This document shows positions 1-64,000 of a stretch of DNA of 64,000 nucleotides, in pieces. Both the position numbers and the translations under genes were made by a program. How positions within the stretch are numbered: position 1 is the first letter of the stretch; every line of letters begins with the position of its first letter. This stretch comes from Paenalkalicoccus suaedae. GTDB lineage: Bacteria > Bacillota > Bacilli > Bacillales > Salisediminibacteriaceae. The stretch is taken from positions 1,364,001 through 1,428,000 of the forward strand of contig NZ_CP041372.2 in the NCBI RefSeq assembly GCF_006965545.2. Reading direction: 5' to 3'. The notes beneath the pieces are model-generated. The model made no database searches, had not been told where the DNA came from, and worked only from the letters and a program-made list of their open reading frames with translations.

Positions 1-170
1 GAATCAGTGAAGACGATGAGGATGAAGACGAGATTGAGGTCCATGCTTTCCGCTTTGAAGAGAAAGCAGGAGAAGATCTTTCTTTATTCGCGATCGAAAC
101 AGAAGAAGAGTGGGAAATGGTAGAAGAACTTCTTAACACCTTCACTGACGACGAAGACGAGGTAGAGTAA
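1..170 (+). CDS. yrzB: DUF1292 family protein YrzB, C-terminal part
   Basis: The frame is open from the window edge to a TAA at 168-170 and gives about 55 residues, very acidic, with a central [14 protein letters not shown] stretch and an ELLNTF segment near the end. This matches the small DUF1292 proteins (YrzB in B. subtilis), whose function is unknown. The identification rests partly on position: in B. subtilis yrzB lies directly upstream of mltG (yrrL), as here. The start lies outside the window. A terminator follows at once. Confidence 0.75.
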
Positions 171-203
171 GCTCGGATACATGCTTCAATAATAGTAACT
201 ATA

Positions 204-243
204 GAGTGGCCAATGCGGTGAAACGCGTTGGTCACTCTTTTTT
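204..243 (+). terminator. Intrinsic terminator after yrzB
   Basis: GAGTGGCCAATGCG pairs imperfectly with CGCGTTGGTCACTC around a short GTGAAA-type loop, and six T residues follow. It separates the yrzB unit from the repeat array and mltG. Confidence 0.85.
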
Positions 244-332
244 ATGTTTGGAGAAGAAGGGGACTATTTTTATTGTGGGAAGAATTGGTGAAATCGAGTG
301 AATAAAAGCTTTATTTGTGTACGGCATATGAA

Positions 333-850
333 ATCGCGCAAGTTGGAGGGGGAACCGCGCAAGCTGAGTGGGTGATCGCGTGAAAGTCAGGGTGGATCAC
401 GCGAAAAAGAGGTGCGATTGCGTGAGATGGAAAAAATCGCGCAAGTTGGAGGGGGAACTGCGCAAGTTGAGGGGCTAATCGCGTGAAAGTAAGGGTGAAT
501 CGCGCGAAAAAGAGGTGCGATTACGTGAGATGGAAAAAATCGCGCAAGTTGGAGAGGGAACTGCGCAAGTTGAGGGACTGATCGCGTTAAAGTAAGGGTG
601 AATCGCGCGAAAAAGAGGTACGATTACGTGAGATGGAAAAAATCGCGCAAGTTGGAGAGGGAATTGCGCAAGTGGAGGGGCTAATCGCGTGAAAGTAAGG
701 GTGAATCGCGCGAAAAAGAGGTGCGATTACGTGAGATGGAAAAAATCGCGCAAGTTGGAGAGGGAACCGCGCAAGATGAGGGGCTAATCGCGTGAAAATA
801 AGGGTGAATCGCGTAAAAATCAGCTGAGACTGCGCAAGGTGGAAAAACTG
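333..850. repeat. Tandem array, 103-bp unit made of 21-bp CGCG modules
   Basis: Five consecutive units begin at 333, 436, 539, 642 and 745, exactly 103 bp apart. Each unit splits into four 21-bp modules and one 19-bp module. The modules start ATCGCGCAAG, ACTGCGCAAG or ACCGCGCAAG, ATCGCGTGAAAG, ATCGCGCGAAAA and ATTACGTGAG. The copies differ by a few substitutions but not in length, except that the last unit diverges after its third module. Short frames across the array, such as the minus-strand frame 587-916, are by-products of the repeat. Nothing else is visible between 244 and about 1000. No function can be assigned from sequence. Confidence 0.9.
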
Positions 851-1025
851 CACTAATATCGGATGATCGATTCTACCGAACCGCAGAAACAAAAAGGAAA
901 AAGTCATTCTCCCCACCTCATTTCCTGTCCATCTAAAAAAAGCGTCCCTAATAATCTTAAATAAAACGCCATTTTAATAAACACACCTATGACCATCCTT
1001 CTATAAGATGTGCAAAAACGACATA

Positions 1026-1052
1026 TCGACAGCGCAATTTTTGTAGTATAAT
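1026..1052 (+). promoter_or_regulatory. Possible SigA promoter for mltG
   Basis: A perfect -10 box TATAAT lies at 1047-1052. The best -35 is TCGACA at 1026-1031, with a short 15-bp spacer, so the assignment is weak. It sits 27 bp upstream of the mltG start and beyond the repeat array. Confidence 0.4.
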
Positions 1053-1078
1053 GGAATTCGTGAAAGGGGTGCTCGTCG

Positions 1079-2257
1079 TTGTCAGATGAAAAGAAACAGA
1101 AAAAAGAAGCAAAGATGCAAAAGCATCGTGAACGAATAGAACAAAAAAAACAAGAGGCTGGACTAGTTCGTAAGATTGTATTTACGATTTTTATTGTTCT
1201 ACTTTTCGTCATTGTCGGTGTTGGATTTACAGCGTACCAGTACGTTATGGGTGCAATCGGCCCAGTTGATGAAGAAAATGAAGACCCTGTACTCGTCACA
1301 ATTCCAATTGGATCTACTACGACGTCTATTGGAGAAACACTTGAAGAGTCTGGTGTTATTGAAAGTGCAACATTATTCCGCTATTATGTTCGTTTTAGAA
1401 GTGAATCAGGATTCCAAGCTGGAGACTATCAGCTGTCTCAAGCTATGAGTGTAGATGAAATTATTCAAGAACTAAAAGAAGGAACGGTTTACGAAGAATT
1501 CGCTACGACATTCACCATTCCTGAAGGCTTTTGGGCAGAAGAAATGTTTGCCCGAATTGGTTCTCAAACAACTGTTGAAGAAGAAGAATTAGTAGAACTT
1601 GCTCAAGATAGAGAGTATTTGGAAGAGCTTATCGAACGCTATGATATGCTCGATGACACGATTTTAGAGTTAGCAGATCAAGTTGTACCTGTTGATGAAG
1701 CTACTGAAGAGAGTGATTCTTATGTGCGAGAGCCATTAGAAGGTTACTTCTTCCCAGCGAGGTATGATTTTGTTGAAGAAGAAATCACAGCTCAGATGGC
1801 GATAGAAGCGATGCTTGATCGTATGGAGCAGGAGCTTACAACGTTAAATGCCTTGAACGGTTCAGAGACAGCTCATCAAGTACTTACACGCGCGTCTATT
1901 ATTGAAGGAGAAGCGCAAAACGATGAGGAACGTCCAATTATCTCTGGTGTTATCGAAAATCGATTAACAGTTGGTATGCCATTACAAATGGATCCAACCG
2001 TATCCTACGCACATGGTGAACGACTATCTCGTACATTGTTTGAGGATTTAGAGATAGAGTCTCCTTACAATACGTATCATGTAACCGGACTACCACTAGG
2101 ACCAATAAATAACCCTGGTGCAGCGTCTATTCAAGCGGCGACGACACCGGAGGATCATAACTACCTGTTTTTCTATCATGCACCAAACGGCGAAGTGTAT
2201 TTTAACGAAACACTCGCGCAGCACGAAGCAACTGTTAATCAATTTAGAGAAGAATAA
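1079..2257 (+). CDS. mltG: Endolytic murein transglycosylase MltG
   Basis: MltG (YceG-like family) is a membrane-anchored lytic transglycosylase that cuts nascent peptidoglycan strands and so limits glycan length. The 392-residue product has a Lys/Glu-rich cytoplasmic start (1-30), one membrane segment at about 33-57, and a large extracellular part. The signature ASIIEGEA lies at 272-279, and E276 corresponds to the catalytic glutamate of the family. Downstream, the conserved segments VIENRL and MQMDPTVSYA are present. The start is TTG at 1079 behind the ribosome binding site GAAAGGGG at 1062-1069. The neighbours (yrzB upstream, trmR and udk downstream) are as in B. subtilis, where the gene is yrrL. 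Confidence 0.93.
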   Translation: MSDEKKQKKEAKMQKHRERIEQKKQEAGLVRKIVFTIFIVLLFVIVGVGFTAYQYVMGAIGPVDEENEDPVLVTIPIGSTTTSIGETLEESGVIESATLFRYYVRFRSESGFQAGDYQLSQAMSVDEIIQELKEGTVYEEFATTFTIPEGFWAEEMFARIGSQTTVEEEELVELAQDREYLEELIERYDMLDDTILELADQVVPVDEATEESDSYVREPLEGYFFPARYDFVEEEITAQMAIEAMLDRMEQELTTLNALNGSETAHQVLTRASIIEGEAQNDEERPIISGVIENRLTVGMPLQMDPTVSYAHGERLSRTLFEDLEIESPYNTYHVTGLPLGPINNPGAASIQAATTPEDHNYLFFYHAPNGEVYFNETLAQHEATVNQFREE

Positions 2258-2267
2258 GACGATGGGG

Positions 2268-2293
2268 GAATGCCAAGGTGTATATTGGCATTC
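2268..2293 (+). terminator. Hairpin between mltG and trmR
   Basis: GAATGCCAA and TTGGCATTC form a perfect 9-bp stem around an 8-base loop. No T tract follows, so it is more likely an mRNA-stabilising or attenuating hairpin than a full terminator. Confidence 0.5.
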
Positions 2294-2326
2294 TCTCGCT
2301 GTGTAAAGGCTTAGGAGGCAATTTGC

Positions 2327-2974
2327 ATGAACAATGATAAAACGCATCAATATATCACATCTCTCATCCCACCTCGAGAAGGGTTGCTCTTACAAATGGA
2401 GGAATATGCGCTAGAGAATAACGTGCCTATCATGGATGTGGAAGGTATGCACGTGTTACTAGAGCTGTTAAAGCTACAAAAGCCAAGTCGAATCTTAGAG
2501 GTAGGAACAGCAATTGGCTATTCTGGGATCCGAATGCTCAAGGCTTGCCATGGGGCTTCTCTTGTGTCGATTGAGCGAGATGAGGAGAGAGTGCGCTTAG
2601 CTAAAGAAAATATTTTAAAGGCGAAGCTTGAGGATCGATTTACGATCATTGAGGGAGATGCGTTAGAAGTATTTTCGCAAGTAGCCAATCATTCGCCATA
2701 TGACGTTCTTTTTATAGATGCTGCAAAGGGTCAGTACGAGAAGTTCTTTCAACTTTACGAGCCGCTGGTAGCAGAGGACGGCGTAATCTTGTCTGACAAC
2801 ACGTTGTTTAGAGGATATGTGGCAAATGAAGTAGAACCGGAGAGCCGCAGAATGCGTTCTATGGCGAAGAAACTAGCTGAATATAACGCTTCTCTGATGA
2901 ACCATGACCGTTTTTCATCCATGCTTCTCCCAGTCGGAGATGGACTTTTAGTAACTCGAAAAGAAAAACAGTGA
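2327..2974 (+). CDS. trmR: tRNA 5-hydroxyuridine methyltransferase TrmR (O-methyltransferase)
   Basis: This is a 215-residue class I SAM-dependent O-methyltransferase of the caffeoyl-CoA/COMT-like family. The SAM motif ILEVGTAIGYS is at 56-66 and the acidic SAM contact is E83. Likely metal ligands are D131 in FIDAAKG and D157-N158 in LSDN. The B. subtilis orthologue (YrrM, TrmR) methylates 5-hydroxyuridine at the tRNA wobble position to 5-methoxyuridine. The start ATG follows AGGAGGCAA. In B. subtilis the hydroxylation genes trhP1 and trhP2 follow; here udk follows directly, so the hydroxylating enzyme must lie elsewhere. Assignment to TrmR rests on synteny as well as family. Confidence 0.85.
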   Translation: MNNDKTHQYITSLIPPREGLLLQMEEYALENNVPIMDVEGMHVLLELLKLQKPSRILEVGTAIGYSGIRMLKACHGASLVSIERDEERVRLAKENILKAKLEDRFTIIEGDALEVFSQVANHSPYDVLFIDAAKGQYEKFFQLYEPLVAEDGVILSDNTLFRGYVANEVEPESRRMRSMAKKLAEYNASLMNHDRFSSMLLPVGDGLLVTRKEKQ

Positions 2975-3044
2975 AAAAACACTGAAATAGCTTTCCCTCA
3001 GGGGAGAAATATGATAAATTATGTTGAAGAACATAGTGAGGATA

Positions 3045-3080
3045 AGACTTCTACAGTGATGTAGGCGTCTTTCTTTTTGT
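3045..3080 (+). terminator. Intrinsic terminator between trmR and udk
   Basis: AGAC-TT-CTACA pairs with TGTAG-GC-GTCT around the tetraloop GTGA, and the T-rich run TTCTTTTTGT follows. Confidence 0.65.
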
Positions 3081-3116
3081 GTTGAGTCGTAATAAATGGA
3101 AGGGACTTATGCAAAC

Positions 3117-3752
3117 ATGAAGAAAAAGCCTGTCATAATTGGCGTCGCTGGTGGTTCTGGTTCTGGAAAAACGACGGTAGCCAATGAGATTTACGGTCAA
3201 TTTCCTGAGCAATCAATTCTAATGATTGAACAAGACGCATACTATAAAAATCAGTCGCACTTACCTATGGAAGAGCGATTAAAGACAAATTACGATCATC
3301 CTTTAGCATTCGATACGGATTTGCTAATCGAACAGCTCCATGCTCTTTTAGCCCATGAGGCCATTGAGAAGCCGGTGTATGATTATGCGAATCACACACG
3401 CTCTGAAGAGACAATTCCAGTTCAGCCACGTGATGTCATCATTCTAGAGGGTATTCTTATTTTGGAAGATGAGCGTCTTCGTGATATGATGGACATTAAA
3501 TTATTTGTAGATACTGACTCTGATTTAAGGATCATCCGCCGAATGATGAGAGATATTAAAGATCGTGGTCGTACAATTGATTCGGTTATTGATCAGTATA
3601 CGGAAGTAGTTAGACCAATGCATCTGCAATTCATTGAGCCGACTAAGCGTTATGCAGATATTATTGTTCCAGAAGGTGGACAAAACCACGTTGCTATTGA
3701 CCTTATGGTAACAAAAATAAAGACTGTTTTAGACTCAAAAGCATTAATCTAG
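3117..3752 (+). CDS. udk: Uridine kinase
   Basis: Uridine kinase phosphorylates uridine and cytidine to UMP and CMP in pyrimidine salvage. The Walker A motif GGSGSGKT is at 12-19 of the 211-residue product. The family segments DAYYKNQ and YDHPLAFD follow, then VILEGIL (Walker B region), and the lid carries paired arginines in RIIRRMMRD. The ATG at 3117 is preferred over the in-frame ATG at 3096 because GGAAGGG at 3098-3104 sits at ribosome-binding distance and the protein then begins MKKKPVIIG as in homologues. The gene stands between terminators or leaders on both sides. Confidence 0.93.
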
Positions 3753-3760
3753 GGAAATCA

Positions 3761-3790
3761 TTGGAATTATTAACGTTTTTTGATTATAAT
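3761..3790 (+). promoter_or_regulatory. Probable SigA promoter for greA
   Basis: TTGGAA at 3761-3766 is separated by 18 bp from TATAAT at 3785-3790. It would start a transcript near 3797, leaving an untranslated leader of about 200 nt before greA. Confidence 0.55.
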
Positions 3791-3853
3791 AACATTGTTA
3801 CGTTTTATGCATGCCAGTGTAATGTTAGTATCAAATAGATGTTAGACTTGCCG

Positions 3854-3980
3854 GCGCCTTTAACGATGCGTACCTTTCTGGTCGTGTCGCTAGGGCGCTT
3901 ACCGTTTATCAACATAGTAATATGTCGATATAGACATTTGTTTGATAAGGACGCATGACAGCGTTCTCATTTTGTTTTTA
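3854..3980 (+). promoter_or_regulatory. Structured greA leader ending in a terminator-like hairpin
   Basis: Three helices can be drawn. GCGCC (3854-3858) pairs with GGCGC (3894-3898), enclosing ACGA/TCGT. TTATCAA (3906-3912) pairs with TTGATAA (3942-3948), enclosing ATGTC/GACAT. Finally AGGACGC pairs with GCGTTCT (3948-3967) and is followed by CATTTTGTTTTT. The last resembles an intrinsic terminator just before the greA ribosome binding site, an arrangement typical of attenuators or riboswitches. No known RNA class was recognised. Confidence 0.45.
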
Positions 3981-3996
3981 GAAGGAGTGAAGTGTT

Positions 3997-4467
3997 GTGG
4001 CAGAAGAAAGACACTATATGACTGAAGAAGGTAAAGCTAAATTAGAAAAAGAGCTAGAGCTTTTAAAAACGGAACGTCGTAAAGAAGTAGTAGAGAGAAT
4101 CAAAATTGCAAGAAGCTTCGGCGATCTTTCCGAGAACTCTGAGTACGATTCTGCTAAAGAAGAGCAAGCATTCGTTGAGGGTCGTATTCAGCAACTTGAG
4201 ACAATGATTCGTAATGCAGAAATCATTGAAGAAGACACAGAGACATCTACTGTTCAATTAGGAAAAACAGTTCGTTTTAAAGAGCTTCCTAATGGTGATG
4301 AAGAGGAATATACAATTGTTGGTCGTGCGGAAGCAGATCCAATGGAAGGAAAAATCTCAAACGATTCTCCAATGGCACAGAGCCTATTTGGTAAAGGAAT
4401 CGGTGAGCAAGTAATGGTTTCTACACCAGGCGGCGACATGAAAGTAGAAATTATCGAAGTATACTAA
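3997..4467 (+). CDS. greA: Transcription elongation factor GreA
   Basis: GreA enters the RNA polymerase secondary channel and stimulates cleavage of backtracked transcripts. The 156-residue product has the usual layout: an N-terminal antiparallel coiled coil (about 8-75), then a C-terminal FKBP-like domain. The acidic tip motif GDLSENSEY at 42-50 carries the carboxylates that help hold the catalytic magnesium. The start is GTG at 3997, seven bases after GAAGGAG. Gene order udk-greA matches B. subtilis. A long leader with a possible terminator precedes it. Confidence 0.95.
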
Positions 4468-4479
4468 ATCTATACTAGA

Positions 4480-4520
4480 GGCTCAAGGCGGACATCGTAG
4501 ATGTCTACCTTGAGCTTTTT
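4480..4520 (+). terminator. Intrinsic terminator after greA
   Basis: GCTCAAGG-CG-GACAT pairs with ATGTC-TA-CCTTGAGC around CGTAG, and five T residues follow. Confidence 0.9.
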
Positions 4521-4960
4521 AGTGTTTTAGAGGGGGGAGAGGGATAAGTCCATATTGGGAAACATCTCTGTGAAATGAACCACATAACTCAAAAATGACA
4601 AGCCACTACTAAGTCCATAACCACGAAATTGGCACATAACTTAAAACCCATAGTTTTACCTATCAAGGCACCCAATTCCTTCCTTTACCATCACTCTTTA
4701 AAAAAACAGCCTAAAAACTTTTAATATCACCATTTACCTGCACTTCCAACTATATGTCCTCTTAAAATCAACCATTTAGAGCATAGCAATTCCCCTTAAA
4801 ATAGATTATAGTTAGTGTACTACCACCTAATAATTCCAATTTTTACTCATAACCGTGTTATAATAACGGAAAATACAGCTACAACGTAACGTTAATTCTA
4901 AAAAAACGTCAAATAGGTTAGCATTGCTCGAATTACGGTAATAGGTACAGTATAATAAGA
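4521..4960. other. AT-rich intergenic stretch, no gene seen
   Basis: About 440 bp between greA and yrrS hold no convincing reading frame. The short near-repeat CACATAACTCAAAA / CACATAACTTAAAA occurs near 4570 and 4635. Two TATAAT hexamers lie near the yrrS end: 4859-4864, preceded by TGT as an extended -10, and 4951-4956. Neither has a good -35 box. Either may drive yrrS. Confidence 0.5.
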
Positions 4961-4993
4961 TGACCTCTTACATAGATAAAGGAGAGTATAGAT

Positions 4994-5710
4994 ATGAATA
5001 ATAATGAACCACGCTTTCGCCGCGGTGATCGCAAAAAAGGAAAATTTGATCTTATATTAAATATATCCATCGGATTAGTTGCCTTGTTGATTGTCGTTGT
5101 TGGGGGGACGCTTATTTTTGGTGGAGGCTCTAATGATACAGCCGGCTCCGCAAATACGAATGTTGCGTCTAATGATGTATCCTCTGATTCAGATAATAGT
5201 ACTATTACTGGGGATATTTCTGTTGATAACGGATCAAACAGTACGAGTGAATCAAATACGAACAACGTAGGATCTAATAACTCAGGAAATGCAGAGGTTC
5301 CTGAAGTTGATGAAAACATTAGCGAGAACGAGAATAACATTGCAAATGAGAATAACAACGAAGTCAATAACACAAATATTGCAGAGCTTGATGGATCAGA
5401 ATCGGGTGGACCCGAGGGCGAATGGAGTCCAATTGGTACAGTTCAAGAAGAGCCATTCTCTGCTGTATATGACCAAGGCCACGTAAACTGGTCCGAGATG
5501 ACTCGAGCGCTTGTCTATGCAACAGGATTGTCTCAGGATGAGATGACTATTTGGAGAATCGAAAACGGAGGAAATGAGCGTCGAGCGGTCGGATATGTAA
5601 GCACTGGTGCGGAAGCTAACACGCCTTACCGAGTGGAGATGGAGTTCGTCGCAAATGAAGGCTGGATGCCTCAGTCTGTCGAGCGATTATCTTCAAACCC
5701 TCATAGATAA
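4994..5710 (+). CDS. yrrS: YrrS family membrane protein (DUF1510)
   Basis: The 238-residue product has a short basic cytoplasmic start, one membrane segment at about 20-41, a long Asn/Ser/Glu-rich low-complexity linker (about 45-135), and a C-terminal globular domain beginning GEWSPIGTVQ and ending in WMPQSVERL. That domain is the DUF1510 type of B. subtilis YrrS, of unknown function. In B. subtilis yrrS follows pbpI (yrrR) downstream of greA; pbpI is missing here. The ATG follows AAAGGAGAG. The predicted topology puts the conserved domain outside the membrane. Confidence 0.82.
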   Translation: MNNNEPRFRRGDRKKGKFDLILNISIGLVALLIVVVGGTLIFGGGSNDTAGSANTNVASNDVSSDSDNSTITGDISVDNGSNSTSESNTNNVGSNNSGNAEVPEVDENISENENNIANENNNEVNNTNIAELDGSESGGPEGEWSPIGTVQEEPFSAVYDQGHVNWSEMTRALVYATGLSQDEMTIWRIENGGNERRAVGYVSTGAEANTPYRVEMEFVANEGWMPQSVERLSSNPHR

Positions 5711-5712
5711 AT

Positions 5713-5750
5713 AAAAAGAGATTGCCACGTAACAATGGCAATCTCTTTTT
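5713..5750. terminator. Bidirectional terminator between yrrS and yrzA
   Basis: AAAAAGAGATTGCCA and TGGCAATCTCTTTTT form a long perfect stem with A and T tracts on both sides. It serves the two convergent genes. Confidence 0.92.
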
Positions 5751-5752
5751 TA

Positions 5753-5962
5753 CTATTTTTTTGCTTTAAAATGAACGCTTGCTGTATAGTATGGTTTCCC
5801 TGACTCTGGATCAAATGTTAGCTGATGCGAGACGTGATGTACTTCTAAAAGAAGGGCAGTATTAGCGTCTATTTTTGCTGCTATCCTATTTTCTAAATCA
5901 GCAAGAGATTTAGCTTGAAAGAACTCGACTTTATCATGAATCGAATCTGGTCTTAATATCAC
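5753..5962 (-). CDS. yrzA: DUF2536 family protein YrzA
   Basis: A 69-residue soluble protein beginning VILRPDSIHDKVEFF (GTG start), with central ALLLEVHHVSHQ and ending VHFKAKK. Size and pattern match YrzA (DUF2536), a short Bacillus protein of unknown function found in the same neighbourhood. The frame extends further upstream, but GTG at 5962 is chosen because GAGGTG sits six bases before it and homologues are about 67 residues. It converges with yrrS and diverges from mtnN. Confidence 0.75.
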   Translation of the reverse strand: MILRPDSIHDKVEFFQAKSLADLENRIAAKIDANTALLLEVHHVSHQLTFDPESGKPYYTASVHFKAKK

Positions 5963-6082
5963 ATGAATCACCTCACTTTTATCTCCGTTATTGTAGCATA
6001 ACATACAGATAAAATAGGCTTGTGCGACAATTTTGAATGAGATATGATAGTAGTCGTACATACGTGAAGAGGGGTTGAGAAG

Positions 6083-6787
6083 ATGCGCATCGGAATTATT
6101 GGCGCGATGGAAGAGGAAGTAGAGCTGTTAAAGGAAAAAATGCAGCGTACGGAAGAGAGAATCATTGCTGGCTGTGAGTTTTATCAGGGCCGTTTAAATG
6201 GGGTAGATGTTGTTTTATCAAAGTCTGGAATTGGTAAAGTGAATGCCGCTATTTGTACAACGCTTATGAATCAACTTTTTTATCCAGACTACATTATTAA
6301 CACCGGTTCAGCTGGGGGCTTTCATAAAGAGCTTTCAGTAGGAGATATCGTGATTTCTACAGAGGTCCGCTATAATGATGTGGATGCTACCGTATTTGGA
6401 TATGAATTTGGTCAGGTGCCACGTATGCCAGCGGCCTATGAGCCTAATGCGTATTTAATGGATGTAGCATCAGAGTGCGCGAAGGAGATTGGTATTAACT
6501 CGGTTAAAGGACTTGTGATTTCTGGTGATTCCTTTATTAGTAGCGAAGCACAAACATCTCTCATCAGGTCTCATTTTGAAGATCCTTATTGCTCGGAGAT
6601 GGAAGCTGGAGCAATTGCTCAAGTCTGTCATCAGTTCCAATGCCCGTTTGTCATCATTCGTTCGTTATCAGATATTGCAGGTCAAGATGCCAAGCTTTCT
6701 TACGATCAATTTTTAGAAACAGCGTCAGTAAACTCGGCCAATATGGTCCTTCTAATGGTAGAAGAACTTCGAGTAGGAGCTAAATAA
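6083..6787 (+). CDS. mtnN: 5'-methylthioadenosine/S-adenosylhomocysteine nucleosidase
   Basis: MtnN hydrolyses methylthioadenosine and S-adenosylhomocysteine to adenine and the thioribose or ribosyl-homocysteine, in methionine salvage and SAM recycling. In the 234-residue product the expected catalytic residues fall at E12, E174 (in SEMEAG) and D197 (in SLSDIAG), the same numbering as the E. coli enzyme. INTGSAGGF and SGDSFISS are also present. In B. subtilis the gene lies in the yrrT-mtnN-mccA-mccB operon; here it stands alone between a divergent gene and a strong terminator. Confidence 0.95.
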   Translation: MRIGIIGAMEEEVELLKEKMQRTEERIIAGCEFYQGRLNGVDVVLSKSGIGKVNAAICTTLMNQLFYPDYIINTGSAGGFHKELSVGDIVISTEVRYNDVDATVFGYEFGQVPRMPAAYEPNAYLMDVASECAKEIGINSVKGLVISGDSFISSEAQTSLIRSHFEDPYCSEMEAGAIAQVCHQFQCPFVIIRSLSDIAGQDAKLSYDQFLETASVNSANMVLLMVEELRVGAK

Positions 6788-6788
6788 A

Positions 6789-6834
6789 GAAAAGGATGCC
6801 AAGTGCTGTTTTGAGCACTTGGCATCCTTTTTCG
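6789..6834. terminator. Bidirectional terminator, mtnN / Nudix gene
   Basis: AAAAGGATGCCAAGTGCT pairs with AGCACTTGGCATCCTTTT, a long perfect stem between convergent genes. Confidence 0.92.
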
Positions 6835-6835
6835 T

Positions 6836-7462
6836 TTACGTTGCTTGAGATAGCTCTTGTAAGGCGTGTTTTAGAATCCTCGCTGTCAGACCCCAAATCA
6901 CATACCCTTGATACTCATAAAACAACTCATTTACCCGACCACCACGGAAGGGATAGTCCTTCCCGTTTGGTATTAAGTGAAAAGGAAATTCTTCCGATGG
7001 GGCAAACTCAAGGTTGATATGGTGTCTATCTGGTCGCATTTGCAGGAGTGTGTCTACTGGTACAGTAAATATTTCCTCTACTTCTGCACTGTCCGCCTTG
7101 ATGATTGCCGTTTCATTTATCTCACCTATAAAGACATGCATAATAGATCGGCCTTGCATGACAAGATAATCTAGTTCACCAAGGATCGTATAGTCTTCCG
7201 AGTGGAGACCAAGTTCTTCCTCAAGCTCTCGACCAGCTGCAGAGCGAGCAGAAGGGTCTTCAGGGTCAATTCTTCCGCCTGGGAAGCAAATCTCTCCGGG
7301 TTGAGATACGTGCTCAGAACGCACTTCGAATACAAGATGATAGCTTCCATCGATTTTCATCAAGGGGACAAAAATAGCATATTCTCTGTATTGGTGTGAG
7401 TCCATAATGGACGCTTCTCTCGTTTGTAAATATGATTTTAACGCAGGGGATAAAGAATCCAA
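6836..7462 (-). CDS. Nudix hydrolase, CoA pyrophosphatase type
   Basis: The 208-residue product carries a Nudix box with GGRIDPED at 62-69 and RELEEELG at 78-85. Upstream, RSEHVSQPGEICFPGG (48-63) fits the signature that marks the coenzyme A diphosphatase subfamily. Such enzymes cleave CoA or its derivatives to 3',5'-ADP and phosphopantetheine. The spacing between the first Glu and the REL core is slightly longer than in the canonical box, as is usual in this subgroup. The start is TTG at 7462 behind AGGAGGGAG; the later in-frame ATG has no comparable site. Substrate is inferred from the motif only. Confidence 0.8.
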   Translation of the reverse strand: MDSLSPALKSYLQTREASIMDSHQYREYAIFVPLMKIDGSYHLVFEVRSEHVSQPGEICFPGGRIDPEDPSARSAAGRELEEELGLHSEDYTILGELDYLVMQGRSIMHVFIGEINETAIIKADSAEVEEIFTVPVDTLLQMRPDRHHINLEFAPSEEFPFHLIPNGKDYPFRGGRVNELFYEYQGYVIWGLTARILKHALQELSQAT

Positions 7463-7559
7463 CGCGCTCCCTCCTAAACTAAGTAGCTGTCTCTATTCTT
7501 TCTACATAGTAGCATAAGAAAGAGGAGGAAGTCTTTGATCGAGCTCGTATAAATCCTGG

Positions 7560-9512
7560 CTACAGCTTGTCGTTAAACCACGTCACAAGCTCATCGAGTC
7601 GCTCTTGTCTCAAATAAGGCTTCCCGCTTCTTGATAGCTCATGGTTTGACTCTGGAAAACGAACGAAGCGGACATCTTTCTCTCGCATTTTAAGGGCTAT
7701 ATATAGCTGTTCGGCCTGCTCAATTGGACAGCGATAGTCAAGCTCCCCGTGCATGATTAATAAAGGCGTTTCGATGTCATTCACATAACGCAATGGCGAG
7801 TGTTCCCATAGCTTGTCCGGATCGGCCAAGAAATCAGCGCCAACCTCCCATTCCGTAAAGAAGTAGCCAATATCACTAACACCGTAAAAGCTGATCCAGT
7901 TAGAAATACAGCGAAGTGTAGCTGCTACTTTAAAACGATTATTTTTCGCAACAATCCAGTTTGTCATAAATCCACCGTAGCTACCACCAGTGACCCCAAG
8001 CCTTGTTGTATCAATCCACGGGTTTTCTTCCAGTACGGCATCGGTGAAGGTCATTAAATCATCGTAATCCATGCCACCGTAATCCCCTCGCACAGCATTC
8101 ACAAATTCCTGTCCATATCCGTGGCTCCCTCTCGGGTTAGAGTAAAATACGGCGTAGCCTTGTGCGGCAAATAGTTGCATTTCATGGAAGAAGGTTTGCC
8201 CATACATAGCATGTGGTCCGCCATGGATCTCTAAAATACCAGGATAAGTTGCGCCTTCTCTAAACCCATACGGTTTTAAAAGCCATCCTTGAATCGATAA
8301 ACCATCTGAGGCCTTTATTATCATTTCTTCAGGCTCTTCAACATGGACATCCTTTAGCAAGTCCTCGTTAAAAGCAGTTAATGGCTTAAGCTTAGAAGAA
8401 TCTAACGACAGCGTATAAAGCTCACCAGGCCTAGTAGGAGAGGACACACCTATTACACCAGTATCTCCCTCTAAAGAAAATGCGTACACATGATTATTCT
8501 CAGACGTTACGCGAGTAATTTCTCCATCTAAACCAACGCGTACGAGCTCTGTGGCGCCATTTTTGCTACATAAGGTGTAAATACTATCCTCATGCCAAAC
8601 TGGCTCAGAGTAAGCCATACCGCCTCTAATATCGCCAATCATCACGTCTGTCAAATGCTCATCGGATGATTTTGTTATGTTACGTAATTCTTTTGTGGCG
8701 AATTCGTACGTCCAAAGCTTTTGATACGTTGCACCTTTAAACGCACGCTCATGTCCTAAAATAGCCAGATAGCGTCCATCAGGTGAATAGCTTGCTTGCG
8801 TAAAGGAGCCGTTGCTTGCTGTGATTTTCTCTAACTCTTTTGTCTCCATATCGAATAGATATATGTCAGATAAAATATGCGCATCTCCTTCAAAGTTTGC
8901 AAAGAGCACGATCTTTTTTGCGTCTGGCGAAAATCCAGAAGGGGTTAAATCGACTGATTCATTCGTTAAAACAGTCGTTGTATTCGTTCCAATATCGTAA
9001 GTAACAAGCTGGTTTGTTGCATCCGTAAGGAATCCTTTTGCATCAGACTTATAGGCAAGTCTTGTTATAACTTTCTTTTGCGACTTCGAGCTTGTTTGTT
9101 CATCAACTTGATCTCCGTCTTTCTTGATTGCAGTCGTAAATAAGATAGTGCTTGAATCTGGAGACCAAATTGGTTTACTGACACCATTTGTAAAAGAGGT
9201 TATTTTTTTAGGTTCGCCACCATGTGTAGACTGAATATAAAGCTGAGGCTTCTTATCATCGTGCTTTAAACCGGTAAACGTAATCCACTGCCCATTTGGA
9301 GAAAAGGCTGGTGCCTCGATACGTCCATCACCAAACGTCCACTGTGTAGCCACAGGCTCATCTATATCCTGCACAAACAAATGCGACTCGTATTCGGATT
9401 CTGTATTAATCGTTTGACGTATGTAAGCAACCTTCCCGCTATGTAAATGTGGATCTTTTATTACGTGAAGGGATTCTAAATCTTTCGCTGTTATCGCTCG
9501 TTTTTGCATCAT
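7560..9512 (-). CDS. S9 family prolyl oligopeptidase / acylaminoacyl-peptidase-like
   Basis: The 650-residue protein has an N-terminal seven-bladed beta-propeller region (about 1-390), with repeated SPDGRY and SPDSSTI type strands of the WD40-like type. An alpha/beta hydrolase domain follows. The catalytic triad is visible as S511 in GGSYGG, D592 in GELDYRCP and H624 in ESNHE. It is probably a cytoplasmic serine peptidase acting on short peptides, since the propeller excludes folded proteins. No signal peptide is present. The ATG follows CTAGGAGGCAGT. It is transcribed divergently from the manganese-binding lipoprotein gene; no functional link is evident. Confidence 0.9.
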   Translation of the reverse strand: MMQKRAITAKDLESLHVIKDPHLHSGKVAYIRQTINTESEYESHLFVQDIDEPVATQWTFGDGRIEAPAFSPNGQWITFTGLKHDDKKPQLYIQSTHGGEPKKITSFTNGVSKPIWSPDSSTILFTTAIKKDGDQVDEQTSSKSQKKVITRLAYKSDAKGFLTDATNQLVTYDIGTNTTTVLTNESVDLTPSGFSPDAKKIVLFANFEGDAHILSDIYLFDMETKELEKITASNGSFTQASYSPDGRYLAILGHERAFKGATYQKLWTYEFATKELRNITKSSDEHLTDVMIGDIRGGMAYSEPVWHEDSIYTLCSKNGATELVRVGLDGEITRVTSENNHVYAFSLEGDTGVIGVSSPTRPGELYTLSLDSSKLKPLTAFNEDLLKDVHVEEPEEMIIKASDGLSIQGWLLKPYGFREGATYPGILEIHGGPHAMYGQTFFHEMQLFAAQGYAVFYSNPRGSHGYGQEFVNAVRGDYGGMDYDDLMTFTDAVLEENPWIDTTRLGVTGGSYGGFMTNWIVAKNNRFKVAATLRCISNWISFYGVSDIGYFFTEWEVGADFLADPDKLWEHSPLRYVNDIETPLLIMHGELDYRCPIEQAEQLYIALKMREKDVRFVRFPESNHELSRSGKPYLRQERLDELVTWFNDKL

Positions 9513-9624
9513 ACTGCCTCCTAGTAAGAATATTTCGACTATCTAAATAATAGTAGTGTACCTTACTATGCCTATAATGTAAACGAAGTCATAGTAACCC
9601 TTGTTACGACTATGACTATCTCGC

Positions 9625-9653
9625 TTTACAAATAAGAAAAAGGGCGCTATAAT
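9625..9653 (+). promoter_or_regulatory. SigA promoter of the metal-binding lipoprotein gene
   Basis: TTTACA at 9625-9630, a 17-bp spacer and TATAAT at 9648-9653. The predicted start is near 9660, about 120 nt before the coding region and just upstream of the MntR-like site. Confidence 0.7.
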
Positions 9654-9670
9654 CCTAAACATAAAGAAAA

Positions 9671-9687
9671 GTTGCCTTAGGGAAACT
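9671..9687 (+). promoter_or_regulatory. MntR-like operator
   Basis: GTTGCCTTAGGGAAACT closely resembles, from memory, the manganese-responsive MntR sites upstream of B. subtilis mntA and mntH (TTTGCCTTAAGGAAAC type). It lies about 11-27 bp downstream of the predicted transcription start, where a bound repressor would block initiation or early elongation. Confidence 0.65.
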
Positions 9688-9778
9688 TTTTTTGTTGATT
9701 CAAACAAACTTAGTTGTGTGCACATTTTAAATGATTGCGCATATAGATTCATTACACGCCTATTATGAGGAGGAAATT

Positions 9779-10672
9779 ATGAAACGTACAGCATTATTTT
9801 TAGCAGGGTCAGCGTTATTTATCTCAGCTTGTAGCAATGAGGACGCATCAAATGAACGTGAAGGTATTTATGTCACAACTAGCTTTTCTGTTATTGGAGA
9901 TTTTGTTGAGCAGGTTTTGGGGGAGCATGGGACAGTTGACTACCTCGTGCCAATTGGAGAGGAACCTCACGAATACGAGCCGGTGCCAAGTGACTTCCGT
10001 AACGTAAGTGACTCGGAGGTATTTTATACGAATGGTTTAGGGCTTGAAGAGTGGTTAAATCGCGTTGTCGATAATGCGTCTGAGACAGATATTGTAGAAT
10101 TATCTGAGGGCGTGACGGAGATTCCAATTGAGGGTGAGGGAGCGCCAGATCCTCATGCATGGCTATCACCTAAAAATGTGAGCTATTACTTAACAAATAT
10201 TGTAGCCGATTTATCTGAGCGATATCCGGAGCACGCAGAAGACTTTGAGGCAAACGCAGCTAATTATCAAGAGCAAATTGATGAACTCATCCTAGAGATG
10301 GAAGAGAGCTTTGAAGGTATTGAGGAAGAGAAGCGTTTAATTGTTGTAAGTGAGAATGCATTTAAGTATTTTGGAGAGGACTTTGGTTTTGAAACGGATG
10401 GCATTTGGGAGCTTAACTCGTCTGAGGAGGGCACTACTGGACAAATTAATCGTGTGATCGATGTGATAAACGAGCGAGAGATTCCTGCCGTCTTTGTCGA
10501 AACAACGGTAGATCAGCGCTTCATGGAGACGATTTCGTCTAACACAAATGTACCTATTGCTGGAGAAGTGTATACCGATGCAGTAGGCTTAGAGGGATCT
10601 GGAGCCGAGACGTACCTTGACATGATACGTCATAATGCCACCGTCTTTAGTGAGGGACTTACCGAGCAGTAA
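9779..10672 (+). CDS. Manganese/zinc ABC transporter substrate-binding lipoprotein (MntA/PsaA type)
   Basis: The 297-residue product has a lipoprotein signal peptide with lipobox ISAC (C18) and the two-lobed metal-binding fold of cluster A-I binding proteins. Predicted ligands are H64 (EEPHEYEP), H126 (DPHAWLS), E202 (SENAFKYF) and D277 (VYTDAVG). Glu as third ligand is the pattern of the Mn-type PsaA/MntA proteins; zinc-type ZnuA proteins usually have His there and a His-rich loop, which is absent. The start ATG at 9779 follows GAGGAGG. No ATPase or permease gene is adjacent, so this is an orphan component. The MntR-like operator supports manganese. Confidence 0.85.
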   Translation: MKRTALFLAGSALFISACSNEDASNEREGIYVTTSFSVIGDFVEQVLGEHGTVDYLVPIGEEPHEYEPVPSDFRNVSDSEVFYTNGLGLEEWLNRVVDNASETDIVELSEGVTEIPIEGEGAPDPHAWLSPKNVSYYLTNIVADLSERYPEHAEDFEANAANYQEQIDELILEMEESFEGIEEEKRLIVVSENAFKYFGEDFGFETDGIWELNSSEEGTTGQINRVIDVINEREIPAVFVETTVDQRFMETISSNTNVPIAGEVYTDAVGLEGSGAETYLDMIRHNATVFSEGLTEQ

Positions 10673-10674
10673 CG

Positions 10675-10703
10675 TTGAGAAATTCGATAATCGTTGGTAA
10701 GAT
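10675..10703 (+). promoter_or_regulatory. SigA-like promoter for the HesB-like selenoprotein gene
   Basis: TTGAGA at 10675-10680, a 17-bp spacer and TAAGAT at 10698-10703, 37 bp before the ATG at 10740. The gene could therefore be transcribed on its own as well as by read-through from the lipoprotein gene. Confidence 0.5.
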
Positions 10704-10739
10704 AAAGGAGTAAATACATTACATCATTGAGGTGAAAGT

Positions 10740-11024
10740 ATGAAAATTACAAACGAAGCAAAAACGTATATCGAAGCACTCATGCAGGAGCATGGTACGA
10801 CGAATATTAAGATTTTTGCAAGTGGTGTTGGCTGAGGAGGTCCTCAGTTAGGACTGGCGCTGGATGCGCCGGCAGAAGATGATATTGTTGAAGAAGTTAA
10901 CGGTATATCTGTAGCCTTTGACAAGCTCGTATACGGTCAAACAGATGGTATGTCGCTTGACTTTAAAGATACGGAAGACGGTGGCGGTCTAATAATGAAT
11001 TCTGGTAGCGATGGTTGCTGCTAA
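10740..11024 (+). CDS. IscA/HesB-like protein with in-frame TGA, probable selenoprotein
   Basis: An ATG at 10740 behind GAGGTG opens a frame that meets TGA at 10833-10835 (codon 32) and continues in the same phase to TAA at 11022-11024, 94 codons in all. Upstream reads MKITNEAKTYIEALM and IKIFASGVG; downstream reads GGPQLGLALDAP, VNGISVAFDK, LDFKDTED and a C-terminal SDGCC. This is the compact IscA/HesB-like fold. The GPQLGLALD strand and the C-terminal Cys pair are family hallmarks, and the TGA falls at the loop before GGPQ, where homologues keep a metal-binding Cys or selenocysteine. HesB-like selenoproteins are a recognised class. A hairpin at 10854-10872 could be the SECIS element. TGA serves as a normal stop elsewhere here (gpr, rsmE). 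If selenocysteine machinery is absent, the gene would be a pseudogene. Confidence 0.8.
10836..10872 (+). promoter_or_regulatory. Candidate bacterial SECIS hairpin
   Basis: Starting 18 nt after the TGA, CTGGCGC (10854-10860) pairs with GCGCCGG (10866-10872) as a 7-bp stem closed by the loop TGGAT, with a G at loop position 2. The distance from TGA to the apical loop is about 25 nt, within the range known for bacterial SECIS elements. A competing short palindrome, TGAGGAGGTCCTCA, starts at the TGA itself. Confidence 0.5.
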
Positions 11025-11028
11025 AAAT

Positions 11029-11067
11029 AAAGTGGGTTTATCCTTTTAGGATACCCACTTTTTTTGT
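11029..11067 (+). terminator. Intrinsic terminator after the HesB-like gene
   Basis: AAGTGGGT-TT-ATCC pairs with GGAT-ACCCACTT around TTTTA, and seven T residues follow. Its position just after the TAA at 11022 supports reading the gene through the TGA. Confidence 0.9.
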
Positions 11068-11079
11068 ATGATGATTTCC

Positions 11080-11238
11080 CTACAAATAGTTTTTAAGTAC
11101 ATACTTTAGAGGAATCTCTTTTTTCTCCTCCAGGATCTTTTTCTCTTTAGGCGGGGATTCCTTCTTACTATTGATCGTCCAGACCTTCGAGGTATCATTT
11201 GGTAAAGGCTTATTCCAATCTTGGCTCATCTTATCCAT
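11080..11238 (-). CDS. Small charged protein of unknown function (52 aa)
   Basis: A 52-codon frame on the minus strand, preceded by the strong ribosome binding site GGGAGGA five bases before the ATG. The product begins MDKMSQDWNKPLPND, has a Lys/Glu-rich middle (KESPPKEKKILEEKKE) and ends LKYVLKNYL. There is no membrane segment, signal peptide or cysteine. I do not recognise a family. The good start context and bias towards charged residues suggest a real gene. It converges with the selenoprotein gene, whose terminator lies just beyond its stop. Confidence 0.55.
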   Translation of the reverse strand: MDKMSQDWNKPLPNDTSKVWTINSKKESPPKEKKILEEKKEIPLKYVLKNYL

Positions 11239-11380
11239 TCCTCCCTTCAAGCGTACTCTTAATAAACTATGCGAAAAAGTAAAACAAGCTTAGGTAAGAA
11301 CCCTATGCTCGCTTCCTTTTTTCTCTTCTACATCTTTTCTGATAGAATAGAAGGTGACTTGATAAAGAGGAGGGGCTCGA

Positions 11381-12352
11381 ATGACGCAATTACGCCCGTT
11401 GGGGAAATCAGACATAAAGCTAAGCCCATTAGGCCTTGGCTGCTGGCAGTTTAGTAAAGGGAATAATCCGATTGGAAAGTATTGGAGTACACTTGAAGAT
11501 GAAGACATGAAAGCGATCATTCAGACCTCTTTAGATGGAGGTATTAACTGGTTTGATACTGCTGAAATCTACGGAAAAGGAGAGTCTGAGCGCACGCTCG
11601 CATCTACGCTCGACAAACTCGACGTACCGTTTGAAGATGCGCTAATTGCGACTAAATGGTGGCCATTGATGCGTAAGGCTGAGTCTATTACGCAAACCAT
11701 TCATGCAAGAATGGATGCATTAAATCAGCGTCCTATTAGTCTTTATCAGGTACATCAGCCATTTTCGCTTTCCTCTGTGCAAAGACAAATGGAAGAGATG
11801 GCGTCTTTAATTGATAAGGGTCTAATTCAGTCAGTTGGTGTAAGTAATTTTTCTGCAAAAGCGATGCGAGAGGCTCATGCTGTGCTTGAATCATACGGCA
11901 TTCCACTAGTCTCTAATCAGGTGAAATACAGCCTGCTTGATCGTTCTATCGAAAAAAACGGCGTACTAGACGCGGCAAAAGAGCTTGGAATATCCATCAT
12001 AGCCTATTCACCACTAGAGCAAGGCCTACTTACAGGTAAATATCATGATGATCAAGAGCTATTTAAATCGCTTTCTGGACCAAGGAAATACATGGGTAAA
12101 TACAAAGGCAAGCAATTAGAAAAAACAAGGTCATTAATTGAATTGATGCGGGATCTCGCTTCAAAATATAATGTTACGATCAGTCAGGTTGCTTTAAATT
12201 GGATGATTCATTATCACGGAGAGACTGTATTTGTGATTCCAGGGGCATCAAAAGTAAAGCATGCGAAAGAAAATGTTGGTGCGATGAGCTTTAAACTTTC
12301 TGATACCGAGCTGTTGCAACTATCAGACGAAGCTTGGCGAGTAGGCAAATAA
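11381..12352 (+). CDS. Aldo/keto reductase
   Basis: A 323-residue NADPH-dependent aldo/keto reductase with the full catalytic tetrad: D59 and Y64 (FDTAEIYGKGESE), K92 (IATKWW) and H125 (YQVHQPF). SVGVSNFS and the C-terminal cofactor segment VIPGASK are present. The sequence resembles the IolS/YccK-like branch (AKR11) more than the short diketogluconate reductases. Substrate cannot be read from sequence. The ATG follows GAGGAGGGG. It lies 16 bp upstream of dapF on the same strand and probably shares its transcript. Confidence 0.88.
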   Translation: MTQLRPLGKSDIKLSPLGLGCWQFSKGNNPIGKYWSTLEDEDMKAIIQTSLDGGINWFDTAEIYGKGESERTLASTLDKLDVPFEDALIATKWWPLMRKAESITQTIHARMDALNQRPISLYQVHQPFSLSSVQRQMEEMASLIDKGLIQSVGVSNFSAKAMREAHAVLESYGIPLVSNQVKYSLLDRSIEKNGVLDAAKELGISIIAYSPLEQGLLTGKYHDDQELFKSLSGPRKYMGKYKGKQLEKTRSLIELMRDLASKYNVTISQVALNWMIHYHGETVFVIPGASKVKHAKENVGAMSFKLSDTELLQLSDEAWRVGK

Positions 12353-12368
12353 GAAAGGGGTTTACATT

Positions 12369-13343
12369 GTGCAACTACCACTATTAAAGTGTCATGGGTC
12401 AGACAATGACTTTATTATCATTGATGAACTATTTGAAGATATTACGTTAACAGAAGCGCAGCGAGTAGAGATCGCTGTTCAGCTTTCCGATCGAAAAAGA
12501 ATAGTCGGGTCGGACGGGATTTTGTTTGTGCAAAAAAGTGAGCACGCAGATGCTAAAATGCGTATGTTAAACAGCGATGGTTCTGAAGCAGAAATGTGCG
12601 GGAACGGTCTTCGTTGCGTAGCAAGATATGTTATTGAGCGTCTTGATTCGAAGGAGCTTGTTATTGAGACTATGAAAGCCGATTTACCGGTAGCTCAAGT
12701 AGATAACCTTTTCGATGATGTCGAAACATTTGAAGTGGCGATCGAGCCAGTGTCATTAACGCCTTCAACACTTCCACTGCTTGTAGAGAAAAACACAGTA
12801 GTAGAAGAAGTTTTGTCAGAGCTAGACGAGTCGTTAACCTTTACTGCATTAAGCGTTCCGAACCCGCATTTAGTTACGGTCGTCCCAGAAGTGCGTGACG
12901 ACGTAGCGAAGCAAATTGGTGAGAAAGCGAATGAGCTTAAGACATTGCTACCTAATGGAACCAATGTTAGCTTCATGAAGCAAGTAGCGGATCAAATGGT
13001 CTACGTGCGTACGTTTGAACGAGGCGTTGGACTAACGAATGCTTGTGGTACCGCTATGTCTGCCTCCAGTCTGGTAGCTTGTTTACTTGAGATGGTTTCT
13101 TTTGATAAACCAATTACCGTTTTAAACCCTGGTGGAATGGTTCAAACACTGGTCACACAGGATAGCCATGGCCAGTATTTTATTAAACTTAGAGGAAATG
13201 CGACGTATGAGTTTGCCGCTGTCGTAGATATTGATTTTGACGATAAAGAGCAAACTGTTCTTTTAGAGCAAGACGTTTTTGAAGAGGAAGCGTTAAAGTA
13301 TGAAGGCTTAAGACAAGCAGCAAAGGAATTAGCTGTAGGGTAA
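12369..13343 (+). CDS. dapF: Diaminopimelate epimerase
   Basis: DapF interconverts LL- and meso-diaminopimelate for lysine and peptidoglycan synthesis. The two active-site cysteines are C77 in EMCGNG and C226 in NACGTAMSAS; the N-terminal GSDNDFIIID segment is also present. At 324 residues it is about 40 longer than the usual 275-285. The extra part is an acidic C-terminal tail after the AAVVDIDF strand, containing EQDVFEEEALKYEG. The start is GTG at 12369 behind GAAAGGGG. It follows the aldo/keto reductase gene closely. Confidence 0.93.
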   Translation: MQLPLLKCHGSDNDFIIIDELFEDITLTEAQRVEIAVQLSDRKRIVGSDGILFVQKSEHADAKMRMLNSDGSEAEMCGNGLRCVARYVIERLDSKELVIETMKADLPVAQVDNLFDDVETFEVAIEPVSLTPSTLPLLVEKNTVVEEVLSELDESLTFTALSVPNPHLVTVVPEVRDDVAKQIGEKANELKTLLPNGTNVSFMKQVADQMVYVRTFERGVGLTNACGTAMSASSLVACLLEMVSFDKPITVLNPGGMVQTLVTQDSHGQYFIKLRGNATYEFAAVVDIDFDDKEQTVLLEQDVFEEEALKYEGLRQAAKELAVG

Positions 13344-13373
13344 GTGGAAGATAACGAGTAAATTAGATTAAAG

Positions 13374-13404
13374 AAAAAGTGTGCCGAGTGGCACACTTTT
13401 TTTA
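13374..13404. terminator. Terminator between dapF and the second aldo/keto reductase
   Basis: AAAAAGTGTGCC pairs with GGCACACTTTTT around GAGT; it works in both directions between convergent genes. Confidence 0.93.
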
Positions 13405-14229
13405 TTATCTCTTATTCATTTCACTTGGTTTTGGTCCTTTACGGATACCGCGATCTAAATTGTGAATTAGTTCCATTTCGTCGTCAGTAAGCTCGAAATC
13501 AAATACGTCGAAGTTTTCCTGTATACGCGATGGCGTTACGGACTTAGGAATGACAATGGAGTTATTTTGCAGATGCCAGCGTAAAATAACTTGTGCACCT
13601 GTTTTATTATGCGACTCTGCAATTCCGTGAACGATAGGGTGATTAAGAACCTCTCCACCTTGCATTAATGGACTCCATGCTTCAACGAAAATGTTATTTT
13701 CGTGGCAGAATGTTTTAAGCTCATCTTGTGCGAGGAACGGATGACACTCTACCTGGTTAAGTACCGGTACAACGTCGCATTTATCAAGCAAACGCTGTAA
13801 ATGGTCAATATCGAAATTACATACGCCGATCGCTTTTACTTTTCCATCGTGGTAAAGCTTTTCTAATGCTTTGTACGTGTCGACATATTCATCAAATTCA
13901 GGAGTTGGCCAGTGAATTAAGTATAGGTCTACATAATCTAAACCAAGCCTCTCTAAACTTGCGTCAAACGCTTTTAGCGTGTTATCAAAGCCTTGATCGG
14001 AATTCCACACTTTAGTTGTAATAAATAATTCTTCGCGTGGTACCTCGCTTTCTTTAATGGCTTGGCCTACACCTTTTTCGTTCTGATAAATCATGGCTGT
14101 GTCGATGGAGCGATAACCGACTTCAAGGGCGTTCTTTACCGCTTCTGCTGCGTCTTCATCTGGTACTTGCCAAACGCCATAGCCTAGCTGCGGCATTTTC
14201 AAACCATTATTTAATGTTACAAAATCCAT
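13405..14229 (-). CDS. Aldo/keto reductase, 2,5-diketo-D-gluconate reductase-like
   Basis: A 274-residue AKR of the short AKR5-like group. The tetrad is D43, Y48 (SIDTAMIYQNE), K73 (ITTKVW) and H106 (YLIHWP). The signature IGVCNFDIDHL and the C-terminal IVIPKSVTPSRIQEN cofactor loop are intact. Close Bacillus relatives (YvgN/YtbE type) reduce glyoxal, methylglyoxal and other small carbonyls; a role in carbonyl detoxification is inferred from them. The ATG at 14229 is preferred to the further upstream in-frame start because AAGGAGTG precedes it. Confidence 0.88.
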   Translation of the reverse strand: MDFVTLNNGLKMPQLGYGVWQVPDEDAAEAVKNALEVGYRSIDTAMIYQNEKGVGQAIKESEVPREELFITTKVWNSDQGFDNTLKAFDASLERLGLDYVDLYLIHWPTPEFDEYVDTYKALEKLYHDGKVKAIGVCNFDIDHLQRLLDKCDVVPVLNQVECHPFLAQDELKTFCHENNIFVEAWSPLMQGGEVLNHPIVHGIAESHNKTGAQVILRWHLQNNSIVIPKSVTPSRIQENFDVFDFELTDDEMELIHNLDRGIRKGPKPSEMNKR

Positions 14230-14363
14230 CAAACCACTCCTTCTTATTTTGAAATACGTGGTCATTATAGCATAAGAAGGATTTAGACATCACGAATTAA
14301 GTTCTGACAGGACAGACAATATTCATTCGCTACTCTCATATAGTGACAGAGAGGAGGGATAAT

Positions 14364-15080
14364 ATGTCATCGATCCTTGCAGCAATTCAAGCATTTAAAG
14401 AAATGGTTGTTTTTGTTTCATACGTAAAAAATAATGCGTTCCCTAAGCCGCTCCGCCAAGAAGATGAAACGATGTATTTAAAAGCTATGGCACAAGGAGA
14501 TGCAGACGCGCGAAATAAATTGATTGAACACAACCTTCGACTCGTTGCTCATATTGTGAAGAGATTCGACAATACAAAAGAAGAAGTGGAAGATCTTATT
14601 TCCATAGGGACGATAGGACTCATCAAAGCGGTAGAATCTTATTCCGAAGGAAAGGGCACGAAGCTTGCAACGTATGCAGCTAGATGTATTGAGAACGAGA
14701 TCCTTATGCACCTTCGTGCTAAAAAGAAATCACGTAAAGATGTCTCCTTATATGATCCGATTGGTCAAGATAAAGAAGGAAATGAAATATCATTACTCGA
14801 TATTTTACAAGAGCAGGAGCGAGATATTGCAGAAGAGATGCAGGCGAAATTAGATAAACAGCAAATGTTTCGTTATATGCACGTGCTCGATGAGAGAGAA
14901 AAGCTAGTCATCTCAAAGAGGTATGGTATTTATGATGTAGAAGAAGAAACGCAAAGAGAGATCGCTAAAAATTTGCAAATCTCTCGTAGCTACGTTTCGC
15001 GAATTGAGAAAAGAGCTCTTTTAAAGCTCTATCAAGAATTTTACCGAGAGGAGCAAGCGAGGGAGAAGCCATCATCTTAA
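14364..15080 (+). CDS. sigK: RNA polymerase sporulation sigma factor SigK (pro-form)
   Basis: SigK is the late mother-cell sigma factor that drives cortex and coat genes. The 238-residue product begins with a hydrophobic pro-sequence followed by YVKNNAFP; in B. subtilis SpoIVFB cuts just before this Tyr, which would be between S19 and Y20 here. Region 2 ([35 protein letters not shown]) and region 4 ([24 protein letters not shown]) are complete. The gene is continuous, with no skin-type insertion. The ATG at 14364 follows GAGGAGG. CATATAGT at 14337 upstream could be part of a SigE/SigK -10 box, but no matching -35 is clear. Confidence 0.95.
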
Positions 15081-16180
15081 TCTAAAACTCCGTGACGCAC
15101 TATTTCTACTTGAATAGATGGTTCTATTGTGATTGATGGGTAACGCTCCTTCCAGCTCTTTTGCTCATAATAAGATGGATGAAAAGCGAAGACGCGTTTA
15201 CCGACTCCAAGAGCATCGCAGTTTGCTTCTTGGAGTTTTTTGAATACCTCTAAGGCTTCGTCTGTTAGCTGTTGAGTAAGTAATTCTTCCAAATCTTTGA
15301 TGACACCTGGCTCGGTTAATTTATCATGAGGAAACTCTAATACATTGATCTCTAACTTCGTGTTTACACGAGCAGTCACCTTATCGGCTGATGGATCAAC
15401 ATCTACTTTTAATGAGCTCTTCGCTTTTTCAACCTTATAGGAAATGAAATTCTCAATATTTTCACCTTCATTTGAATCATTTACTTGATTAACTAAAAGC
15501 GCTCTACTCTGTTTAGCGCCTTTCATTAGTAGAATAAGCTTCGATTCCCTCAAATTAAGTGTACCGCTCATTTGTTTGTTGTTAAAAATTGCGACAGCGT
15601 TCAATACTGGCTTCCCATTTTCTAATTTTACTACGGGAATGAGAGCGTCCGAGCCGTCATCAAAAAAGAAGGGACAGACTAACTGAATATTCGTTATAGG
15701 GATTAACGTTTGCTGCTCCCCTGCGTGGACCATATCCGCTACTAATTCACTAGTGTGGGGTCTGTCAGTTGGTTGAATATTAATAATTTGACTAGCTAAT
15801 CCATCTACAATAACAAGTTTTGATGCGAGGGCTCCACGTGGGGATCTATAATAGGCATCTAGATAAGGATAAATATCGTTCTCAGCCACCTTATTACTGA
15901 CAAAAAGCGTACGTAATTTAGAGAAGTCAATGGACTCTGAATATCTAGATTCTAACTCAAGTCGTGCTCCTCTCTCAGAATGATCGATTGCAGACTCGAT
16001 TTGAATAGCTGCTGAGCGTTGGTCACTGGCTGCTACTAAGGAAGCTACGGATAATATAATATGACCCTCCTCACTTACATCTATGGCAGATGCTTTCACT
16101 ACAGTGATGTCCCGTAGCTGTCTGGCATCCCAACAAGATGTACAAAGCAAAATACATAGAATAAATAGGATGACTCTCAT
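15077..16180 (-). CDS. Spore germination lipoprotein, Ger(x)C family
   Basis: The C subunit of a GerA-type nutrient germinant receptor. The 367-residue product has a short signal peptide with lipobox CTSC (C16), then the WDARQLRDI start typical of mature GerAC-like proteins, and a C-terminal domain ending in a QKSWKERYP-containing strand. The lipid anchors it to the outer face of the spore inner membrane. Its start overlaps the stop of the upstream permease gene by four bases (ATGA), so the two are translationally coupled. Its stop overlaps the convergent sigK stop region by four bases. Confidence 0.9.
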
Positions 16181-17274
16181 GACATCGCCTCCTTTTTAGG
16201 TGCACGAATAAACACGGCTATTCCTAAGATAAGCGGCAGTAGCAAAAAGAATATTGGACTGATCATATGCATGAAGTCGCCAAAGGCCTCAATCTCTAGA
16301 TTTGATTCGTATTGCATCGCAACAATTAGCATAATAAGCGCGACAAAAGGTACGGCTGGTTTTCTCCGTTTAATAGGTAAAGTGTTTTTAACATATAAAG
16401 AGGCTAAAAATAAGTAGGTCATAAATGAGGTGGATACCGATACGATCCACACAGAAATAAAGAGAAGATCTAGACGATCGACAAAGGACGACGTAAAAGC
16501 TTTTAACATATATAGTACAGGGTGAGGAATCAATAAAATTTCATCCGGACTGAAAAATAAATAGGAGGAGATAATGGTAAATACATAAATGGTTGTCGTT
16601 ATACCAATGGCGAAAACGGTCATTAATTTTATTTTCTTGTACTCTCCTTTTAAATACGGATAGAGGAATAAGACGATCTCAAACCCAAGCATCGACTGTA
16701 TAGATAGCGTAGACGCTTTTATATAGTCTAAAGGCGAATTTAGACCAAGAGGTAATAAATTAAGGGGTTGTGCAGCCGAATAGGAGGTTAACTGCACGAC
16801 AATGATAAGGATAAGGAGAATAGAGACGATTCCATAAAATCGTGCAATTAATTGAAGGTCCTCTTGAACTAAATAAACTGCTGCAATTACAATTAGAAGA
16901 AGGATGAATAATTTGGGTGTTTCTGGGAATAACCACACGCTAATCGTTTCATAATAGAGTGTTAATATATGTGTGCCGACAATAATGAAGTAGACAAAGT
17001 AAAGAAAATTTACAATATTGCCTATTATGTTGCCAAGACCTTTCTTCGTTAATGTAAAAAAAGAAGGCTGAGGCCACCTGGAGACGATGAAGAGGTAAGA
17101 TAGGGCCAATAGCTGCAGGCAAAATCCAGAAATAATTACCGCTATCCAGCCCTCCCATTTTACAATTTTAAACATGTCAATAGGTAATTGCAAAATAGCA
17201 ATGCCTATTTGTGTTTGGATGATGAAAAAGAGCAGCTGGTTTGGAGAGATAAAGTGATTTTGGGAAATAGACAT
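16177..17274 (-). CDS. Spore germination permease subunit, GerB family
   Basis: A 365-residue integral membrane protein with about ten hydrophobic segments. It belongs to the spore-specific GerAB branch of the amino acid-polyamine-cation superfamily, starting ISPNQLLFFIIQTQIGIAIL with the substrate-site unwound helix typical of the fold. In the receptor complex this subunit binds the germinant. It lies 11 bp after the GerA-family gene and overlaps the GerC-family gene by four bases. The germinant cannot be predicted. Confidence 0.9.
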   Translation of the reverse strand: MSISQNHFISPNQLLFFIIQTQIGIAILQLPIDMFKIVKWEGWIAVIISGFCLQLLALSYLFIVSRWPQPSFFTLTKKGLGNIIGNIVNFLYFVYFIIVGTHILTLYYETISVWLFPETPKLFILLLIVIAAVYLVQEDLQLIARFYGIVSILLILIIVVQLTSYSAAQPLNLLPLGLNSPLDYIKASTLSIQSMLGFEIVLFLYPYLKGEYKKIKLMTVFAIGITTTIYVFTIISSYLFFSPDEILLIPHPVLYMLKAFTSSFVDRLDLLFISVWIVSVSTSFMTYLFLASLYVKNTLPIKRRKPAVPFVALIMLIVAMQYESNLEIEAFGDFMHMISPIFFLLLPLILGIAVFIRAPKKEAMS

Positions 17275-17285
17275 GCTTTATCCTC

Positions 17286-18752
17286 CTAAGATAGTTTTGA
17301 TCCCTGACTAGGTTTAACATGCGGTAATCGAAGAATTTCGTTCCAAATTCCTTTAGGGTCGAATGGCGCAAATGGATAAAAGTAAGGCTTACCGAGGCTA
17401 GTTAATTTACACAGGTGAATTAAGTAAAGTGTGAGGCAAAAGACAATACCGACAAAACCAGCTAACGATGCCATGATCATGACGGGGAAGCGAAGTAAAC
17501 GAATCGACATATTCATTTCATTTGCCGGTACGACAAAAGAAGAAATTGCTGTGAGTGCAACCACAATAATCATCACGCTTGATACAAAGCCTGCGTTAAC
17601 AACGGCATCACCTATGACTAAACCACCAACTATCCCGATCGTTTGACCAATAGGACTTGGTAGTCTAACCCCAGCCTCACGAATAAGCTCGAGTGTGAGC
17701 TCCATAAAAAAGGCTTCAATTAGAGGTGGATAAGGAATCATCTCGACGGCATCTTTAAATACAAAGGTCATCCCATACGGAATGATCTCATAGTGAAAGC
17801 TAATGATCGCAATATAAATCCCAGGTAAGGTAACGGCAGTGATGAAGCTAAATAAGCGTAACAGTCTAAAAAAAGTGCCCGCGTACCAGCGACTATTATA
17901 ATCATCGTTCGACTGATAAAAAGAAAAAAACGTAACAGGCAATACTAAAGCAATGGCTTCTCCTTCAATAAAAAGAACGATTTTACCTTGTAGCAGGTTA
18001 AGAGCGCATCTATCAGGTCTTTCGGTGCTCATATACTGTGGAAGTGGAGAATAGGGATGGTCCTCTAGGTGTTCTTCTACGACTGCAGAGCTAATTAAGC
18101 GAGCGGTGTCTATATTTCGTAGTCTATTTCTTGTTTCCTCTAAGATATGCATGTCACAAAGTCCATCTACATAGACGATAGCAACTTTTGTATGTTTATC
18201 CTTTCCTAAATATTCATAACGAACTGTTAGTGAAGGTTGTTGGATTAGATGTCGAACCTGATACACGTTTGTTGCAATATTCTCTACAAATCCGTTATGC
18301 GCTCCACGGACAATTTGTTCGGATTCTGGTTGACTGACATCCCGTTGAATTGCTAAGCGAGTATTGATACTAAAACATACTGGGTGGTCATGAAAGAAAA
18401 GAATCGTTTCGCCTTGAATAAGACGGGCAACCGCCTGTGACAGATCGACTACTTGAATAGAGTTAATCGAGGACATGACTTCATCAGGGTTCTTCAACGG
18501 ACGATTGTAAATGCTACGTAGTGTGTTTGACAACTTATCGGAATCAGTTACGGAATCGATAAAAAAATAGACCCCGGCCTGTTTGTTTGCAAAGGATAGC
18601 GTGCGTTCATGTAAGTCCTCGGAATAATGCAGCTCCTCTTTTATATAGCGTCTATTCCGGTCCATATCTGCATTAACCGGCTCTGGAGCTGGTTTTTTGC
18701 GGGTGTCGGTTGACTGGTTCTTATCATCAGTATTTTTAAACCACCTCTTCAT
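17286..18752 (-). CDS. Spore germination protein, GerA family
   Basis: A 488-residue A subunit of a germinant receptor. The hydrophilic N-terminal half (about 1-280) contains LHERTLSFANKQAGVYFFID, and the membrane domain (about 290-460) carries the family motifs GMTFVFKDAVEMIPYPPLIEAF and RLPSPIGQTIGIVGGLVIGDA (quoted in part). The ATG at 18752 is chosen over the TTG two codons upstream because GGAG lies eight bases before it. First gene of a gerA-gerB-gerC operon in the standard order. Expression would be expected in the forespore from a SigG promoter, but none could be drawn with confidence. Confidence 0.92.
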   Translation of the reverse strand: MKRWFKNTDDKNQSTDTRKKPAPEPVNADMDRNRRYIKEELHYSEDLHERTLSFANKQAGVYFFIDSVTDSDKLSNTLRSIYNRPLKNPDEVMSSINSIQVVDLSQAVARLIQGETILFFHDHPVCFSINTRLAIQRDVSQPESEQIVRGAHNGFVENIATNVYQVRHLIQQPSLTVRYEYLGKDKHTKVAIVYVDGLCDMHILEETRNRLRNIDTARLISSAVVEEHLEDHPYSPLPQYMSTERPDRCALNLLQGKIVLFIEGEAIALVLPVTFFSFYQSNDDYNSRWYAGTFFRLLRLFSFITAVTLPGIYIAIISFHYEIIPYGMTFVFKDAVEMIPYPPLIEAFFMELTLELIREAGVRLPSPIGQTIGIVGGLVIGDAVVNAGFVSSVMIIVVALTAISSFVVPANEMNMSIRLLRFPVMIMASLAGFVGIVFCLTLYLIHLCKLTSLGKPYFYPFAPFDPKGIWNEILRLPHVKPSQGSKLS

Positions 18753-18873
18753 CTGCAATACTCCATTCTAGTTAGGTTAAGCCTATTTTTAGCGGAAGTC
18801 CCCTTATTATGCATGCGGAGTTAAATTAATCTGTGATAAACTGACTAGAGATGATTATTTAGGAGGTATATAC

Positions 18874-19863
18874 ATGATTTATATTGATAATGAGAATGTG
18901 ACAGATCCACAAATTAACTTAGCTCTTGAAGAATACGCACTTAAAAACTTGCCAGTAGATGAGACATATCTGCTTTTTTACACAAATGAGCCATGTATTA
19001 TTATCGGAAAAAATCAGAATACACACGAAGAAATCAATAAAAAATTCGTAGATGAAAATGATATTTACGTAGTAAGAAGATTATCCGGTGGGGGAGCTGT
19101 TTATCAGGATTTAGGCAACTTAAACTTTAGTTTTCTAACTAAAGATGATGGTGATAGCTTTTCAAACTATGCCAAGTTTACGGAGCCAGTGATTGAGGCA
19201 TTGCGTCAGCTAGGTGTAGAAGCGGAGCTAAGTGGCCGTAATGACATTCAGGTAGGAGAAAGAAAAATCTCAGGTAACGCGCAGTATACAACAAAAGGTC
19301 GTATGTTTAGTCATGGTACACTTCTTGTTGATGTTGAGATGGAGAACATCGTAGACTCTCTTAATGTAAATGAAGAAAAAATCCGCTCAAAAGGAATAAA
19401 ATCTGTACGAGCTCGAGTTGCTAATATTAATGAATTTACTCAAAAGGCTATAACAGTGGATGAGCTGAAAAAAATCATTCTTGCATACGTCTTTAAGGAG
19501 ACGGATATCGAAACGTATCGTTTTACAAAGGAACAGTGGAAAGAAATCTATGCGTTAGCAGAAGAGCGTTATAAAAACTGGGACTGGAACTACGGCAAAT
19601 CTCCTAAATTCGATCTAAAGCGATCAAAACGTTTTGAAGGAGCAGGAACAATTGACGTGCGCCTTGATGTATCGAAAGGTACGATTCAGGCATGTAAGAT
19701 TTTCGGTGACTTCTTTGGTATGGGAGATATAAGCGTTGTGGAGGAGAAGCTTGTTGGGGTTAAATACGACAAAAATGCGATCCATGAAGCTCTTGAGACC
19801 ATTGATATGACATATTACTTTGGAAAAGTGTCACGAGAAGGGTTCATTGAATTAATTTATTAA
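18874..19863 (+). CDS. lplJ: Lipoate-protein ligase
   Basis: Ligase of the LplA/LplJ family, which adenylates free lipoate and attaches it to lipoyl domains of 2-oxoacid dehydrogenases and the glycine cleavage system. The 329-residue protein has the conserved RRLSGGGAVYQDLGNLNFSF core at about 69-88, the GRNDIQVGERKISGNAQ segment, and the SHGTLLVD motif. The C-terminal accessory domain is present (about 245-329). The ATG follows AGGAGG. Stands alone between the divergent ger operon and convergent deoD. Confidence 0.93.
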   Translation: MIYIDNENVTDPQINLALEEYALKNLPVDETYLLFYTNEPCIIIGKNQNTHEEINKKFVDENDIYVVRRLSGGGAVYQDLGNLNFSFLTKDDGDSFSNYAKFTEPVIEALRQLGVEAELSGRNDIQVGERKISGNAQYTTKGRMFSHGTLLVDVEMENIVDSLNVNEEKIRSKGIKSVRARVANINEFTQKAITVDELKKIILAYVFKETDIETYRFTKEQWKEIYALAEERYKNWDWNYGKSPKFDLKRSKRFEGAGTIDVRLDVSKGTIQACKIFGDFFGMGDISVVEEKLVGVKYDKNAIHEALETIDMTYYFGKVSREGFIELIY

Positions 19864-19865
19864 AC

Positions 19866-19905
19866 AAAGGAGGGCGTGTATCAATGAAGATACACGCCCC
19901 TTTAA
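19866..19905. terminator. Bidirectional terminator, lplJ / deoD
   Basis: GGGCGTGTATC and GATACACGCCC form a perfect 11-bp stem around AATGAA, flanked by AAAGGA and CTTT. Confidence 0.8.
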
Positions 19906-19924
19906 ATAAGATTAAATATCTAAA

Positions 19925-20632
19925 TTATTCTGAGATAGCAGCTGAAAGTGCTACATGAACCATATCATCAAATGTTTCCTGACGCTCTTGTGAAGACGTT
20001 TCTTCACCTGTTAAAATATGGTCAGATACAGTAAGGATTGATAATGCATTCACACCAAAGCGAGCAGCAATTGTGTACAGTGCAGAAGTTTCCATTTCCA
20101 CTGCTAACACTTGATGACGAGCAAGCATTGGAATTAGCTCCTTGTCTTCGTTATAGAAGACGTCGCTTGTAAATACGCTACCTACATTTACTTGCATATT
20201 TTGCGCAACTGCGCCTTCGTATGCTCGACGAAGTAAGTCAAAATTTGCGGTTGGGGCAAAGTCAATTCCTTTAAAGTAATGATTGTTGACGCCAGAGTTA
20301 GACGTTGCACTCATTGCGATAATGACATCGCGTACTTTAACGTCCTCTTGAATCGCTCCACATGTACCAACACGAATTAAGTTTTTAACACCGTAGCTAT
20401 TAATTAACTCATGCACATAAATAGAAATGGACGGTACACCCATGCCCGTTCCTTGAACAGAAACACGCTTACCTTTATACGTTCCTGTAAAGCCTAGCAT
20501 ACCTCTTACTTCGTTATAGCACGTGACATCCTCTAGGAAGTTTTCCGCGATATACTTTGCACGAAGTGGATCCCCCGGTAAAAGAATACTTTCTGCAATT
20601 TCTCCTTGATTAGCTCCAATATGAACACTCAT
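19925..20632 (-). CDS. deoD: Purine nucleoside phosphorylase DeoD
   Basis: The hexameric, bacterial-type phosphorylase that splits purine (deoxy)nucleosides to base and pentose 1-phosphate. Of its 235 residues, [15 protein letters not shown] opens the protein. [14 protein letters not shown] binds phosphate, RVGTCG follows, and [12 protein letters not shown] carries the ribose-binding Met-Glu pair. The catalytic Asp is in TVSDHI. The ATG at 20632 is preferred to upstream in-frame ATGs because GAGAGGA lies eight bases before it and homologues start MSVHI. Confidence 0.94.
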
Positions 20633-20760
20633 GTTATTCATCCTCTCCATGTTTCTCATTATAAATCTACCACATATTTTCGTTATTATGCAAAAGGTAG
20701 TTATATATGATGTAAGTAGTGAGTAAAAAGTATTGGTTTCGTCAAAAAACTACATTTCGA

Positions 20761-20790
20761 TTAGATATTTTTTGCTAGTTTATGTATAAT
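20761..20790 (+). promoter_or_regulatory. SigA-like promoter for the HD-GYP gene
   Basis: TTAGAT at 20761-20766, an 18-bp spacer and TATAAT at 20785-20790, 56 bp before the ATG at 20846. Confidence 0.5.
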
Positions 20791-20845
20791 ATTAGTAATC
20801 AAAGGTCATACAAGATAAACCTCTTGTAGAAGCGGGGGAGTGCAC

Positions 20846-21904
20846 ATGATAAGGATAGGGAAAGAGGAATGGAATGATAAACTAGTAGGTTTAACAATTG
20901 AAGAGGATATTATTACGGCTTCTGGTCAGCTTTTGCTAAATAAAGGAACAATCTTGCAAAGTCAACATTTAGAGCTACTTAAGAACCATTATATAGACTA
21001 TATTTGTATACGAAAGCATCATCATCAAGAGAATGATTCATTTTATAAAAAATATGATTCAAATATCTCTGAACTAAAAAACGTGTTTAAAGCTGTAATT
21101 AATAGAGAAGCACCTGCACTTCGTGAGTTTATGATTCCTTTTATGCCAATCATCAAAAATGTGTTGGAAAAGCCCTATTTATTTTTAGAGCTACATAATA
21201 TTAGGGGTCATGATGAATACACATACCGGCATTCTTTAAATGTTGGACTCTTTGCTGCGACTATAGGGCGTATCTTAAAAGTTAGTGACGAAGAGGTTTT
21301 AGAGCTTGCTAAATGTGGACTGATGCATGATATTGGTAAACTACATATCGATAGTACCATTCTTACAAAGGACAGTGGTCTAACAGACGCTGAATTTGCC
21401 GAGATTAAGAAGCATCCTCTTTATGGCAAAGCTATTTTAGAGAAGATGAATGGCGTAACACAAGAGCACATGGACGCTACCTTGTATCATCATGAGCGAT
21501 TAGACGGCTCTGGATACCCATATCAGCTTGTTGGAGACGACATTCCGCTCTCTGCTCAAATTATTGCTATTGCAGATATGTATGATGCCATCTCTTCTGA
21601 TAGGGCGTATAGGGGCAAGTTTAGTCCTTTTGATACTCTGCAAATATTAAAAGACGATACATTCAATGGCAAGCTTCAAGCGAGTATTAGCCTGCCGTTT
21701 ATCAATCATATTCTTAACGGATATCGCGGTAATTCAGTCTTGTTAAATAATGGTAAAACAGGGACGGTCATTCGATTTGACCTCGATCATATCGACAGCC
21801 CATTAGTAAAAATTGACCAAAAAGTAGTAGATTTACGAAAGCACAGTGATTTGTCTGTAGTGCAGATTTATCATGCTAACGATGTGCAACTTATATTAGA
21901 GTAA
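20846..21904 (+). CDS. HD-GYP domain protein, putative cyclic dinucleotide phosphodiesterase
   Basis: A 352-residue protein with an N-terminal DUF3391-like segment (about 1-60), then an HD-GYP domain. The metal-binding HD pair is in GLMHDIGKLH, and further His ligands are in HHERLDGSGYP, which retains the GYP loop (HDGSGYP-like). HD-GYP proteins of this type hydrolyse c-di-GMP or related dinucleotides; the actual substrate here is inferred only. No membrane segment is present, so it is cytoplasmic. The ATG is preferred over the GTG two codons earlier because of the spacing from GGGGGAG. Stands alone behind its own promoter. Confidence 0.85.
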   Translation: MIRIGKEEWNDKLVGLTIEEDIITASGQLLLNKGTILQSQHLELLKNHYIDYICIRKHHHQENDSFYKKYDSNISELKNVFKAVINREAPALREFMIPFMPIIKNVLEKPYLFLELHNIRGHDEYTYRHSLNVGLFAATIGRILKVSDEEVLELAKCGLMHDIGKLHIDSTILTKDSGLTDAEFAEIKKHPLYGKAILEKMNGVTQEHMDATLYHHERLDGSGYPYQLVGDDIPLSAQIIAIADMYDAISSDRAYRGKFSPFDTLQILKDDTFNGKLQASISLPFINHILNGYRGNSVLLNNGKTGTVIRFDLDHIDSPLVKIDQKVVDLRKHSDLSVVQIYHANDVQLILE

Positions 21905-21905
21905 A

Positions 21906-21939
21906 ACGAGCAGATGTTTTATTTCTGCTCGTTTTTTTT
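21906..21939. terminator. Terminator between HD-GYP and DHH-CBS-nucleotidyltransferase genes
   Basis: ACGAGCAGA pairs with TCTGCTCGT and eight T residues follow. It overlaps the last codons of the convergent minus-strand gene. Confidence 0.9.
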
Positions 21940-24456
21940 AATTAAATCAGGTGAAGTTGCACGCACTAGTAGTTCTTCACGAGATAAAGTTGGATGGTCG
22001 ATAGCATATGCTTTTAAGTAAGACAATATTACTTTAAATGAAGGACCTGGATTCATCCCTTTTGCGATTAAATCAGCACCTGTAAACGTGATAGTATGCT
22101 TTCTTAAATAGGTATAAGAGGAGAGCTTTGAGCCATTAGGATTTAGCATAATAGAGGCAAGGATTAGAGTAAGGTCTTGCGTTTTATGACCTTTCTCATG
22201 AATCTCTAACGTCTCTCTCTTCGATTGCATAAAGTCTATCCACTCTTTAACGTTTGTTAAAAGTTTTTTCTCTGTACGTTTCATCGTAAAGCGTAAAAGA
22301 TGATCAAGCTTCGAATTAGAGCAAAGTAAAAGAATTTTACCAAAGTCGAGAAGCTCATTTTCTAACGATAATATCTTTACATACCTTCTAAAAGCACGCT
22401 CTCTCTGCTTCAAGGTAGACTGATCAGGAAGCTTTCCTATTAGCTCTTGATCAATATGAAGAAACTTTAATGAATCAGCAGATTTGACTATATTAAGCTC
22501 TGACACTAATTTAAGTAGCTCATCGTGAAGGCGATCCCCAGACACCTCTTTAAGCATTTCTTTTGATTCTTGAGCAAGCTGGGCTGACTGAGCATCGAGC
22601 GTAAACGAAAATCTAGCACTGAATCTCGCTGCTCGAAGTAATCGCGTTGGATCTTCGACAAAGCTTAGATTATAGAGAACACGTAGCGTTTTTTTGCGGA
22701 TATCAGCGAGACCTTGAAAATGATCAATTAATTCTCCAAACACATTTTTATTCAAGGAAACTGCGAGGGTGTTTATCGTGAAATCACGTCGGTACATATC
22801 CTCTCTTAAGGAGGACAATGTCACCTTTGGAAGTGCTGCTGGAAAATCGTAGTATTCCACACGTGCGCTTGTGATATCAATGGCTACACCTTCAGGATGT
22901 TCCCACGTGGCAGTTCTAAATGCCTCGTGAAATCTTACTCTCCCTCCATATGTCTCTTTGAGTGAATGCGCAAAAGCAATTCCGTCGCCTTCTACTACGA
23001 TATCAATATCTTCATTTTGAACATCTAAAAACAAATCTCTTACAATGCCACCAATTAAAAAGGTATCAATTTTATTTGTATCAGCTACATGCCCAATCGA
23101 TTGTAAAATAGAGAAGTAGAGAGGGGATAGTTTTTTTTGCATCGTTTTTGCTACCTGTCTTTTTATCACGCTTGGTTGCAATGATTTTTTGGGCTCGAGC
23201 TTGTGCATCGCAGCGATCACATCTGATCTCGAAATAATTCCAATTAATTTCTCGTCCTCAATTACAGGCAGTCTTCCAATATGATTTGTGATCATAAGCT
23301 CTTTTATTTCAGCCAATGTTTTTATCTTATCTATTGTAATAGGACTTCGCTGCATAAATCCTTTGACAGGTGCATGGCCAAGGTCATGGTGGATGGCCTT
23401 ATCAATATCTCGTCTAGATATAACGCCCACAACCCGCTCTTCTTCAACTACTGGGAAGCCAGAGTGCCCGTATCTGAGAAGCATTTTTGAAGCCGTCTCA
23501 ATAGATGCTTTGGGAGAAACAACGTTAACAGGACAAGACATAATATCTTTCGCTAGTAAACCAGTTACAATAGTATCTTGTAAATTTCGCATCAAGTGAG
23601 AATAGAACTTCTGTGCATCCTCATTTTTTAACGTTGCAGCAGCAGCTTGCGCATGTCCACCTCCATTAAAAGGAGTAAGTAGTGGTCTAAAATCAATCAG
23701 CTCAGATACAGAACGACATGTAACGAACGTTTTAGAACCCATTGTTACGATATTGATACAAGCGTCTGCACCGGTTAACTGAAGCATTTTCTTCGTTATA
23801 TGGGCTAGATGACCAGTATAGTGAGACTGATTATGTTGACTAATAAACACGTCCATCCCTTTAATGGAGTAAATATTGCCGTTATCCATCATCTTCATCG
23901 TAAGATCCTGCTGATCCTCGGTAAGAGCTACCTCTTTAAACTGGCTCACAACTTCTAGGTTAGCTCCTTTTTCGAGCAAATGTGCTGCTATACGCATATC
24001 TCGACTTGTTGTCGACGTAATTCGAAAAGAGTCTGTATCTGAATAGATGCCAAGGGCAAAAACAGTTGCCAGTAAAGGATTAATTTCTATATGTTGTTCA
24101 ATTATCTTCTCGACAAGAAGAGTAGTAGTAGCTCCAACTGGTTCGCAGTAGCATGTAGCAAAATCATGAGTGAAAGGCTCATGATGGTCATAAATAATAA
24201 AGGAGGCATGATCGTACTGCTCAATATGAGGCATTTCATGAGTATCTACAAGAATAATATGAGACACATCGTTAGGGACCAGATCATTCGTCGAAATAGA
24301 AGTAAACATGTCTTTATAGATCTCTAGAAAGTGTGCGACTTCAGATGTTAGACGAGTTGGCAGAGCGATTTGATAATCAGGATGAAGAGTAGAAGCTGCT
24401 ATGAGGGAGGCGAGTGCATCAAAGTCAGCGTTCGAGTGAGTTAAAATTACTTTCAT
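21919..24456 (-). CDS. DHH phosphoesterase - CBS pair - tRNA nucleotidyltransferase fusion
   Basis: The 845-residue protein joins three modules. Residues 1-300 are a DHH/DHHA1 phosphoesterase, with SNADFDA at 8-14, D71 in DTHE, DHH at 90-92 and GGGHAQAA at 265-272. Residues 303-420 are two CBS domains, which usually bind adenosyl ligands. Residues 440-845 are a class II nucleotidyltransferase with GGIVRD at 469-474, the metal pair D483/D485 and RRDFTINTL at 556-564. This architecture occurs in bacteria with split CCA synthesis, where one enzyme adds CC and another adds the final A. Whether this one is CC-adding, A-adding, complete CCA or polyadenylating cannot be told by eye. The ATG follows AGAAGGAAGG. 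Confidence 0.88.
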   Translation of the reverse strand: MKVILTHSNADFDALASLIAASTLHPDYQIALPTRLTSEVAHFLEIYKDMFTSISTNDLVPNDVSHIILVDTHEMPHIEQYDHASFIIYDHHEPFTHDFATCYCEPVGATTTLLVEKIIEQHIEINPLLATVFALGIYSDTDSFRITSTTSRDMRIAAHLLEKGANLEVVSQFKEVALTEDQQDLTMKMMDNGNIYSIKGMDVFISQHNQSHYTGHLAHITKKMLQLTGADACINIVTMGSKTFVTCRSVSELIDFRPLLTPFNGGGHAQAAAATLKNEDAQKFYSHLMRNLQDTIVTGLLAKDIMSCPVNVVSPKASIETASKMLLRYGHSGFPVVEEERVVGVISRRDIDKAIHHDLGHAPVKGFMQRSPITIDKIKTLAEIKELMITNHIGRLPVIEDEKLIGIISRSDVIAAMHKLEPKKSLQPSVIKRQVAKTMQKKLSPLYFSILQSIGHVADTNKIDTFLIGGIVRDLFLDVQNEDIDIVVEGDGIAFAHSLKETYGGRVRFHEAFRTATWEHPEGVAIDITSARVEYYDFPAALPKVTLSSLREDMYRRDFTINTLAVSLNKNVFGELIDHFQGLADIRKKTLRVLYNLSFVEDPTRLLRAARFSARFSFTLDAQSAQLAQESKEMLKEVSGDRLHDELLKLVSELNIVKSADSLKFLHIDQELIGKLPDQSTLKQRERAFRRYVKILSLENELLDFGKILLLCSNSKLDHLLRFTMKRTEKKLLTNVKEWIDFMQSKRETLEIHEKGHKTQDLTLILASIMLNPNGSKLSSYTYLRKHTITFTGADLIAKGMNPGPSFKVILSYLKAYAIDHPTLSREELLVRATSPDLIKKNEQK

Positions 24457-24528
24457 GTGAAGACCTTCCTTCTAATAAGCGATGTAGAAAAATCAGTAAG
24501 TAACCGAGCAAAACGTTTAATCTTAGTG

Positions 24529-24551
24529 CTTAAAAGTATATCACTTTTAAG
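24529..24551. repeat. Perfect inverted repeat upstream of the DHH-CBS gene
   Basis: CTTAAAAGT, five bases, ACTTTTAAG, perfectly symmetric and 73 bp before the minus-strand start at 24456. It could be an operator or an mRNA hairpin. No T tract follows. Confidence 0.5.
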
Positions 24552-24590
24552 GGGACAGTATGTGAGAGAGGATTTATAGTTAGCAAAGAA

Positions 24591-24626
24591 AATAAAAAAA
24601 GAACCGCCATATACATGACGGTTCTT
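24591..24626 (-). terminator. Intrinsic terminator of the mrp operon
   Basis: On the minus strand AAGAACCG-TCA pairs with TG-CGGTTCTT, followed by a T-rich run (the complement of AATAAAAAAA at 24591-24600). It lies just after mrpG. Confidence 0.88.
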
Positions 24627-24632
24627 GAATCA

Positions 24633-25010
24633 TTAAAAATCACTTTTTTTCGGTTTTTCCTTGTTCATCTTTTCAAGATCTCGAGCAAGATCATCCTGCT
24701 TAGAACGATCCCACATTTTTACTCCGACGTTATATGCCGAACGTCCGATCATAAATGCAGCAACTGGTGCTGTTAAGAAGACAAAGAGAATGGTTAAAAG
24801 AAGCTTACCAACTACAATACCTTCTACCACTAAGAAGTAAAGGAATACGCCAGCAACGACAAAAATGACGCCTAAGGTTGCACTTTTAGTTGCTGCGTGG
24901 AGTCGTCCATATACATCAGGAAATCGTATAATTCCAATAGATCCAAGTACGCTTAAAAAGGCACCCAGAATCAGAAAGATACTAACTATCACCTCGATCA
25001 AGGACAACAC
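24633..25010 (-). CDS. mrpG: Na+/H+ antiporter subunit MrpG
   Basis: The 125-residue last subunit of the Mrp (Mnh/Pha) antiporter. It has three membrane segments and the family motif GSIGIIRFPDVYGRLHAATK, then a basic C-terminal tail. All seven Mrp subunits are needed for Na+/H+ exchange activity in Bacillus. The start lies 29 bases inside the end of mrpF, so the two are translationally coupled. Confidence 0.94.
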   Translation of the reverse strand: MLSLIEVIVSIFLILGAFLSVLGSIGIIRFPDVYGRLHAATKSATLGVIFVVAGVFLYFLVVEGIVVGKLLLTILFVFLTAPVAAFMIGRSAYNVGVKMWDRSKQDDLARDLEKMNKEKPKKSDF

Positions 25011-25263
25011 CCCCTTCTAAAAACTTCGCAATTGCTACGGACCCTATGAAAGCTAATATAGCAATTAAGAGAACAACATCAGAATAGGCGGCTGTCTCTT
25101 GAACAATCATGAGGATGGCAATGAAACCAATCAAGTTTATACCTATCGTATCCAATGCTACGATTCGGTCTGACATCGTAGGACCAATTAATGCTCGACC
25201 GGTACAGATAAGAATCGATAGGGAGAGTAGCCCAAGTACAATGGCGATGACAATATCAAGCAT
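24982..25263 (-). CDS. mrpF: Na+/H+ antiporter subunit MrpF
   Basis: A 93-residue protein with three membrane segments, including the conserved RALIGPTMSDRIVALDTIG, which carries the charged residues typical of MrpF, and YSDVVLLIAILAFIGS. In B. subtilis MrpF also supports bile-salt efflux. Overlaps mrpG by 29 bases and mrpE by one base. Confidence 0.94.
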   Translation of the reverse strand: MLDIVIAIVLGLLSLSILICTGRALIGPTMSDRIVALDTIGINLIGFIAILMIVQETAAYSDVVLLIAILAFIGSVAIAKFLEGGVVLDRGDS

Positions 25264-25739
25264 TAGTTAGTCACCTCCAAAATAGCTTTTTCGAAAGTAT
25301 CACGAATCTCTTTAATCGCAGCATCTTTGTCAGGGACATGGATAGAGTGAATGTAAAGCGTTCGTCCATCCTCTGAGAAGTTCATTGTCAGAGTTCCTGG
25401 CGTAAGAGATATCAAGTTTGCAAGTAGTGTCACTTCCCAATCAGATTTGAGCTTAGTGGGAACGGCGATAATACCTGGTTCGATATCCATCTTTGGGCTT
25501 AAAACAATTTTAATAACATCAATATTAGATAGCACTAGTTTGTACAAGAATAATAAAATGAGTTTTGCCATAGCAACAACGCGCTTAAAATAAAACTCAA
25601 ATTCTAGGAAGCGGCGCAGTACGATGAGTAATAGTAATCCGATTATATAACCGACTACAAAATCTGGAAACGTATACGTACCACGAAGCATCATCCAAAT
25701 GAGCGCTAAGGCAATATTCAAGAGAATTTGAAAAGCCAT
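25263..25739 (-). CDS. mrpE: Na+/H+ antiporter subunit MrpE
   Basis: A 158-residue subunit with two N-terminal membrane segments, FPDFVVGYIIGLL, and a cytoplasmic C-terminal domain that includes LANLISLTPGTLTMNFSEDG, the family signature. Six bases separate it from mrpD and it overlaps mrpF by one base. Confidence 0.94.
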   Translation of the reverse strand: MAFQILLNIALALIWMMLRGTYTFPDFVVGYIIGLLLLIVLRRFLEFEFYFKRVVAMAKLILLFLYKLVLSNIDVIKIVLSPKMDIEPGIIAVPTKLKSDWEVTLLANLISLTPGTLTMNFSEDGRTLYIHSIHVPDKDAAIKEIRDTFEKAILEVTN

Positions 25740-25744
25740 GGCAA

Positions 25745-27226
25745 CTACTCCTTCAACACAGAATCGATATATTCAGACGGATTCATTAATTGCTCTCCAA
25801 TAAGGAGAGAGAATTGAATAAAGGGTTCCGCTGCAACCCCTAAAGCAATCGTTAAGAAAATGAGTGGTAGTGTAGGTAAAATGAGCTTTGTTACCTTTAC
25901 ATCCTTAAAGTTAGGATTCGGTATCTTTACTTCACCCCAGAAAGAGGTCATAAAGATCTTCATCATGGAGAAGAGAGTTAAGACACCTGTAATGAGACTG
26001 ACAGCTATGACAAAATAATGTCCTGCTTCAAAACCAGCCACAATAAGAGCAAACTTACCGAAGAATCCACTTAGAGGCGGGATGCCAGCTAAGGAGATCG
26101 CTGCAATGAAGAAAAGCCAACCTACATAAGGGTGTGTTTTTAATAAACCGCTCATCTCTTTCAAGTGCGATGTTCCGGTTATTTTTTCTGCAATGCCTGC
26201 ATAGAGGAATAAAGCAGATTTAACAACAATATTATGCACGAGGAAGAAGAAAACCCCGGCGATAGCGAGTGGTGTGAAGATACCAATACCCATAATCATA
26301 TAGCCAACCTGACTGACGATATGGACCGCTAAAATTCGTTTAAAGTCAAACTGTGATACGGCACCTAATACTCCGATAAACATCGTGAGTCCACCGATGA
26401 TCAAAAGAATTTGGAAAATAGCCGTATCTTGATTAAACATTAGTGTGTATGTGCGAAGTAACGTGTACACACCAACCTTTGTTAACAATCCTCCAAATAA
26501 AGCTGCGATGGCAGCTGGAGGAGCAAAGTAAGAATGCGGTAGCCAGTAATAAAGAGGGAAGATCGCACTCTTTGTACCAAAGACAAAGAGGAAAACAACC
26601 CCAATAACTGTTAACACTCCCGCTTGTTCAAGCTCACCAACACGTGATGCAATATCAGCCATGTTAAGTGTTCCGACCGCGCCATAAATATAAGCTACAG
26701 CGATAATGAAGAACATGGAGGATACGGTATTGATCACCACATATTTAAATGATTCGCGAAGCTGATATTTTTTCGCCCCCATAGAGATTAAGATAAAGGA
26801 CGAAATGAGCATCACTTCGAAGAAAACGAATAGGTTGAACAAGTCACCTGTTAAAAAGGATCCGTTAACCCCAAGCATTAAAAATAGGAAAAACGGGTGA
26901 AAATAGTTTCTTTCGCGCTCTGCAGAGAAAGTTTGGTATGCAAAAAATAAACAAACTAAAGCAAGAATACTTGCTAAAAAGACGAGTGATGCAGCAAGTA
27001 AATCCGCTACGAGAACGATACCGAATGGAGCTGGCCAAGCTCCGAGCTCAATTACTTGAATTCCGTTGTTGTAAACAATGTATAAGAGGTAACCCGATGC
27101 TATGATCATCGCTGTTACGGCTAATACACTACTTACACGCTGAATGCTTTTATGGTTCTTAAAAAAGATTAAAAGAACACCAATTAGTAGTGGTATGAGT
27201 ATTGGTAGAATTACTAAATTAGTCAT
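25745..27226 (-). CDS. mrpD: Na+/H+ antiporter subunit MrpD
   Basis: A 493-residue membrane protein of the proton-conducting family shared with complex I subunits NuoL/M/N. E137, in FFEVMLISSFIL, is the conserved membrane glutamate needed for activity in B. subtilis MrpD. The broken-helix region GTKSAIFPLYYWLPHSYF is present, as is the lysine-bearing FDFKRILAVHIVSQVGYM. Forms the proton path together with MrpA. Overlaps mrpC by eight bases. Confidence 0.95.
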   Translation of the reverse strand: MTNLVILPILIPLLIGVLLIFFKNHKSIQRVSSVLAVTAMIIASGYLLYIVYNNGIQVIELGAWPAPFGIVLVADLLAASLVFLASILALVCLFFAYQTFSAERERNYFHPFFLFLMLGVNGSFLTGDLFNLFVFFEVMLISSFILISMGAKKYQLRESFKYVVINTVSSMFFIIAVAYIYGAVGTLNMADIASRVGELEQAGVLTVIGVVFLFVFGTKSAIFPLYYWLPHSYFAPPAAIAALFGGLLTKVGVYTLLRTYTLMFNQDTAIFQILLIIGGLTMFIGVLGAVSQFDFKRILAVHIVSQVGYMIMGIGIFTPLAIAGVFFFLVHNIVVKSALFLYAGIAEKITGTSHLKEMSGLLKTHPYVGWLFFIAAISLAGIPPLSGFFGKFALIVAGFEAGHYFVIAVSLITGVLTLFSMMKIFMTSFWGEVKIPNPNFKDVKVTKLILPTLPLIFLTIALGVAAEPFIQFSLLIGEQLMNPSEYIDSVLKE

Positions 27227-27557
27227 CTTTTGTACCCCTTAATTCATCCAGATTATCGGTTTTATGCGCTTTATATGTTCGATAGGCCAGAACGAGCATA
27301 AACGCAGTAATACCAAAGCCGATTACAATGGCTGTTAAAATTAATGCCTGTGGAAGAGGATCAGCGTATGAAGCAGCCTCTTCTCCTAATAGTGGAGGCG
27401 ACCCTTCCTTTAAGCCTGCAAGTGAGAGTAGCATTAAGTGTGCCCCATGAGACAAAATCATAACACCAATAATAACTCTAAGCATGCTTTTAGATAACAA
27501 TAAATAGGTTGCAACTGTGACGAGGACGCCAACAGTAATAATCATAAGTATCTCCAT
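27219..27557 (-). CDS. mrpC: Na+/H+ antiporter subunit MrpC
   Basis: The 112-residue homologue of complex I subunit NuoK, with three membrane segments. The conserved GVMILSHGAHLMLLSL segment and the DPLPQALILTAIVIGFG signature are visible. Overlaps mrpB by one base and mrpD by eight bases. Confidence 0.95.
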   Translation of the reverse strand: MEILMIITVGVLVTVATYLLLSKSMLRVIIGVMILSHGAHLMLLSLAGLKEGSPPLLGEEAASYADPLPQALILTAIVIGFGITAFMLVLAYRTYKAHKTDNLDELRGTKDD

Positions 27558-27982
27558 CAGCTACCATCCTCCGCAATCGTTAGTATGACTAGGAGGGTAA
27601 ATCCAACAACAACTAGATAAATACCTAAATCAAACGGTAAAGCAGTAGTTGCGTGAAATTCTCCAAAGAATGGGAATGTTATATAACGGTCATATTGACT
27701 TAAGAATGGTTGTCCTAAGACCATGCCGCCCATTCCTGTAACAATCGCTAATGTAAGACCAGCTGCGATCATTTTGGCATAGTCAAAGGGAATAACCTTC
27801 TTAATAGTTTTTACATCGAATGTAAGGTATAGCAACACAAGTGCAGCTGCAGTCATTAAGCCACCAATAAAACCTCCACCAGGATTATTATGTCCTGCGA
27901 AGAAGAGGAAGACAGAGAAGGCTAGAATAATGAATGCTACAACACGTGTTACTACTTGGAATTGTAACGGTCTTGTCTTCAT
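27557..27982 (-). CDS. mrpB: Na+/H+ antiporter subunit MrpB
   Basis: A 141-residue subunit with four membrane segments and the signature GHNNPGGGFIGGLMTAAAL at about 29-47, characteristic of the MnhB domain. It overlaps mrpA by four bases and mrpC by one. Confidence 0.95.
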   Translation of the reverse strand: MKTRPLQFQVVTRVVAFIILAFSVFLFFAGHNNPGGGFIGGLMTAAALVLLYLTFDVKTIKKVIPFDYAKMIAAGLTLAIVTGMGGMVLGQPFLSQYDRYITFPFFGEFHATTALPFDLGIYLVVVGFTLLVILTIAEDGS

Positions 27983-30402
27983 ACATCTTCACCTTCCTTA
28001 GCCTTATACTTAATGAGAACTACAACTGCTAATGCAACAATTCCTAAAACAACTACTTCAAGTAGTGTATCTAGCCCACGGAAGTCGACTAAAATAACGT
28101 TTACGATATTGTTTCCACCGGCAAGTGCATAGGCATTCTCAACAAAATAATCGGAAATGCGGCTCATAGGATTCTCATTGCTGAAGGCATGAACAGCAAG
28201 TCCAGTGATAGTTACGACAAGCCCTACACCAATCGAAATGACAGCATTAGAGACATTAAAAGCTGGTGTGAACTTCTCTTTTTTGAGCTCGGGTAGGTGA
28301 TAAAACACTAGTAATAGTAGAACTACCATCACGGTTTCAACAAGTAACTGTGTTAATGCTAAGTCAGGAGCTCTTAAGATAACAAATAGTAATGCGATTA
28401 AGAATCCGACCACACCAACAAGCACGATAGCTGTAATTCGATTGTTCATAAACGGTAATGCTATTGTAGAAATGATAATCGCTGCCACAACGAGATAAAT
28501 ATATGGTGATATCATTGCTGCATTTTGAATATCGAAGGCAAAAGAACCTGTTCTAATAAGCATGTACCCAACACTTAAAATAAGGAAAGCAAACATGAAC
28601 GTGAAATAATCACGAAGTTTACCTGTCATTTGGACGTTATTCACAGCAGTCGATCCAGTAATCAACCCATCTAGTCCATTATCATAAAACCAGTTTAATG
28701 GATCGCGTTCGCCTAAATAAAAGGCTGTCTCTTGAACTTTCTTCAGGTTTACATATAAGAAAGCTCCAAAGAACACGACTCCCATAGTCATGAACAATTC
28801 GGCATTAAATCCATGCCAGTGATAAATATTTACATAAAACTGTTCGCCTTCTTGTAATAGTCCCGGCAGGATGGCCTGCATGGCAGGATCCACAATTGTG
28901 TAAGCAAGTAGATTCGGGAATAAGCCAAACAGTACAACGAGAGAAGCTAAAATTATTGGTGAGATAAGAAGACCAAATGGCGCTTCATGAGCCTCTTTTT
29001 CGAGCTTCTCAGGCTGATGCTTTCCTGTGAATGTTTTAAACAACATAATCATACAGTAAAGAAAAGTGAATACACTTGCTACCCACGCAACGATTGGGAA
29101 AATAAACCCTAATGTTTGCACATTAAATACATCAAGTGATGCACCGCTTAGCATACCAGTAAAGAACATTTCTTTACTTAAGAAGCCGTTAAATGGCGGT
29201 AAACCAGCCATGGAAGCTACACCAATTAATGAGATCGTAAATGTAATTGGCATAATTGTCATGAGACCGCCTAATTTACGTATATCTCTTGTTCCCGTCT
29301 CGTGATCGATAATACCAACGACCATGAATAAGCTTCCTTTGAATGTCGCATGGTTAAAGAGATGGAGCATTGCTGCTAAGATAGCAACGGTTGCAATCGA
29401 CTCTCCGCCAATAACCTCGTACTGATATGCGGCAGAGCCGATACCAAGTAAGCTCATGATTAAACCAAGCTGACTGACGGTAGAAAACGCTAAGATTCCC
29501 TTTAAGTCTTTTTGCCTTACAGCTGATACGGAACCCCATAATAGTGTAAGCAGTCCGAAGGATGTAACAATCCAAAACCATTCGGCTTGGCCTCCAAAGA
29601 CAGGAGTAAATCTAGCCACTAAATAAATCCCCGCTTTAACCATTGTTGCAGAGTGGAGGTATGCACTAACTGGAGTAGGTGCCTCCATTGCATCTGGTAA
29701 CCAGATATGGAATGGGAATTGCGCTGATTTAGTGAATGCACCAAGCAAGATTAAAATCATTGCCGGTATGAAAAGCATGTCGGTTGAGATCTCACTTACA
29801 GATGCAATGATCTCTCTTACACTAAAAGTTCCAGTCATATTATAAAGAAGCGTAAATCCGGCAAGCATTGCAAATCCACCAGAAACCGTTATAAGCATCG
29901 ATTTTTGGGCACCGTAACGAGACTTTTCTTTGTGGAACCAATAAGCGATTAGAAGTGCAGAAGCTAAACTAGTTAGTTCCCAAAAAACATAAAGAACTAT
30001 TAGGTTATCGGATAACACAACTCCGAGCATCGCACCCATAAACATGAGTAAGTAAACATAAAAGTTGTTTAATGGTTCTTCTCTCTTATTTGCAATGTAA
30101 TAGATCGAGTAAAGAACGACTAACGCTCCTATACCTGTAATTAGAAGAGCAAATAAAAGGCTAAGACCATCAAGATATACAGTAAAATTAATGCCTAATG
30201 ATGGAACCCAAGCAATGGTTTCCATGATTGGTGTTAAAGGTTCTCCGCCAAAAGGGAGATACTGTATGAGATAGATAAATAATAGTATTGGTAATGGTAA
30301 TACAAACCACCCAGTGTGGATGTGACGAAATGCTTTATAGAGAATTGGAATAAAGATTGCCACAATAAAAGGCGCGAGTGGTATGAAATGAAGCATGGAC
30401 AA
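27979..30402 (-). CDS. mrpA: Na+/H+ antiporter subunit MrpA
   Basis: The 807-residue largest subunit, related to complex I NuoL in its first 500 residues, with a C-terminal part equivalent to NuoJ-like and MbhE-like segments. E142 in FWELTSLAS is the conserved membrane glutamate, and FPFHIWLPDAMEAPTPVSAY is the discontinuous helix motif. It opens the operon mrpABCDEFG, whose genes overlap or nearly touch throughout. Mrp extrudes Na+ in exchange for protons and is central to pH homeostasis in alkaliphiles. The product begins MSMLHFIPLAPF; the in-frame TTG six bases upstream of this ATG is an alternative start. Confidence 0.96.
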   Translation of the reverse strand: MSMLHFIPLAPFIVAIFIPILYKAFRHIHTGWFVLPLPILLFIYLIQYLPFGGEPLTPIMETIAWVPSLGINFTVYLDGLSLLFALLITGIGALVVLYSIYYIANKREEPLNNFYVYLLMFMGAMLGVVLSDNLIVLYVFWELTSLASALLIAYWFHKEKSRYGAQKSMLITVSGGFAMLAGFTLLYNMTGTFSVREIIASVSEISTDMLFIPAMILILLGAFTKSAQFPFHIWLPDAMEAPTPVSAYLHSATMVKAGIYLVARFTPVFGGQAEWFWIVTSFGLLTLLWGSVSAVRQKDLKGILAFSTVSQLGLIMSLLGIGSAAYQYEVIGGESIATVAILAAMLHLFNHATFKGSLFMVVGIIDHETGTRDIRKLGGLMTIMPITFTISLIGVASMAGLPPFNGFLSKEMFFTGMLSGASLDVFNVQTLGFIFPIVAWVASVFTFLYCMIMLFKTFTGKHQPEKLEKEAHEAPFGLLISPIILASLVVLFGLFPNLLAYTIVDPAMQAILPGLLQEGEQFYVNIYHWHGFNAELFMTMGVVFFGAFLYVNLKKVQETAFYLGERDPLNWFYDNGLDGLITGSTAVNNVQMTGKLRDYFTFMFAFLILSVGYMLIRTGSFAFDIQNAAMISPYIYLVVAAIIISTIALPFMNNRITAIVLVGVVGFLIALLFVILRAPDLALTQLLVETVMVVLLLLVFYHLPELKKEKFTPAFNVSNAVISIGVGLVVTITGLAVHAFSNENPMSRISDYFVENAYALAGGNNIVNVILVDFRGLDTLLEVVVLGIVALAVVVLIKYKAKEGEDV

Positions 30403-30624
30403 CAGGTTTACCCCCTTTTTAGTAGTTAAAATGATGAGGCTGACTCATATGCCGGTGCACGCATGTGAGTCAGTCTCAATAATGAGCTCCTTAACTTGAA
30501 AAAAACTGTTTTGACCACGGATCAAAACAGAATGTAGCGTGAAGAATAACTCTTCCTCTTATATCGGCTAGAGAAACTCATAATTGCTTTTTAAATTATA
30601 ATATAAATAATTGATGGTTGCATC
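30403..30624 (-). promoter_or_regulatory. mrp operon leader: promoter, intrinsic terminator and second hairpin
   Basis: On the minus strand, TATAAT (30600-30595) lies 17 bp after ATGCAA (30623-30618), a fair SigA-type pair. About 60 bases on, CTGTTTTGA and TCAAAACAG form a perfect 9-bp stem with a 7-base loop (30530-30506), followed by seven T residues. This is a full intrinsic terminator between promoter and operon. Short pairings such as GAAGA/TCTTC and CTCT/AGAG precede it. A second hairpin, CTGACTCA-N-ATGC against GCAT-N-TGAGTCAG, follows (about 30475-30430) before mrpA. No minus-strand gene upstream needs a terminator, so an attenuator is likely. Confidence 0.5.
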
Positions 30625-30829
30625 CTTTAATCCTTTGCGAGTAGCCATTTAGTCCTTCTTTTATATATATGTAGAAACTCGGCAAAATTAGTCGAAAAAA
30701 AATTATGAATGTGGATGCCTCTAACCTTGTAAAAGGTGAATAGTAGGAAAGGTCTTGAAAAAAGAAGAAATAATTAGAAGTGAATAATTTCAAAAAAAAT
30801 GACCACCTTATAATAATGAGGTGATCGGT

Positions 30830-31021
30830 ATGACAATCAATACGAAAATTGGATTAAGTGTCATCATATTCTTTAGTTTATTACTGTTTACAGCATGCTT
30901 GCATATTGGTGTATGTAGAAACGGCTTCTTTGATCATCCTTATAGTGATTCTATCACTACTGATAATCAGAACGAGCCATTAAGTCCTAGGCAGTATATT
31001 CTTATTATGCCTGCATGGTAA
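30830..31021 (+). CDS. Small putative lipoprotein (63 aa), unknown function
   Basis: The 63-residue product begins MTINTKIGLSVIIFF and has a hydrophobic stretch ending in the lipobox FTAC, then HIGVCRNGFFDHPYSD and a C-terminal PRQYILIMPAW. It therefore looks like a short lipoprotein. GAGGTGAT lies five bases before the ATG. Upstream, TGAATA (30781-30786), 17 bp, CACCTTA (30804-30810) resembles a forespore SigG promoter, weakly. Its last 17 bases overlap the end of sda on the other strand. In B. subtilis a different lipoprotein gene, yqeF, occupies this place. I do not recognise the family. Confidence 0.5.
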   Translation: MTINTKIGLSVIIFFSLLLFTACLHIGVCRNGFFDHPYSDSITTDNQNEPLSPRQYILIMPAW

Positions 31022-31154
31022 GTGGCATGAGTAATCCTCTACGGGCTAATTCGTCCTCAATTAATGAAAGGAAATCTCTAGATAGTTGATAATTAATTGC
31101 GCGTTGGTACGTTTCAATTAAAAGGCTGTCCGACAGATTCTCAAAGGGATACAT
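31005..31154 (-). CDS. sda: Sporulation checkpoint inhibitor Sda
   Basis: A 49-residue protein reading MYPFENLSDSLLIETY, then QLSRDFLSLIEDELARRGL. It matches the two-helix hairpin of B. subtilis Sda (LSDELLIESY, NRDFIELIENEIKRR), which binds histidine kinase KinA and blocks the phosphorelay when DNA replication is disturbed. Residues after the hairpin (LLMPLTMQA) differ from B. subtilis. GAGGTGAT precedes the ATG. Its place between a small lipoprotein gene and yqeG, and the DnaA boxes in its promoter region, agree with the known DnaA-controlled gene. It is easily missed because of its size. Confidence 0.88.
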   Translation of the reverse strand: MYPFENLSDSLLIETYQRAINYQLSRDFLSLIEDELARRGLLMPLTMQA

Positions 31155-31191
31155 ATTCACTCTATCACCTCATTCTTTACTGTTGATGGTA

Positions 31192-31220
31192 AATATATCA
31201 TATATTCACTAGGGGATCAA
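31192..31220 (-). promoter_or_regulatory. SigA promoter of sda
   Basis: Reading the minus strand, TTGATC (31220-31215), a 17-bp spacer and TATATT (31197-31192), 38 bp before the sda start codon. Confidence 0.65.
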
Positions 31221-31229
31221 ACGTTCTTA

Positions 31230-31369
31230 TTATCCACAATTTTTCATTTCTACCTGTGGACAACGATAGTATTGTTTCCTAAAACCTTGAAAAGTAAACG
31301 TGTAATTTGTGAATAAACTTATCCACATATATGTCAATAAAAAAATGTCGAAATATTTTTTTATCCATC
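31230..31369. promoter_or_regulatory. Cluster of DnaA boxes between sda and yqeG
   Basis: Two perfect TTATCCACA boxes lie at 31230-31238 and 31319-31327. Near matches are TTGTCCACA (minus, 31263-31255), TTATTCACA (minus, 31316-31308) and TTATCCATC (31361-31369). The first box lies 10 bp upstream of the sda -35. B. subtilis sda is controlled by DnaA through boxes at the same place. Confidence 0.8.
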
Positions 31370-31385
31370 AATTTTGCTGTTTTAC

Positions 31386-31413
31386 TTGTACGAGCTTAAA
31401 TGATTGATAGAAT
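31386..31413 (+). promoter_or_regulatory. SigA promoter of the yqeG operon
   Basis: TTGTAC at 31386-31391, a 16-bp spacer and TAGAAT at 31408-31413, 36 bp before the yqeG start. It adjoins the DnaA box cluster. Confidence 0.55.
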
Positions 31414-31448
31414 AAGGATAGTACACATTGGAGAAATGAGGGGGAAAT

Positions 31449-31967
31449 GTGTTAAAACAATTTATGCCGGATCAATATGTACCTAGTGTATATGACATAA
31501 AGATTCAAGAATTAAAAGAGAATGGTGTCAAAGGAATTATTACGGACTTAGACAACACACTTGTTGAATGGGATCGCCCTGATGCTACAGAAGAACTTCT
31601 GATGTGGTTTGAAAAATTAACTCACGCTGGCTTTCAAATCGTGATTGTTTCAAACAACAATGAAAGAAGAGTAAGAGAATTTGCAAAGCCTCATAATATC
31701 ACGTTTATTCATAGTGCAAGAAAGCCGCTAAGCAAAGCATTTAAAACAGCGAGAAAGCTTATGAATTTAACGAAGGAAGAAACGGTCGTTATTGGGGACC
31801 AGCTTTTAACAGATATTTTTGGAGGAAATAGAGCTGGATTACACACTATATTAGTGGTGCCAGTTGCAAAAACAGATGGATTTTTCACAAAAATTAACCG
31901 ACGCATTGAGCGATCGGTCTTTCGCATGATGAAGAGAAAGGGAATGATTGAATGGGAGAAACAATAA
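31449..31967 (+). CDS. yqeG: YqeG family HAD phosphatase
   Basis: A 172-residue HAD superfamily IIIA phosphatase. Motif I is DLDNTL at 33-38, with both aspartates present. Motif II is in IVSNNN, the conserved lysine is in ARKPLSKA, and motif IV is VIGDQLLTDIFGGNRAG. Family members are magnesium phosphatases; the substrate is not established, though relatives act on phosphatidylglycerophosphate. The start is GTG at 31449 after GAGGGGGAAA. Overlaps yqeH by 16 bases and heads the conserved yqeG-yqeM operon. Confidence 0.92.
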   Translation: MLKQFMPDQYVPSVYDIKIQELKENGVKGIITDLDNTLVEWDRPDATEELLMWFEKLTHAGFQIVIVSNNNERRVREFAKPHNITFIHSARKPLSKAFKTARKLMNLTKEETVVIGDQLLTDIFGGNRAGLHTILVVPVAKTDGFFTKINRRIERSVFRMMKRKGMIEWEKQ

Positions 31968-33052
31968 TTTGCTCTGGTTGTGGTGTACAAATTCAAACGG
32001 AGGATAAAGAAGGATTAGGTTATGCACCACCATCCTCATTAGAGCGAGAAGTGATTATCTGTCAGCGATGCTATCGTTTAAAGCATTATAACGAGGTTCA
32101 GGACGTATCGTTAACAGATGATGATTTTTTAGCAATACTTAATACACTTTCGCGAAAAAAAGCACTTATCGTAAAAATTGTTGATATTTTTGATTTTGAT
32201 GGTAGCTGGCTACCAGGTATTCATCGTTTTGTTGGTGATAATGATGTCCTACTTGTAGGTAACAAAGTAGATCTTTTACCTAAGTCAGTGAAGCGTAATA
32301 AAGTCATAAATTGGATGCAGCGAGCTTCTAAAGAAAATGGTTTAAAGCCTGTAGATGTCATGCTTATGAGTGCAGAGAGCGGAGAAGCTATGATGAACGT
32401 TGCTCAGGCAATTGATGAATATAGAAATGGGAAAGACGTATATATCGTAGGCTGCACAAATGTTGGGAAATCAACATTTATCAATGGTTTATTAAAAGAG
32501 CTTGGTGCAGGCGATGAGGCGCTTATTACAACATCAAATGTACCGGGTACGACGCTTGACATGATTGATGTACCACTTGATGATGGGTCATCACTATTTG
32601 ACACGCCTGGAATTATAAACCACCACCAAATGGCGCACCTTGTCACTAAAAAAGAATTAAAGATTATTGCACCAAAAAAAGAAGTAAAGCCAACGGTGTT
32701 CCAGTTAAATGAGGAGCAAACGTTATTCTTTGGTGGTCTTTCAAGACTAGATTTTATGAGTGGAAGTAGGCAGTCATTTATTGTCTATATGTCTAATGAG
32801 CTTCACGTTCATCGTACGAAGCTTGAAAAAGCGGACGAGCTTTACGAAAAGCATCTAGGTGATATGTTAACGCCACCTGGTGACACAAAGCATTTTCCAG
32901 ACCTTCAAATGAAAGAATGGAAGATTGGGAAAGAAAAACTGGATATCGTGTTTTCCGGACTAGGCTGGGTTACCGTTAGCGGAGAAGGCAGTATAGTGAG
33001 AACGCATGCGCCTAAAGGTGTTCACGTAACAATTCGACCTAGTATCTTTTAA
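31952..33052 (+). CDS. yqeH: Ribosome biogenesis GTPase YqeH
   Basis: A circularly permuted GTPase needed for 30S subunit assembly. The N-terminal zinc finger is C7/C10 and C37/C40 (CSGC, CQRC). The G motifs come in permuted order: NKVD at 104-107, P-loop GCTNVGKST at 167-175, DTPG at 217-220. A C-terminal RNA-binding-type domain follows. Length, 366 residues, is normal. Overlap with yqeG implies translational coupling. Confidence 0.95.
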   Translation: MGETIICSGCGVQIQTEDKEGLGYAPPSSLEREVIICQRCYRLKHYNEVQDVSLTDDDFLAILNTLSRKKALIVKIVDIFDFDGSWLPGIHRFVGDNDVLLVGNKVDLLPKSVKRNKVINWMQRASKENGLKPVDVMLMSAESGEAMMNVAQAIDEYRNGKDVYIVGCTNVGKSTFINGLLKELGAGDEALITTSNVPGTTLDMIDVPLDDGSSLFDTPGIINHHQMAHLVTKKELKIIAPKKEVKPTVFQLNEEQTLFFGGLSRLDFMSGSRQSFIVYMSNELHVHRTKLEKADELYEKHLGDMLTPPGDTKHFPDLQMKEWKIGKEKLDIVFSGLGWVTVSGEGSIVRTHAPKGVHVTIRPSIF

Positions 33053-33073
33053 CTTAGAGAGGGGCACAACCAT

Positions 33074-33922
33074 ATGAAACAGGTTTTTGGCGTGCTCGGA
33101 CATCCGATAGAGCATAGTTTATCTCCAATTATGCACGAGGCTATATATAAGGAAATGCAACTTGATGCAACATACATCCCTTTTTTAGTCGAACCGGCTT
33201 ATCTATCTGACGCCATTGCTGGTATTCGTGGACTTGGTTTAAGTGGGGTTAACGTGACGTTACCTCATAAAATAAATGTTATTCCTTTTCTTGATGAATT
33301 AGACGAAAAAGCAGCAGTTATTGGTGCAGTCAACACGATCGTGCATGATAAGACTGCAAACAAATTGATTGGATTTAATACAGACGGAGATGGCTATGTA
33401 GAGTCTTTGTTGCCAATGCTTACAAAACCTTTAACTGAATCTAGAGTTTTAATTATTGGATCAGGTGGTGCTGCTCGCGGTGTTGCAGTAACTCTCGCGA
33501 TGCGTGGCGTATCACATATGATGATCGTTAATCGGACTCCTCAAAAAGCACAAGAGCTAGCTCAAGTCTGTTCCAAGTGGTCTGATTCGGTTGGTTCTGG
33601 ACTTGAGAAAGCACAATCGAAGCTCACAGCGTTCGATGTTATTATTAATACAACATCTTTAGGGATGAAACCATATGAATCAGAGATGCCGATGTCGTTA
33701 GAGGCACTCTCGCAAACAACTGTTGTCAGTGATTTAATTTATACACCTAGTAAAACAAGATTTTTACTTGAGGCAGAAAAGCGTGGGGCAACGATTCATA
33801 ACGGTTTAGGAATGTTTATTAATCAAGGTGCATTAGCTTTTTATAAGTGGACAGGTAAGCAGGCACCTCGTGATGTAATGGAATTGGCAGTAAAAAGAAA
33901 GCTTAATGAAATGGGGAAATAA
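33074..33922 (+). CDS. aroE: Shikimate dehydrogenase
   Basis: AroE reduces 3-dehydroshikimate with NADPH in the aromatic amino acid pathway. In 282 residues, HSLSPIMHEA binds shikimate, the catalytic Lys is in NVTLPHK, the catalytic-pair Asp is in DELDEKA and GFNTDGDG also contacts substrate. GSGGAARGVA is the dinucleotide loop and NRTPQKA the NADP-specific segment. The start ATG follows GAGAGGGGC. Embedded in the yqe operon between yqeH and yhbY, as in B. subtilis. Confidence 0.95.
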   Translation: MKQVFGVLGHPIEHSLSPIMHEAIYKEMQLDATYIPFLVEPAYLSDAIAGIRGLGLSGVNVTLPHKINVIPFLDELDEKAAVIGAVNTIVHDKTANKLIGFNTDGDGYVESLLPMLTKPLTESRVLIIGSGGAARGVAVTLAMRGVSHMMIVNRTPQKAQELAQVCSKWSDSVGSGLEKAQSKLTAFDVIINTTSLGMKPYESEMPMSLEALSQTTVVSDLIYTPSKTRFLLEAEKRGATIHNGLGMFINQGALAFYKWTGKQAPRDVMELAVKRKLNEMGK

Positions 33923-33923
33923 C

Positions 33924-34220
33924 ATGGCATTAACAGGAAAGCAAAAACGATATTTACGAAAAGAAGCACATGATTTAAAACCGATTGTACAAGTAGGGAA
34001 ATTTGGAGTGAATGAAAACCTCATTACTCAAGTAAATGATGCTTTAGAAGCAAGAGAATTATTAAAAGTGACGATTTTACAAAACTGCCCTGAGGATAAA
34101 GACGAGGTTGCGGAACAAATTGCACGAGGTGCAAAAGCGGATCTTGTACAATTAATCGGAAGTACGCTAGTGTTTTATAAGGAGTCAAAAGAAAATAAAC
34201 AAATTGATTTACCTAATTAA
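33924..34220 (+). CDS. yhbY: Ribosome assembly RNA-binding protein YhbY
   Basis: A 97-residue CRM-domain protein (YqeI in B. subtilis). It opens MALTGKQKRYLRKEAHDLKP, the family signature, and contains the VQVGKFGVNENL loop, equivalent to the GxxG motif that contacts RNA. CRM proteins bind pre-50S particles. The ATG at 33924 directly follows the aroE stop; the aroE end (ATGGGGAAA) supplies the ribosome binding site. The longer in-frame start at 33906 lies inside aroE and is not needed. Confidence 0.93.
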   Translation: MALTGKQKRYLRKEAHDLKPIVQVGKFGVNENLITQVNDALEARELLKVTILQNCPEDKDEVAEQIARGAKADLVQLIGSTLVFYKESKENKQIDLPN

Positions 34221-34229
34221 GGTATACTT

Positions 34230-34802
34230 ATGACTAAAAAAGTAGGGATAATTGGAGGGACGTTTGACCCGCCTCATATTGGACATCTCATTTTAGCAGA
34301 AGAAGCGAGAATTACTTGCCTGCTTGATGAAGTGTGGTGGATGCCTAATGCAATACCTCCGCATAAGTCTAAGTCAAATACCGATGAAGGATCACGTGTC
34401 AAGATGGTAGAGCAAGTTGTTCGAATGTCTCCACATTTTCGGTTATGCTTAGAAGAGATAGAACGTGAGGGGGTATCCTACACAGTGGATACGTTGCATC
34501 ATCTCATGAAGAAACACCCTTCTTTAGCATTTCATTTTATTATGGGTGGAGATAGTGTGGAGAATTTTGATTCGTGGTATAAAGCGAATGAATTAAAACA
34601 GCTACTCCCATTTATCGTAATGACAAGGCCAGGATATGAAGTAGGTGGACAAGACACATTTCGTGACCTAACTATATTGGAGCGAGTGCAACTGGATGTA
34701 TCCTCTACAATGATTCGGGAATCTTTATCCAATGACACGTTCAATGAGTATTTAGTTATTCCAAACGTTGCAGCGCTTTTAAAGGAGAACAATAATGAAT
34801 GA
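34230..34802 (+). CDS. nadD: Nicotinate-nucleotide adenylyltransferase
   Basis: NadD joins nicotinate mononucleotide to ATP to form deamido-NAD. In 190 residues the nucleotidylyltransferase motif GGTFDPPHIGH is at 9-19 and the C-terminal SSTMIR motif is present, with WWMPNAIPPHK between. The stop overlaps the start of yqeK by eight bases. Confidence 0.95.
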   Translation: MTKKVGIIGGTFDPPHIGHLILAEEARITCLLDEVWWMPNAIPPHKSKSNTDEGSRVKMVEQVVRMSPHFRLCLEEIEREGVSYTVDTLHHLMKKHPSLAFHFIMGGDSVENFDSWYKANELKQLLPFIVMTRPGYEVGGQDTFRDLTILERVQLDVSSTMIRESLSNDTFNEYLVIPNVAALLKENNNE

Positions 34803-35373
34803 ATCAAAGGCGCTTCACGCAGTTGAAAGTGCTTTAAAACGCAAACGATTCGAGCATACTGTTAGAGTGGTAGAGACAGCGACAGAGCTCCAAAAGCAGT
34901 ACGGTGGAAATCTAAACGTTATACGCTTAGCCGCAATACTGCACGATTATGCAAAGTATCGACCGATTGCAGAAATGCAAAACAGGGTGAAGGAATCGGA
35001 CAGTTTGCCTAATAATCTTTTAGATTACGGAGACGAGCTTTTACATGCATTTGTCGGAGCAGAATATGTGAAAGAAGAGCTTCAAGTAACGAATAAACAA
35101 GTACTAAGTGCAATTACGTACCATACGACAGGGAAAAAAAATATGTCCAAAGAAGAAATGATTGTTTTTTTGGCAGACTATATAGAACCTGGCAGAACGT
35201 TTCAAGGAGCGGAGCTAGCAAGAGAGGCTGCTAAAACTAGCCTCGAGAGAGGATGTATGCTTGCGTTAAAGCAAACGATCGCTCACTTAGTATCAAAAGA
35301 ACGATCGATCTACCCAGATACGTTTAAAGCATACAACTCTTTAATTACAACATTAGAAAAGGATCGTGATTAA
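34795..35373 (+). CDS. yqeK: HD domain hydrolase YqeK
   Basis: A 192-residue HD-superfamily protein. The first His is H21 in RFEHTVRV, the HD pair is in AAILHDYAKY, and later ligands are in YGDELLHAFVGAEY and LADYIEPGR. YqeK-family proteins are symmetrical diadenosine tetraphosphate hydrolases that yield two ADP, using an Fe centre. Clustering with nadD is conserved in Firmicutes and suggests cleaning up of dinucleotides. Overlaps nadD by eight bases and is followed by rsfS after three bases. Confidence 0.93.
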   Translation: MNESKALHAVESALKRKRFEHTVRVVETATELQKQYGGNLNVIRLAAILHDYAKYRPIAEMQNRVKESDSLPNNLLDYGDELLHAFVGAEYVKEELQVTNKQVLSAITYHTTGKKNMSKEEMIVFLADYIEPGRTFQGAELAREAAKTSLERGCMLALKQTIAHLVSKERSIYPDTFKAYNSLITTLEKDRD

Positions 35374-35376
35374 TAC

Positions 35377-35730
35377 ATGAATGCAAAAGAAAAATTAGAT
35401 TTAGTTTTACGTGCCGCGGATGATAAATTAGCAAATCAGATTACAGCGTTAAATATGGATGGTGTATCACCTGTAGCTGATTACTTTGTTATTTGTCACG
35501 GAAATTCAGAAAACCAAGTAGAAGCCATCTCAAGAGAAATTAAAACTCAAGCACTAAAAGCAGGATTAAATGTAAAGCGTCTAGAAGGCTTAGAGAACGC
35601 TCGTTGGGTTTTAATTGACTTAGAAGATATCGTCGTCCATATTTTCCACAAAGACGAAAGAACGTACTATCAGCTTGAAAAGCTGTGGGGCGACGCAAGC
35701 GAAGTGAACGTCGAAGAAGTCTTACAATAA
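35377..35730 (+). CDS. rsfS: Ribosome silencing factor RsfS
   Basis: RsfS binds ribosomal protein uL14 and keeps the subunits apart when translation should fall. The 117-residue product has the family core VADYFVICHGNSENQVEAI, then LEGLENARWVLIDLEDIVVHIF and RTYYQLEKLWGDA. It is yqeL in B. subtilis, in the same operon position. Confidence 0.95.
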   Translation: MNAKEKLDLVLRAADDKLANQITALNMDGVSPVADYFVICHGNSENQVEAISREIKTQALKAGLNVKRLEGLENARWVLIDLEDIVVHIFHKDERTYYQLEKLWGDASEVNVEEVLQ

Positions 35731-35748
35731 AACGTTGGGGGCGACTGT

Positions 35749-36480
35749 ATGTCTGAAGAGCACTTTGCATCCGTGTATGATGTACTAATGGAGGATGCTC
35801 CATACGCAGAATGGTTAGAGTACGCGACTTCGAGAATCCCAGCAAACAGTAGTGTTCTTGATGTAGCCTGCGGCACTGGTACGTTTACTAGATCGCTCGC
35901 AAGACAAGGGTACAAGGTAAGTGGAACGGATCTCTCCATGGAAATGCTGACGATTGCGGAAGAGAAATCTCGCGTTGAATCCCTCTCCATTCCTTATTAT
36001 CGACAAAACATGACCGAGCTTGCTGGCTTTAACGATCTTGACGCCGTCACATTATTCTGCGATGGGCTGAATTATTTAACTTCCGAAAAGGAAGTAGAAA
36101 AAACATTCAAGCATATAGCGTTATCGCTAAAAAAGGGCGGCATCTTTTTATTCGATGTTCATTCGCCGTATAAAATGGAGCATGTGTTTGATCACCAGCT
36201 TTATGGCGAAAATGGAGAAGAGATCTCATATCTATGGTTCTGTGAACCTGGCGAAGAACCTTTAAGTGTCCATCATTCGTTAACGTTCTTTATTAAGCAA
36301 GCTAATGGGACGTATATGAGAAAAGATGAAGATCAGTACCAGCGCACCTTTATTGCATCTAGCTATGAGCGCTGGCTAAAGGATGCTGGTTTTATCGATA
36401 TTGAAATCACTAGTGAATTTGGTCGAGCGTCCGTTCATCAAAATGATGATAGAATCTTTTTTAAAGCTGTAAAAAAATAA
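35749..36480 (+). CDS. yqeM: SAM-dependent methyltransferase YqeM
   Basis: A 243-residue class I methyltransferase. The SAM motif VLDVACGTGTFTRSLA is at about 35-50, the acidic loop is GTDLSMEML, and FCDGLNYL forms the post-motif strand. The substrate is unknown in the family. The gene closes the yqeG-yqeM operon. In B. subtilis comER lies next on the opposite strand; here it is absent and comEA follows after 125 bp. Confidence 0.88.
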   Translation: MSEEHFASVYDVLMEDAPYAEWLEYATSRIPANSSVLDVACGTGTFTRSLARQGYKVSGTDLSMEMLTIAEEKSRVESLSIPYYRQNMTELAGFNDLDAVTLFCDGLNYLTSEKEVEKTFKHIALSLKKGGIFLFDVHSPYKMEHVFDHQLYGENGEEISYLWFCEPGEEPLSVHHSLTFFIKQANGTYMRKDEDQYQRTFIASSYERWLKDAGFIDIEITSEFGRASVHQNDDRIFFKAVKK

Positions 36481-36551
36481 TATACAAACATTCGTTCTTG
36501 TTGTATAGTTGATCTATAGAACCTCTATAAACCTTACAGAACGACTCTTAC

Positions 36552-36605
36552 ACCCATACTTTTATTGCTAGAGGAATCAGATTAGCATAGGAGTGTGGGT
36601 TTTTT
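36552..36605 (+). promoter_or_regulatory. Terminator-like hairpin abutting the comEA start codon
   Basis: ACCCATAC (36552-36559) pairs with GTGTGGGT (36593-36600), and TGCTA/TAGCA pairs inside the loop. Six T residues end directly at the comEA ATG. The comEA ribosome binding site AGGAG (36589-36593) touches the 3' arm. It may be the terminator of the yqeG-yqeM unit or an attenuator controlling comEA. Confidence 0.5.
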
Positions 36606-37232
36606 ATGTCGATTAGTAAGCTTTGGTTCAATGAGTATAAAAAAAGAATAGCTATTGTCGTGGGTATTCTCATAATTGGCATAGTAGCATTAGTTTTTAG
36701 TCGTGAATCCTCGAATGAAGTAATTTCTCAAGAGTGGGAGTTAGAGAAAGCGGGCAATGAGAACTTAGAGCCTGAAGTAGGTATTCTTGAAAATGATTTA
36801 CACTTTATTATTGATGTGAAAGGGAATGTACGCTCGCCGGGGATTTACGAAGCAGAAGAGGGAGAACGAGTGTTAGATGTCATCATGAGAGCAGGTGGAT
36901 TCATCGACGAATCGGATGCGGCATTCTTAAATTTGGCTGAAAAACTCCGTGATGAGATGGTTATAGTAGTAGGGGGAAGTGATGATGGACCACTCCAGCA
37001 GTTATCTCAAGACGCTACTGGCGCATCATCAGGTACTGATAAAATTAATATCAATGTAGCGACAGACAGTGAACTACAAACGTTGCCTGGAATTGGACCT
37101 TCTAAAGCTCAGTCAATCGTGACATATCGAGAGGAGAACGGTGCATTTCAAAGTGTTGAGGATATCGTCTATGTATCTGGAATTGGCGAAAAATCATTAG
37201 AGTCTCTAAGAGACCTCATTGATATTAAGTAA
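36606..37232 (+). CDS. comEA: Competence DNA receptor ComEA
   Basis: ComEA is the membrane-anchored DNA-binding protein that receives DNA for uptake. The 208-residue product has one membrane segment at about 14-30 and a SLBB-like domain containing IDVKGNVRSPGIY and VLDVIMRAGGF. Then come a linker and a C-terminal tandem helix-hairpin-helix domain with INVATDSELQTLPGIGPSKA and VSGIGEKSLESL, which binds DNA. The ATG has AGGAG 12 bases upstream, a rather long spacing, with a T tract in between. First gene of comEA-comEB-comEC. Confidence 0.93.
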   Translation: MSISKLWFNEYKKRIAIVVGILIIGIVALVFSRESSNEVISQEWELEKAGNENLEPEVGILENDLHFIIDVKGNVRSPGIYEAEEGERVLDVIMRAGGFIDESDAAFLNLAEKLRDEMVIVVGGSDDGPLQQLSQDATGASSGTDKININVATDSELQTLPGIGPSKAQSIVTYREENGAFQSVEDIVYVSGIGEKSLESLRDLIDIK

Positions 37233-37304
37233 GAAAGCATTGACGAGCTTCCAGCAGACCCCTACACTTAAAATTAAGTTATACATAGGAAGGACGTCGA
37301 ATGA

Positions 37305-37874
37305 ATGGAACGAATCTCTTGGCACCAATATTTTATGGCACAAAGCCATTTACTTGCGTTAAGAAGTACATGTACACGATTGATGGTAGGAGCGACAATT
37401 GTACGTGACAAACGTATCATTGCGGGAGGCTATAACGGCTCTATTTCAGGTGGTAAGCATTGCTCGGAGGAGGGGTGCTATGTTATTGATCATCACTGTG
37501 TGCGAACGATTCATGCCGAACTAAACGCCATTTTACAATGTGGAAAGTTTGGTGTAGCAACGGAGGGGGCTGAAATCTATGTAACCCATTTCCCTTGTGT
37601 AAATTGCACAAAAGCAATTATCCAAGCTGGTATACAAAAAGTGTATTATGCGGAAGATTACAAAAATCACCCTTACGCCTTGGAGCTTTTTGAGCAGGCT
37701 GGTGTTGCATATCAGCAAGTAGAATTAGAAGAAATGATTCTTGATACTAAAAACAGAGAAAAACTGTCGTTCACAGCTGAATTGCTAGCTAAATTAGATT
37801 CTTTAGGTGCTAGTAAGGAAGATCTTACAGAATTAAAATCGAAGGCGAATGAGCTTTACACGAACCCTCGATAA
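37305..37874 (+). CDS. comEB: ComE operon protein 2, dCMP deaminase-like
   Basis: A 189-residue zinc-dependent deaminase of the dCMP/cytidine deaminase family. Zinc ligands and the proton donor are H70 and E72 (HAELNA) and C98/C101 (PCVNC); the N-terminal CTRLMVGATIVRD segment is typical. It lies in the competence operon, yet in B. subtilis it is dispensable for DNA uptake. It probably supplies dUMP for thymidylate. The ATG lies 72 bp after comEA. Confidence 0.92.
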   Translation: MERISWHQYFMAQSHLLALRSTCTRLMVGATIVRDKRIIAGGYNGSISGGKHCSEEGCYVIDHHCVRTIHAELNAILQCGKFGVATEGAEIYVTHFPCVNCTKAIIQAGIQKVYYAEDYKNHPYALELFEQAGVAYQQVELEEMILDTKNREKLSFTAELLAKLDSLGASKEDLTELKSKANELYTNPR

Positions 37875-37923
37875 CATTGACATCGAAAGTACGCACAGAC
37901 TTCTTTAGGTAGGAGGCAGACGT

Positions 37924-40140
37924 GTGGGCTTTCGATTTTTTTATAGCTTTATAGTAGCACTACTCACTATTATAGCTATGGAATATGTACTAATTAGTAT
38001 CATACTGGGAATTTCGTTGCTAATAAGCATCATGCTTAAACCGAGCAGATCCATCTACTTAGCTGTGAGTGTGTTTGTATTTATTTTTATTTATCATGAA
38101 GGTCAGTCCCCACGAGTTCTTTTGAAAGATACGCCAAATATCGAAGGCACTGTCCAATCCCTTCAGGCGATGAGGTCAGGTGACAATCGTATCGAATTTA
38201 AAACCAAATCAGGTGAGTTAGTACAACTATACACATCTGAAGAGCTTGAAGTAGGTGCGTGGTGTGAGGCGACAGTTAGTCTCAAGGAACCTTTGTCTAG
38301 AAAGAGTGTCTATCAGTTCGATGAACAATCGTACTTAAGTAATAAGGGGATATATCTTACTGGGGAACTATTAGAAAGTACGTGCATGAATTCCTCTCGA
38401 TTTCATGCAGTCCATCGGTTTAGAAATCAGCAGCTGCAAAAGCTTGATGAATTGTCTCATGAGTCTATTCCAATTGCGAGGGCTCTAGTTTTCGGAGATC
38501 GGTCACACATGGATAGCGATTACTTATATACATTTCAAGTGCTTGGAATTATCCATTTACTCGCTGTATCTGGTCTACATGTAGGTATTATATTAGCCGC
38601 GTTATTTCTAATCCTTTATCGACTAGGTATCCAAAAAGAGAGAACATACATGATTGTTATGATAAGTATCCCTATTTATATCATACTTGCAGGAGCAGGA
38701 CCGTCTATTTTAAGGGCTGGTTCTACGGCATTTTTTGCTCTACTTTTTGCGAAGTTACCTATCAAACTGCACGGTTTAGATTTGTTAGGTTTAGTTGGGC
38801 TCCTGTTACTGCTATTAAATCCGGGGTATGTGTATCAACTAGGATTTCAGCTATCCTTTTTAACGACTGGTATGCTGCTTTTGAGTAAACATGAGTTAAG
38901 TGGTCATTCTAAGGCAATAACAGTTGCTATAGTGAGCTTATACTGTCAGCTTATAACGCTGCCTTTTATTCTATGGCATTTCGGTGAGATTTCAATACTC
39001 TCTATACCTGCTAACATGCTTTTAATACCACTTGTTTCTATAATTCTTCTCCCGCTAAGTTTTATTGCCATTATTGTCTTTATGTGGACAAAGAGAACAT
39101 TGCTCTTTGATTTACTTGATGTAGCTGTAAATATAATGAACCTTATCATTTACGTTTTCGATGCACTTCCATCTCACATTTTGTTAACCGGGAGACCTGA
39201 TAGTGGTGCGCTCTTTGCACTGTGCGTTAGTATCCTCTATTTTTTCTGTGCAAGAAAGAAAGGGAAATTTGTAGCAATGGGTGCTGTTGGTGTAATAGTT
39301 GCATGGATGATTGTATCTCCTCGTTTTGATTCCGCAGCTTATGTACATATGCTGGATGTAGGGCAAGGGGATGCCATTTTCATCGAGGGCCCAAAGCGCA
39401 GTCATACGATGTTAATAGACACAGGCGGGGTTATGAGCTGGAATGATGACTACAAACCGACCGGGCCGGCTAAAAAAACGATCATTCCTTTTTTAACGTA
39501 TCGAGGAATTCAAGAAATCGACACGCTCTTTTTAACACATGGTCATGTAGATCATATTGGAGAGATTTGTGCATTACTAGAAAAGGTCACATTTAAAAGA
39601 GCAATATATCCGTTAAGTCGAGATATTCCATCAGAGGCAAAGGCGCAGTTGGCATGTCTTGAAGAGCGACAAATACCAATCACTTATGTAGTATCAGGGC
39701 AGTCTTTTAAGGGGGAATATGAAGATCATACTATTATTTATTCGGATGAACATGCTGTGGATGAGAACGATCGTTCCTTAGTTCTCTTATCAACGTTCTA
39801 CGACACCACTTTTTTATTTGCGGGAGATACGGAAGCACAAGGAGAGGCTGCGCTTGAAAAAATGGAGTTAGAGATTGATGTCATAAAAATTGCTCATCAC
39901 GGTAGCAAAAGCTCTTCGACCGAGAGTTTTTTGGATTCGATTAATCCGGCGCTTGGACTTCTAACTGTTGGAGAAAGGAATCGTTTTGGGCATCCCCATA
40001 AAGAAGTTATAGAACGGTACGAGGCTCGTAACATACCTATTGCTAGGACGGATTCGATGGGGAGCGTTACCGTTAAAGTATCTGAATCTGGTATCGCGGT
40101 ACAATGCTTGCATAAAACGAAAAAAAGCTGTACCTATTAG
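37924..40140 (+). CDS. comEC: Competence DNA channel ComEC
   Basis: ComEC forms the membrane channel for single-stranded DNA uptake. In 738 residues there is an N-terminal pair of membrane helices and an OB-like extracellular domain (about 70-160). The Competence membrane domain (about 170-450) includes FGDRSHMD and HLLAVSGLHVGI. The C-terminal metallo-beta-lactamase domain contains MLDVGQGDAIFI, the metal site HGHVDHIGE and KIAHHGSKSS. All metal ligands are visible. The start is GTG at 37924 behind AGGAGG. Confidence 0.95.
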   Translation: MGFRFFYSFIVALLTIIAMEYVLISIILGISLLISIMLKPSRSIYLAVSVFVFIFIYHEGQSPRVLLKDTPNIEGTVQSLQAMRSGDNRIEFKTKSGELVQLYTSEELEVGAWCEATVSLKEPLSRKSVYQFDEQSYLSNKGIYLTGELLESTCMNSSRFHAVHRFRNQQLQKLDELSHESIPIARALVFGDRSHMDSDYLYTFQVLGIIHLLAVSGLHVGIILAALFLILYRLGIQKERTYMIVMISIPIYIILAGAGPSILRAGSTAFFALLFAKLPIKLHGLDLLGLVGLLLLLLNPGYVYQLGFQLSFLTTGMLLLSKHELSGHSKAITVAIVSLYCQLITLPFILWHFGEISILSIPANMLLIPLVSIILLPLSFIAIIVFMWTKRTLLFDLLDVAVNIMNLIIYVFDALPSHILLTGRPDSGALFALCVSILYFFCARKKGKFVAMGAVGVIVAWMIVSPRFDSAAYVHMLDVGQGDAIFIEGPKRSHTMLIDTGGVMSWNDDYKPTGPAKKTIIPFLTYRGIQEIDTLFLTHGHVDHIGEICALLEKVTFKRAIYPLSRDIPSEAKAQLACLEERQIPITYVVSGQSFKGEYEDHTIIYSDEHAVDENDRSLVLLSTFYDTTFLFAGDTEAQGEAALEKMELEIDVIKIAHHGSKSSSTESFLDSINPALGLLTVGERNRFGHPHKEVIERYEARNIPIARTDSMGSVTVKVSESGIAVQCLHKTKKSCTY

Positions 40141-40157
40141 AAAGGCGCAGCTTTTTA
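40121..40157 (+). terminator. Intrinsic terminator overlapping the comEC stop
   Basis: AAAAAGCTG pairs with CAGCTTTTT, with CC/GG pairing inside the loop. The comEC stop codon lies within the hairpin. On the minus strand the same structure can end yqzM read-through. Confidence 0.75.
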
Positions 40158-40170
40158 TCCGGACTATTAA

Positions 40171-40302
40171 TTATAAAAGAAGATCAATTGCTTGTCCGAC
40201 AGCAAAAATGAGGAAGAAAAAAACAAAAGAAACGACGAACCCAATTCCACTATCAATTGCATCGTTTTTGTTATATTGTACATCCTTTTCAAATTCGTTC
40301 AT
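40171..40302 (-). CDS. yqzM: YqzM family membrane peptide
   Basis: A 43-residue protein beginning MNEFEKDVQYNKNDAIDSG, followed by one membrane segment GFVVSFVFFFLIFAV. It matches B. subtilis YqzM in size, in the MNEFEK and NDAIDSG motifs, and in location between comEC and holA. Function unknown. AGGAGGGA precedes the ATG at 40302; the longer in-frame start upstream lacks such a site. Confidence 0.85.
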   Translation of the reverse strand: MNEFEKDVQYNKNDAIDSGIGFVVSFVFFFLIFAVGQAIDLLL

Positions 40303-40445
40303 TCTTATCCCTCCTGTCATTAAAAAGTATACTGGATTTACTAGCAAAAATCCATCTATTAACGAGAACGTTTTCGTGAAGTTTGTGAACAATTGAAAGG
40401 GATAGCTGTGATAAAATAGACGAAGTGTATGGAGGGGGTAGTAAA

Positions 40446-41462
40446 ATGTCTTATTTAAAGGTAAGTTCAGATATACAAAAGGGCAATATTGCTCCAATTT
40501 ATTTACTATATGGGACAGAAACTTATTTGATTGAGGATATTATCCAAAAGGTGATTAATTCTGTCTTACACGTTGATGAGCACGATATGAAGCTTGTTCG
40601 CTATGATATGACAGAGACGAGCATCGATGAAGCTATCGAAGAGGCTTATACATTTCCTTTCATGGGCGGAATGAAAGTAGTCATTGCACAAGATGCAGGA
40701 TTTTTAACGGGTGCTAAACAGAAGTTGTCTTTTGAGCATACCATTCAAAAGCTTGTCGAGTACGTCGATCATGCGCCTGAAGAAACCGTATTTATTCTTA
40801 CAACTGGTGCCGAAAAGCTAGATGAACGAAAGAAAGTAGTGAAATCACTTAAAAAATCTGCAACAGTTCTCCATGCTGCGCCACTTGAGCAAAAGGAACT
40901 CATGCAGTGGATAGCAGAGAAAGCAAAAGAGTTAGGTGTGACAATCGAACGTGAGGCCGCAAGTTACTTGATTGAGGTAGTAGGTGATCATCTGCTGCTT
41001 TTATCTTCAGAGCTGTCAAAGCTTGCTCTCTACAATGGAGATGAGACAACCATTACTAAAAAAGAAGTGGAGCTTTTAGTACCTCGTTCGTTTGAACAGG
41101 ATATTTTTGCGCTTGTTGACGCTGTTGTAAAAAGAAATGCGACAAGGTCCATGCGTATTTATAGAGACCTACTAAAACAAAAAGAAGCACCACTTAAAAT
41201 TCTTTCACTCATGGTTCGCCAATTTCGTATTTTGTATCAAGTAAAACAATTGGTGAAGCAAGGATATGGAGAAAAAATGATCGCTGGGAGAATTAAGCAA
41301 CATCCTTATGCGGTGAAGCTTGCAAGTAAACAAGTGGCAAGCTTTCAAACTTCTGAGCTTGCGAATTTAATCAAGGAGCTAGCTGAGCTTGATTTTTCGA
41401 TTAAAACAGGGAAGGTATCGGACGAGCTTGGAGTGGAGTTGTTTTTATTAAAACGGTCTTAA
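40446..41462 (+). CDS. holA: DNA polymerase III delta subunit
   Basis: Delta opens the sliding clamp in the clamp loader. The 338-residue protein begins MSYLKVSSDIQKGNIAPIYLLYG, the usual N-terminal AAA+-like domain without a functional Walker A, and ends in the collar domain with LSLMVRQFRILYQVKQLV and LDFSIKTGKV. It is yqeN in B. subtilis. The ATG at 40446 follows GGAGGGGG; the earlier in-frame start at 40425 is less well placed. Confidence 0.93.
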   Translation: MSYLKVSSDIQKGNIAPIYLLYGTETYLIEDIIQKVINSVLHVDEHDMKLVRYDMTETSIDEAIEEAYTFPFMGGMKVVIAQDAGFLTGAKQKLSFEHTIQKLVEYVDHAPEETVFILTTGAEKLDERKKVVKSLKKSATVLHAAPLEQKELMQWIAEKAKELGVTIEREAASYLIEVVGDHLLLLSSELSKLALYNGDETTITKKEVELLVPRSFEQDIFALVDAVVKRNATRSMRIYRDLLKQKEAPLKILSLMVRQFRILYQVKQLVKQGYGEKMIAGRIKQHPYAVKLASKQVASFQTSELANLIKELAELDFSIKTGKVSDELGVELFLLKRS

Positions 41463-41549
41463 ATGAGAATCGTAATAGCGCAAGCTAAAGGATCATCTGA
41501 AAAACGGACCCACGTACAAAGGTGAAATTTATTATTTTGGAGTGGTGAT

Positions 41550-41978
41550 ATGGAGGAATTGATAAAGAAGAGATTAGTAAAAGCATGCCTCTTAACAGAG
41601 GACTTTTATTTGGATTTAAGCGATGAGCAGCTCGGGTTTTCGATTCGAGGCCTGCCATCGAACACCATCGGGGAACAAGCCTATTGCTTAATTGGAGCGA
41701 GAGAAAGCTATTTGAAGGCGTTAGTGAAAGGAGAGTGGAATGGGTTTATTTGTAGCTTAACTAACCTCAATGATTCAAAGGAAATTAATCGAAATTTAAC
41801 GGAGTCTCGAGCTCGTTTAGAGTCCTTTCTTTCTCAAGAAAGCTTATCAAATATGCATTATCAATTACTGGTCGACTTGTTAGAGCATGAGGTTCAGCAT
41901 CATGGGCAATTGATTCGCTTTAGTTATGCAAACAAGCTAAAATTCCCTAAGAGTTGGAATAATCGATATACAGTTTAG
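41550..41978 (+). CDS. DinB-like metal-dependent protein
   Basis: A 142-residue predicted four-helix protein. HEVQHHGQLIRFSYANKL near the C terminus is the typical DinB/YfiT metal motif with two of the three His ligands; the expected first His, near the end of helix 2, is not obvious (AYCLIGARESY stands there), so metal binding is uncertain. DinB relatives include thiol S-transferases, but nothing points to a substrate. The gene lies between holA and rpsT, where B. subtilis has no such gene, so it looks like an accessory insertion. ATG follows GGAGTGG. Confidence 0.65.
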   Translation: MEELIKKRLVKACLLTEDFYLDLSDEQLGFSIRGLPSNTIGEQAYCLIGARESYLKALVKGEWNGFICSLTNLNDSKEINRNLTESRARLESFLSQESLSNMHYQLLVDLLEHEVQHHGQLIRFSYANKLKFPKSWNNRYTV

Positions 41979-42057
41979 CTATTAATTTATTTTGAAATTT
42001 AATGATTTTTTGTATGTATTCTTAAACATTACTGATACTAATAATTTATATAAAAAT

Positions 42058-42087
42058 AGACTGTTGAGAATGTTTTCTCAACAGTCT
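42058..42087 (-). terminator. Terminator of rpsT
   Basis: AGACTGTTGAGA and TCTCAACAGTCT form a perfect 12-bp stem. Read on the minus strand it is followed by ATTTTTATA, and it lies 53 bp after the rpsT stop. Confidence 0.8.
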
Positions 42088-42088
42088 G

Positions 42089-42114
42089 AGCACCCATAAG
42101 GGGTGCTTTTTTTG
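42089..42114 (+). terminator. Terminator of the DinB-like gene
   Basis: AGCACCC pairs with GGGTGCT around ATAAG, and seven T residues follow on the plus strand. Confidence 0.88.
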
Positions 42115-42139
42115 CCTTTTTTTGTTAAAACAAATTCAC

Positions 42140-42406
42140 TTATGCAGTGATTTCGTTTAGGCGTACTTGTAGTGCGGATTTACGACGGCCCGCTGCGTTA
42201 CGGTGAATAAGTCCCTTAGCAGCTGCCTTATCAATACGCTTAGATGCTTGTACGAACGCTTCTTTCGCACCTTCTACTTCCTTTTGCTCAATTTTAGAAT
42301 TGAACACCTTAACGGCAGTACGTAGATCAGATTTGATTGCAGCGTTACGAGCGCGGCTATCTTCGTTAGTTCTAACGCGCTTCTTTGCAGATTTAATATT
42401 TGCCAT
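42140..42406 (-). CDS. rpsT: 30S ribosomal protein S20
   Basis: The 88-residue primary 16S rRNA-binding protein bS20. It starts MANIKSAKKRVRTNEDSR and contains KGLIHRNAAGRRKSAL near the end, all family hallmarks. The ATG at 42406 follows GAGGTGAAA. The frame extends upstream to 42430, but that start lacks support. On the opposite strand from holA and gpr, as in B. subtilis. Confidence 0.97.
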   Translation of the reverse strand: MANIKSAKKRVRTNEDSRARNAAIKSDLRTAVKVFNSKIEQKEVEGAKEAFVQASKRIDKAAAKGLIHRNAAGRRKSALQVRLNEITA

Positions 42407-42465
42407 CTGTTTCACCTCCTCGGATGCCACAGTAATAACTTTTCGCTATTTTTGCAACAATAAGG

Positions 42466-42494
42466 ATTGTATCAAACGGAACCATAAAAAGCAA
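42466..42494 (-). promoter_or_regulatory. SigA promoter of rpsT
   Basis: On the minus strand TTGCTT (42494-42489), a 17-bp spacer and TACAAT (42471-42466), 60 bp before the ATG. Confidence 0.55.
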
Positions 42495-42535
42495 TAAGAT
42501 TTTGGTTGATAATAAACGGCTAGGAGGTCATATTA

Positions 42536-43576
42536 ATGCAAGAAGAAGTCTTAAATATTCGTACGGATTTAGCGGTAGAGTCTTTGCAGTCATTTCAAGA
42601 TATTGTTGTGAAAGAGGAAGAACTGGAGGGCGTTCTTGTTTCCACGGTTATCATTAAAGCCGAGCAAGCAAAGCGAATAGGAAAACAAGCCGGGACGTAT
42701 ATAACGCTTCACGCTAAAAACGTCCGTCAGGTCGAAGAACAGCTTGCGTTAGAAAATGCGCTTGTCAAAGCCATGCAATCACTCCTTCCTGTAGTTACAT
42801 CTCAAAAGGATATCAACTGCCTGATTGTGGGTCTTGGAAACCCCGATGTTACACCAGATGCACTTGGGCCGAACACGTGTAAACGACTATTTGTCACCCA
42901 TCACTTGAATGAAGTAGACCGTGGACAAGGCTTTGAAAAGGTCGCTGTCTTAACACCAGGTGTTATGGGGACTACAGGGATGGAGACGGCAGATATTGTA
43001 AAAGGTGTTGTCACTACATTACAGCCAGACTTCGTTATTGTCATTGACGCACTGGCAGCTCGCTCAATAGAACGAGTATATCGAACAATTCAACTATCAG
43101 ATGCAGGCATTCACCCAGGCTCTGGCGTTGGGAATCACCGAAAGGCGCTTACGAAAGAATCGCTCGGAGTTCCAGTTCTTGCTGTAGGAATCCCAACAGT
43201 TGTGGATGCGGCGACAATTGCGAGCGATGCAATAGACTTTTTATTAAAGCATTTAGGTAAAGAAGCACGTGAAGCGGACGATCCAGGAAAGAAGCTTGCT
43301 CCTGCAGGATTTGGAACTCATGAATTAACAGACGAAGATATTCCTGATGAAGGAAAGCGTAAAACATACTTTGGAGCAATTGGACTTCTTTCCTCTGAAG
43401 AAAAGAAGCAGTTGATATTAGAGGCATTAACCCCTCTAGGGCATAACTTAATGGTTACTCCAAAAGAGGTAGATGCGTTTATCGAGGATGTCGCAGACAT
43501 TGTGGCAAATGGCCTTAACCGAGCGCTTCACCCTGCAATTGCAGATAAAAATCGAAGTATGTATTCACCTAATTGA
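42536..43576 (+). CDS. gpr: GPR endopeptidase (germination protease)
   Basis: Gpr degrades small acid-soluble spore proteins during germination. It is made as a zymogen in the forespore. The 346-residue product starts MQEEVLNIRTDLAVESLQSF; autoprocessing occurs within this N-terminal region in Bacillus, shortly after the RTDLAVE segment. The sequences LIVGLGNPDVTPDALGP, IDALAARSIERV and HPGSGVGNHRKALT are family hallmarks. AGGAGG precedes the ATG. Ends in TGA at 43574-43576. Confidence 0.96.
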   Translation: MQEEVLNIRTDLAVESLQSFQDIVVKEEELEGVLVSTVIIKAEQAKRIGKQAGTYITLHAKNVRQVEEQLALENALVKAMQSLLPVVTSQKDINCLIVGLGNPDVTPDALGPNTCKRLFVTHHLNEVDRGQGFEKVAVLTPGVMGTTGMETADIVKGVVTTLQPDFVIVIDALAARSIERVYRTIQLSDAGIHPGSGVGNHRKALTKESLGVPVLAVGIPTVVDAATIASDAIDFLLKHLGKEAREADDPGKKLAPAGFGTHELTDEDIPDEGKRKTYFGAIGLLSSEEKKQLILEALTPLGHNLMVTPKEVDAFIEDVADIVANGLNRALHPAIADKNRSMYSPN

Positions 43577-43616
43577 CATAGGCTATTACCTCCTTGCATA
43601 GCTTGTACAAGGAGGT
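43577..43616 (+). promoter_or_regulatory. Hairpin sequestering the spoIIP ribosome binding site
   Basis: ACCTCCTTG (43588-43596) is the perfect complement of CAAGGAGGT (43608-43616), which is the spoIIP ribosome binding site; the loop is 11 bases. CATAGGCT at 43577-43584 resembles a SigE -10 box, with GTATGT 14 bp upstream as a poor -35. A transcript from it would begin inside the 5' arm, near 43591. Confidence 0.6.
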
Positions 43617-43622
43617 GATCCC

Positions 43623-44735
43623 TTGAAAGATTACGTAAAACAATCTCTTAAACTCGTTATGACAAGCTTTTATATTGCGATGAGTGTCCTTTTACTCATC
43701 ACGACGATAACATCCTTTGGTACTAATAAACTGTTGCGAATCGAGCCGGTGGACGCTCTCATTCAACAAATTGAAGCAGAATCCCTACTTGCTTTACTTA
43801 TGGTCGAAAATCAGGCTTTAACGAAGCCAGAAAAGAAGCTAGCTGACCGTGTTATTGATTACATGAAATCGATAGACGAAACCATGCTGTTTGGTGGTGC
43901 CATTCCACACATAAGCCAACACACTGGTAAGATTCTAAAAGCTGGAGAAGGATCAACGTATTTAACCATGTCTAAAGATACAACACCAGATATTTCTACG
44001 TTGATGGGAGAGCGTAAAGCCAATCAAGATAGAGTAGCTGAGCTTGAACAATGGAAAGAAGCCGTTACGAAGGAAGAAGAGGTATCATTACCAACTAGTA
44101 AGACGGTTCATATTGTACATACGCATAATCGAGAGTCATTTTATCCGGAGCTCGAAGCAGGGGCTGAGGCTTTTCATAAAGATGTGAATATTACACTCGC
44201 AGGCGAGCGTTTGGCACTCCAACTCAAAGAGCATGGAATTAACGCGATGGTTGAGACGACAGATATTGGTCAAATGCTACAGGATAGAGGGTTAGGATAT
44301 TCTAAATCATATGAGATGTCGCGAGAGGTTGTAACTCAGGCAATAGCCGATGAACCGACCCTTACGTTCTTTTTAGACTTACACCGAGATTCCCAGCCGA
44401 AAGCGATCACGACAGCTACGATTAATGGACAATCCTATGCCAAGCTCATGTTTGTCATTGGTGAAAATAATCCAAACTACGAAAAAAATGAGCAGTTTGC
44501 TTTGCGATTACACAACGAAGTAGAAACGATCATGCCAGGGATAAGTAGAGGGATTTACGCACCACCTGTAAAAGCCTCGGGACGAAATGGTGTTTACAAT
44601 CAAGATCTATCAGAGAATGCTGTATTAATTGAAATTGGTGGTGTGGATAACTCTTTAGAAGAGGTATATCGAGCGGTTGATGTATTTGCTAAAGCTTTTG
44701 CAAAGCAACTCACATTGATGGAGGAGGAGAATTAA
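43623..44735 (+). CDS. spoIIP: Stage II sporulation protein P (amidase/endopeptidase)
   Basis: SpoIIP is a cell-wall amidase and endopeptidase that works with SpoIID and SpoIIM to drive engulfment. The 370-residue product has an N-terminal membrane anchor at about 12-32. The catalytic domain carries HIVHTHNRE (H163, H166, H168), FFLDLHRDS (H254) and AVLIEIGGVDNS near the C terminus, where the Glu is conserved. The start is TTG at 43623 behind AAGGAGGTGA. Order gpr-spoIIP-yqxA-lepA is as in B. subtilis. Confidence 0.95.
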   Translation: MKDYVKQSLKLVMTSFYIAMSVLLLITTITSFGTNKLLRIEPVDALIQQIEAESLLALLMVENQALTKPEKKLADRVIDYMKSIDETMLFGGAIPHISQHTGKILKAGEGSTYLTMSKDTTPDISTLMGERKANQDRVAELEQWKEAVTKEEEVSLPTSKTVHIVHTHNRESFYPELEAGAEAFHKDVNITLAGERLALQLKEHGINAMVETTDIGQMLQDRGLGYSKSYEMSREVVTQAIADEPTLTFFLDLHRDSQPKAITTATINGQSYAKLMFVIGENNPNYEKNEQFALRLHNEVETIMPGISRGIYAPPVKASGRNGVYNQDLSENAVLIEIGGVDNSLEEVYRAVDVFAKAFAKQLTLMEEEN

Positions 44736-45008
44736 ATGGGACACTTATTTATGCGTTTTTTGTTACTTGGATTTATCTTTATGTTTGGATTCATTGCCGG
44801 GATTGTCTATAGCGATTTTGGCACGATAGAGCCTCAGATGATCGTAAATACCGTTAATGAGACACCACCTGTAGAAGAGAACGTGGTATATGAACGCTCG
44901 TCAGCAGCAGACCCTCCTCCTGCTACATTTTTTTCTGCGGCAGGAGAAGGCGTTGAAACAACGCTAAAGTCATTATTTAGGTCGATTTTAGCAGTTCCTG
45001 AAAACTAA
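44736..45008 (+). CDS. yqxA: YqxA family protein (DUF3679)
   Basis: A 90-residue protein with a membrane segment at about 5-26 (FLLLGFIFMFGFIAGIVYSDFG), a Pro/Glu-rich outer part and a C-terminal helix GVETTLKSLFRSIL. It matches B. subtilis YqxA, of unknown function, which follows spoIIP in the same place. The ATG directly follows the spoIIP stop codon, so translation is probably coupled. Confidence 0.85.
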   Translation: MGHLFMRFLLLGFIFMFGFIAGIVYSDFGTIEPQMIVNTVNETPPVEENVVYERSSAADPPPATFFSAAGEGVETTLKSLFRSILAVPEN

Positions 45009-45012
45009 TAAT

Positions 45013-45042
45013 TGAGTCTTGCTCCTACTTCTTGCTATAATA
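45013..45042 (+). promoter_or_regulatory. SigA promoter of lepA
   Basis: TTGAGT at 45013-45018, an 18-bp spacer and TATAAT at 45037-45042, 36 bp before the lepA ATG. Confidence 0.6.
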
Positions 45043-45078
45043 AGAAATAGTGCATAGTTGACGTAGGAGTGATTAATA

Positions 45079-46905
45079 ATGAAGCCAGAAGAAAGAATAC
45101 AGCGTAGAGATAAGATTCGTAACTTCTCGATTATCGCGCACATCGACCACGGGAAGTCTACACTTGCTGACCGTATTTTAGAGAAGACGAGCGCTTTAAC
45201 GCAGCGTGAGATGAAGGCACAAATGCTTGACGCGATGGACTTGGAGCGCGAGCGTGGAATTACGATTAAATTAAATGCCGTGCAGTTAAACTATACAGCT
45301 AAAGATGGAGAAACATATATTTTCCATCTAATTGATACACCGGGACACGTCGATTTTGCCTACGAGGTGTCAAGAAGCCTTGCAGCTTGCGAAGGCGCGT
45401 TACTAATTGTGGATGCAGCGCAGGGGATCGAAGCACAGACTCTTGCAAACGTCTATTTAGCGTTAGATAACGATTTGGAGATTTTACCTGTCATTAATAA
45501 AATTGATTTACCGAGTGCGGAGCCTGAACGTGTTGCGCAAGAGGTAGAGGACGTTATTGGGCTACCTAAAGAAGATTGCATTCCTGCCTCAGCTAAAAGT
45601 GGCATTGGAATCGAAGAAATTTTAGAGAAAGTCGTACAAAACGTACCAGCTCCTTCTGGTGATCCTGAAGGACCTTTACAAGCGATGATCTTTGACTCTT
45701 TATACGACCCGTATCGTGGCGTTATCGTTTACATTCGTATTGTACAAGGTACCGTGAAGCCGGGCGAAAAGATTCGCATGATGGCGACTGGAAAAGAGTT
45801 TGAAGTACAAGAAGTTGGGGTTTTCACACCAAAGCCAATTTCACAAGAAGAGCTTACTGTTGGAGATGTAGGATTTTTAGTAGCCTCTGTTAAAAATGTG
45901 GCTGATACAAGAGTCGGGGACACGATCACACATGCTAATCGTCCAACTCCTGAAGCACTTCCGGGATATCGTAAGCTTAATCCAATGGTATTCTGCGGAC
46001 TGTATCCAGTTGATACAAACGATTATAATGATCTTCGTGAAGCGCTTGAAAAGCTGGAACTAAACGATGCGGCCCTTCAGTTTGAGCCAGAGACATCTCA
46101 AGCTCTTGGCTTCGGCTATCGCTGTGGATTCCTAGGACTATTACACATGGAGATTATTCAGGAGCGAATTGAACGAGAGTTTAATATCGACCTAATTACT
46201 ACTGCGCCAAGCGTAATTTATGAGGTTGAGCAAACAGACGGTGAAAAGATTCGTATTGATAATCCGTCTAACATGCCAGATCCTCAAAAAATTGAGTCTA
46301 TCCAAGAGCCTTATGTTAAAGCGGAAGTGATGGTTCCAAACGATTATGTAGGATCTGTCATGGAGCTTTGTCAAAAGAAGCGTGGAGATTACGTAGATAT
46401 GAAGTATCTAGATGAGAATCGTGTCAATATCGTCTATGAGATCCCTCTTTCTGAAATCGTCTATGACTTCTTTGATACATTAAAGTCGAATACTAAAGGG
46501 TATGCGTCATTTGATTACGAGTTAATTGGATATAAAGTTAGCTCTCTAGTTAAAATGGACATTCTTTTAAATGCAGAGAAAATTGATGCGCTATCAATAA
46601 TTGTACACCGTGATTCTGCCTACGAGCGTGGAAAGATCATCGTTGAAAAACTTAAAGAACTTATTCCAAGACAGCAGTTTGAAGTACCTATCCAAGCTAG
46701 TATTGGGAATAAAATTCTTGCTAGATCAACGATTAAAGCAATGCGTAAAAACGTACTTGCAAAATGCTATGGTGGAGATATCTCTCGTAAGCGAAAGCTT
46801 CTTGAGAAGCAAAAAGAAGGTAAGAAGCGAATGAAGAGCGTTGGTAACGTAGATGTTCCTCAAGAAGCCTTCATGTCCGTTCTTAGCATGAATGATGAGA
46901 AGTAA
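45079..46905 (+). CDS. lepA: Elongation factor 4 (LepA)
   Basis: LepA is a ribosome-bound translational GTPase, important under ionic stress and in ribosome assembly. In 608 residues the G domain carries AHIDHGKST (G1), DTPGHVDF (G3) and NKIDLP (G4). Domains equivalent to EF-G II, III and V follow, then the LepA-specific C-terminal domain, with [19 protein letters not shown]. No domain IV. AGGAGTGAT precedes the ATG. Confidence 0.97.
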
Positions 46906-46930
46906 GTAGTCGCTCTCAGGCGACCTATCA

Positions 46931-46980
46931 GAGAGGGTGACCAAACGCGTTCGTTTGGCTCACCCTCTCTTCCTTGTTTT
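46931..46980 (+). terminator. Intrinsic terminator after lepA
   Basis: GAGAGGGTGA-C-CAAACG pairs with CGTTTG-G-CTCACCCTCTC, followed by TTCCTTGTTTT. The U tract is weak. Confidence 0.75.
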
Positions 46981-47004
46981 GTGTTAACTATGAAAGGAGC
47001 TATT

Positions 47005-48153
47005 ATGCCATCTTCGTTATATGTACATGTGCCATTTTGTGAACAGATTTGTCACTACTGTGACTTCAATAAATTTTTCTTAAAAAATCAGCCGGTCGAG
47101 GAGTATGTGGATTTAGCTATTCAAGAAATGCAAATGACGGTAGAGAAGTACCCTCAAAAGCATGCGATAAGAACAATTTATGTAGGCGGAGGAACCCCAA
47201 CCTCTCTTGATACACCTACTCTTGAAAAGCTATTAAAAGGAATTAAATCAACGTTTACCCTTCACGATGAAGTAGAGTGGACGGTAGAGGTGAACCCTGG
47301 AAGTGCGGATCAGGAGAAGCTGAATATGTTAAAAGCGGTCGGTGTGAACCGATTATCAATCGGGGCACAAACGTTTGATCCGATGCTTTTACAAACGATT
47401 AACCGCGATCATAAACCAACAGATGTTGGGGAAACTGTCCAGATGAGTATACAAGCAGGAATAACCAATTTATCGGTCGATTTAATGTTTGGACTGCCGA
47501 ATCAAACAATGGAGCAGTGGAAAGATACGTTAAGTAAACTTGTAGAGCTCCCTGTCGCTCACGTGAGTGCTTATTCACTTAAAGTGGAGCCTAAGACTGT
47601 CTTTTATCAGCTTTGGCAAAAAGGTAGGCTACCCTTACTACCACAAGAGCTTGAAGCGGATATGTACGACTACTTAAAAGAATTTTTAGGTAAAAACCAC
47701 TTTTCCCAATATGAAATTAGTAACTTTGCTAAAACAGGCAAGGAGAGTATTCATAACTTAACGTATTGGGATAACAATGAGTATTACGGAATTGGAGCAG
47801 GTGCACATAGTTATGTTTATGGCATAAGAAGAATGAATCATGGCCCTCTTCCGAAGTATATGAAGGCTCTTAAAGCAAGCGAGCTTCCATACTTAGATGA
47901 ACATCCTGTGTCTCAGGTGGAAAGAATGGAAGAGCAAATGTTTATGGGGCTTAGAAAACGGAAAGGAATATCCGTGACGGAGTTTAAAAAGCGATTTAAT
48001 AAAGACGTGGAGGATGTTTTCCCTACAGTAGTATCATCATTACGGGAAAAAGGACTACTGGACCTTGATGGGGACTATTTATTGCTCACAGAAAAAGGGA
48101 TGTTACTTGGCAACGAAGTGTTTGAACAATTTTTGTTAACGGAAGAGGATTAA
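47005..48153 (+). CDS. hemW: Radical SAM heme chaperone HemW
   Basis: HemW inserts or carries heme for respiratory enzymes; it was long annotated as oxygen-independent coproporphyrinogen oxidase. The 382-residue product has the 4Fe-4S motif CEQICHYCDF near residue 13, the CxxxCxxC form, and lacks the extra upstream Cys found in true HemN. IYVGGGTPT and VNPGS are SAM-binding segments. The ATG at 47005 is chosen because AAGGAG precedes it; the frame is open from 46981. Confidence 0.92.
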   Translation: MPSSLYVHVPFCEQICHYCDFNKFFLKNQPVEEYVDLAIQEMQMTVEKYPQKHAIRTIYVGGGTPTSLDTPTLEKLLKGIKSTFTLHDEVEWTVEVNPGSADQEKLNMLKAVGVNRLSIGAQTFDPMLLQTINRDHKPTDVGETVQMSIQAGITNLSVDLMFGLPNQTMEQWKDTLSKLVELPVAHVSAYSLKVEPKTVFYQLWQKGRLPLLPQELEADMYDYLKEFLGKNHFSQYEISNFAKTGKESIHNLTYWDNNEYYGIGAGAHSYVYGIRRMNHGPLPKYMKALKASELPYLDEHPVSQVERMEEQMFMGLRKRKGISVTEFKKRFNKDVEDVFPTVVSSLREKGLLDLDGDYLLLTEKGMLLGNEVFEQFLLTEED

Positions 48154-48167
48154 TTGTGCCTCTTTCG

Positions 48168-48197
48168 TTGACAATAGGGAGTCCTCTTTGGTAACTT
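48168..48197 (+). promoter_or_regulatory. SigA promoter of the hrcA-dnaK operon
   Basis: A perfect -35 TTGACA lies at 48168-48173, with TAACTT at 48192-48197 after 18 bp as the best -10. The CIRCE operator begins 12 bp downstream. Confidence 0.55.
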
Positions 48198-48208
48198 ATA
48201 TTATAGAT

Positions 48209-48235
48209 TTAGCACTCATCTTAATCGAGTGCTAA
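48209..48235 (+). promoter_or_regulatory. CIRCE operator (HrcA binding site)
   Basis: TTAGCACTC, nine bases, GAGTGCTAA: an exact match to the CIRCE inverted repeat bound by HrcA. It sits between the promoter and hrcA, so HrcA represses its own operon. Confidence 0.97.
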
Positions 48236-48250
48236 CAGGAGGGGATTCAC

Positions 48251-49282
48251 ATGTTAACAGAGCGTCAGTTGCTAATCTTAAAAGCAATCGTAGATGATTA
48301 TGTAACACATGCGGAACCAGTCGGCTCTCGTACCGTATCTAAGAGAGAGGACATTAGCTATAGTCCTGCTACGATACGTAATGAGATGTCCGATTTGGAA
48401 GAGCTAGGTTTTTTAGATAAGCCTCATAGTTCTGCGGGCCGAATCCCTTCACAAAAAGGGTATCGATATTACGTCGATCATTTATTACGTCCAAAAAACG
48501 TAGCGAAAAGAGAGACACTTGATATTAGAGCTCTTATGCAAGAGAAATATCAGGAGTCTGAGATGCTTATTTCGCAGTCTGCAAAGCTTTTGTCGCAGCT
48601 TACAAGCTACACATCCATCGTTCTTGGTCCAGAGGTGTTTGAGTCTAAATTAAAGCAACTTCAGCTCATCCCGATCTCTGATACCCAGGCCGTTGCTATT
48701 ATCGTTACCGACACAGGTTACGTTGAAAATCAAACGGTTCACTTCCCTAGTAAAATAAATGGTGGAGACTTAGAGAGAGTCGTCAATATATTAAATGAAC
48801 GACTTGCTGGTGTACCCATTTATATGCTACAAAAGAAGCTTGATAGCGAAGTGAAACAGGTGATGAAAAAATATGTTTCTCAATACAACATGATGCTAGA
48901 TGTTTTTCATCATGTTTTCGAGTCGCAGCAACAGGATAAGGTGTACTACGGCGGAAAGACGAATATTCTTTCTCAGCCTGAGTTTAATGATGTGGAGCGT
49001 GTGCGAGATATTTTAAACATTTTTGAAGAGGACGCTCTCGTATCGAAGCTGTTCAAGTCGGATGGAGCAGGGCTTACTGTCCGTATTGGTCATGAGAATC
49101 ACTTTGAGCCTTTTGATCAATGTACGGTAGTAACGGCCACTTACTCGCTTGATGGAACGCACATGGGTACGATAGGTATACTTGGTCCGACAAGAATGGA
49201 GTATCCGCGCATCATTAGTTTAATGGATTATTTTTCAAAAGATTTAACAAAGCTACTAACAGACATGAAGCAAAGTGAATAA
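48251..49282 (+). CDS. hrcA: Heat-inducible transcription repressor HrcA
   Basis: HrcA binds CIRCE and represses the class I heat-shock genes; GroEL activity keeps it folded. The 343-residue product has an N-terminal winged helix ([26 protein letters not shown], quoted in two parts in the family; [20 protein letters not shown]) and the [18 protein letters not shown] wing, then the GAF-like dimer and inserted domains. AACAGGAGGGG precedes the ATG. First gene of hrcA-grpE-dnaK. Confidence 0.96.
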
Positions 49283-49296
49283 GGGAGGTGAAGGAA

Positions 49297-49857
49297 TTGA
49301 CAAACGAAAAAGATCACGTTCATGAAGAAGAAGCTACTGAAGATCAAGACGTTGTACTAGAAGAAGAAGCAGAATTTGTAGAAACGGATGCAGAAGAAGT
49401 GTCACAGCCTTCAGAAATCGAGGAGCTAGAAGCAAAAGTGGAGGAAGCGACGAATAAACTACTTCGTACACAAGCTGACTATGATAATTTCCGCCGTCGA
49501 ACGAAGCAGGAAAAAGAAGCGGCGGCTAAATATAGATCTCAATCACTTGCTGAGAGTCTAATTCCAGCAGTTGATAACTTTGAACGCGCTCTGTCTGTAG
49601 AAGTCGAATCAGAAGATGCAAAAAGCCTACTAAAAGGTATGGAAATGGTGCATAAACAACTGATTGAAGCACTCAAGAATGAAGGCGTCGAACAGATGGA
49701 AACGGTAGGAGAAGCTTTTGATCCACACAAGCATCAAGCAGTGATGCAAGTGGAATCTGATGAGCATGAATCAAATACGATAATCGAAGAGCTTCAAAAA
49801 GGATATATTTTGCAAGATAAAGTTATTCGACCTGCAATGGTTAAAGTTAGTTCATAA
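49297..49857 (+). CDS. grpE: Nucleotide exchange factor GrpE
   Basis: GrpE releases ADP from DnaK. The protein of about 186 residues has an acidic N terminus, a long coiled coil (about 40-110) with [18 protein letters not shown], and the C-terminal beta domain with [17 protein letters not shown] and [19 protein letters not shown]. The start is placed at TTG 49297, eight bases after GGGAGGTG; GTG at 49288 is possible but overlaps that site. Confidence 0.94.
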
Positions 49858-49890
49858 ATCTAATTGATTAAGATCTAGGAGGATTTTGAC

Positions 49891-51726
49891 ATGAGTAAAG
49901 TAATTGGTATTGACTTAGGTACAACAAACTCTTGTGTAGCTGTAATGGAGGGTGGCGAAGCTGTCGTTATTCCAAACGCAGAAGGAGCCCGTACAACACC
50001 ATCTGTTGTGTCATTCAAAGATGGAGAGCGTCAAGTTGGGGAAGTAGCAAAGCGTCAAATGATTACAAATCCTAACACAATCACTTCTATCAAGCGCCAC
50101 ATGGGTACTGACTATAAAGTAGAAGCGGAAGGAAAGAACTATACTCCTCAAGAAATTTCTGCTATCACGTTACAAAAGCTAAAAGCAGATGCGGAAGCTT
50201 ACTTAGGTGAAACGGTGACGAAGGCAGTTATTACTGTACCTGCATACTTCAACGATTCTCAACGCCAAGCAACGAAAGATGCTGGTAAAATTGCAGGTCT
50301 TGAAGTAGAACGTATTGTAAACGAGCCTACCGCAGCAGCTTTAGCTTATGGTCTTGAAAAAGAAGAAGATCAAACAATCCTTGTTTATGACCTAGGTGGC
50401 GGTACGTTTGACGTATCTATCCTTGAGCTTGGAGATGGATTCTTTGAAGTTAAATCTACTTCAGGTGACAATAAGCTTGGTGGGGACGACTTTGACCAAG
50501 TAATTATTGATTACCTTGTAGAAGAATTCAAAAAAGAAAATGGTATTGACTTAAGTCAAGATAAAATGGCTTCTCAGCGTCTAAAGGATGCAGCTGAAAA
50601 AGCGAAGAAGGACCTTTCTGGTGTTTCTCAAACGCAAATTAGCTTACCATTCATCACAGCGGATGCTAGTGGACCGAAGCACTTAGAGCTATCTCTATCG
50701 CGTGCAAAGTTTGAAGATTTATCATCCGATTTAGTAGAGCGTACAATGGGACCAACTCGTCAAGCGCTTCAAGACGCTGGTTTATCTGCTAGTGAAGTGG
50801 ATAAAGTTGTTCTTGTTGGTGGATCTACACGTATCCCAGCTGTACAAGAAGCAATCAAGAAAGTAACTGGTAAGGACTCTCACAAAGGCGTAAACCCGGA
50901 TGAAGTTGTAGCACTTGGTGCGGCGATCCAAGCTGGTGTCTTAACTGGTGATGTGAAAGACGTTGTCCTTCTTGATGTAACACCTCTATCACTAGGTATT
51001 GAGACGATGGGTGGCGTTATGACGAAGCTAATCGAGCGTAATACGACAATTCCAACATCTAAGTCTCAAGTGTTCTCTACAGCAGCAGACAATCAGCCAT
51101 CTGTAGACATTCACGTATTACAAGGGGAGCGTGAAATGGCAGCGGACAACAAAACACTTGGTCGCTTCCAACTAACGGACATTCCTCCAGCACCACGTGG
51201 CGTGCCACAAATCGAAGTATCCTTTGATTTAGATGCTAACGGAATTGTGAACGTACGTGCGAAGGACCTTGGCACAAATAAAGAGCAGTCTATTACAATC
51301 ACGTCAAGCTCAGGTCTATCTGATGATGAAGTCGAGCAAATGATCAAGGATGCAGAAGCAAATGCGGAAGCAGACAAGAAGCGTCGTGAAGAAGTAGATC
51401 TACGTAATGAAGCAGATCAGCTTGTTTTCCAAACGGAAAAGACACTAAAAGACCTAGGTGAAAACGTTGATCCAGCAGATAAAGAGCGTGCAGAGCAAGC
51501 GAAGGATGAAGTGAAAACGGCGCTTGAAGGTACAGACTCTGAAGCAATTAAAACAGCGAAGGACAAGCTCCAAGAAGTTGTTACAGAGCTTACGACAAAG
51601 CTTTATGAGCAGGCAGCAGCACAGCAGCAGGCTGAAGGCGCTGACCAAGCTGGAAATACAGAAGAGCAGGACGACAATGTTGTAGATGCTGAATACGAGG
51701 AAGTAAACGACGAAAAGAAAGAGTAA
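49891..51726 (+). CDS. dnaK: Chaperone protein DnaK
   Basis: Hsp70 chaperone of 611 residues, the usual length in Bacillus. The actin-like ATPase domain carries [34 protein letters not shown] and [15 protein letters not shown], then the substrate-binding domain and a helical lid, ending in an acidic tail with [15 protein letters not shown]. The Gram-positive deletion in the first lobe is present, as judged by length. AGGAGG precedes the ATG. Regulated through CIRCE upstream. Confidence 0.98.
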
Positions 51727-51737
51727 TTCTCTACTCG

Positions 51738-51770
51738 CCCACCAGAGGGTGCTCCCCCTGGTGGGTTTTT
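51738..51770 (+). terminator. Intrinsic terminator after dnaK
   Basis: CCCACCAG pairs with CTGGTGGG around a 12-base loop, followed by five T residues. Partial termination here would lower dnaJ relative to dnaK. Confidence 0.85.
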
Positions 51771-51861
51771 CTAAGTCAAAAGAAGCGAAATGCCTGCTTT
51801 ACTCGGCAACGTGTGAGTGATAACATAATCGTTATGGAGAAAATTCGGGAGTGGTTTAAAC

Positions 51862-52992
51862 ATGAGTAAACGAGACTTTTATGAAGTACTTGGGGTTAGT
51901 AAAGGTGCCTCAGATGCAGAGATAAAAAAAGCATATAGAAAGCTTGCACGTGAGTACCACCCAGATGTTAATAAAGCAGCTGATGCGGAAACGAAATTTA
52001 AAGAAGTGAAAGAAGCTTATGATACATTAAGCGATGGTAATAAGCGCGCTCACTACGATCAGTTTGGTCATACAGATCCAAATCAAGGATTTGGTGGCGC
52101 TGGCGGACAGGACTTTGGTGGCTTTAGCGATATTTTTGATATGTTCTTTGGTGGAGGTGGCGGTGGTCGCAGAAGAGATCCGAATGCACCACGTCAAGGC
52201 TCAGATTTACAGTACACGATGACACTTGAATTTAAAGAAGCGATCTTTGGGAAAGAAACAGATATTGAAATTCCTAGAGAAGAAGACTGTGAAACATGTC
52301 ACGGTAGTGGTGCTAAGCCAGGAACGACGCCTGAAACTTGTCGTCATTGTGGTGGTGCAGGTCAACTTAATGTGGAACAAAACACGCCGTTTGGTCGTGT
52401 TGTAAACCGTCGTGTATGTAATCACTGTGAGGGTACAGGAAAAGAAATCAAAGATAAATGTCGTACATGTGGTGGCTCTGGAAAAGTGAAAAAGCGTAAA
52501 AAGATCCATATTAAAATTCCTGCGGGAGTAGACACTGGCCAACAAATCCGTGTAGCTGGTCAAGGAGAACCAGGTGCTAATGGTGGACCAGCCGGTGACC
52601 TTTATGTTGTCTTTAACGTGAAGTCTCATGAGTTCTTTAAGCGCGATGGTGACGATATCTTCTGTGAGATGCCAATTACGTTTGTGCAATCAGCTCTTGG
52701 CGATGAAGTGGAAGTGCCTACACTAGAAGGAAAGATTAAGCTTAAAATTCCTGCCGGAACGCAAACGGGTACGCATTTTAGACTTCGCGGTAAAGGTGCT
52801 CCAAACGTGCGTGGTATGGGACAAGGTGATCAGCACATTGAAGTAAAAGTAATCACGCCGAAGAAGTTAAGTGACAAACAAAAAGATATTTTACGTGAAT
52901 TTGCAGAAGTAAGTGGGAATGAAGCGCCTGATGAGCAAAGCGACAATTTTTTCGCTAAAGTAAAACGAGCGTTTAAGAGTTTTGGAGAATAA
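51862..52992 (+). CDS. dnaJ: Chaperone protein DnaJ
   Basis: DnaJ stimulates DnaK ATPase and delivers clients. The 376-residue product has the J domain with YHPDVN, which holds HPD, a Gly/Phe-rich linker, and four zinc motifs: [24 protein letters not shown] and CRTCGGSG. The C-terminal client-binding domains follow. It lies 135 bp after dnaK, beyond a terminator. Confidence 0.97.
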
Positions 52993-53015
52993 TGAGCAGG
53001 TAGGGAGATGGACAC

Positions 53016-53957
53016 ATGAAATGGTCTGAAATTCGCATTCATACGACACAAGAAGCAGTAGAACCGATTAGTCACATCCTGCACGAAGCTGGAGCGGGAG
53101 GTGTCGTTATTGAAGATAAGGATGATATTCTGCGTGACTTCGAAGATAAATTTGGAGAAATTTATGATTTATCAACCGAGGACTATCCTGAAGAAGGTGT
53201 TATTTTAAAAGCATATCTTCCTGTTAATAGTTTTTTAAACGAGTCTGTGGAAGAAATCAAACAGGCCATTAATCAGCTCCTTACCTACAATATTGATATT
53301 GGTGCTAACACATTGACAGTTAGTGAAGTGAATGAAGAAGAGTGGGCAACTGCGTGGAAAAAATACTACAAGCCAGTAAAAGTCTCGGAGACTATTACGA
53401 TTTCTCCTTCTTGGGAAGACTATAAGCCCGTGCATGATAAAGAGCTTGTTATTGAGCTCGATCCTGGTATGGCATTTGGAACTGGTACGCATCCTACGAC
53501 GGTTTTATGTATTCAGGCGCTAGAGCGACACACGAAGAACGGAGATCGTATTGCAGATGTAGGTACCGGTTCTGGCGTACTTGCAATTGCGGCGGCCAAA
53601 TTAGGTGTTGATAAGGTCGAAGCACTCGACTTAGATGAAGTTGCTGTTGAATCTGCTACTCAAAATGTAGCGTTTAATCACGCTACTGACACGGTATCGG
53701 TTACGCAGGGTAATTTATTAGATACGCTGTCTGGTGAGTATGATGTTATAGTAGCAAACATTTTAGCAGAAGTGATTGTTACTATGACAGAGGATGCATT
53801 TTCGTTTGTTAAACCAAATGGAAAGCTTATTACATCAGGAATTATCCAAGCGAAAAGAGATTTAGTCAAAAACTCTCTTCTTGAGGCAGGTTTTGTCATT
53901 GACGAAATCACGGAGATGGAAGACTGGATTGCGATAGTGGCTTCTAAGCCAGAGTAG
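53016..53957 (+). CDS. prmA: Ribosomal protein L11 methyltransferase
   Basis: PrmA trimethylates uL11. Of 313 residues, an N-terminal ferredoxin-like recognition domain contains WATAWKKYYKPVKV, and the catalytic domain contains LDPGMAFGTGTHPTT and the SAM motif VADVGTGSGVLAIAA (quoted from IADVGTGSG). NPP-like NILAEVI follows. It is yqeT in B. subtilis; position after dnaJ is conserved. Confidence 0.95.
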   Translation: MKWSEIRIHTTQEAVEPISHILHEAGAGGVVIEDKDDILRDFEDKFGEIYDLSTEDYPEEGVILKAYLPVNSFLNESVEEIKQAINQLLTYNIDIGANTLTVSEVNEEEWATAWKKYYKPVKVSETITISPSWEDYKPVHDKELVIELDPGMAFGTGTHPTTVLCIQALERHTKNGDRIADVGTGSGVLAIAAAKLGVDKVEALDLDEVAVESATQNVAFNHATDTVSVTQGNLLDTLSGEYDVIVANILAEVIVTMTEDAFSFVKPNGKLITSGIIQAKRDLVKNSLLEAGFVIDEITEMEDWIAIVASKPE

Positions 53958-53966
53958 GAGGATCCA

Positions 53967-54713
53967 ATGCAACGATATTTTTTGCCAAATGATCATTTTA
54001 CGAATGGCTATGTTAAGATGGATGACGAATCAACAAAGCATATTGCTCGTGTCATGCGTATGAAGAATGATGACGAGGTTATTTGCTGTAATGAAGATGG
54101 GAGCTGCTATATTGTTGCGCTCGATGTAGCACCAGATGAAGTGAGAGGAAGAGTACTTTATCAGGAGGAGCGATCGTCTGAACTGCCAGTAGACGTAACA
54201 ATCGCACAAGGACTTCCTAAAGGTGATAAGTTGGAGCTAACGATTCAAAAGGCTACCGAGCTCGGCGCTTTTTCATTTCTTCCATTCGAAGCAACGCGAT
54301 CTGTCGCAAAGCTTGATGCGAAGAAGGCGGATAAAAAAGTCGAGCGTTGGCAGAGAATAGCGAAAGAAGCGAGTGAGCAGTCGCACAGACAGCGTGTGCC
54401 TAATGTCACGTTTGTGAGTTGGCAGGAGCTTTTAACATCTGCATCCGACTTTACTCATGTTATAGTAGCCTATGAAGAAGCTGCAAAAGAGGATGAGAGA
54501 AGCTCATTTAAAGCGGTTCTCCAAAAGCTTTCACCTGGAGATCGTGTGCTGCTCGTTTGCGGTCCGGAAGGCGGATTAACAGATGCAGAGGTCAAAAAGC
54601 TTGAAGAGGTAAAGGCGATTCGCTGTGGACTAGGTCCAAGAATTCTTCGGAGTGAAACTGCTCCGCTTTACGGTCTCTCAGCAATTTCTTATCAAATAGA
54701 ACTATCGGGGTGA
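53967..54713 (+). CDS. rsmE: 16S rRNA m3U1498 methyltransferase RsmE
   Basis: A SPOUT-class methyltransferase of 248 residues. It has an N-terminal PUA-like domain (HIARVMRMKNDDEV), then the knotted domain with ATELGAFSFLPFEATRS, LLVCGPEGGLTDAEV and LGPRILRSETAPLYGLSAI, all family motifs. It is yqeU in B. subtilis. AGGAGG precedes the ATG, nine bases after prmA. Ends in TGA. Confidence 0.96.
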   Translation: MQRYFLPNDHFTNGYVKMDDESTKHIARVMRMKNDDEVICCNEDGSCYIVALDVAPDEVRGRVLYQEERSSELPVDVTIAQGLPKGDKLELTIQKATELGAFSFLPFEATRSVAKLDAKKADKKVERWQRIAKEASEQSHRQRVPNVTFVSWQELLTSASDFTHVIVAYEEAAKEDERSSFKAVLQKLSPGDRVLLVCGPEGGLTDAEVKKLEEVKAIRCGLGPRILRSETAPLYGLSAISYQIELSG

Positions 54714-54720
54714 AGAACTA

Positions 54721-56055
54721 ATGCGTACGGTTGCGTTCCATACACTTGGATGTAAGGTTAACCATTATGAGACAGAGGCTATCTGGCAACTATTTAAGCA
54801 GGATGGTTATGAAAAAGTAGATTATGAACAAACATCAGACGTTTATGTCATTAACACATGCACAGTTACAAATACAGGCGATAAGAAAAGTCGTCAGGTT
54901 ATTAGACGTGCAATAAGAAAGAATCCAGATGCGGTTGTTTGTGTGACAGGGTGTTACGCTCAAACTTCTCCTGCAGAAATCATGGCGATACCAGGAGTAG
55001 ATATTGTTGTAGGCACACAGGATCGTCATAAAATGATTCCTTATATTGAACAATTTCAAAAAGAGCGTGAACCGATCAACGGTGTAGGGAACATCATGAA
55101 ATCACGCGTCTACGAAGAGCTTGATGTACCGTCATTTACTGATCGAACACGCGCTTCGTTAAAAATTCAAGAAGGCTGTAACAACTTTTGTACATTCTGC
55201 ATTATTCCTTGGGCGAGAGGCCTTCTACGTTCACGTGATCCAATTGAAGTGATCAAGCAAGCTAATCAGCTTGTTGCTGCAGGCTACAAAGAAATCGTTT
55301 TAACTGGCATTCATACTGGTGGATACGGAGAGGATATGAAAGACTATAGCCTCGCTAAACTTCTCATTGAATTAGAAAAAGTAGAAGGATTAAAGCGTAT
55401 TCGCATTTCATCTATTGAGGGAAGTCAAATTACAGACGAGGTTATTGAGGCCATTGATCAATCAGAAAAGATCGTACGTCATTTACACGTACCATTGCAG
55501 TCTGGTTCTGATACAGTACTAAAACGCATGCGCCGTAAGTATACGACTGCGTTTTATAAAGAGCGAGTAGACCGTCTTAAAAAGGCGCTACCAGGACTCG
55601 CTGTCACATCTGACGTTATTGTTGGATTCCCTGGCGAAACGGAAGAAGAGTTTAATGAAACGTACGAATTTATTCGTGAAATTGGCTATTCAGAGCTACA
55701 CGTTTTCCCTTATTCAAAGCGTACTGGTACTCCAGCTGCTAGGATGGAAGATCAAGTAGATGATGCAGTGAAGAATAATCGCGTTCACAAGCTTATTGCT
55801 TTATCAAATCAATTAGCGAAAGAATACGCGTCACGCTATGAAGGGGAAGTGCTTGAAATGATCCCAGAAGAGCGTGATAAAGAAAATGACGCGTACCTAA
55901 TTGGCTATACAGATAATTATATGAAGGTGAAGCTTCTGACGGACGATGATGCTTTGATTGGAGAAATCGTCAAAGTAAAAATCGATAAGGCAGGGTACCC
56001 ATATAACGAAGGGTCCTTTGTGCGAGTGATGAGGGACGAAGCCGTCGTTCAATAA
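54721..56055 (+). CDS. mtaB: tRNA N6-threonylcarbamoyladenosine methylthiotransferase MtaB
   Basis: MtaB (YqeV) converts t6A37 to ms2t6A37 in tRNAs that read ANN codons. The 444-residue protein has the N-terminal UPF0004 domain with cysteines in [18 protein letters not shown] and VTGCYAQ. The radical SAM motif CNNFCTFC follows, and a C-terminal TRAM domain (about 375-440). All six cluster ligands are present. It starts seven bases after rsmE. Confidence 0.96.
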
Positions 56056-56126
56056 TCGTACTAGCTAATTCAATAGCAGAACAGATGAGAAAAAGGAAAA
56101 CTGTAGTAGGAATATGGAAAGATATA

Positions 56127-56155
56127 TTGACCATAGACCGCTATTCCTTTATAAT
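56127..56155 (+). promoter_or_regulatory. SigA promoter of rpsU-yqeY
   Basis: TTGACC at 56127-56132, a 17-bp spacer and TATAAT at 56150-56155. The short leader then contains ACATGTC-CTCT-GACATGT (56164-56181), a perfect 7-bp hairpin just upstream of the rpsU ribosome binding site. Confidence 0.75.
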
Positions 56156-56213
56156 CATACATGACATGTCCTCTGACATGTTTTCATTGGTTGTTCGGAG
56201 GGAGGGATATAGA

Positions 56214-56387
56214 ATGGCAGAAACACGTGTACGTAAAAACGAATCCATCGATGCTGCTCTTCGTCGCTTTAAGAAAACAATTTCTAAAGAAGGTACGATG
56301 GCAGAGGTTAAAAAGCGTAAGCATTACGAAAAGCCAAGTATCAAGCGTAAGAAGAAGTCTGAAGCGGCTCGTAAGCGTAAGTTCTAA
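56214..56387 (+). CDS. rpsU: 30S ribosomal protein S21
   Basis: The 57-residue bS21 begins [21 protein letters not shown] and has the basic C terminus [18 protein letters not shown], typical of the family. The ATG at 56214 follows GGAGGGAGG; the frame upstream of it, open from 56085, is not coding. Followed after 14 bases by yqeY, the usual pair. Confidence 0.97.
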
Positions 56388-56401
56388 GGAGAGGGTTTAC
56401 T

Positions 56402-56851
56402 ATGGCTTTGCACATTCTTGATCAGCTTAATCAAGATATGAAGGACGCAATGCGCAAAAAAGACAAGCAACGCCTATCGGTTATTCGTGGTGTAAAGTCT
56501 ACTTTACAAAACGAAGCAATTAATAAAGGGTCAGAGCTCTCAGAGGATGAGGTTCTAACTGTATTAAACCGTGAAATGAAACAGCGTCGCGAGTCCCTCC
56601 ATGAATTTGAGCAAGCAGAACGCCAAGATCTTGTCGAAAAGACGAAAGCAGAAGTATCAATTCTGTCCGAATATATGCCAGCGCAGCTTGACGAAGCGGA
56701 GCTTGATGCCATCGTTGCTGAGACAGTGACAGAGGTTGGAGCTACGTCTAAAGCGGATATGGGGAAGGTTATGGGTGCCATTATGCCTAAGGTAAAAGGG
56801 CGCGCAGACGGAACCGCCGTTAAAAAGAGAGTCGAGCAGGCATTATCATAA
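56402..56851 (+). CDS. yqeY: GatB/YqeY domain protein
   Basis: A 149-residue protein with the helical YqeY domain that is also found at the C terminus of the GatB amidotransferase subunit, where it binds tRNA. Typical segments: LRVIRGVKS-like RLSVIRGVKSTLQNEAI, EQAERQDLVEKTKAEVSIL and KADMGKVMGAIMPKVKGRADG. The function of the stand-alone form is not known, though tRNA binding is likely. Confidence 0.93.
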   Translation: MALHILDQLNQDMKDAMRKKDKQRLSVIRGVKSTLQNEAINKGSELSEDEVLTVLNREMKQRRESLHEFEQAERQDLVEKTKAEVSILSEYMPAQLDEAELDAIVAETVTEVGATSKADMGKVMGAIMPKVKGRADGTAVKKRVEQALS

Positions 56852-56873
56852 AACGATAAGACGTTAATTAATC

Positions 56874-56910
56874 AGAGTCCACAGTTCATTTTGAGCTGTG
56901 GACTCTTTGC
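56874..56910 (+). terminator. Intrinsic terminator after yqeY
   Basis: AGAGTCCACAG pairs perfectly with CTGTGGACTCT, followed by a short T run. Confidence 0.8.
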
Positions 56911-56987
56911 GTTCCGTTTGTACAAATTCATGCATATTTTTTCTCGCAGAGGGAATGGGAAAGGGAGACGCAAAGGAGGAATAATAA

Positions 56988-57305
56988 ATGAGTGATAAAA
57001 CATTAAGATACGTGAAGTGGACAGCCGGTACACACTTAGAGCTTGTGGATACAAAACTAGATGAACAAGCGATTTATTATGATGTAGAAGTAACACGAGC
57101 AGAGGAAGAGGTTCTCCGTGATTTAGTTGCTAATGTACAGGACGGAGACGTGATGCCAGAGCATATTTTTGTCCACCCGTTCGATGAAACGCGAGATGAA
57201 AAAGATAAAGAAGAGCTCGGTGATGAAACACAACGCCTTTTCGCCTTTATATATGAGGTAGGTACAAAAGAGACGAAAGAAAGAATCAAAATGAAAAACG
57301 AATAA
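56988..57305 (+). CDS. Conserved-looking protein of unknown function (105 aa)
   Basis: The 105-residue product begins MSDKTLRYVKWTAGTHLELVDTKLDEQAIYY (shown here only as its start, MSDKTLRYVKW), has a middle rich in Asp and Glu (DETRDEKDKEELGDET) and ends IKMKNE. It has no signal peptide, membrane segment or cysteine. GGAGGAATAAT precedes the ATG, and a terminator follows, so it is a stand-alone transcription unit. I do not recognise a family. In B. subtilis yqeY is followed directly by yqeZ, so this gene is an insertion relative to that order. Confidence 0.65.
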   Translation: MSDKTLRYVKWTAGTHLELVDTKLDEQAIYYDVEVTRAEEEVLRDLVANVQDGDVMPEHIFVHPFDETRDEKDKEELGDETQRLFAFIYEVGTKETKERIKMKNE

Positions 57306-57310
57306 TAGTT

Positions 57311-57350
57311 AAAAGAGACGTGAGTAAGTGACGTCTCTTTATTTATTTTT
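57311..57350 (+). terminator. Intrinsic terminator after the 105-residue gene
   Basis: AAAGAGACGT pairs with ACGTCTCTTT, followed by ATTTATTTTT. The stretch from here to the SigW promoter at 57592 holds no gene that I can see. Confidence 0.82.
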
Positions 57351-57591
57351 GAAATAGTAGCCAACTTCCATGGATCCTTTATTTCTTTAAGAGAAGCTCT
57401 TATAATCTTTTTAAGAAGAGGAGCGCTAAATAGCGCGAAAGGGATCGCAGAAAACTTGTTAAAGGTGTAATTTTTACATGTTGAGGAATCGTATAACTAG
57501 ACAGTGACTCCTTATGTTTTTTACACTTAATGTACATGCTAATACTTGTACGCAATTGCTTACTATAGGATTTTTAAACTTTTTAAATAGT

Positions 57592-57617
57592 TGAAACCTT
57601 ATTTGAGCTCAATCGTA
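57592..57617 (+). promoter_or_regulatory. SigW promoter of nfeD-floA-yqfB
   Basis: TGAAAC at 57592-57597, exactly 16 bp, CGTA at 57614-57617: a full match to the SigW consensus. The orthologous B. subtilis yqeZ-yqfA-yqfB operon is in the SigW envelope-stress regulon. Confidence 0.88.
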
Positions 57618-57646
57618 CATGTATTAAGGCTTTTTAGAAAAGGGGC

Positions 57647-58978
57647 GTGAGGCCGTTGAAAGTGTTCAGAATACTTTTTTTTGCGACTCTTCTCGCTGTT
57701 GCCTTTAGTGCTGTCATCGTTTCAGCTAATGAAAGTAATGCATCAAAGACGGTTTATTTTGTACCGGTTGAGCAAACAGTTGAACGGGGACTTGAAGCCT
57801 TTATGAATCGAGCTGTTCAAACAGCAGAGGAAGAAGGCGTCGATCATATTGTTTTTGAGTTAAATACACCAGGTGGTAGAGTGGATGCTGCTGGTGAGAT
57901 TGCTCGAACCGTAAGGGAATCCTCTATTCCTACTACAGCTTACGTTGTAGAGGAAGCTATGTCTGCAGGAGCTTATATTGCCCTAAACGCAGACGAAATT
58001 CTAATGGCTCCAAGTACGAGGATGGGCTCTGCGCAAGTGATCGATGGTTCAGGTAATGCGGCAGATGATAAAGCGCAATCAGCTTGGCTTGCTAACATGA
58101 GAGCTGCTGCGGAGCTTCGGGATCGTGATCCGATATATGCGCTAGCAATGGCAGATCCGAGAATTGATCTACCAGAGTTAGGTGCGGAGGAGGGAGAATT
58201 ATTAACGTTAACAGCCTCTGAAGCAATATCAGTTAATTATGCGGAAGCTATTGCAGATAGTCGAGATGATGTACTAGCTTACTTAAATTTAGAAGGAGCA
58301 ACTATTCAGGAATTTGAGGTTAGTCTTGCAGAGCAAATTGCGAGATTTGTAACAAGTCCTATCGTTATTCCGATATTGTTATCAATCGGAAGTTTAGGGC
58401 TAATACTGGAGTTGTACTCACCAGGGTTTGGAATACCTGGAATTATGGGGATTTCTTCACTATTACTTTTCTTTTATGGTCATTTAGTTGCTGGATTTGC
58501 TGGCTTTGAAGGACTGATTTTATTTGTTGTCGGAGCAGCATTGCTTGTTTTAGAAGTGTTTTCTCCAAGCTTTGGCATATTCGGTGCTTTAGGACTTGGA
58601 GCGATAATTGGGAGTCTTGTAATGAGCTCTTTTGATACGACGGTTATTTTGTATTCTGTCCTAATTGCAGGCGTAATTTCATTAGTTGCATTTTTCACTG
58701 TGATGAAATATGTAGACCGAATCGGTCCAATGAAAAAGATGATTTTACAGGATGCAACATCTACTGAGCTTGGCTACGTATCAAATGAACATCGTGTTGA
58801 ATTAGTTGGCTTAACAGGTCAAACTTTAACTGTGCTTCGACCATCTGGAACAGCTTTAATTGGTGATGAACGACTTGACGTTGTTTCAGAGGGAGGATAT
58901 ATTGAACAAGGGAAGAAAGTAAAGGTAATTTCAGCTGTAGGATCTCGTATTGTAGTGCGAGTTGAATCGGCCGAATAG
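57647..58978 (+). CDS. yqeZ: NfeD family membrane serine protease-like protein YqeZ
   Basis: The 443-residue protein has a signal peptide (about 1-27) and a ClpP-like domain with ELNTPGGRVDAAGEI and the putative nucleophile in MSAGAYIALNADEI. A block of membrane segments follows (about 235-360), and a C-terminal OB-fold NfeD domain (about 385-443). Such proteins pair with SPFH/flotillin partners; floA follows directly. The start is GTG 57647 or TTG 57656; both have plausible spacing. The SigW promoter suggests a response to membrane-active agents. Confidence 0.92.
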   Translation: MRPLKVFRILFFATLLAVAFSAVIVSANESNASKTVYFVPVEQTVERGLEAFMNRAVQTAEEEGVDHIVFELNTPGGRVDAAGEIARTVRESSIPTTAYVVEEAMSAGAYIALNADEILMAPSTRMGSAQVIDGSGNAADDKAQSAWLANMRAAAELRDRDPIYALAMADPRIDLPELGAEEGELLTLTASEAISVNYAEAIADSRDDVLAYLNLEGATIQEFEVSLAEQIARFVTSPIVIPILLSIGSLGLILELYSPGFGIPGIMGISSLLLFFYGHLVAGFAGFEGLILFVVGAALLVLEVFSPSFGIFGALGLGAIIGSLVMSSFDTTVILYSVLIAGVISLVAFFTVMKYVDRIGPMKKMILQDATSTELGYVSNEHRVELVGLTGQTLTVLRPSGTALIGDERLDVVSEGGYIEQGKKVKVISAVGSRIVVRVESAE

Positions 58979-59002
58979 CCTAATTAAAAAGGAGGAAGAA
59001 AC

Positions 59003-60010
59003 ATGCCAGATATTTCGGTATTTATTTTGATCGGGGTTATCGTCATAGCGGTACTTGTACTATTTACATTTGTACCAGTAGGACTATGGATTTCCGCGTG
59101 GGCAGCAGGAGTTAAAGTAGGAATCTTTCAACTAGTCGGTATGCGACTACGTCGAGTTATTCCTCATCGTGTAGTAAACCCACAAATTAAAGCAGTAAAA
59201 GCAGGTTTAGATATGTCTACTGACAAGCTAGAGGGTCACTATCTAGCCGGTGGTAACGTTGACCGAGTAGTAAATGCACTTATTGCAGCACAACGTGCTA
59301 ACATTGATTTAACGTTTGAACGATGTGCGGCGATTGACTTAGCAGGTCGTGATGTACTTGAAGCAGTACAAATGAGTGTAAACCCTAAGGTTATTGAAAC
59401 ACCATTCATCGCCGGTGTTGCGATGGACGGAATTGAAGTAAAAGCAAAAGCTCGTATCACGGTACGTGCGAATATCGATCGCTTAGTCGGTGGTGCTGGT
59501 GAAGAAACAGTCATCGCTCGTGTTGGTGAAGGTATTGTATCGACAATCGGTTCAGCAAGAAATCATAAAGAAGTTCTTGAGAACCCAGATATGATTTCGC
59601 AAACCGTTTTAAAGAAAGGGTTAGACGCTGGTACAGCGTTTGAAATTCTTTCTATTGATATTGCGGACATTGACATCGGTAAAAACATCGGTGCCGGTCT
59701 TCAAACGGACCAAGCAGAAGCAGACAAGAAGATCGCTCAGGCGAAAGCGGAAGAGCGTCGTGCGATGGCCGTTGCACAAGAGCAAGAGATGAAGGCCCGC
59801 GTTGAAGAAATGCGCGCGAAGGTAGTTGAAGCAGAGGCAGAAGTACCTCTAGCTATGTCTGAAGCTCTTCGTTCAGGTAATTTAGGTGTCATGGATTACA
59901 TGAACTTTAACAACGTAAAAGCGGATACTGATATGCGTGAATCAATTGGTAAAGCGACTGACGATGGAGAAGAAACACAGGATCAAACATCAACAAAACC
60001 CCGTCGTTAA
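59003..60010 (+). CDS. floA: Flotillin-like protein FloA
   Basis: FloA scaffolds membrane microdomains and affects membrane fluidity. The 335-residue product has an N-terminal membrane hairpin (about 5-27), an SPFH-like region, and an Ala/Glu-rich coiled coil with [19 protein letters not shown]. It is yqfA in B. subtilis. AGGAGGAAGAAAC precedes the ATG. Sits between its NfeD partner and yqfB in a SigW-type operon. Confidence 0.96.
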
Positions 60011-60035
60011 TCCACTATAGAAGGGAGCAACGATC

Positions 60036-60551
60036 GTGGAAGGGTTAATAGAATTAGTTCTTGGAAATCCCTTTATTCTCTTCTTGATTATCGCTTTCTT
60101 GTTTAGTACGTTTCGTAAGAGGGGCACTGCTGATGAAGCACGTCAGCAGCCTGACCTCTCACCAGACGAAACAGCTACTATTGACTCTGAAGAACGCAAT
60201 CCTAGCGAAGCGGAGCAAGCTGACTGGAGAGATATTTTTTATCCTCCGGAAGAACGCAGTAAAAAAGAGCAACCAGCTCCATCAAAGAGTTCTTCCGAGA
60301 GTAAGGAAGCTACGGCGTCCCTCTCGAAGGCTAATGATGAGTTACAGCGTCGCTATGAACAGGTGCAACAGCGTAAGTCTGAGGCGGCTAAACAAGATAA
60401 TATAATGGATTCTCCTATTTATAAAAAGGATCTATCTGCTTCTAAGTCAAAAATTGATTTAGACTTCAAAAATATTACTAAAGAAGATGCAATTAAGGGT
60501 GTTATTTGGTCTGAGGTATTAGGAAAACCGAAAGCACGTAGACACAGATAA
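60036..60551 (+). CDS. yqfB: YqfB-like membrane-anchored protein
   Basis: A 171-residue product with one N-terminal membrane segment (LIELVLGNPFILFLIIAFLF) and a long hydrophilic, charged tail with predicted coil around ANDELQRRYEQVQQRKSEA. It ends in KEDAIKGVIWSEVLGKPKARRHR, a conserved-looking basic C terminus. B. subtilis yqfB holds the same place in the SigW operon; equivalence rests on position and layout, since sequence identity could not be tested. GTG start at 60036 behind AGGGAG. Confidence 0.65.
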   Translation: MEGLIELVLGNPFILFLIIAFLFSTFRKRGTADEARQQPDLSPDETATIDSEERNPSEAEQADWRDIFYPPEERSKKEQPAPSKSSSESKEATASLSKANDELQRRYEQVQQRKSEAAKQDNIMDSPIYKKDLSASKSKIDLDFKNITKEDAIKGVIWSEVLGKPKARRHR

Positions 60552-60561
60552 TTAAATGCTG

Positions 60562-60597
60562 AAGAGACGACATGAAACTATGTCGTCTCTTTTTTTA
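60562..60597 (+). terminator. Intrinsic terminator of the SigW operon
   Basis: AAGAGACGACAT pairs with ATGTCGTCTCTT, followed by five or more T residues. Confidence 0.92.
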
Positions 60598-60637
60598 TGC
60601 CTTTACATATACTTTCCCTGAAGAGGAGGTCGTGCAT

Positions 60638-60934
60638 ATGAAAAAAATGAGAAATATGCTTCAACATATGCTAACCGACGTCATGGAAATCCCTCCTGAT
60701 ATTGCACTTCACCTTCCTAAGGTGACGTTAATTGGACATCTCCATATTTATTTAGAAAATTTTTCAGAGGTCCTATTTTTTAGTGATCAAAGACTGATTG
60801 TTAAAAGTCAGTTTGGGAGAATTGTTATTGATGGCGAGCAATTTGTGTTAAAAACCATCTTAAAAGAAGAGCTCATGATGGAGGGGAAAATAACGAATGT
60901 AGCAGTTCGGATTCAGGGGGACCAAGATGATTAG
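60638..60934 (+). CDS. yqfC: Sporulation protein YqfC
   Basis: A 98-residue YabP/YqfC-family protein, with IPPDIALHLPKVTLIGHLHIYLEN-type core (IALHLPKVTLIG visible) and INGEQFVLK-like IDGEQFVLKTI. Made in the mother cell under SigE in B. subtilis; CATATACT at 60606-60613 resembles a SigE -10 box. The ATG at 60638 follows GAGGAGG; the earlier in-frame start at 60572 is not used. Overlaps yqfD by eight bases. Confidence 0.9.
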   Translation: MKKMRNMLQHMLTDVMEIPPDIALHLPKVTLIGHLHIYLENFSEVLFFSDQRLIVKSQFGRIVIDGEQFVLKTILKEELMMEGKITNVAVRIQGDQDD

Positions 60935-62081
60935 CCTTTATAAGAAAGTGTATGTGGAGCAAATAAATACGGCAGCGTTCGTTCGACTTTGTCAACACCA
61001 TAGAATTCGTATAACGGTAGTCAAAACGTCTGGTACCGCTATAACATGTCATGTGCACATCCGTGATATAGACCATTTGATGGAGTTATTAACCGATCAG
61101 GGAGCGAATGCACGTATACACGGCTATGTTGGAATGATGCATTCACTCTCACAACTTAATATATTTGCCTTATTAGGAAGTGTGGGATTCGCTTTGACTC
61201 TTTACATATTAATGAGTCTTACTTGGTCGGTTGAAGTGGAAGGTGGGAATGTCGCCTTGCGCCATCAAGTGCTAGAGCTTCTGGAGGAAAAGGGCTTAAA
61301 ACAGCATTCTTTTATTGTGAGACATCCATCTATGGAAGAGCTACAGACCTTTGCGTTAGCGGAATTGGATCAAATAGCTTTTATAGGAGGAGAAAAAATT
61401 GGTACGACTTATTCATTTCGTATTATCGAAAAAAGGCAAGAAAATCAGGTTGAAGAAAAACGTTTAGGACATCTCACCGCAACGAGAGATGCTGTCATTA
61501 AAAGGATTGTCGCAGGTACTGGGACAGCAGCAGTGAGAGTCGATCAGTTTGTCCGAAAAAATGACATCCTGATATCAGGTTATATAGGGCGAGAAGAAGA
61601 TAAACAGTTAGTTGCTGCTGAAGGGGAAGTAATCGGTGAATTTTGGGAAATTGCAAAAGTGGAACAACCACTTATTCATGATTATGAAACGGTTGTAGGA
61701 CCGAAAAACACACGGTATGCGATCCAGCTTGGCTCCTATACGATACCATTATTTTTTAATGAGCCAGGTGGATATAAAGAGCGGCAATCAAAAAAGCTTC
61801 TTGATAAAGGTCTCACTATTGCTTTTCACACAAATCATTACTATGAGCTTACAAAAACGCAAGTAGAGTATGCACAGGAAGAAGCTGTTCAAGAAGCCAA
61901 AAGTGCTGCTAAGGATCAGCTCCAAGAGACCTTGACTGATAGTGGGGAGATCTTACAGGAAAAAGTTTTGCACGAATCTATGGAGAATGGTAAAGTTAAG
62001 GTAGTAATTCACTATACGGTTAACGATTCGATAGCAAAAAAAAGATCCGTTATCAAGGAGAATGAGACGATTGGCAGATAA
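60927..62081 (+). CDS. yqfD: Sporulation protein YqfD (stage IV)
   Basis: The 384-residue YqfD family protein is required for efficient sporulation in Bacillus, with unknown biochemical role. It shows an N-terminal cytoplasmic part, one membrane segment at about 77-95, and a long outer part containing SFIVRHPSMEELQTFAL and WEVEVEGGN-like VEVEGGN. Length is normal for the family (about 380-400). Coupled to yqfC by overlap and to phoH by an 11-base overlap. Confidence 0.9.
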   Translation: MISLYKKVYVEQINTAAFVRLCQHHRIRITVVKTSGTAITCHVHIRDIDHLMELLTDQGANARIHGYVGMMHSLSQLNIFALLGSVGFALTLYILMSLTWSVEVEGGNVALRHQVLELLEEKGLKQHSFIVRHPSMEELQTFALAELDQIAFIGGEKIGTTYSFRIIEKRQENQVEEKRLGHLTATRDAVIKRIVAGTGTAAVRVDQFVRKNDILISGYIGREEDKQLVAAEGEVIGEFWEIAKVEQPLIHDYETVVGPKNTRYAIQLGSYTIPLFFNEPGGYKERQSKKLLDKGLTIAFHTNHYYELTKTQVEYAQEEAVQEAKSAAKDQLQETLTDSGEILQEKVLHESMENGKVKVVIHYTVNDSIAKKRSVIKENETIGR

Positions 62082-63051
62082 TAAACGAACGATTGCATTA
62101 CCTGTACAAGACGCAAATGAAGTACAAGCTCTATTTGGTCCAAACGATCGACATTTAAAACGATTAGAAGAAAAACTATCGACTACTTTACTTACGAGAG
62201 GTCAGGAAGTAGTAATTACCGGTGATGATGAGACTGCAGATAAAGTACAGCGCGTTTTAGAAGTGCTGTTGCAGTTAATTCGTAAAGGGATCCACATTCA
62301 CGAGAGAGACGTCGTTTACGCTGCTCAACTTGTCGAGCGCGACTTATTAAGCGAAATGACGGAGCTTTATGAAGATAAAATCACAACAACGGTTAAAGGC
62401 AAACCTATCCTAGCTAAGACGTTGGGACAACGTCACTATGTCTCCGCAATTCGTAAAAAGGATATTGTGTTTGGGATTGGTCCTGCCGGGACTGGTAAAA
62501 CGTATTTAGCAGTGGTCCTAGCTGTACATGCATTAAAAGAAGGCAATGTAAAAAAAATCGTTCTTACTAGACCAGCTGTTGAAGCCGGTGAGAGCTTAGG
62601 ATTCTTACCTGGGGATTTAAAGGAGAAGGTAGATCCTTATTTACGCCCGCTCTATGATGCGCTGCACGATGTTCTCGGAGTTGAGAACACAACGAGGCTT
62701 ATGGAACGCGGAACGATTGAAATAGCGCCACTTGCCTACATGCGAGGCCGTACATTGGATGATTCTTTTGTCATTCTTGACGAAGCACAAAACACGACAC
62801 CAGAACAAATGAAAATGTTCTTAACGCGTCTTGGCTTTGGCTCAAAAATGGTCGTAACAGGGGACTTAACTCAAATCGACCTTCCTAGAGGCAAAATGTC
62901 AGGTCTTAGAACAGCGTCTACTATTTTGAAGCGAGTTGAAGGTATCCCATTTATTTATTTAGAGGCTGCTGACGTCGTGCGTCATACCCTCGTTCAACGC
63001 ATTATTGAAGCGTATGATAAGGCTGATCAAAAGGCCGATAACAACGAATAG
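62071..63051 (+). CDS. phoH: PhoH family ATPase (YqfE/PhoH-like)
   Basis: A 326-residue PhoH-like protein. An N-terminal KH-like part (about 1-110) precedes the ATPase core with Walker A GPAGTGKTYLAV, RPAVEAGESLGFLPGDL and Walker B FVILDEAQNTTPEQ. PhoH-like proteins are thought to be RNA helicase or nuclease factors of RNA metabolism. The TTG at 62071 is preferred over the ATG at 62062, because AAGGAG lies ten bases before TTG but only two before ATG. Confidence 0.92.
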   Translation: MADNKRTIALPVQDANEVQALFGPNDRHLKRLEEKLSTTLLTRGQEVVITGDDETADKVQRVLEVLLQLIRKGIHIHERDVVYAAQLVERDLLSEMTELYEDKITTTVKGKPILAKTLGQRHYVSAIRKKDIVFGIGPAGTGKTYLAVVLAVHALKEGNVKKIVLTRPAVEAGESLGFLPGDLKEKVDPYLRPLYDALHDVLGVENTTRLMERGTIEIAPLAYMRGRTLDDSFVILDEAQNTTPEQMKMFLTRLGFGSKMVVTGDLTQIDLPRGKMSGLRTASTILKRVEGIPFIYLEAADVVRHTLVQRIIEAYDKADQKADNNE

Positions 63052-63064
63052 TATCATTTATGAA

Positions 63065-63100
63065 GCGTGAGTAAGGAAATCCTTATTCACGCTTGTTGTT
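63065..63100 (+). terminator. Hairpin between phoH and pgpH
   Basis: GCGTGA-GTAAGG pairs with CCTTAT-TCACGC around AAAT, followed by TTGTTGTT. A weak terminator or a processing hairpin inside the operon. Confidence 0.6.
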
Positions 63101-63129
63101 CATCACGTGATAGGAAAGGGGGATTATAG

Positions 63130-64000
63130 GTGGTTACGAAGCGATCATCCATCGATCAACAGGCATGGTGGAAAAAACTAAAAGAACACCGTTATATTCG
63201 GTTATTCCTATTTATATTATTTGCCGTTTTTACATACGCTTTATTAGTCTCAAACGTGATTCCTCAATCTCTTGAAATTGAATCTGGAGGCGTAGCACCT
63301 GAGGACATTCGCTCCCCAGTTACAGTCGAAAACCGCGCTGAAACGGAGAGACTTCAGCAGGAGGCATCAAATAATGTGTCACCCGTCTACACCGTCAGAC
63401 CACGATTTGCAGAAAATCAAATCGAGAGAATTAATGATATCTTCCAGTCAGTAAGAGTGATTCAAGCAGACGTTCGTGAGCAGGAAAGCCTAGCCGATCA
63501 GACAGACTCCAACGAAGAATACTCTGCAGAGGATCAGTTAGCAGCATTAAATGAACGACTTCCCATGGAAGCCGTTGATCAGCTGTCTGAAACAACTCTT
63601 TATACACTTCTAGCGGCTTCAGCCAGTGATTTAGAAGTAGCGCAAGATACCGCAACGAGCGCTGTTTTTGAATTGATGAATGAGGAAATTAGCATTGATT
63701 CTGTAGAAGAAGCAAAAAATCAAGTAGAAGAAAATGTTCGCATTACAACGACGAGATATTTACTTGAGAACGCGATGGTGGATGTTGCGAGGTACGGGAT
63801 TACCGCTAATTTCCTCTTTGATGAGCAGGCGACAGTGGAGGCTCGCGAAGAAGCAGTTGAGGCGGTTGAACCAGCGGTTATTCGAGAGGGACAAATTCTT
63901 GTAGAAGAAGGGCAAGTCATAACTGGAGAAATATATGAACAGTTGACCCTAGTAGGCTTAACTGAAGAAGTATCTCCGCTTTACCCATTACTCGGTTTAG
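63130..64000 (+). CDS. pgpH: 7TM-HD phosphodiesterase PgpH, N-terminal part
   Basis: The frame runs from GTG at 63130 to the window end, 290 residues of a protein normally about 700 long. An N-terminal membrane segment (FLFILFAVFTYALLV, about 26-40) precedes a large extracellular 7TMR-HDED domain with GGVAPEDIRSPVTVENRAET, ASNNVSPVY and AVIREGQILVEEGQVI. The HD c-di-AMP phosphodiesterase domain lies beyond the edge. Position after phoH (yqfF in B. subtilis) supports the call. AAAGGGGG precedes the start. Confidence 0.92.
   Translation, partial: MVTKRSSIDQQAWWKKLKEHRYIRLFLFILFAVFTYALLVSNVIPQSLEIESGGVAPEDIRSPVTVENRAETERLQQEASNNVSPVYTVRPRFAENQIERINDIFQSVRVIQADVREQESLADQTDSNEEYSAEDQLAALNERLPMEAVDQLSETTLYTLLAASASDLEVAQDTATSAVFELMNEEISIDSVEEAKNQVEENVRITTTRYLLENAMVDVARYGITANFLFDEQATVEAREEAVEAVEPAVIREGQILVEEGQVITGEIYEQLTLVGLTEEVSPLYPLLGL

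Follow-up and report, generated by a model that had tools for sequence, protein, structure and literature searches.

A HesB/IscA-like gene with an in-frame TGA almost certainly encodes a selenoprotein and is paired with a manganese/zinc-type substrate-binding protein gene

HesB-like selenoproteins are an accepted family, for which an excerpt of PMC5029168 gives 90 proteins in 86 organisms. A table in PMC13188914 assigns them one selenocysteine (Sec) each, in the motif UxGP. An earlier survey, as excerpted, counted 11 HesB-like selenoproteins and listed three families with three selenoproteins for Firmicutes/Bacillales (PMC1794560). According to the bSECIS model as outlined in PMC13188914, the RNA element has an apical loop of 3–9 nt with a G in its first two positions, an upper stem of 4–16 bp and a distance of 16–37 nt from the UGA. 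A second group of described systems bears on the surroundings of the gene reported here. Excerpts on the Bacillus subtilis manganese regulator MntR state that the mntH recognition sequence contains TTTGCCTTAAGGAAACTC (PMC9861239) and that the mntH site is a single high-affinity site (PMC11275975); a further excerpt proposes a different MntR consensus, said not to match the earlier one (PMC10448178).

The window, that is, the whole stretch of 64,000 nucleotides analysed, contains on its forward strand a frame at 10740–11024 that encodes 94 residues (MKITNEAK...GVGUGGPQLGLALDAP...SDGCC) and ends with TAA at 11022–11024. Its single TGA, at 10833–10835, is codon 32 and belongs to the motif UGGP, which fits the HesB-like UxGP. 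A Shine-Dalgarno-like GAGGTG was located at 10729–10734 on the same strand. The frame, its TGA and TAA and the GAGGTG were all as given in the preliminary description of this DNA. Standard ORF rules list no ORF of at least 60 amino acids at 10740–11024, as would be expected of a decayed gene or a sequencing error, in which translation does end at the TGA and the sequence beyond it is a relic. Against this, coding constraint was alike on both sides of the TGA. In the 18 of 27 family TGA loci that were compared, differences at codon position 3 versus positions 1 and 2 were 0.565 versus 0.276 before the TGA and 0.552 versus 0.244 after it. The frame is beyond chance, because the same TGA occurs in orthologues, the sequence is protein-like on both sides and the position-3 excess is present on both sides. 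The stop-like codon that seems to interrupt the gene is almost certainly decoded as selenocysteine by the bacterium, which leaves the gene intact.

The two parts could instead be translated separately, as a 31-residue peptide and a downstream ORF. A GGAGG does follow the TGA, and in 14 family TGA loci a downstream TTG opens a frame of at least 55 codons. In the window, however, the frame after the TGA continues as GGA GGT CCT CAG TTA GGA CTG GCG CTG, with no ATG, GTG or TTG near the GGAGG, and the IscA-like fold described below spans both parts. We consider separate translation vanishingly improbable and a single selenoprotein the preferred reading.

The preliminary description had proposed a search for selA, selB, selD and tRNA-Sec, and all four were present in the genome of the window (4.04 Mb, 3 contigs, 99.89% complete). 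In profile searches, selB scored 381.1 bits, above the cut-off. The tRNA-Sec gene scored 59 bits (gathering score 47), had the anticodon TCA (tRNA-Sec(UCA)) and was located about 120 bases from the start of selB. The same stretch of the genome (L021) contained selA (507 bits) and selD (415.1 bits), the latter with an in-frame TGA of its own read through (KAGUGCKIGPADL). selD occupies L021:9651–10700 on the forward strand; standard calling starts it too late because of its TGA at 9699–9701 (KAGUGCKIG), and the stretch after this TGA folds with z −3.16. Adjoining selD, on the reverse strand at L021:9273–9512, is a SelT/W/H-type (SelW-like) gene with a TGA at 9480–9482 (CMMU; 57.1 bits, cut-off 34.2), for which a SECIS of its own was not evident by plain folding (z 0.45, 131 of 200 shuffles as good). 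About 0.8 kb from the tRNA-Sec gene, L021 also carries a tandem repeat, an ORF of repeated units (MFLNLNLCSPFQIYVPRYEVMDFVIATPRV) at 13689–14084 on the forward strand. Two tRNA-Sec genes per genome were observed in G083, G103 and G166.

TGA orthologues were detected in 27 of 35 genomes of the same family, and all 27 were read; alignment A1 covers 22 of these loci. tRNA-Sec and selB were each found in 29 of the 35 genomes, and 26 of the 27 TGA genomes had both. The exception, G018, is a 76%-complete assembly in which neither tRNA-Sec nor an above-cut-off selB was found and whose TGA copy leaves the frame after about residue 76. Five genomes (G009, G010, G023, G029 and G030) lacked both the machinery and a TGA match, and three of the 29 with tRNA-Sec (G011, G015 and G016) had no TGA gene. 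A sample of the order yielded 78 TGA matches in 70 of 299 genomes (E ≤ 1e-12); each match was read individually, and each had its TGA at residue 32. Sixty-nine of these 70 genomes had tRNA-Sec, and the remaining one (G065) had selB at 373.7 bits. tRNA-Sec occurred without a TGA homologue in 68 genomes, and neither was found in 161. The co-occurrence gave a Fisher p of 7.6e-28, with the 299 genomes counted as independent and relatedness uncorrected. A sample of the class had a match in 37 of 398 genomes, with nine TGA genomes outside the order. Four of the nine were read: three (L071, L074 and L079) had TGA at residue 32, and L069 had Cys there, its in-frame TGA falling at residue 63, an Arg position in close relatives. 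As L069 shows, a row flagged for TGA may carry it elsewhere, and the position was therefore checked individually in the rows read. A sequencing error in a single genome cannot account for a TGA that is shared by 27 of the 35 family genomes and by 70 of the 299 from the order.

Homologues without the TGA had Cys at the residue-32 column in all 17 cases read (three within the family, 14 more distant). The alignment proposed in the preliminary description thus gave Sec-TGA or Cys at residue 32 in every relative read. From this comparative evidence, recoding of the UGA as Sec is strongly inferred. The relatives with the TGA gene include Salipaludibacillus neizhouensis DSM 19794 (L053, 52%), an organism that NCBI places in Bacillaceae. 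The suggestion that selenoproteins are rare in Bacillaceae was not borne out: tRNA-Sec was present in 29 of the 35 genomes of the family and in 137 of the 299 sampled from the order, so Sec use in the sampled order is common, not rare.

The same description had pointed to 10833–10880 as the place to look for a SECIS, and a SECIS-like hairpin was identified there, at 10854–10872 on the forward strand. The hairpin has 7 bp and the loop UGGAU (10861–10865), with 25 nt between UGA and loop. In loop length (5 nt), stem length (7 bp), G at loop position 2 and spacing (25 nt), it lies within the bSECIS limits. In a plain fold, 10833–10880 showed no more than moderate stability (z −2.31, matched by 5 of 200 shuffles). 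We then compared 26 family sequences, a set without L036 and L053, which duplicate L035 and L041. Pairing was found in 177 of 182 cells (97.3%). Compensated cells numbered 25, compared with 8.2 ± 2.8 in shuffles, and none of 500 shuffles reached this value. Changes on both sides were seen in four of the seven pairs, and sliding the partner strand abolished pairing. The number of pairs with two-sided changes and the number of pair types were weak measures, because shuffles reached them in 18 of 500 and 203 of 500 cases, respectively. As the hairpin is in coding sequence, a synonymous-codon null based on window usage was also applied; it gave 104.6 ± 4.9 pairs, with a maximum of 121 in 2000 draws, against the 177 observed. 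The Leu codon in the loop was CTG in all 26 sequences, and CTG is the rarest Leu codon in 15 window genes (32/591).

The hairpin was then followed beyond the family. The 76 further TGA loci represent 75 distinct places (L067 = L091) and 63 distinct 45-base stretches, with L155 (= L071) left out. Five to seven of the seven pairs were present in 75 of 75 places, and CTG was present in all 76 loci counted, one place being counted twice. Among the 17 Cys homologues, one (L051) had five pairs and CTG, and the other 16 had at most three pairs and no CTG. L054, a clostridial TGA homologue from outside the order, had three of seven pairs at the fixed hairpin position; two HesB-like frames lie together in this locus, which is from a Clostridiales MAG: one of Cys type (AGMGCSGP) and one of TGA type (AGMGUGGP). 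Because the hairpin is kept in TGA places and absent in 16 of 17 Cys homologues, the comparison indicates that in the Bacilli read the nucleotide structure goes with the TGA rather than with the protein. A decayed gene or a sequencing error is difficult to reconcile with a hairpin that tracks the TGA and not Cys, with the constraint after the TGA or with the recurrence of the TGA, and we judge it very improbable. The TGA could also be passed by plain readthrough or be decoded as another amino acid, e.g. Trp; all that speaks for this is the open frame. However, TGA is still a stop in the window, where it ends two of 24 clear genes, the residue-32 column is Cys in every non-TGA homologue read, and the genome has the full Sec machinery in addition to the SECIS-like hairpin. 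This too is a most unlikely explanation, and decoding as Sec is preferred.

With Cys written for Sec, the protein scored 27.4 bits against Pfam PF01521 (Fe-S_biosyn; cut-off 26.3), and in a genome search reading through the stop it scored 23.9 bits, below the gathering score. The best NCBIfam match was NF038090 (IscA_HesB_Se) with 48.6 bits, under its curated cut-off of 85, and TIGR01911 (HesB_rel_seleno) gave 33.1 bits, under its curated cut-off of 66.35. The protein is not filed under either model because it scores below both cut-offs; the other 28 aligned members probably do likewise, to judge from best E-values of 4.3e-17 and 1.2e-16. An AlphaFold model built from a seven-sequence alignment, again with Cys for Sec, had a pLDDT of 86.4, with residues 90–94 under 50; a single-sequence model (pLDDT 46.8) was discarded. 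The best PDB matches in Foldseek were IscA structures, namely 1x0g (with cluster) and the E. coli structures 1r94 and 1s98, with TM scores of 0.77–0.80 (0.80 for the E. coli structures), and SufA was also found under E 0.001.

In this model, the protein has an IscA-like fold. The fold match, the alignment and the chemistry of IscA suggest that Sec32 occupies the loop in which IscA has its first ligand Cys. The alignment also contains a C-terminal Cys-Cys (residues 93–94, 11016–11021 on the forward strand), which we propose to correspond to the Cys pair that A-type carriers have at this end. IscA ends in CxC. Binding or transfer of an Fe-S cluster by the protein is putative.

Upstream of the selenoprotein gene, at 9779..10672 on the same strand (start inferred, frame open from 9731), is a gene for a Mn/Zn-type ABC transporter substrate-binding lipoprotein (SBP; ZnuA/MntC/EfaA/SloC-like). 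It scored 261.4 bits against Pfam ZnuA, and its best NCBIfam models were Mn/Fe SBPs, under their cut-offs. The two genes are 67 bp apart. Of the 27 family TGA loci, 18 have an SBP gene directly before the selenoprotein gene and nine do not. The pairing was not found in any of the 76 further TGA loci (75 distinct; a few are cut by contig ends, e.g. L136) or in any of 12 Cys loci (three from the family and nine others). The spacing and shared strand suggest a shared transcript, in which the selenoprotein gene is probably the second gene of a two-gene operon.

The preliminary description had placed a SigA-like promoter before the selenoprotein gene. A match with 9 of 12 consensus letters was present directly upstream of the gene at 10675–10703, but 9600–11400 contained four promoter-like sites compared with 4.1 ± 2.1 in shuffles. 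Because the count equals that of shuffles, the match is no evidence, and a promoter directly before the selenoprotein gene was rejected as a candidate. The same scan, overall not above chance, contains a SigA-like candidate upstream of the two-gene unit (TTTACA-17-TATAAT, 9625–9653 on the forward strand, 11 of 12 consensus letters). An intrinsic terminator had also been described right after the TAA. A consensus scan of 9600–11400 found none, but 11020–11068 folds into a bulged hairpin with a run of T's behind it (−17.1 kcal/mol, z −4.15, matched by 1 of 200 shuffles). This fold makes the terminator plausible, as a probable hairpin and T run at 11029–11061 on the forward strand that the simple scan missed. 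For that reason, the absence of a terminator between the SBP and hesB-like genes is weak evidence.

Upstream of the SBP gene, at 9671–9686, we identified an MntR-box-like palindrome, GTTGCCTTAGGGAAAC, predicted to be a manganese-responsive operator. Of its 15 core letters, 14 agree with the mntH recognition sequence of B. subtilis as excerpted from PMC9861239. The recognition sequence used here is the older one, and the consensus proposed in the excerpt of PMC10448178 does not match it. The genome contained a single exact match to the pattern and two further ones with one mismatch; up to one mismatch, the number of matches expected in the window is 0.07. Allowing up to three mismatches, a site was present in 17 of the 18 family SBP–hesB loci, a count that is partly circular because the IUPAC pattern was built after 14 of the loci had been seen; the exception (L041) has a broken-up SBP frame. 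The published mntH site was used as an independent query and gave 61 mismatches over the 18 loci, whereas 200 shuffles gave 100.35 on average and never fewer than 92. Five of the 18 best matches to this query have five mismatches, and at some loci the best match is a site other than that of the pattern. The genome also encodes an mntR orthologue (258.4 bits, cut-off 138), so it has both MntR and an MntR-type site at the promoter, features of an MntR regulon. On account of the 17 of 18 sites, the mntH-query mismatches below the null and the mntR orthologue, an MntR-controlled operon is a reasonable prediction, which suggests manganese control of the SBP–selenoprotein pair.

Taken together, the sequence comparisons make it very probable that the locus is a functional selenoprotein gene with a HesB/IscA (A-type iron-sulphur carrier) fold. 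In the proposed mechanism, SelB and Sec-tRNA(Sec) would read the UGA at codon 32, aided by the hairpin 25 nt downstream. In the 94-residue product, Sec would replace the loop's first conserved Cys and the chain would end in a Cys pair, and its gene would be transcribed second, after the SBP gene and behind the MntR-like operator. The protein would most likely be a metal- or Fe-S-handling or redox protein, in which Sec, compared with Cys, may be the stronger nucleophile and ligand, and in this lineage it may be made when manganese is scarce. In a bolder reading, bacterial manganese homeostasis has the Sec-containing A-type carrier as a dedicated component, and MntR represses an operon of SBP and HesB-like selenoprotein. 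If so, manganese starvation would call up a selenium-dependent metal-handling or redox protein; we hold this reading tentatively, as a possibility with the balance against it. Another reading, which concerns the context and is compatible with the selenoprotein, gives the gene no tie to manganese: the SBP adjacency would be passive and the protein an ordinary Fe-S carrier with Sec. The chances of this are about even. Only some loci of one family show the SBP link (18 of 27, against none of the further TGA or Cys loci), which favours this reading, whereas the MntR-like site upstream of the pair in all but one of the loci, together with the independent mntH-site query, argues for a manganese tie. 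The repeated association of the selenoprotein gene with an SBP gene and an MntR-like site in one family is a concrete and testable hint to function.

The protein shares with the HesB-like selenoproteins of TIGR01911 and NF038090 the fold family, the single Sec, the UxGP motif and Cys forms in relatives; it differs from them in scoring under both curated cut-offs. Annotation that relies on the curated models may truncate or drop the gene for this reason, although members of the clade are common in the order sample, occurring in 70 of 299 genomes. No description of the clade or of the manganese link was found in the literature searched, which comprised titles and abstract openings with partial coverage. 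Compared with the A-type carriers IscA, SufA and ErpA (PF01521), the protein has a like fold (TM about 0.8 to 1s98 and 1r94) and the same layout of one Cys/Sec position in the loop and a C-terminal Cys pair, but its loop has Sec (GVGUGGP) and its C-terminus is CC. Compared with mntABCD and mntH, the MntR-controlled importers of B. subtilis, the locus likewise has a Mn/Zn-type SBP behind an MntR-like palindrome, in a genome with mntR; here, however, no permease or ATPase gene adjoins the SBP gene among the listed ORFs inspected by eye, and the second gene encodes a selenoprotein. The protein is thus of a known kind, the HesB-like selenoproteins, and what is new is its predicted place in a manganese-type operon, confined to part of one family.
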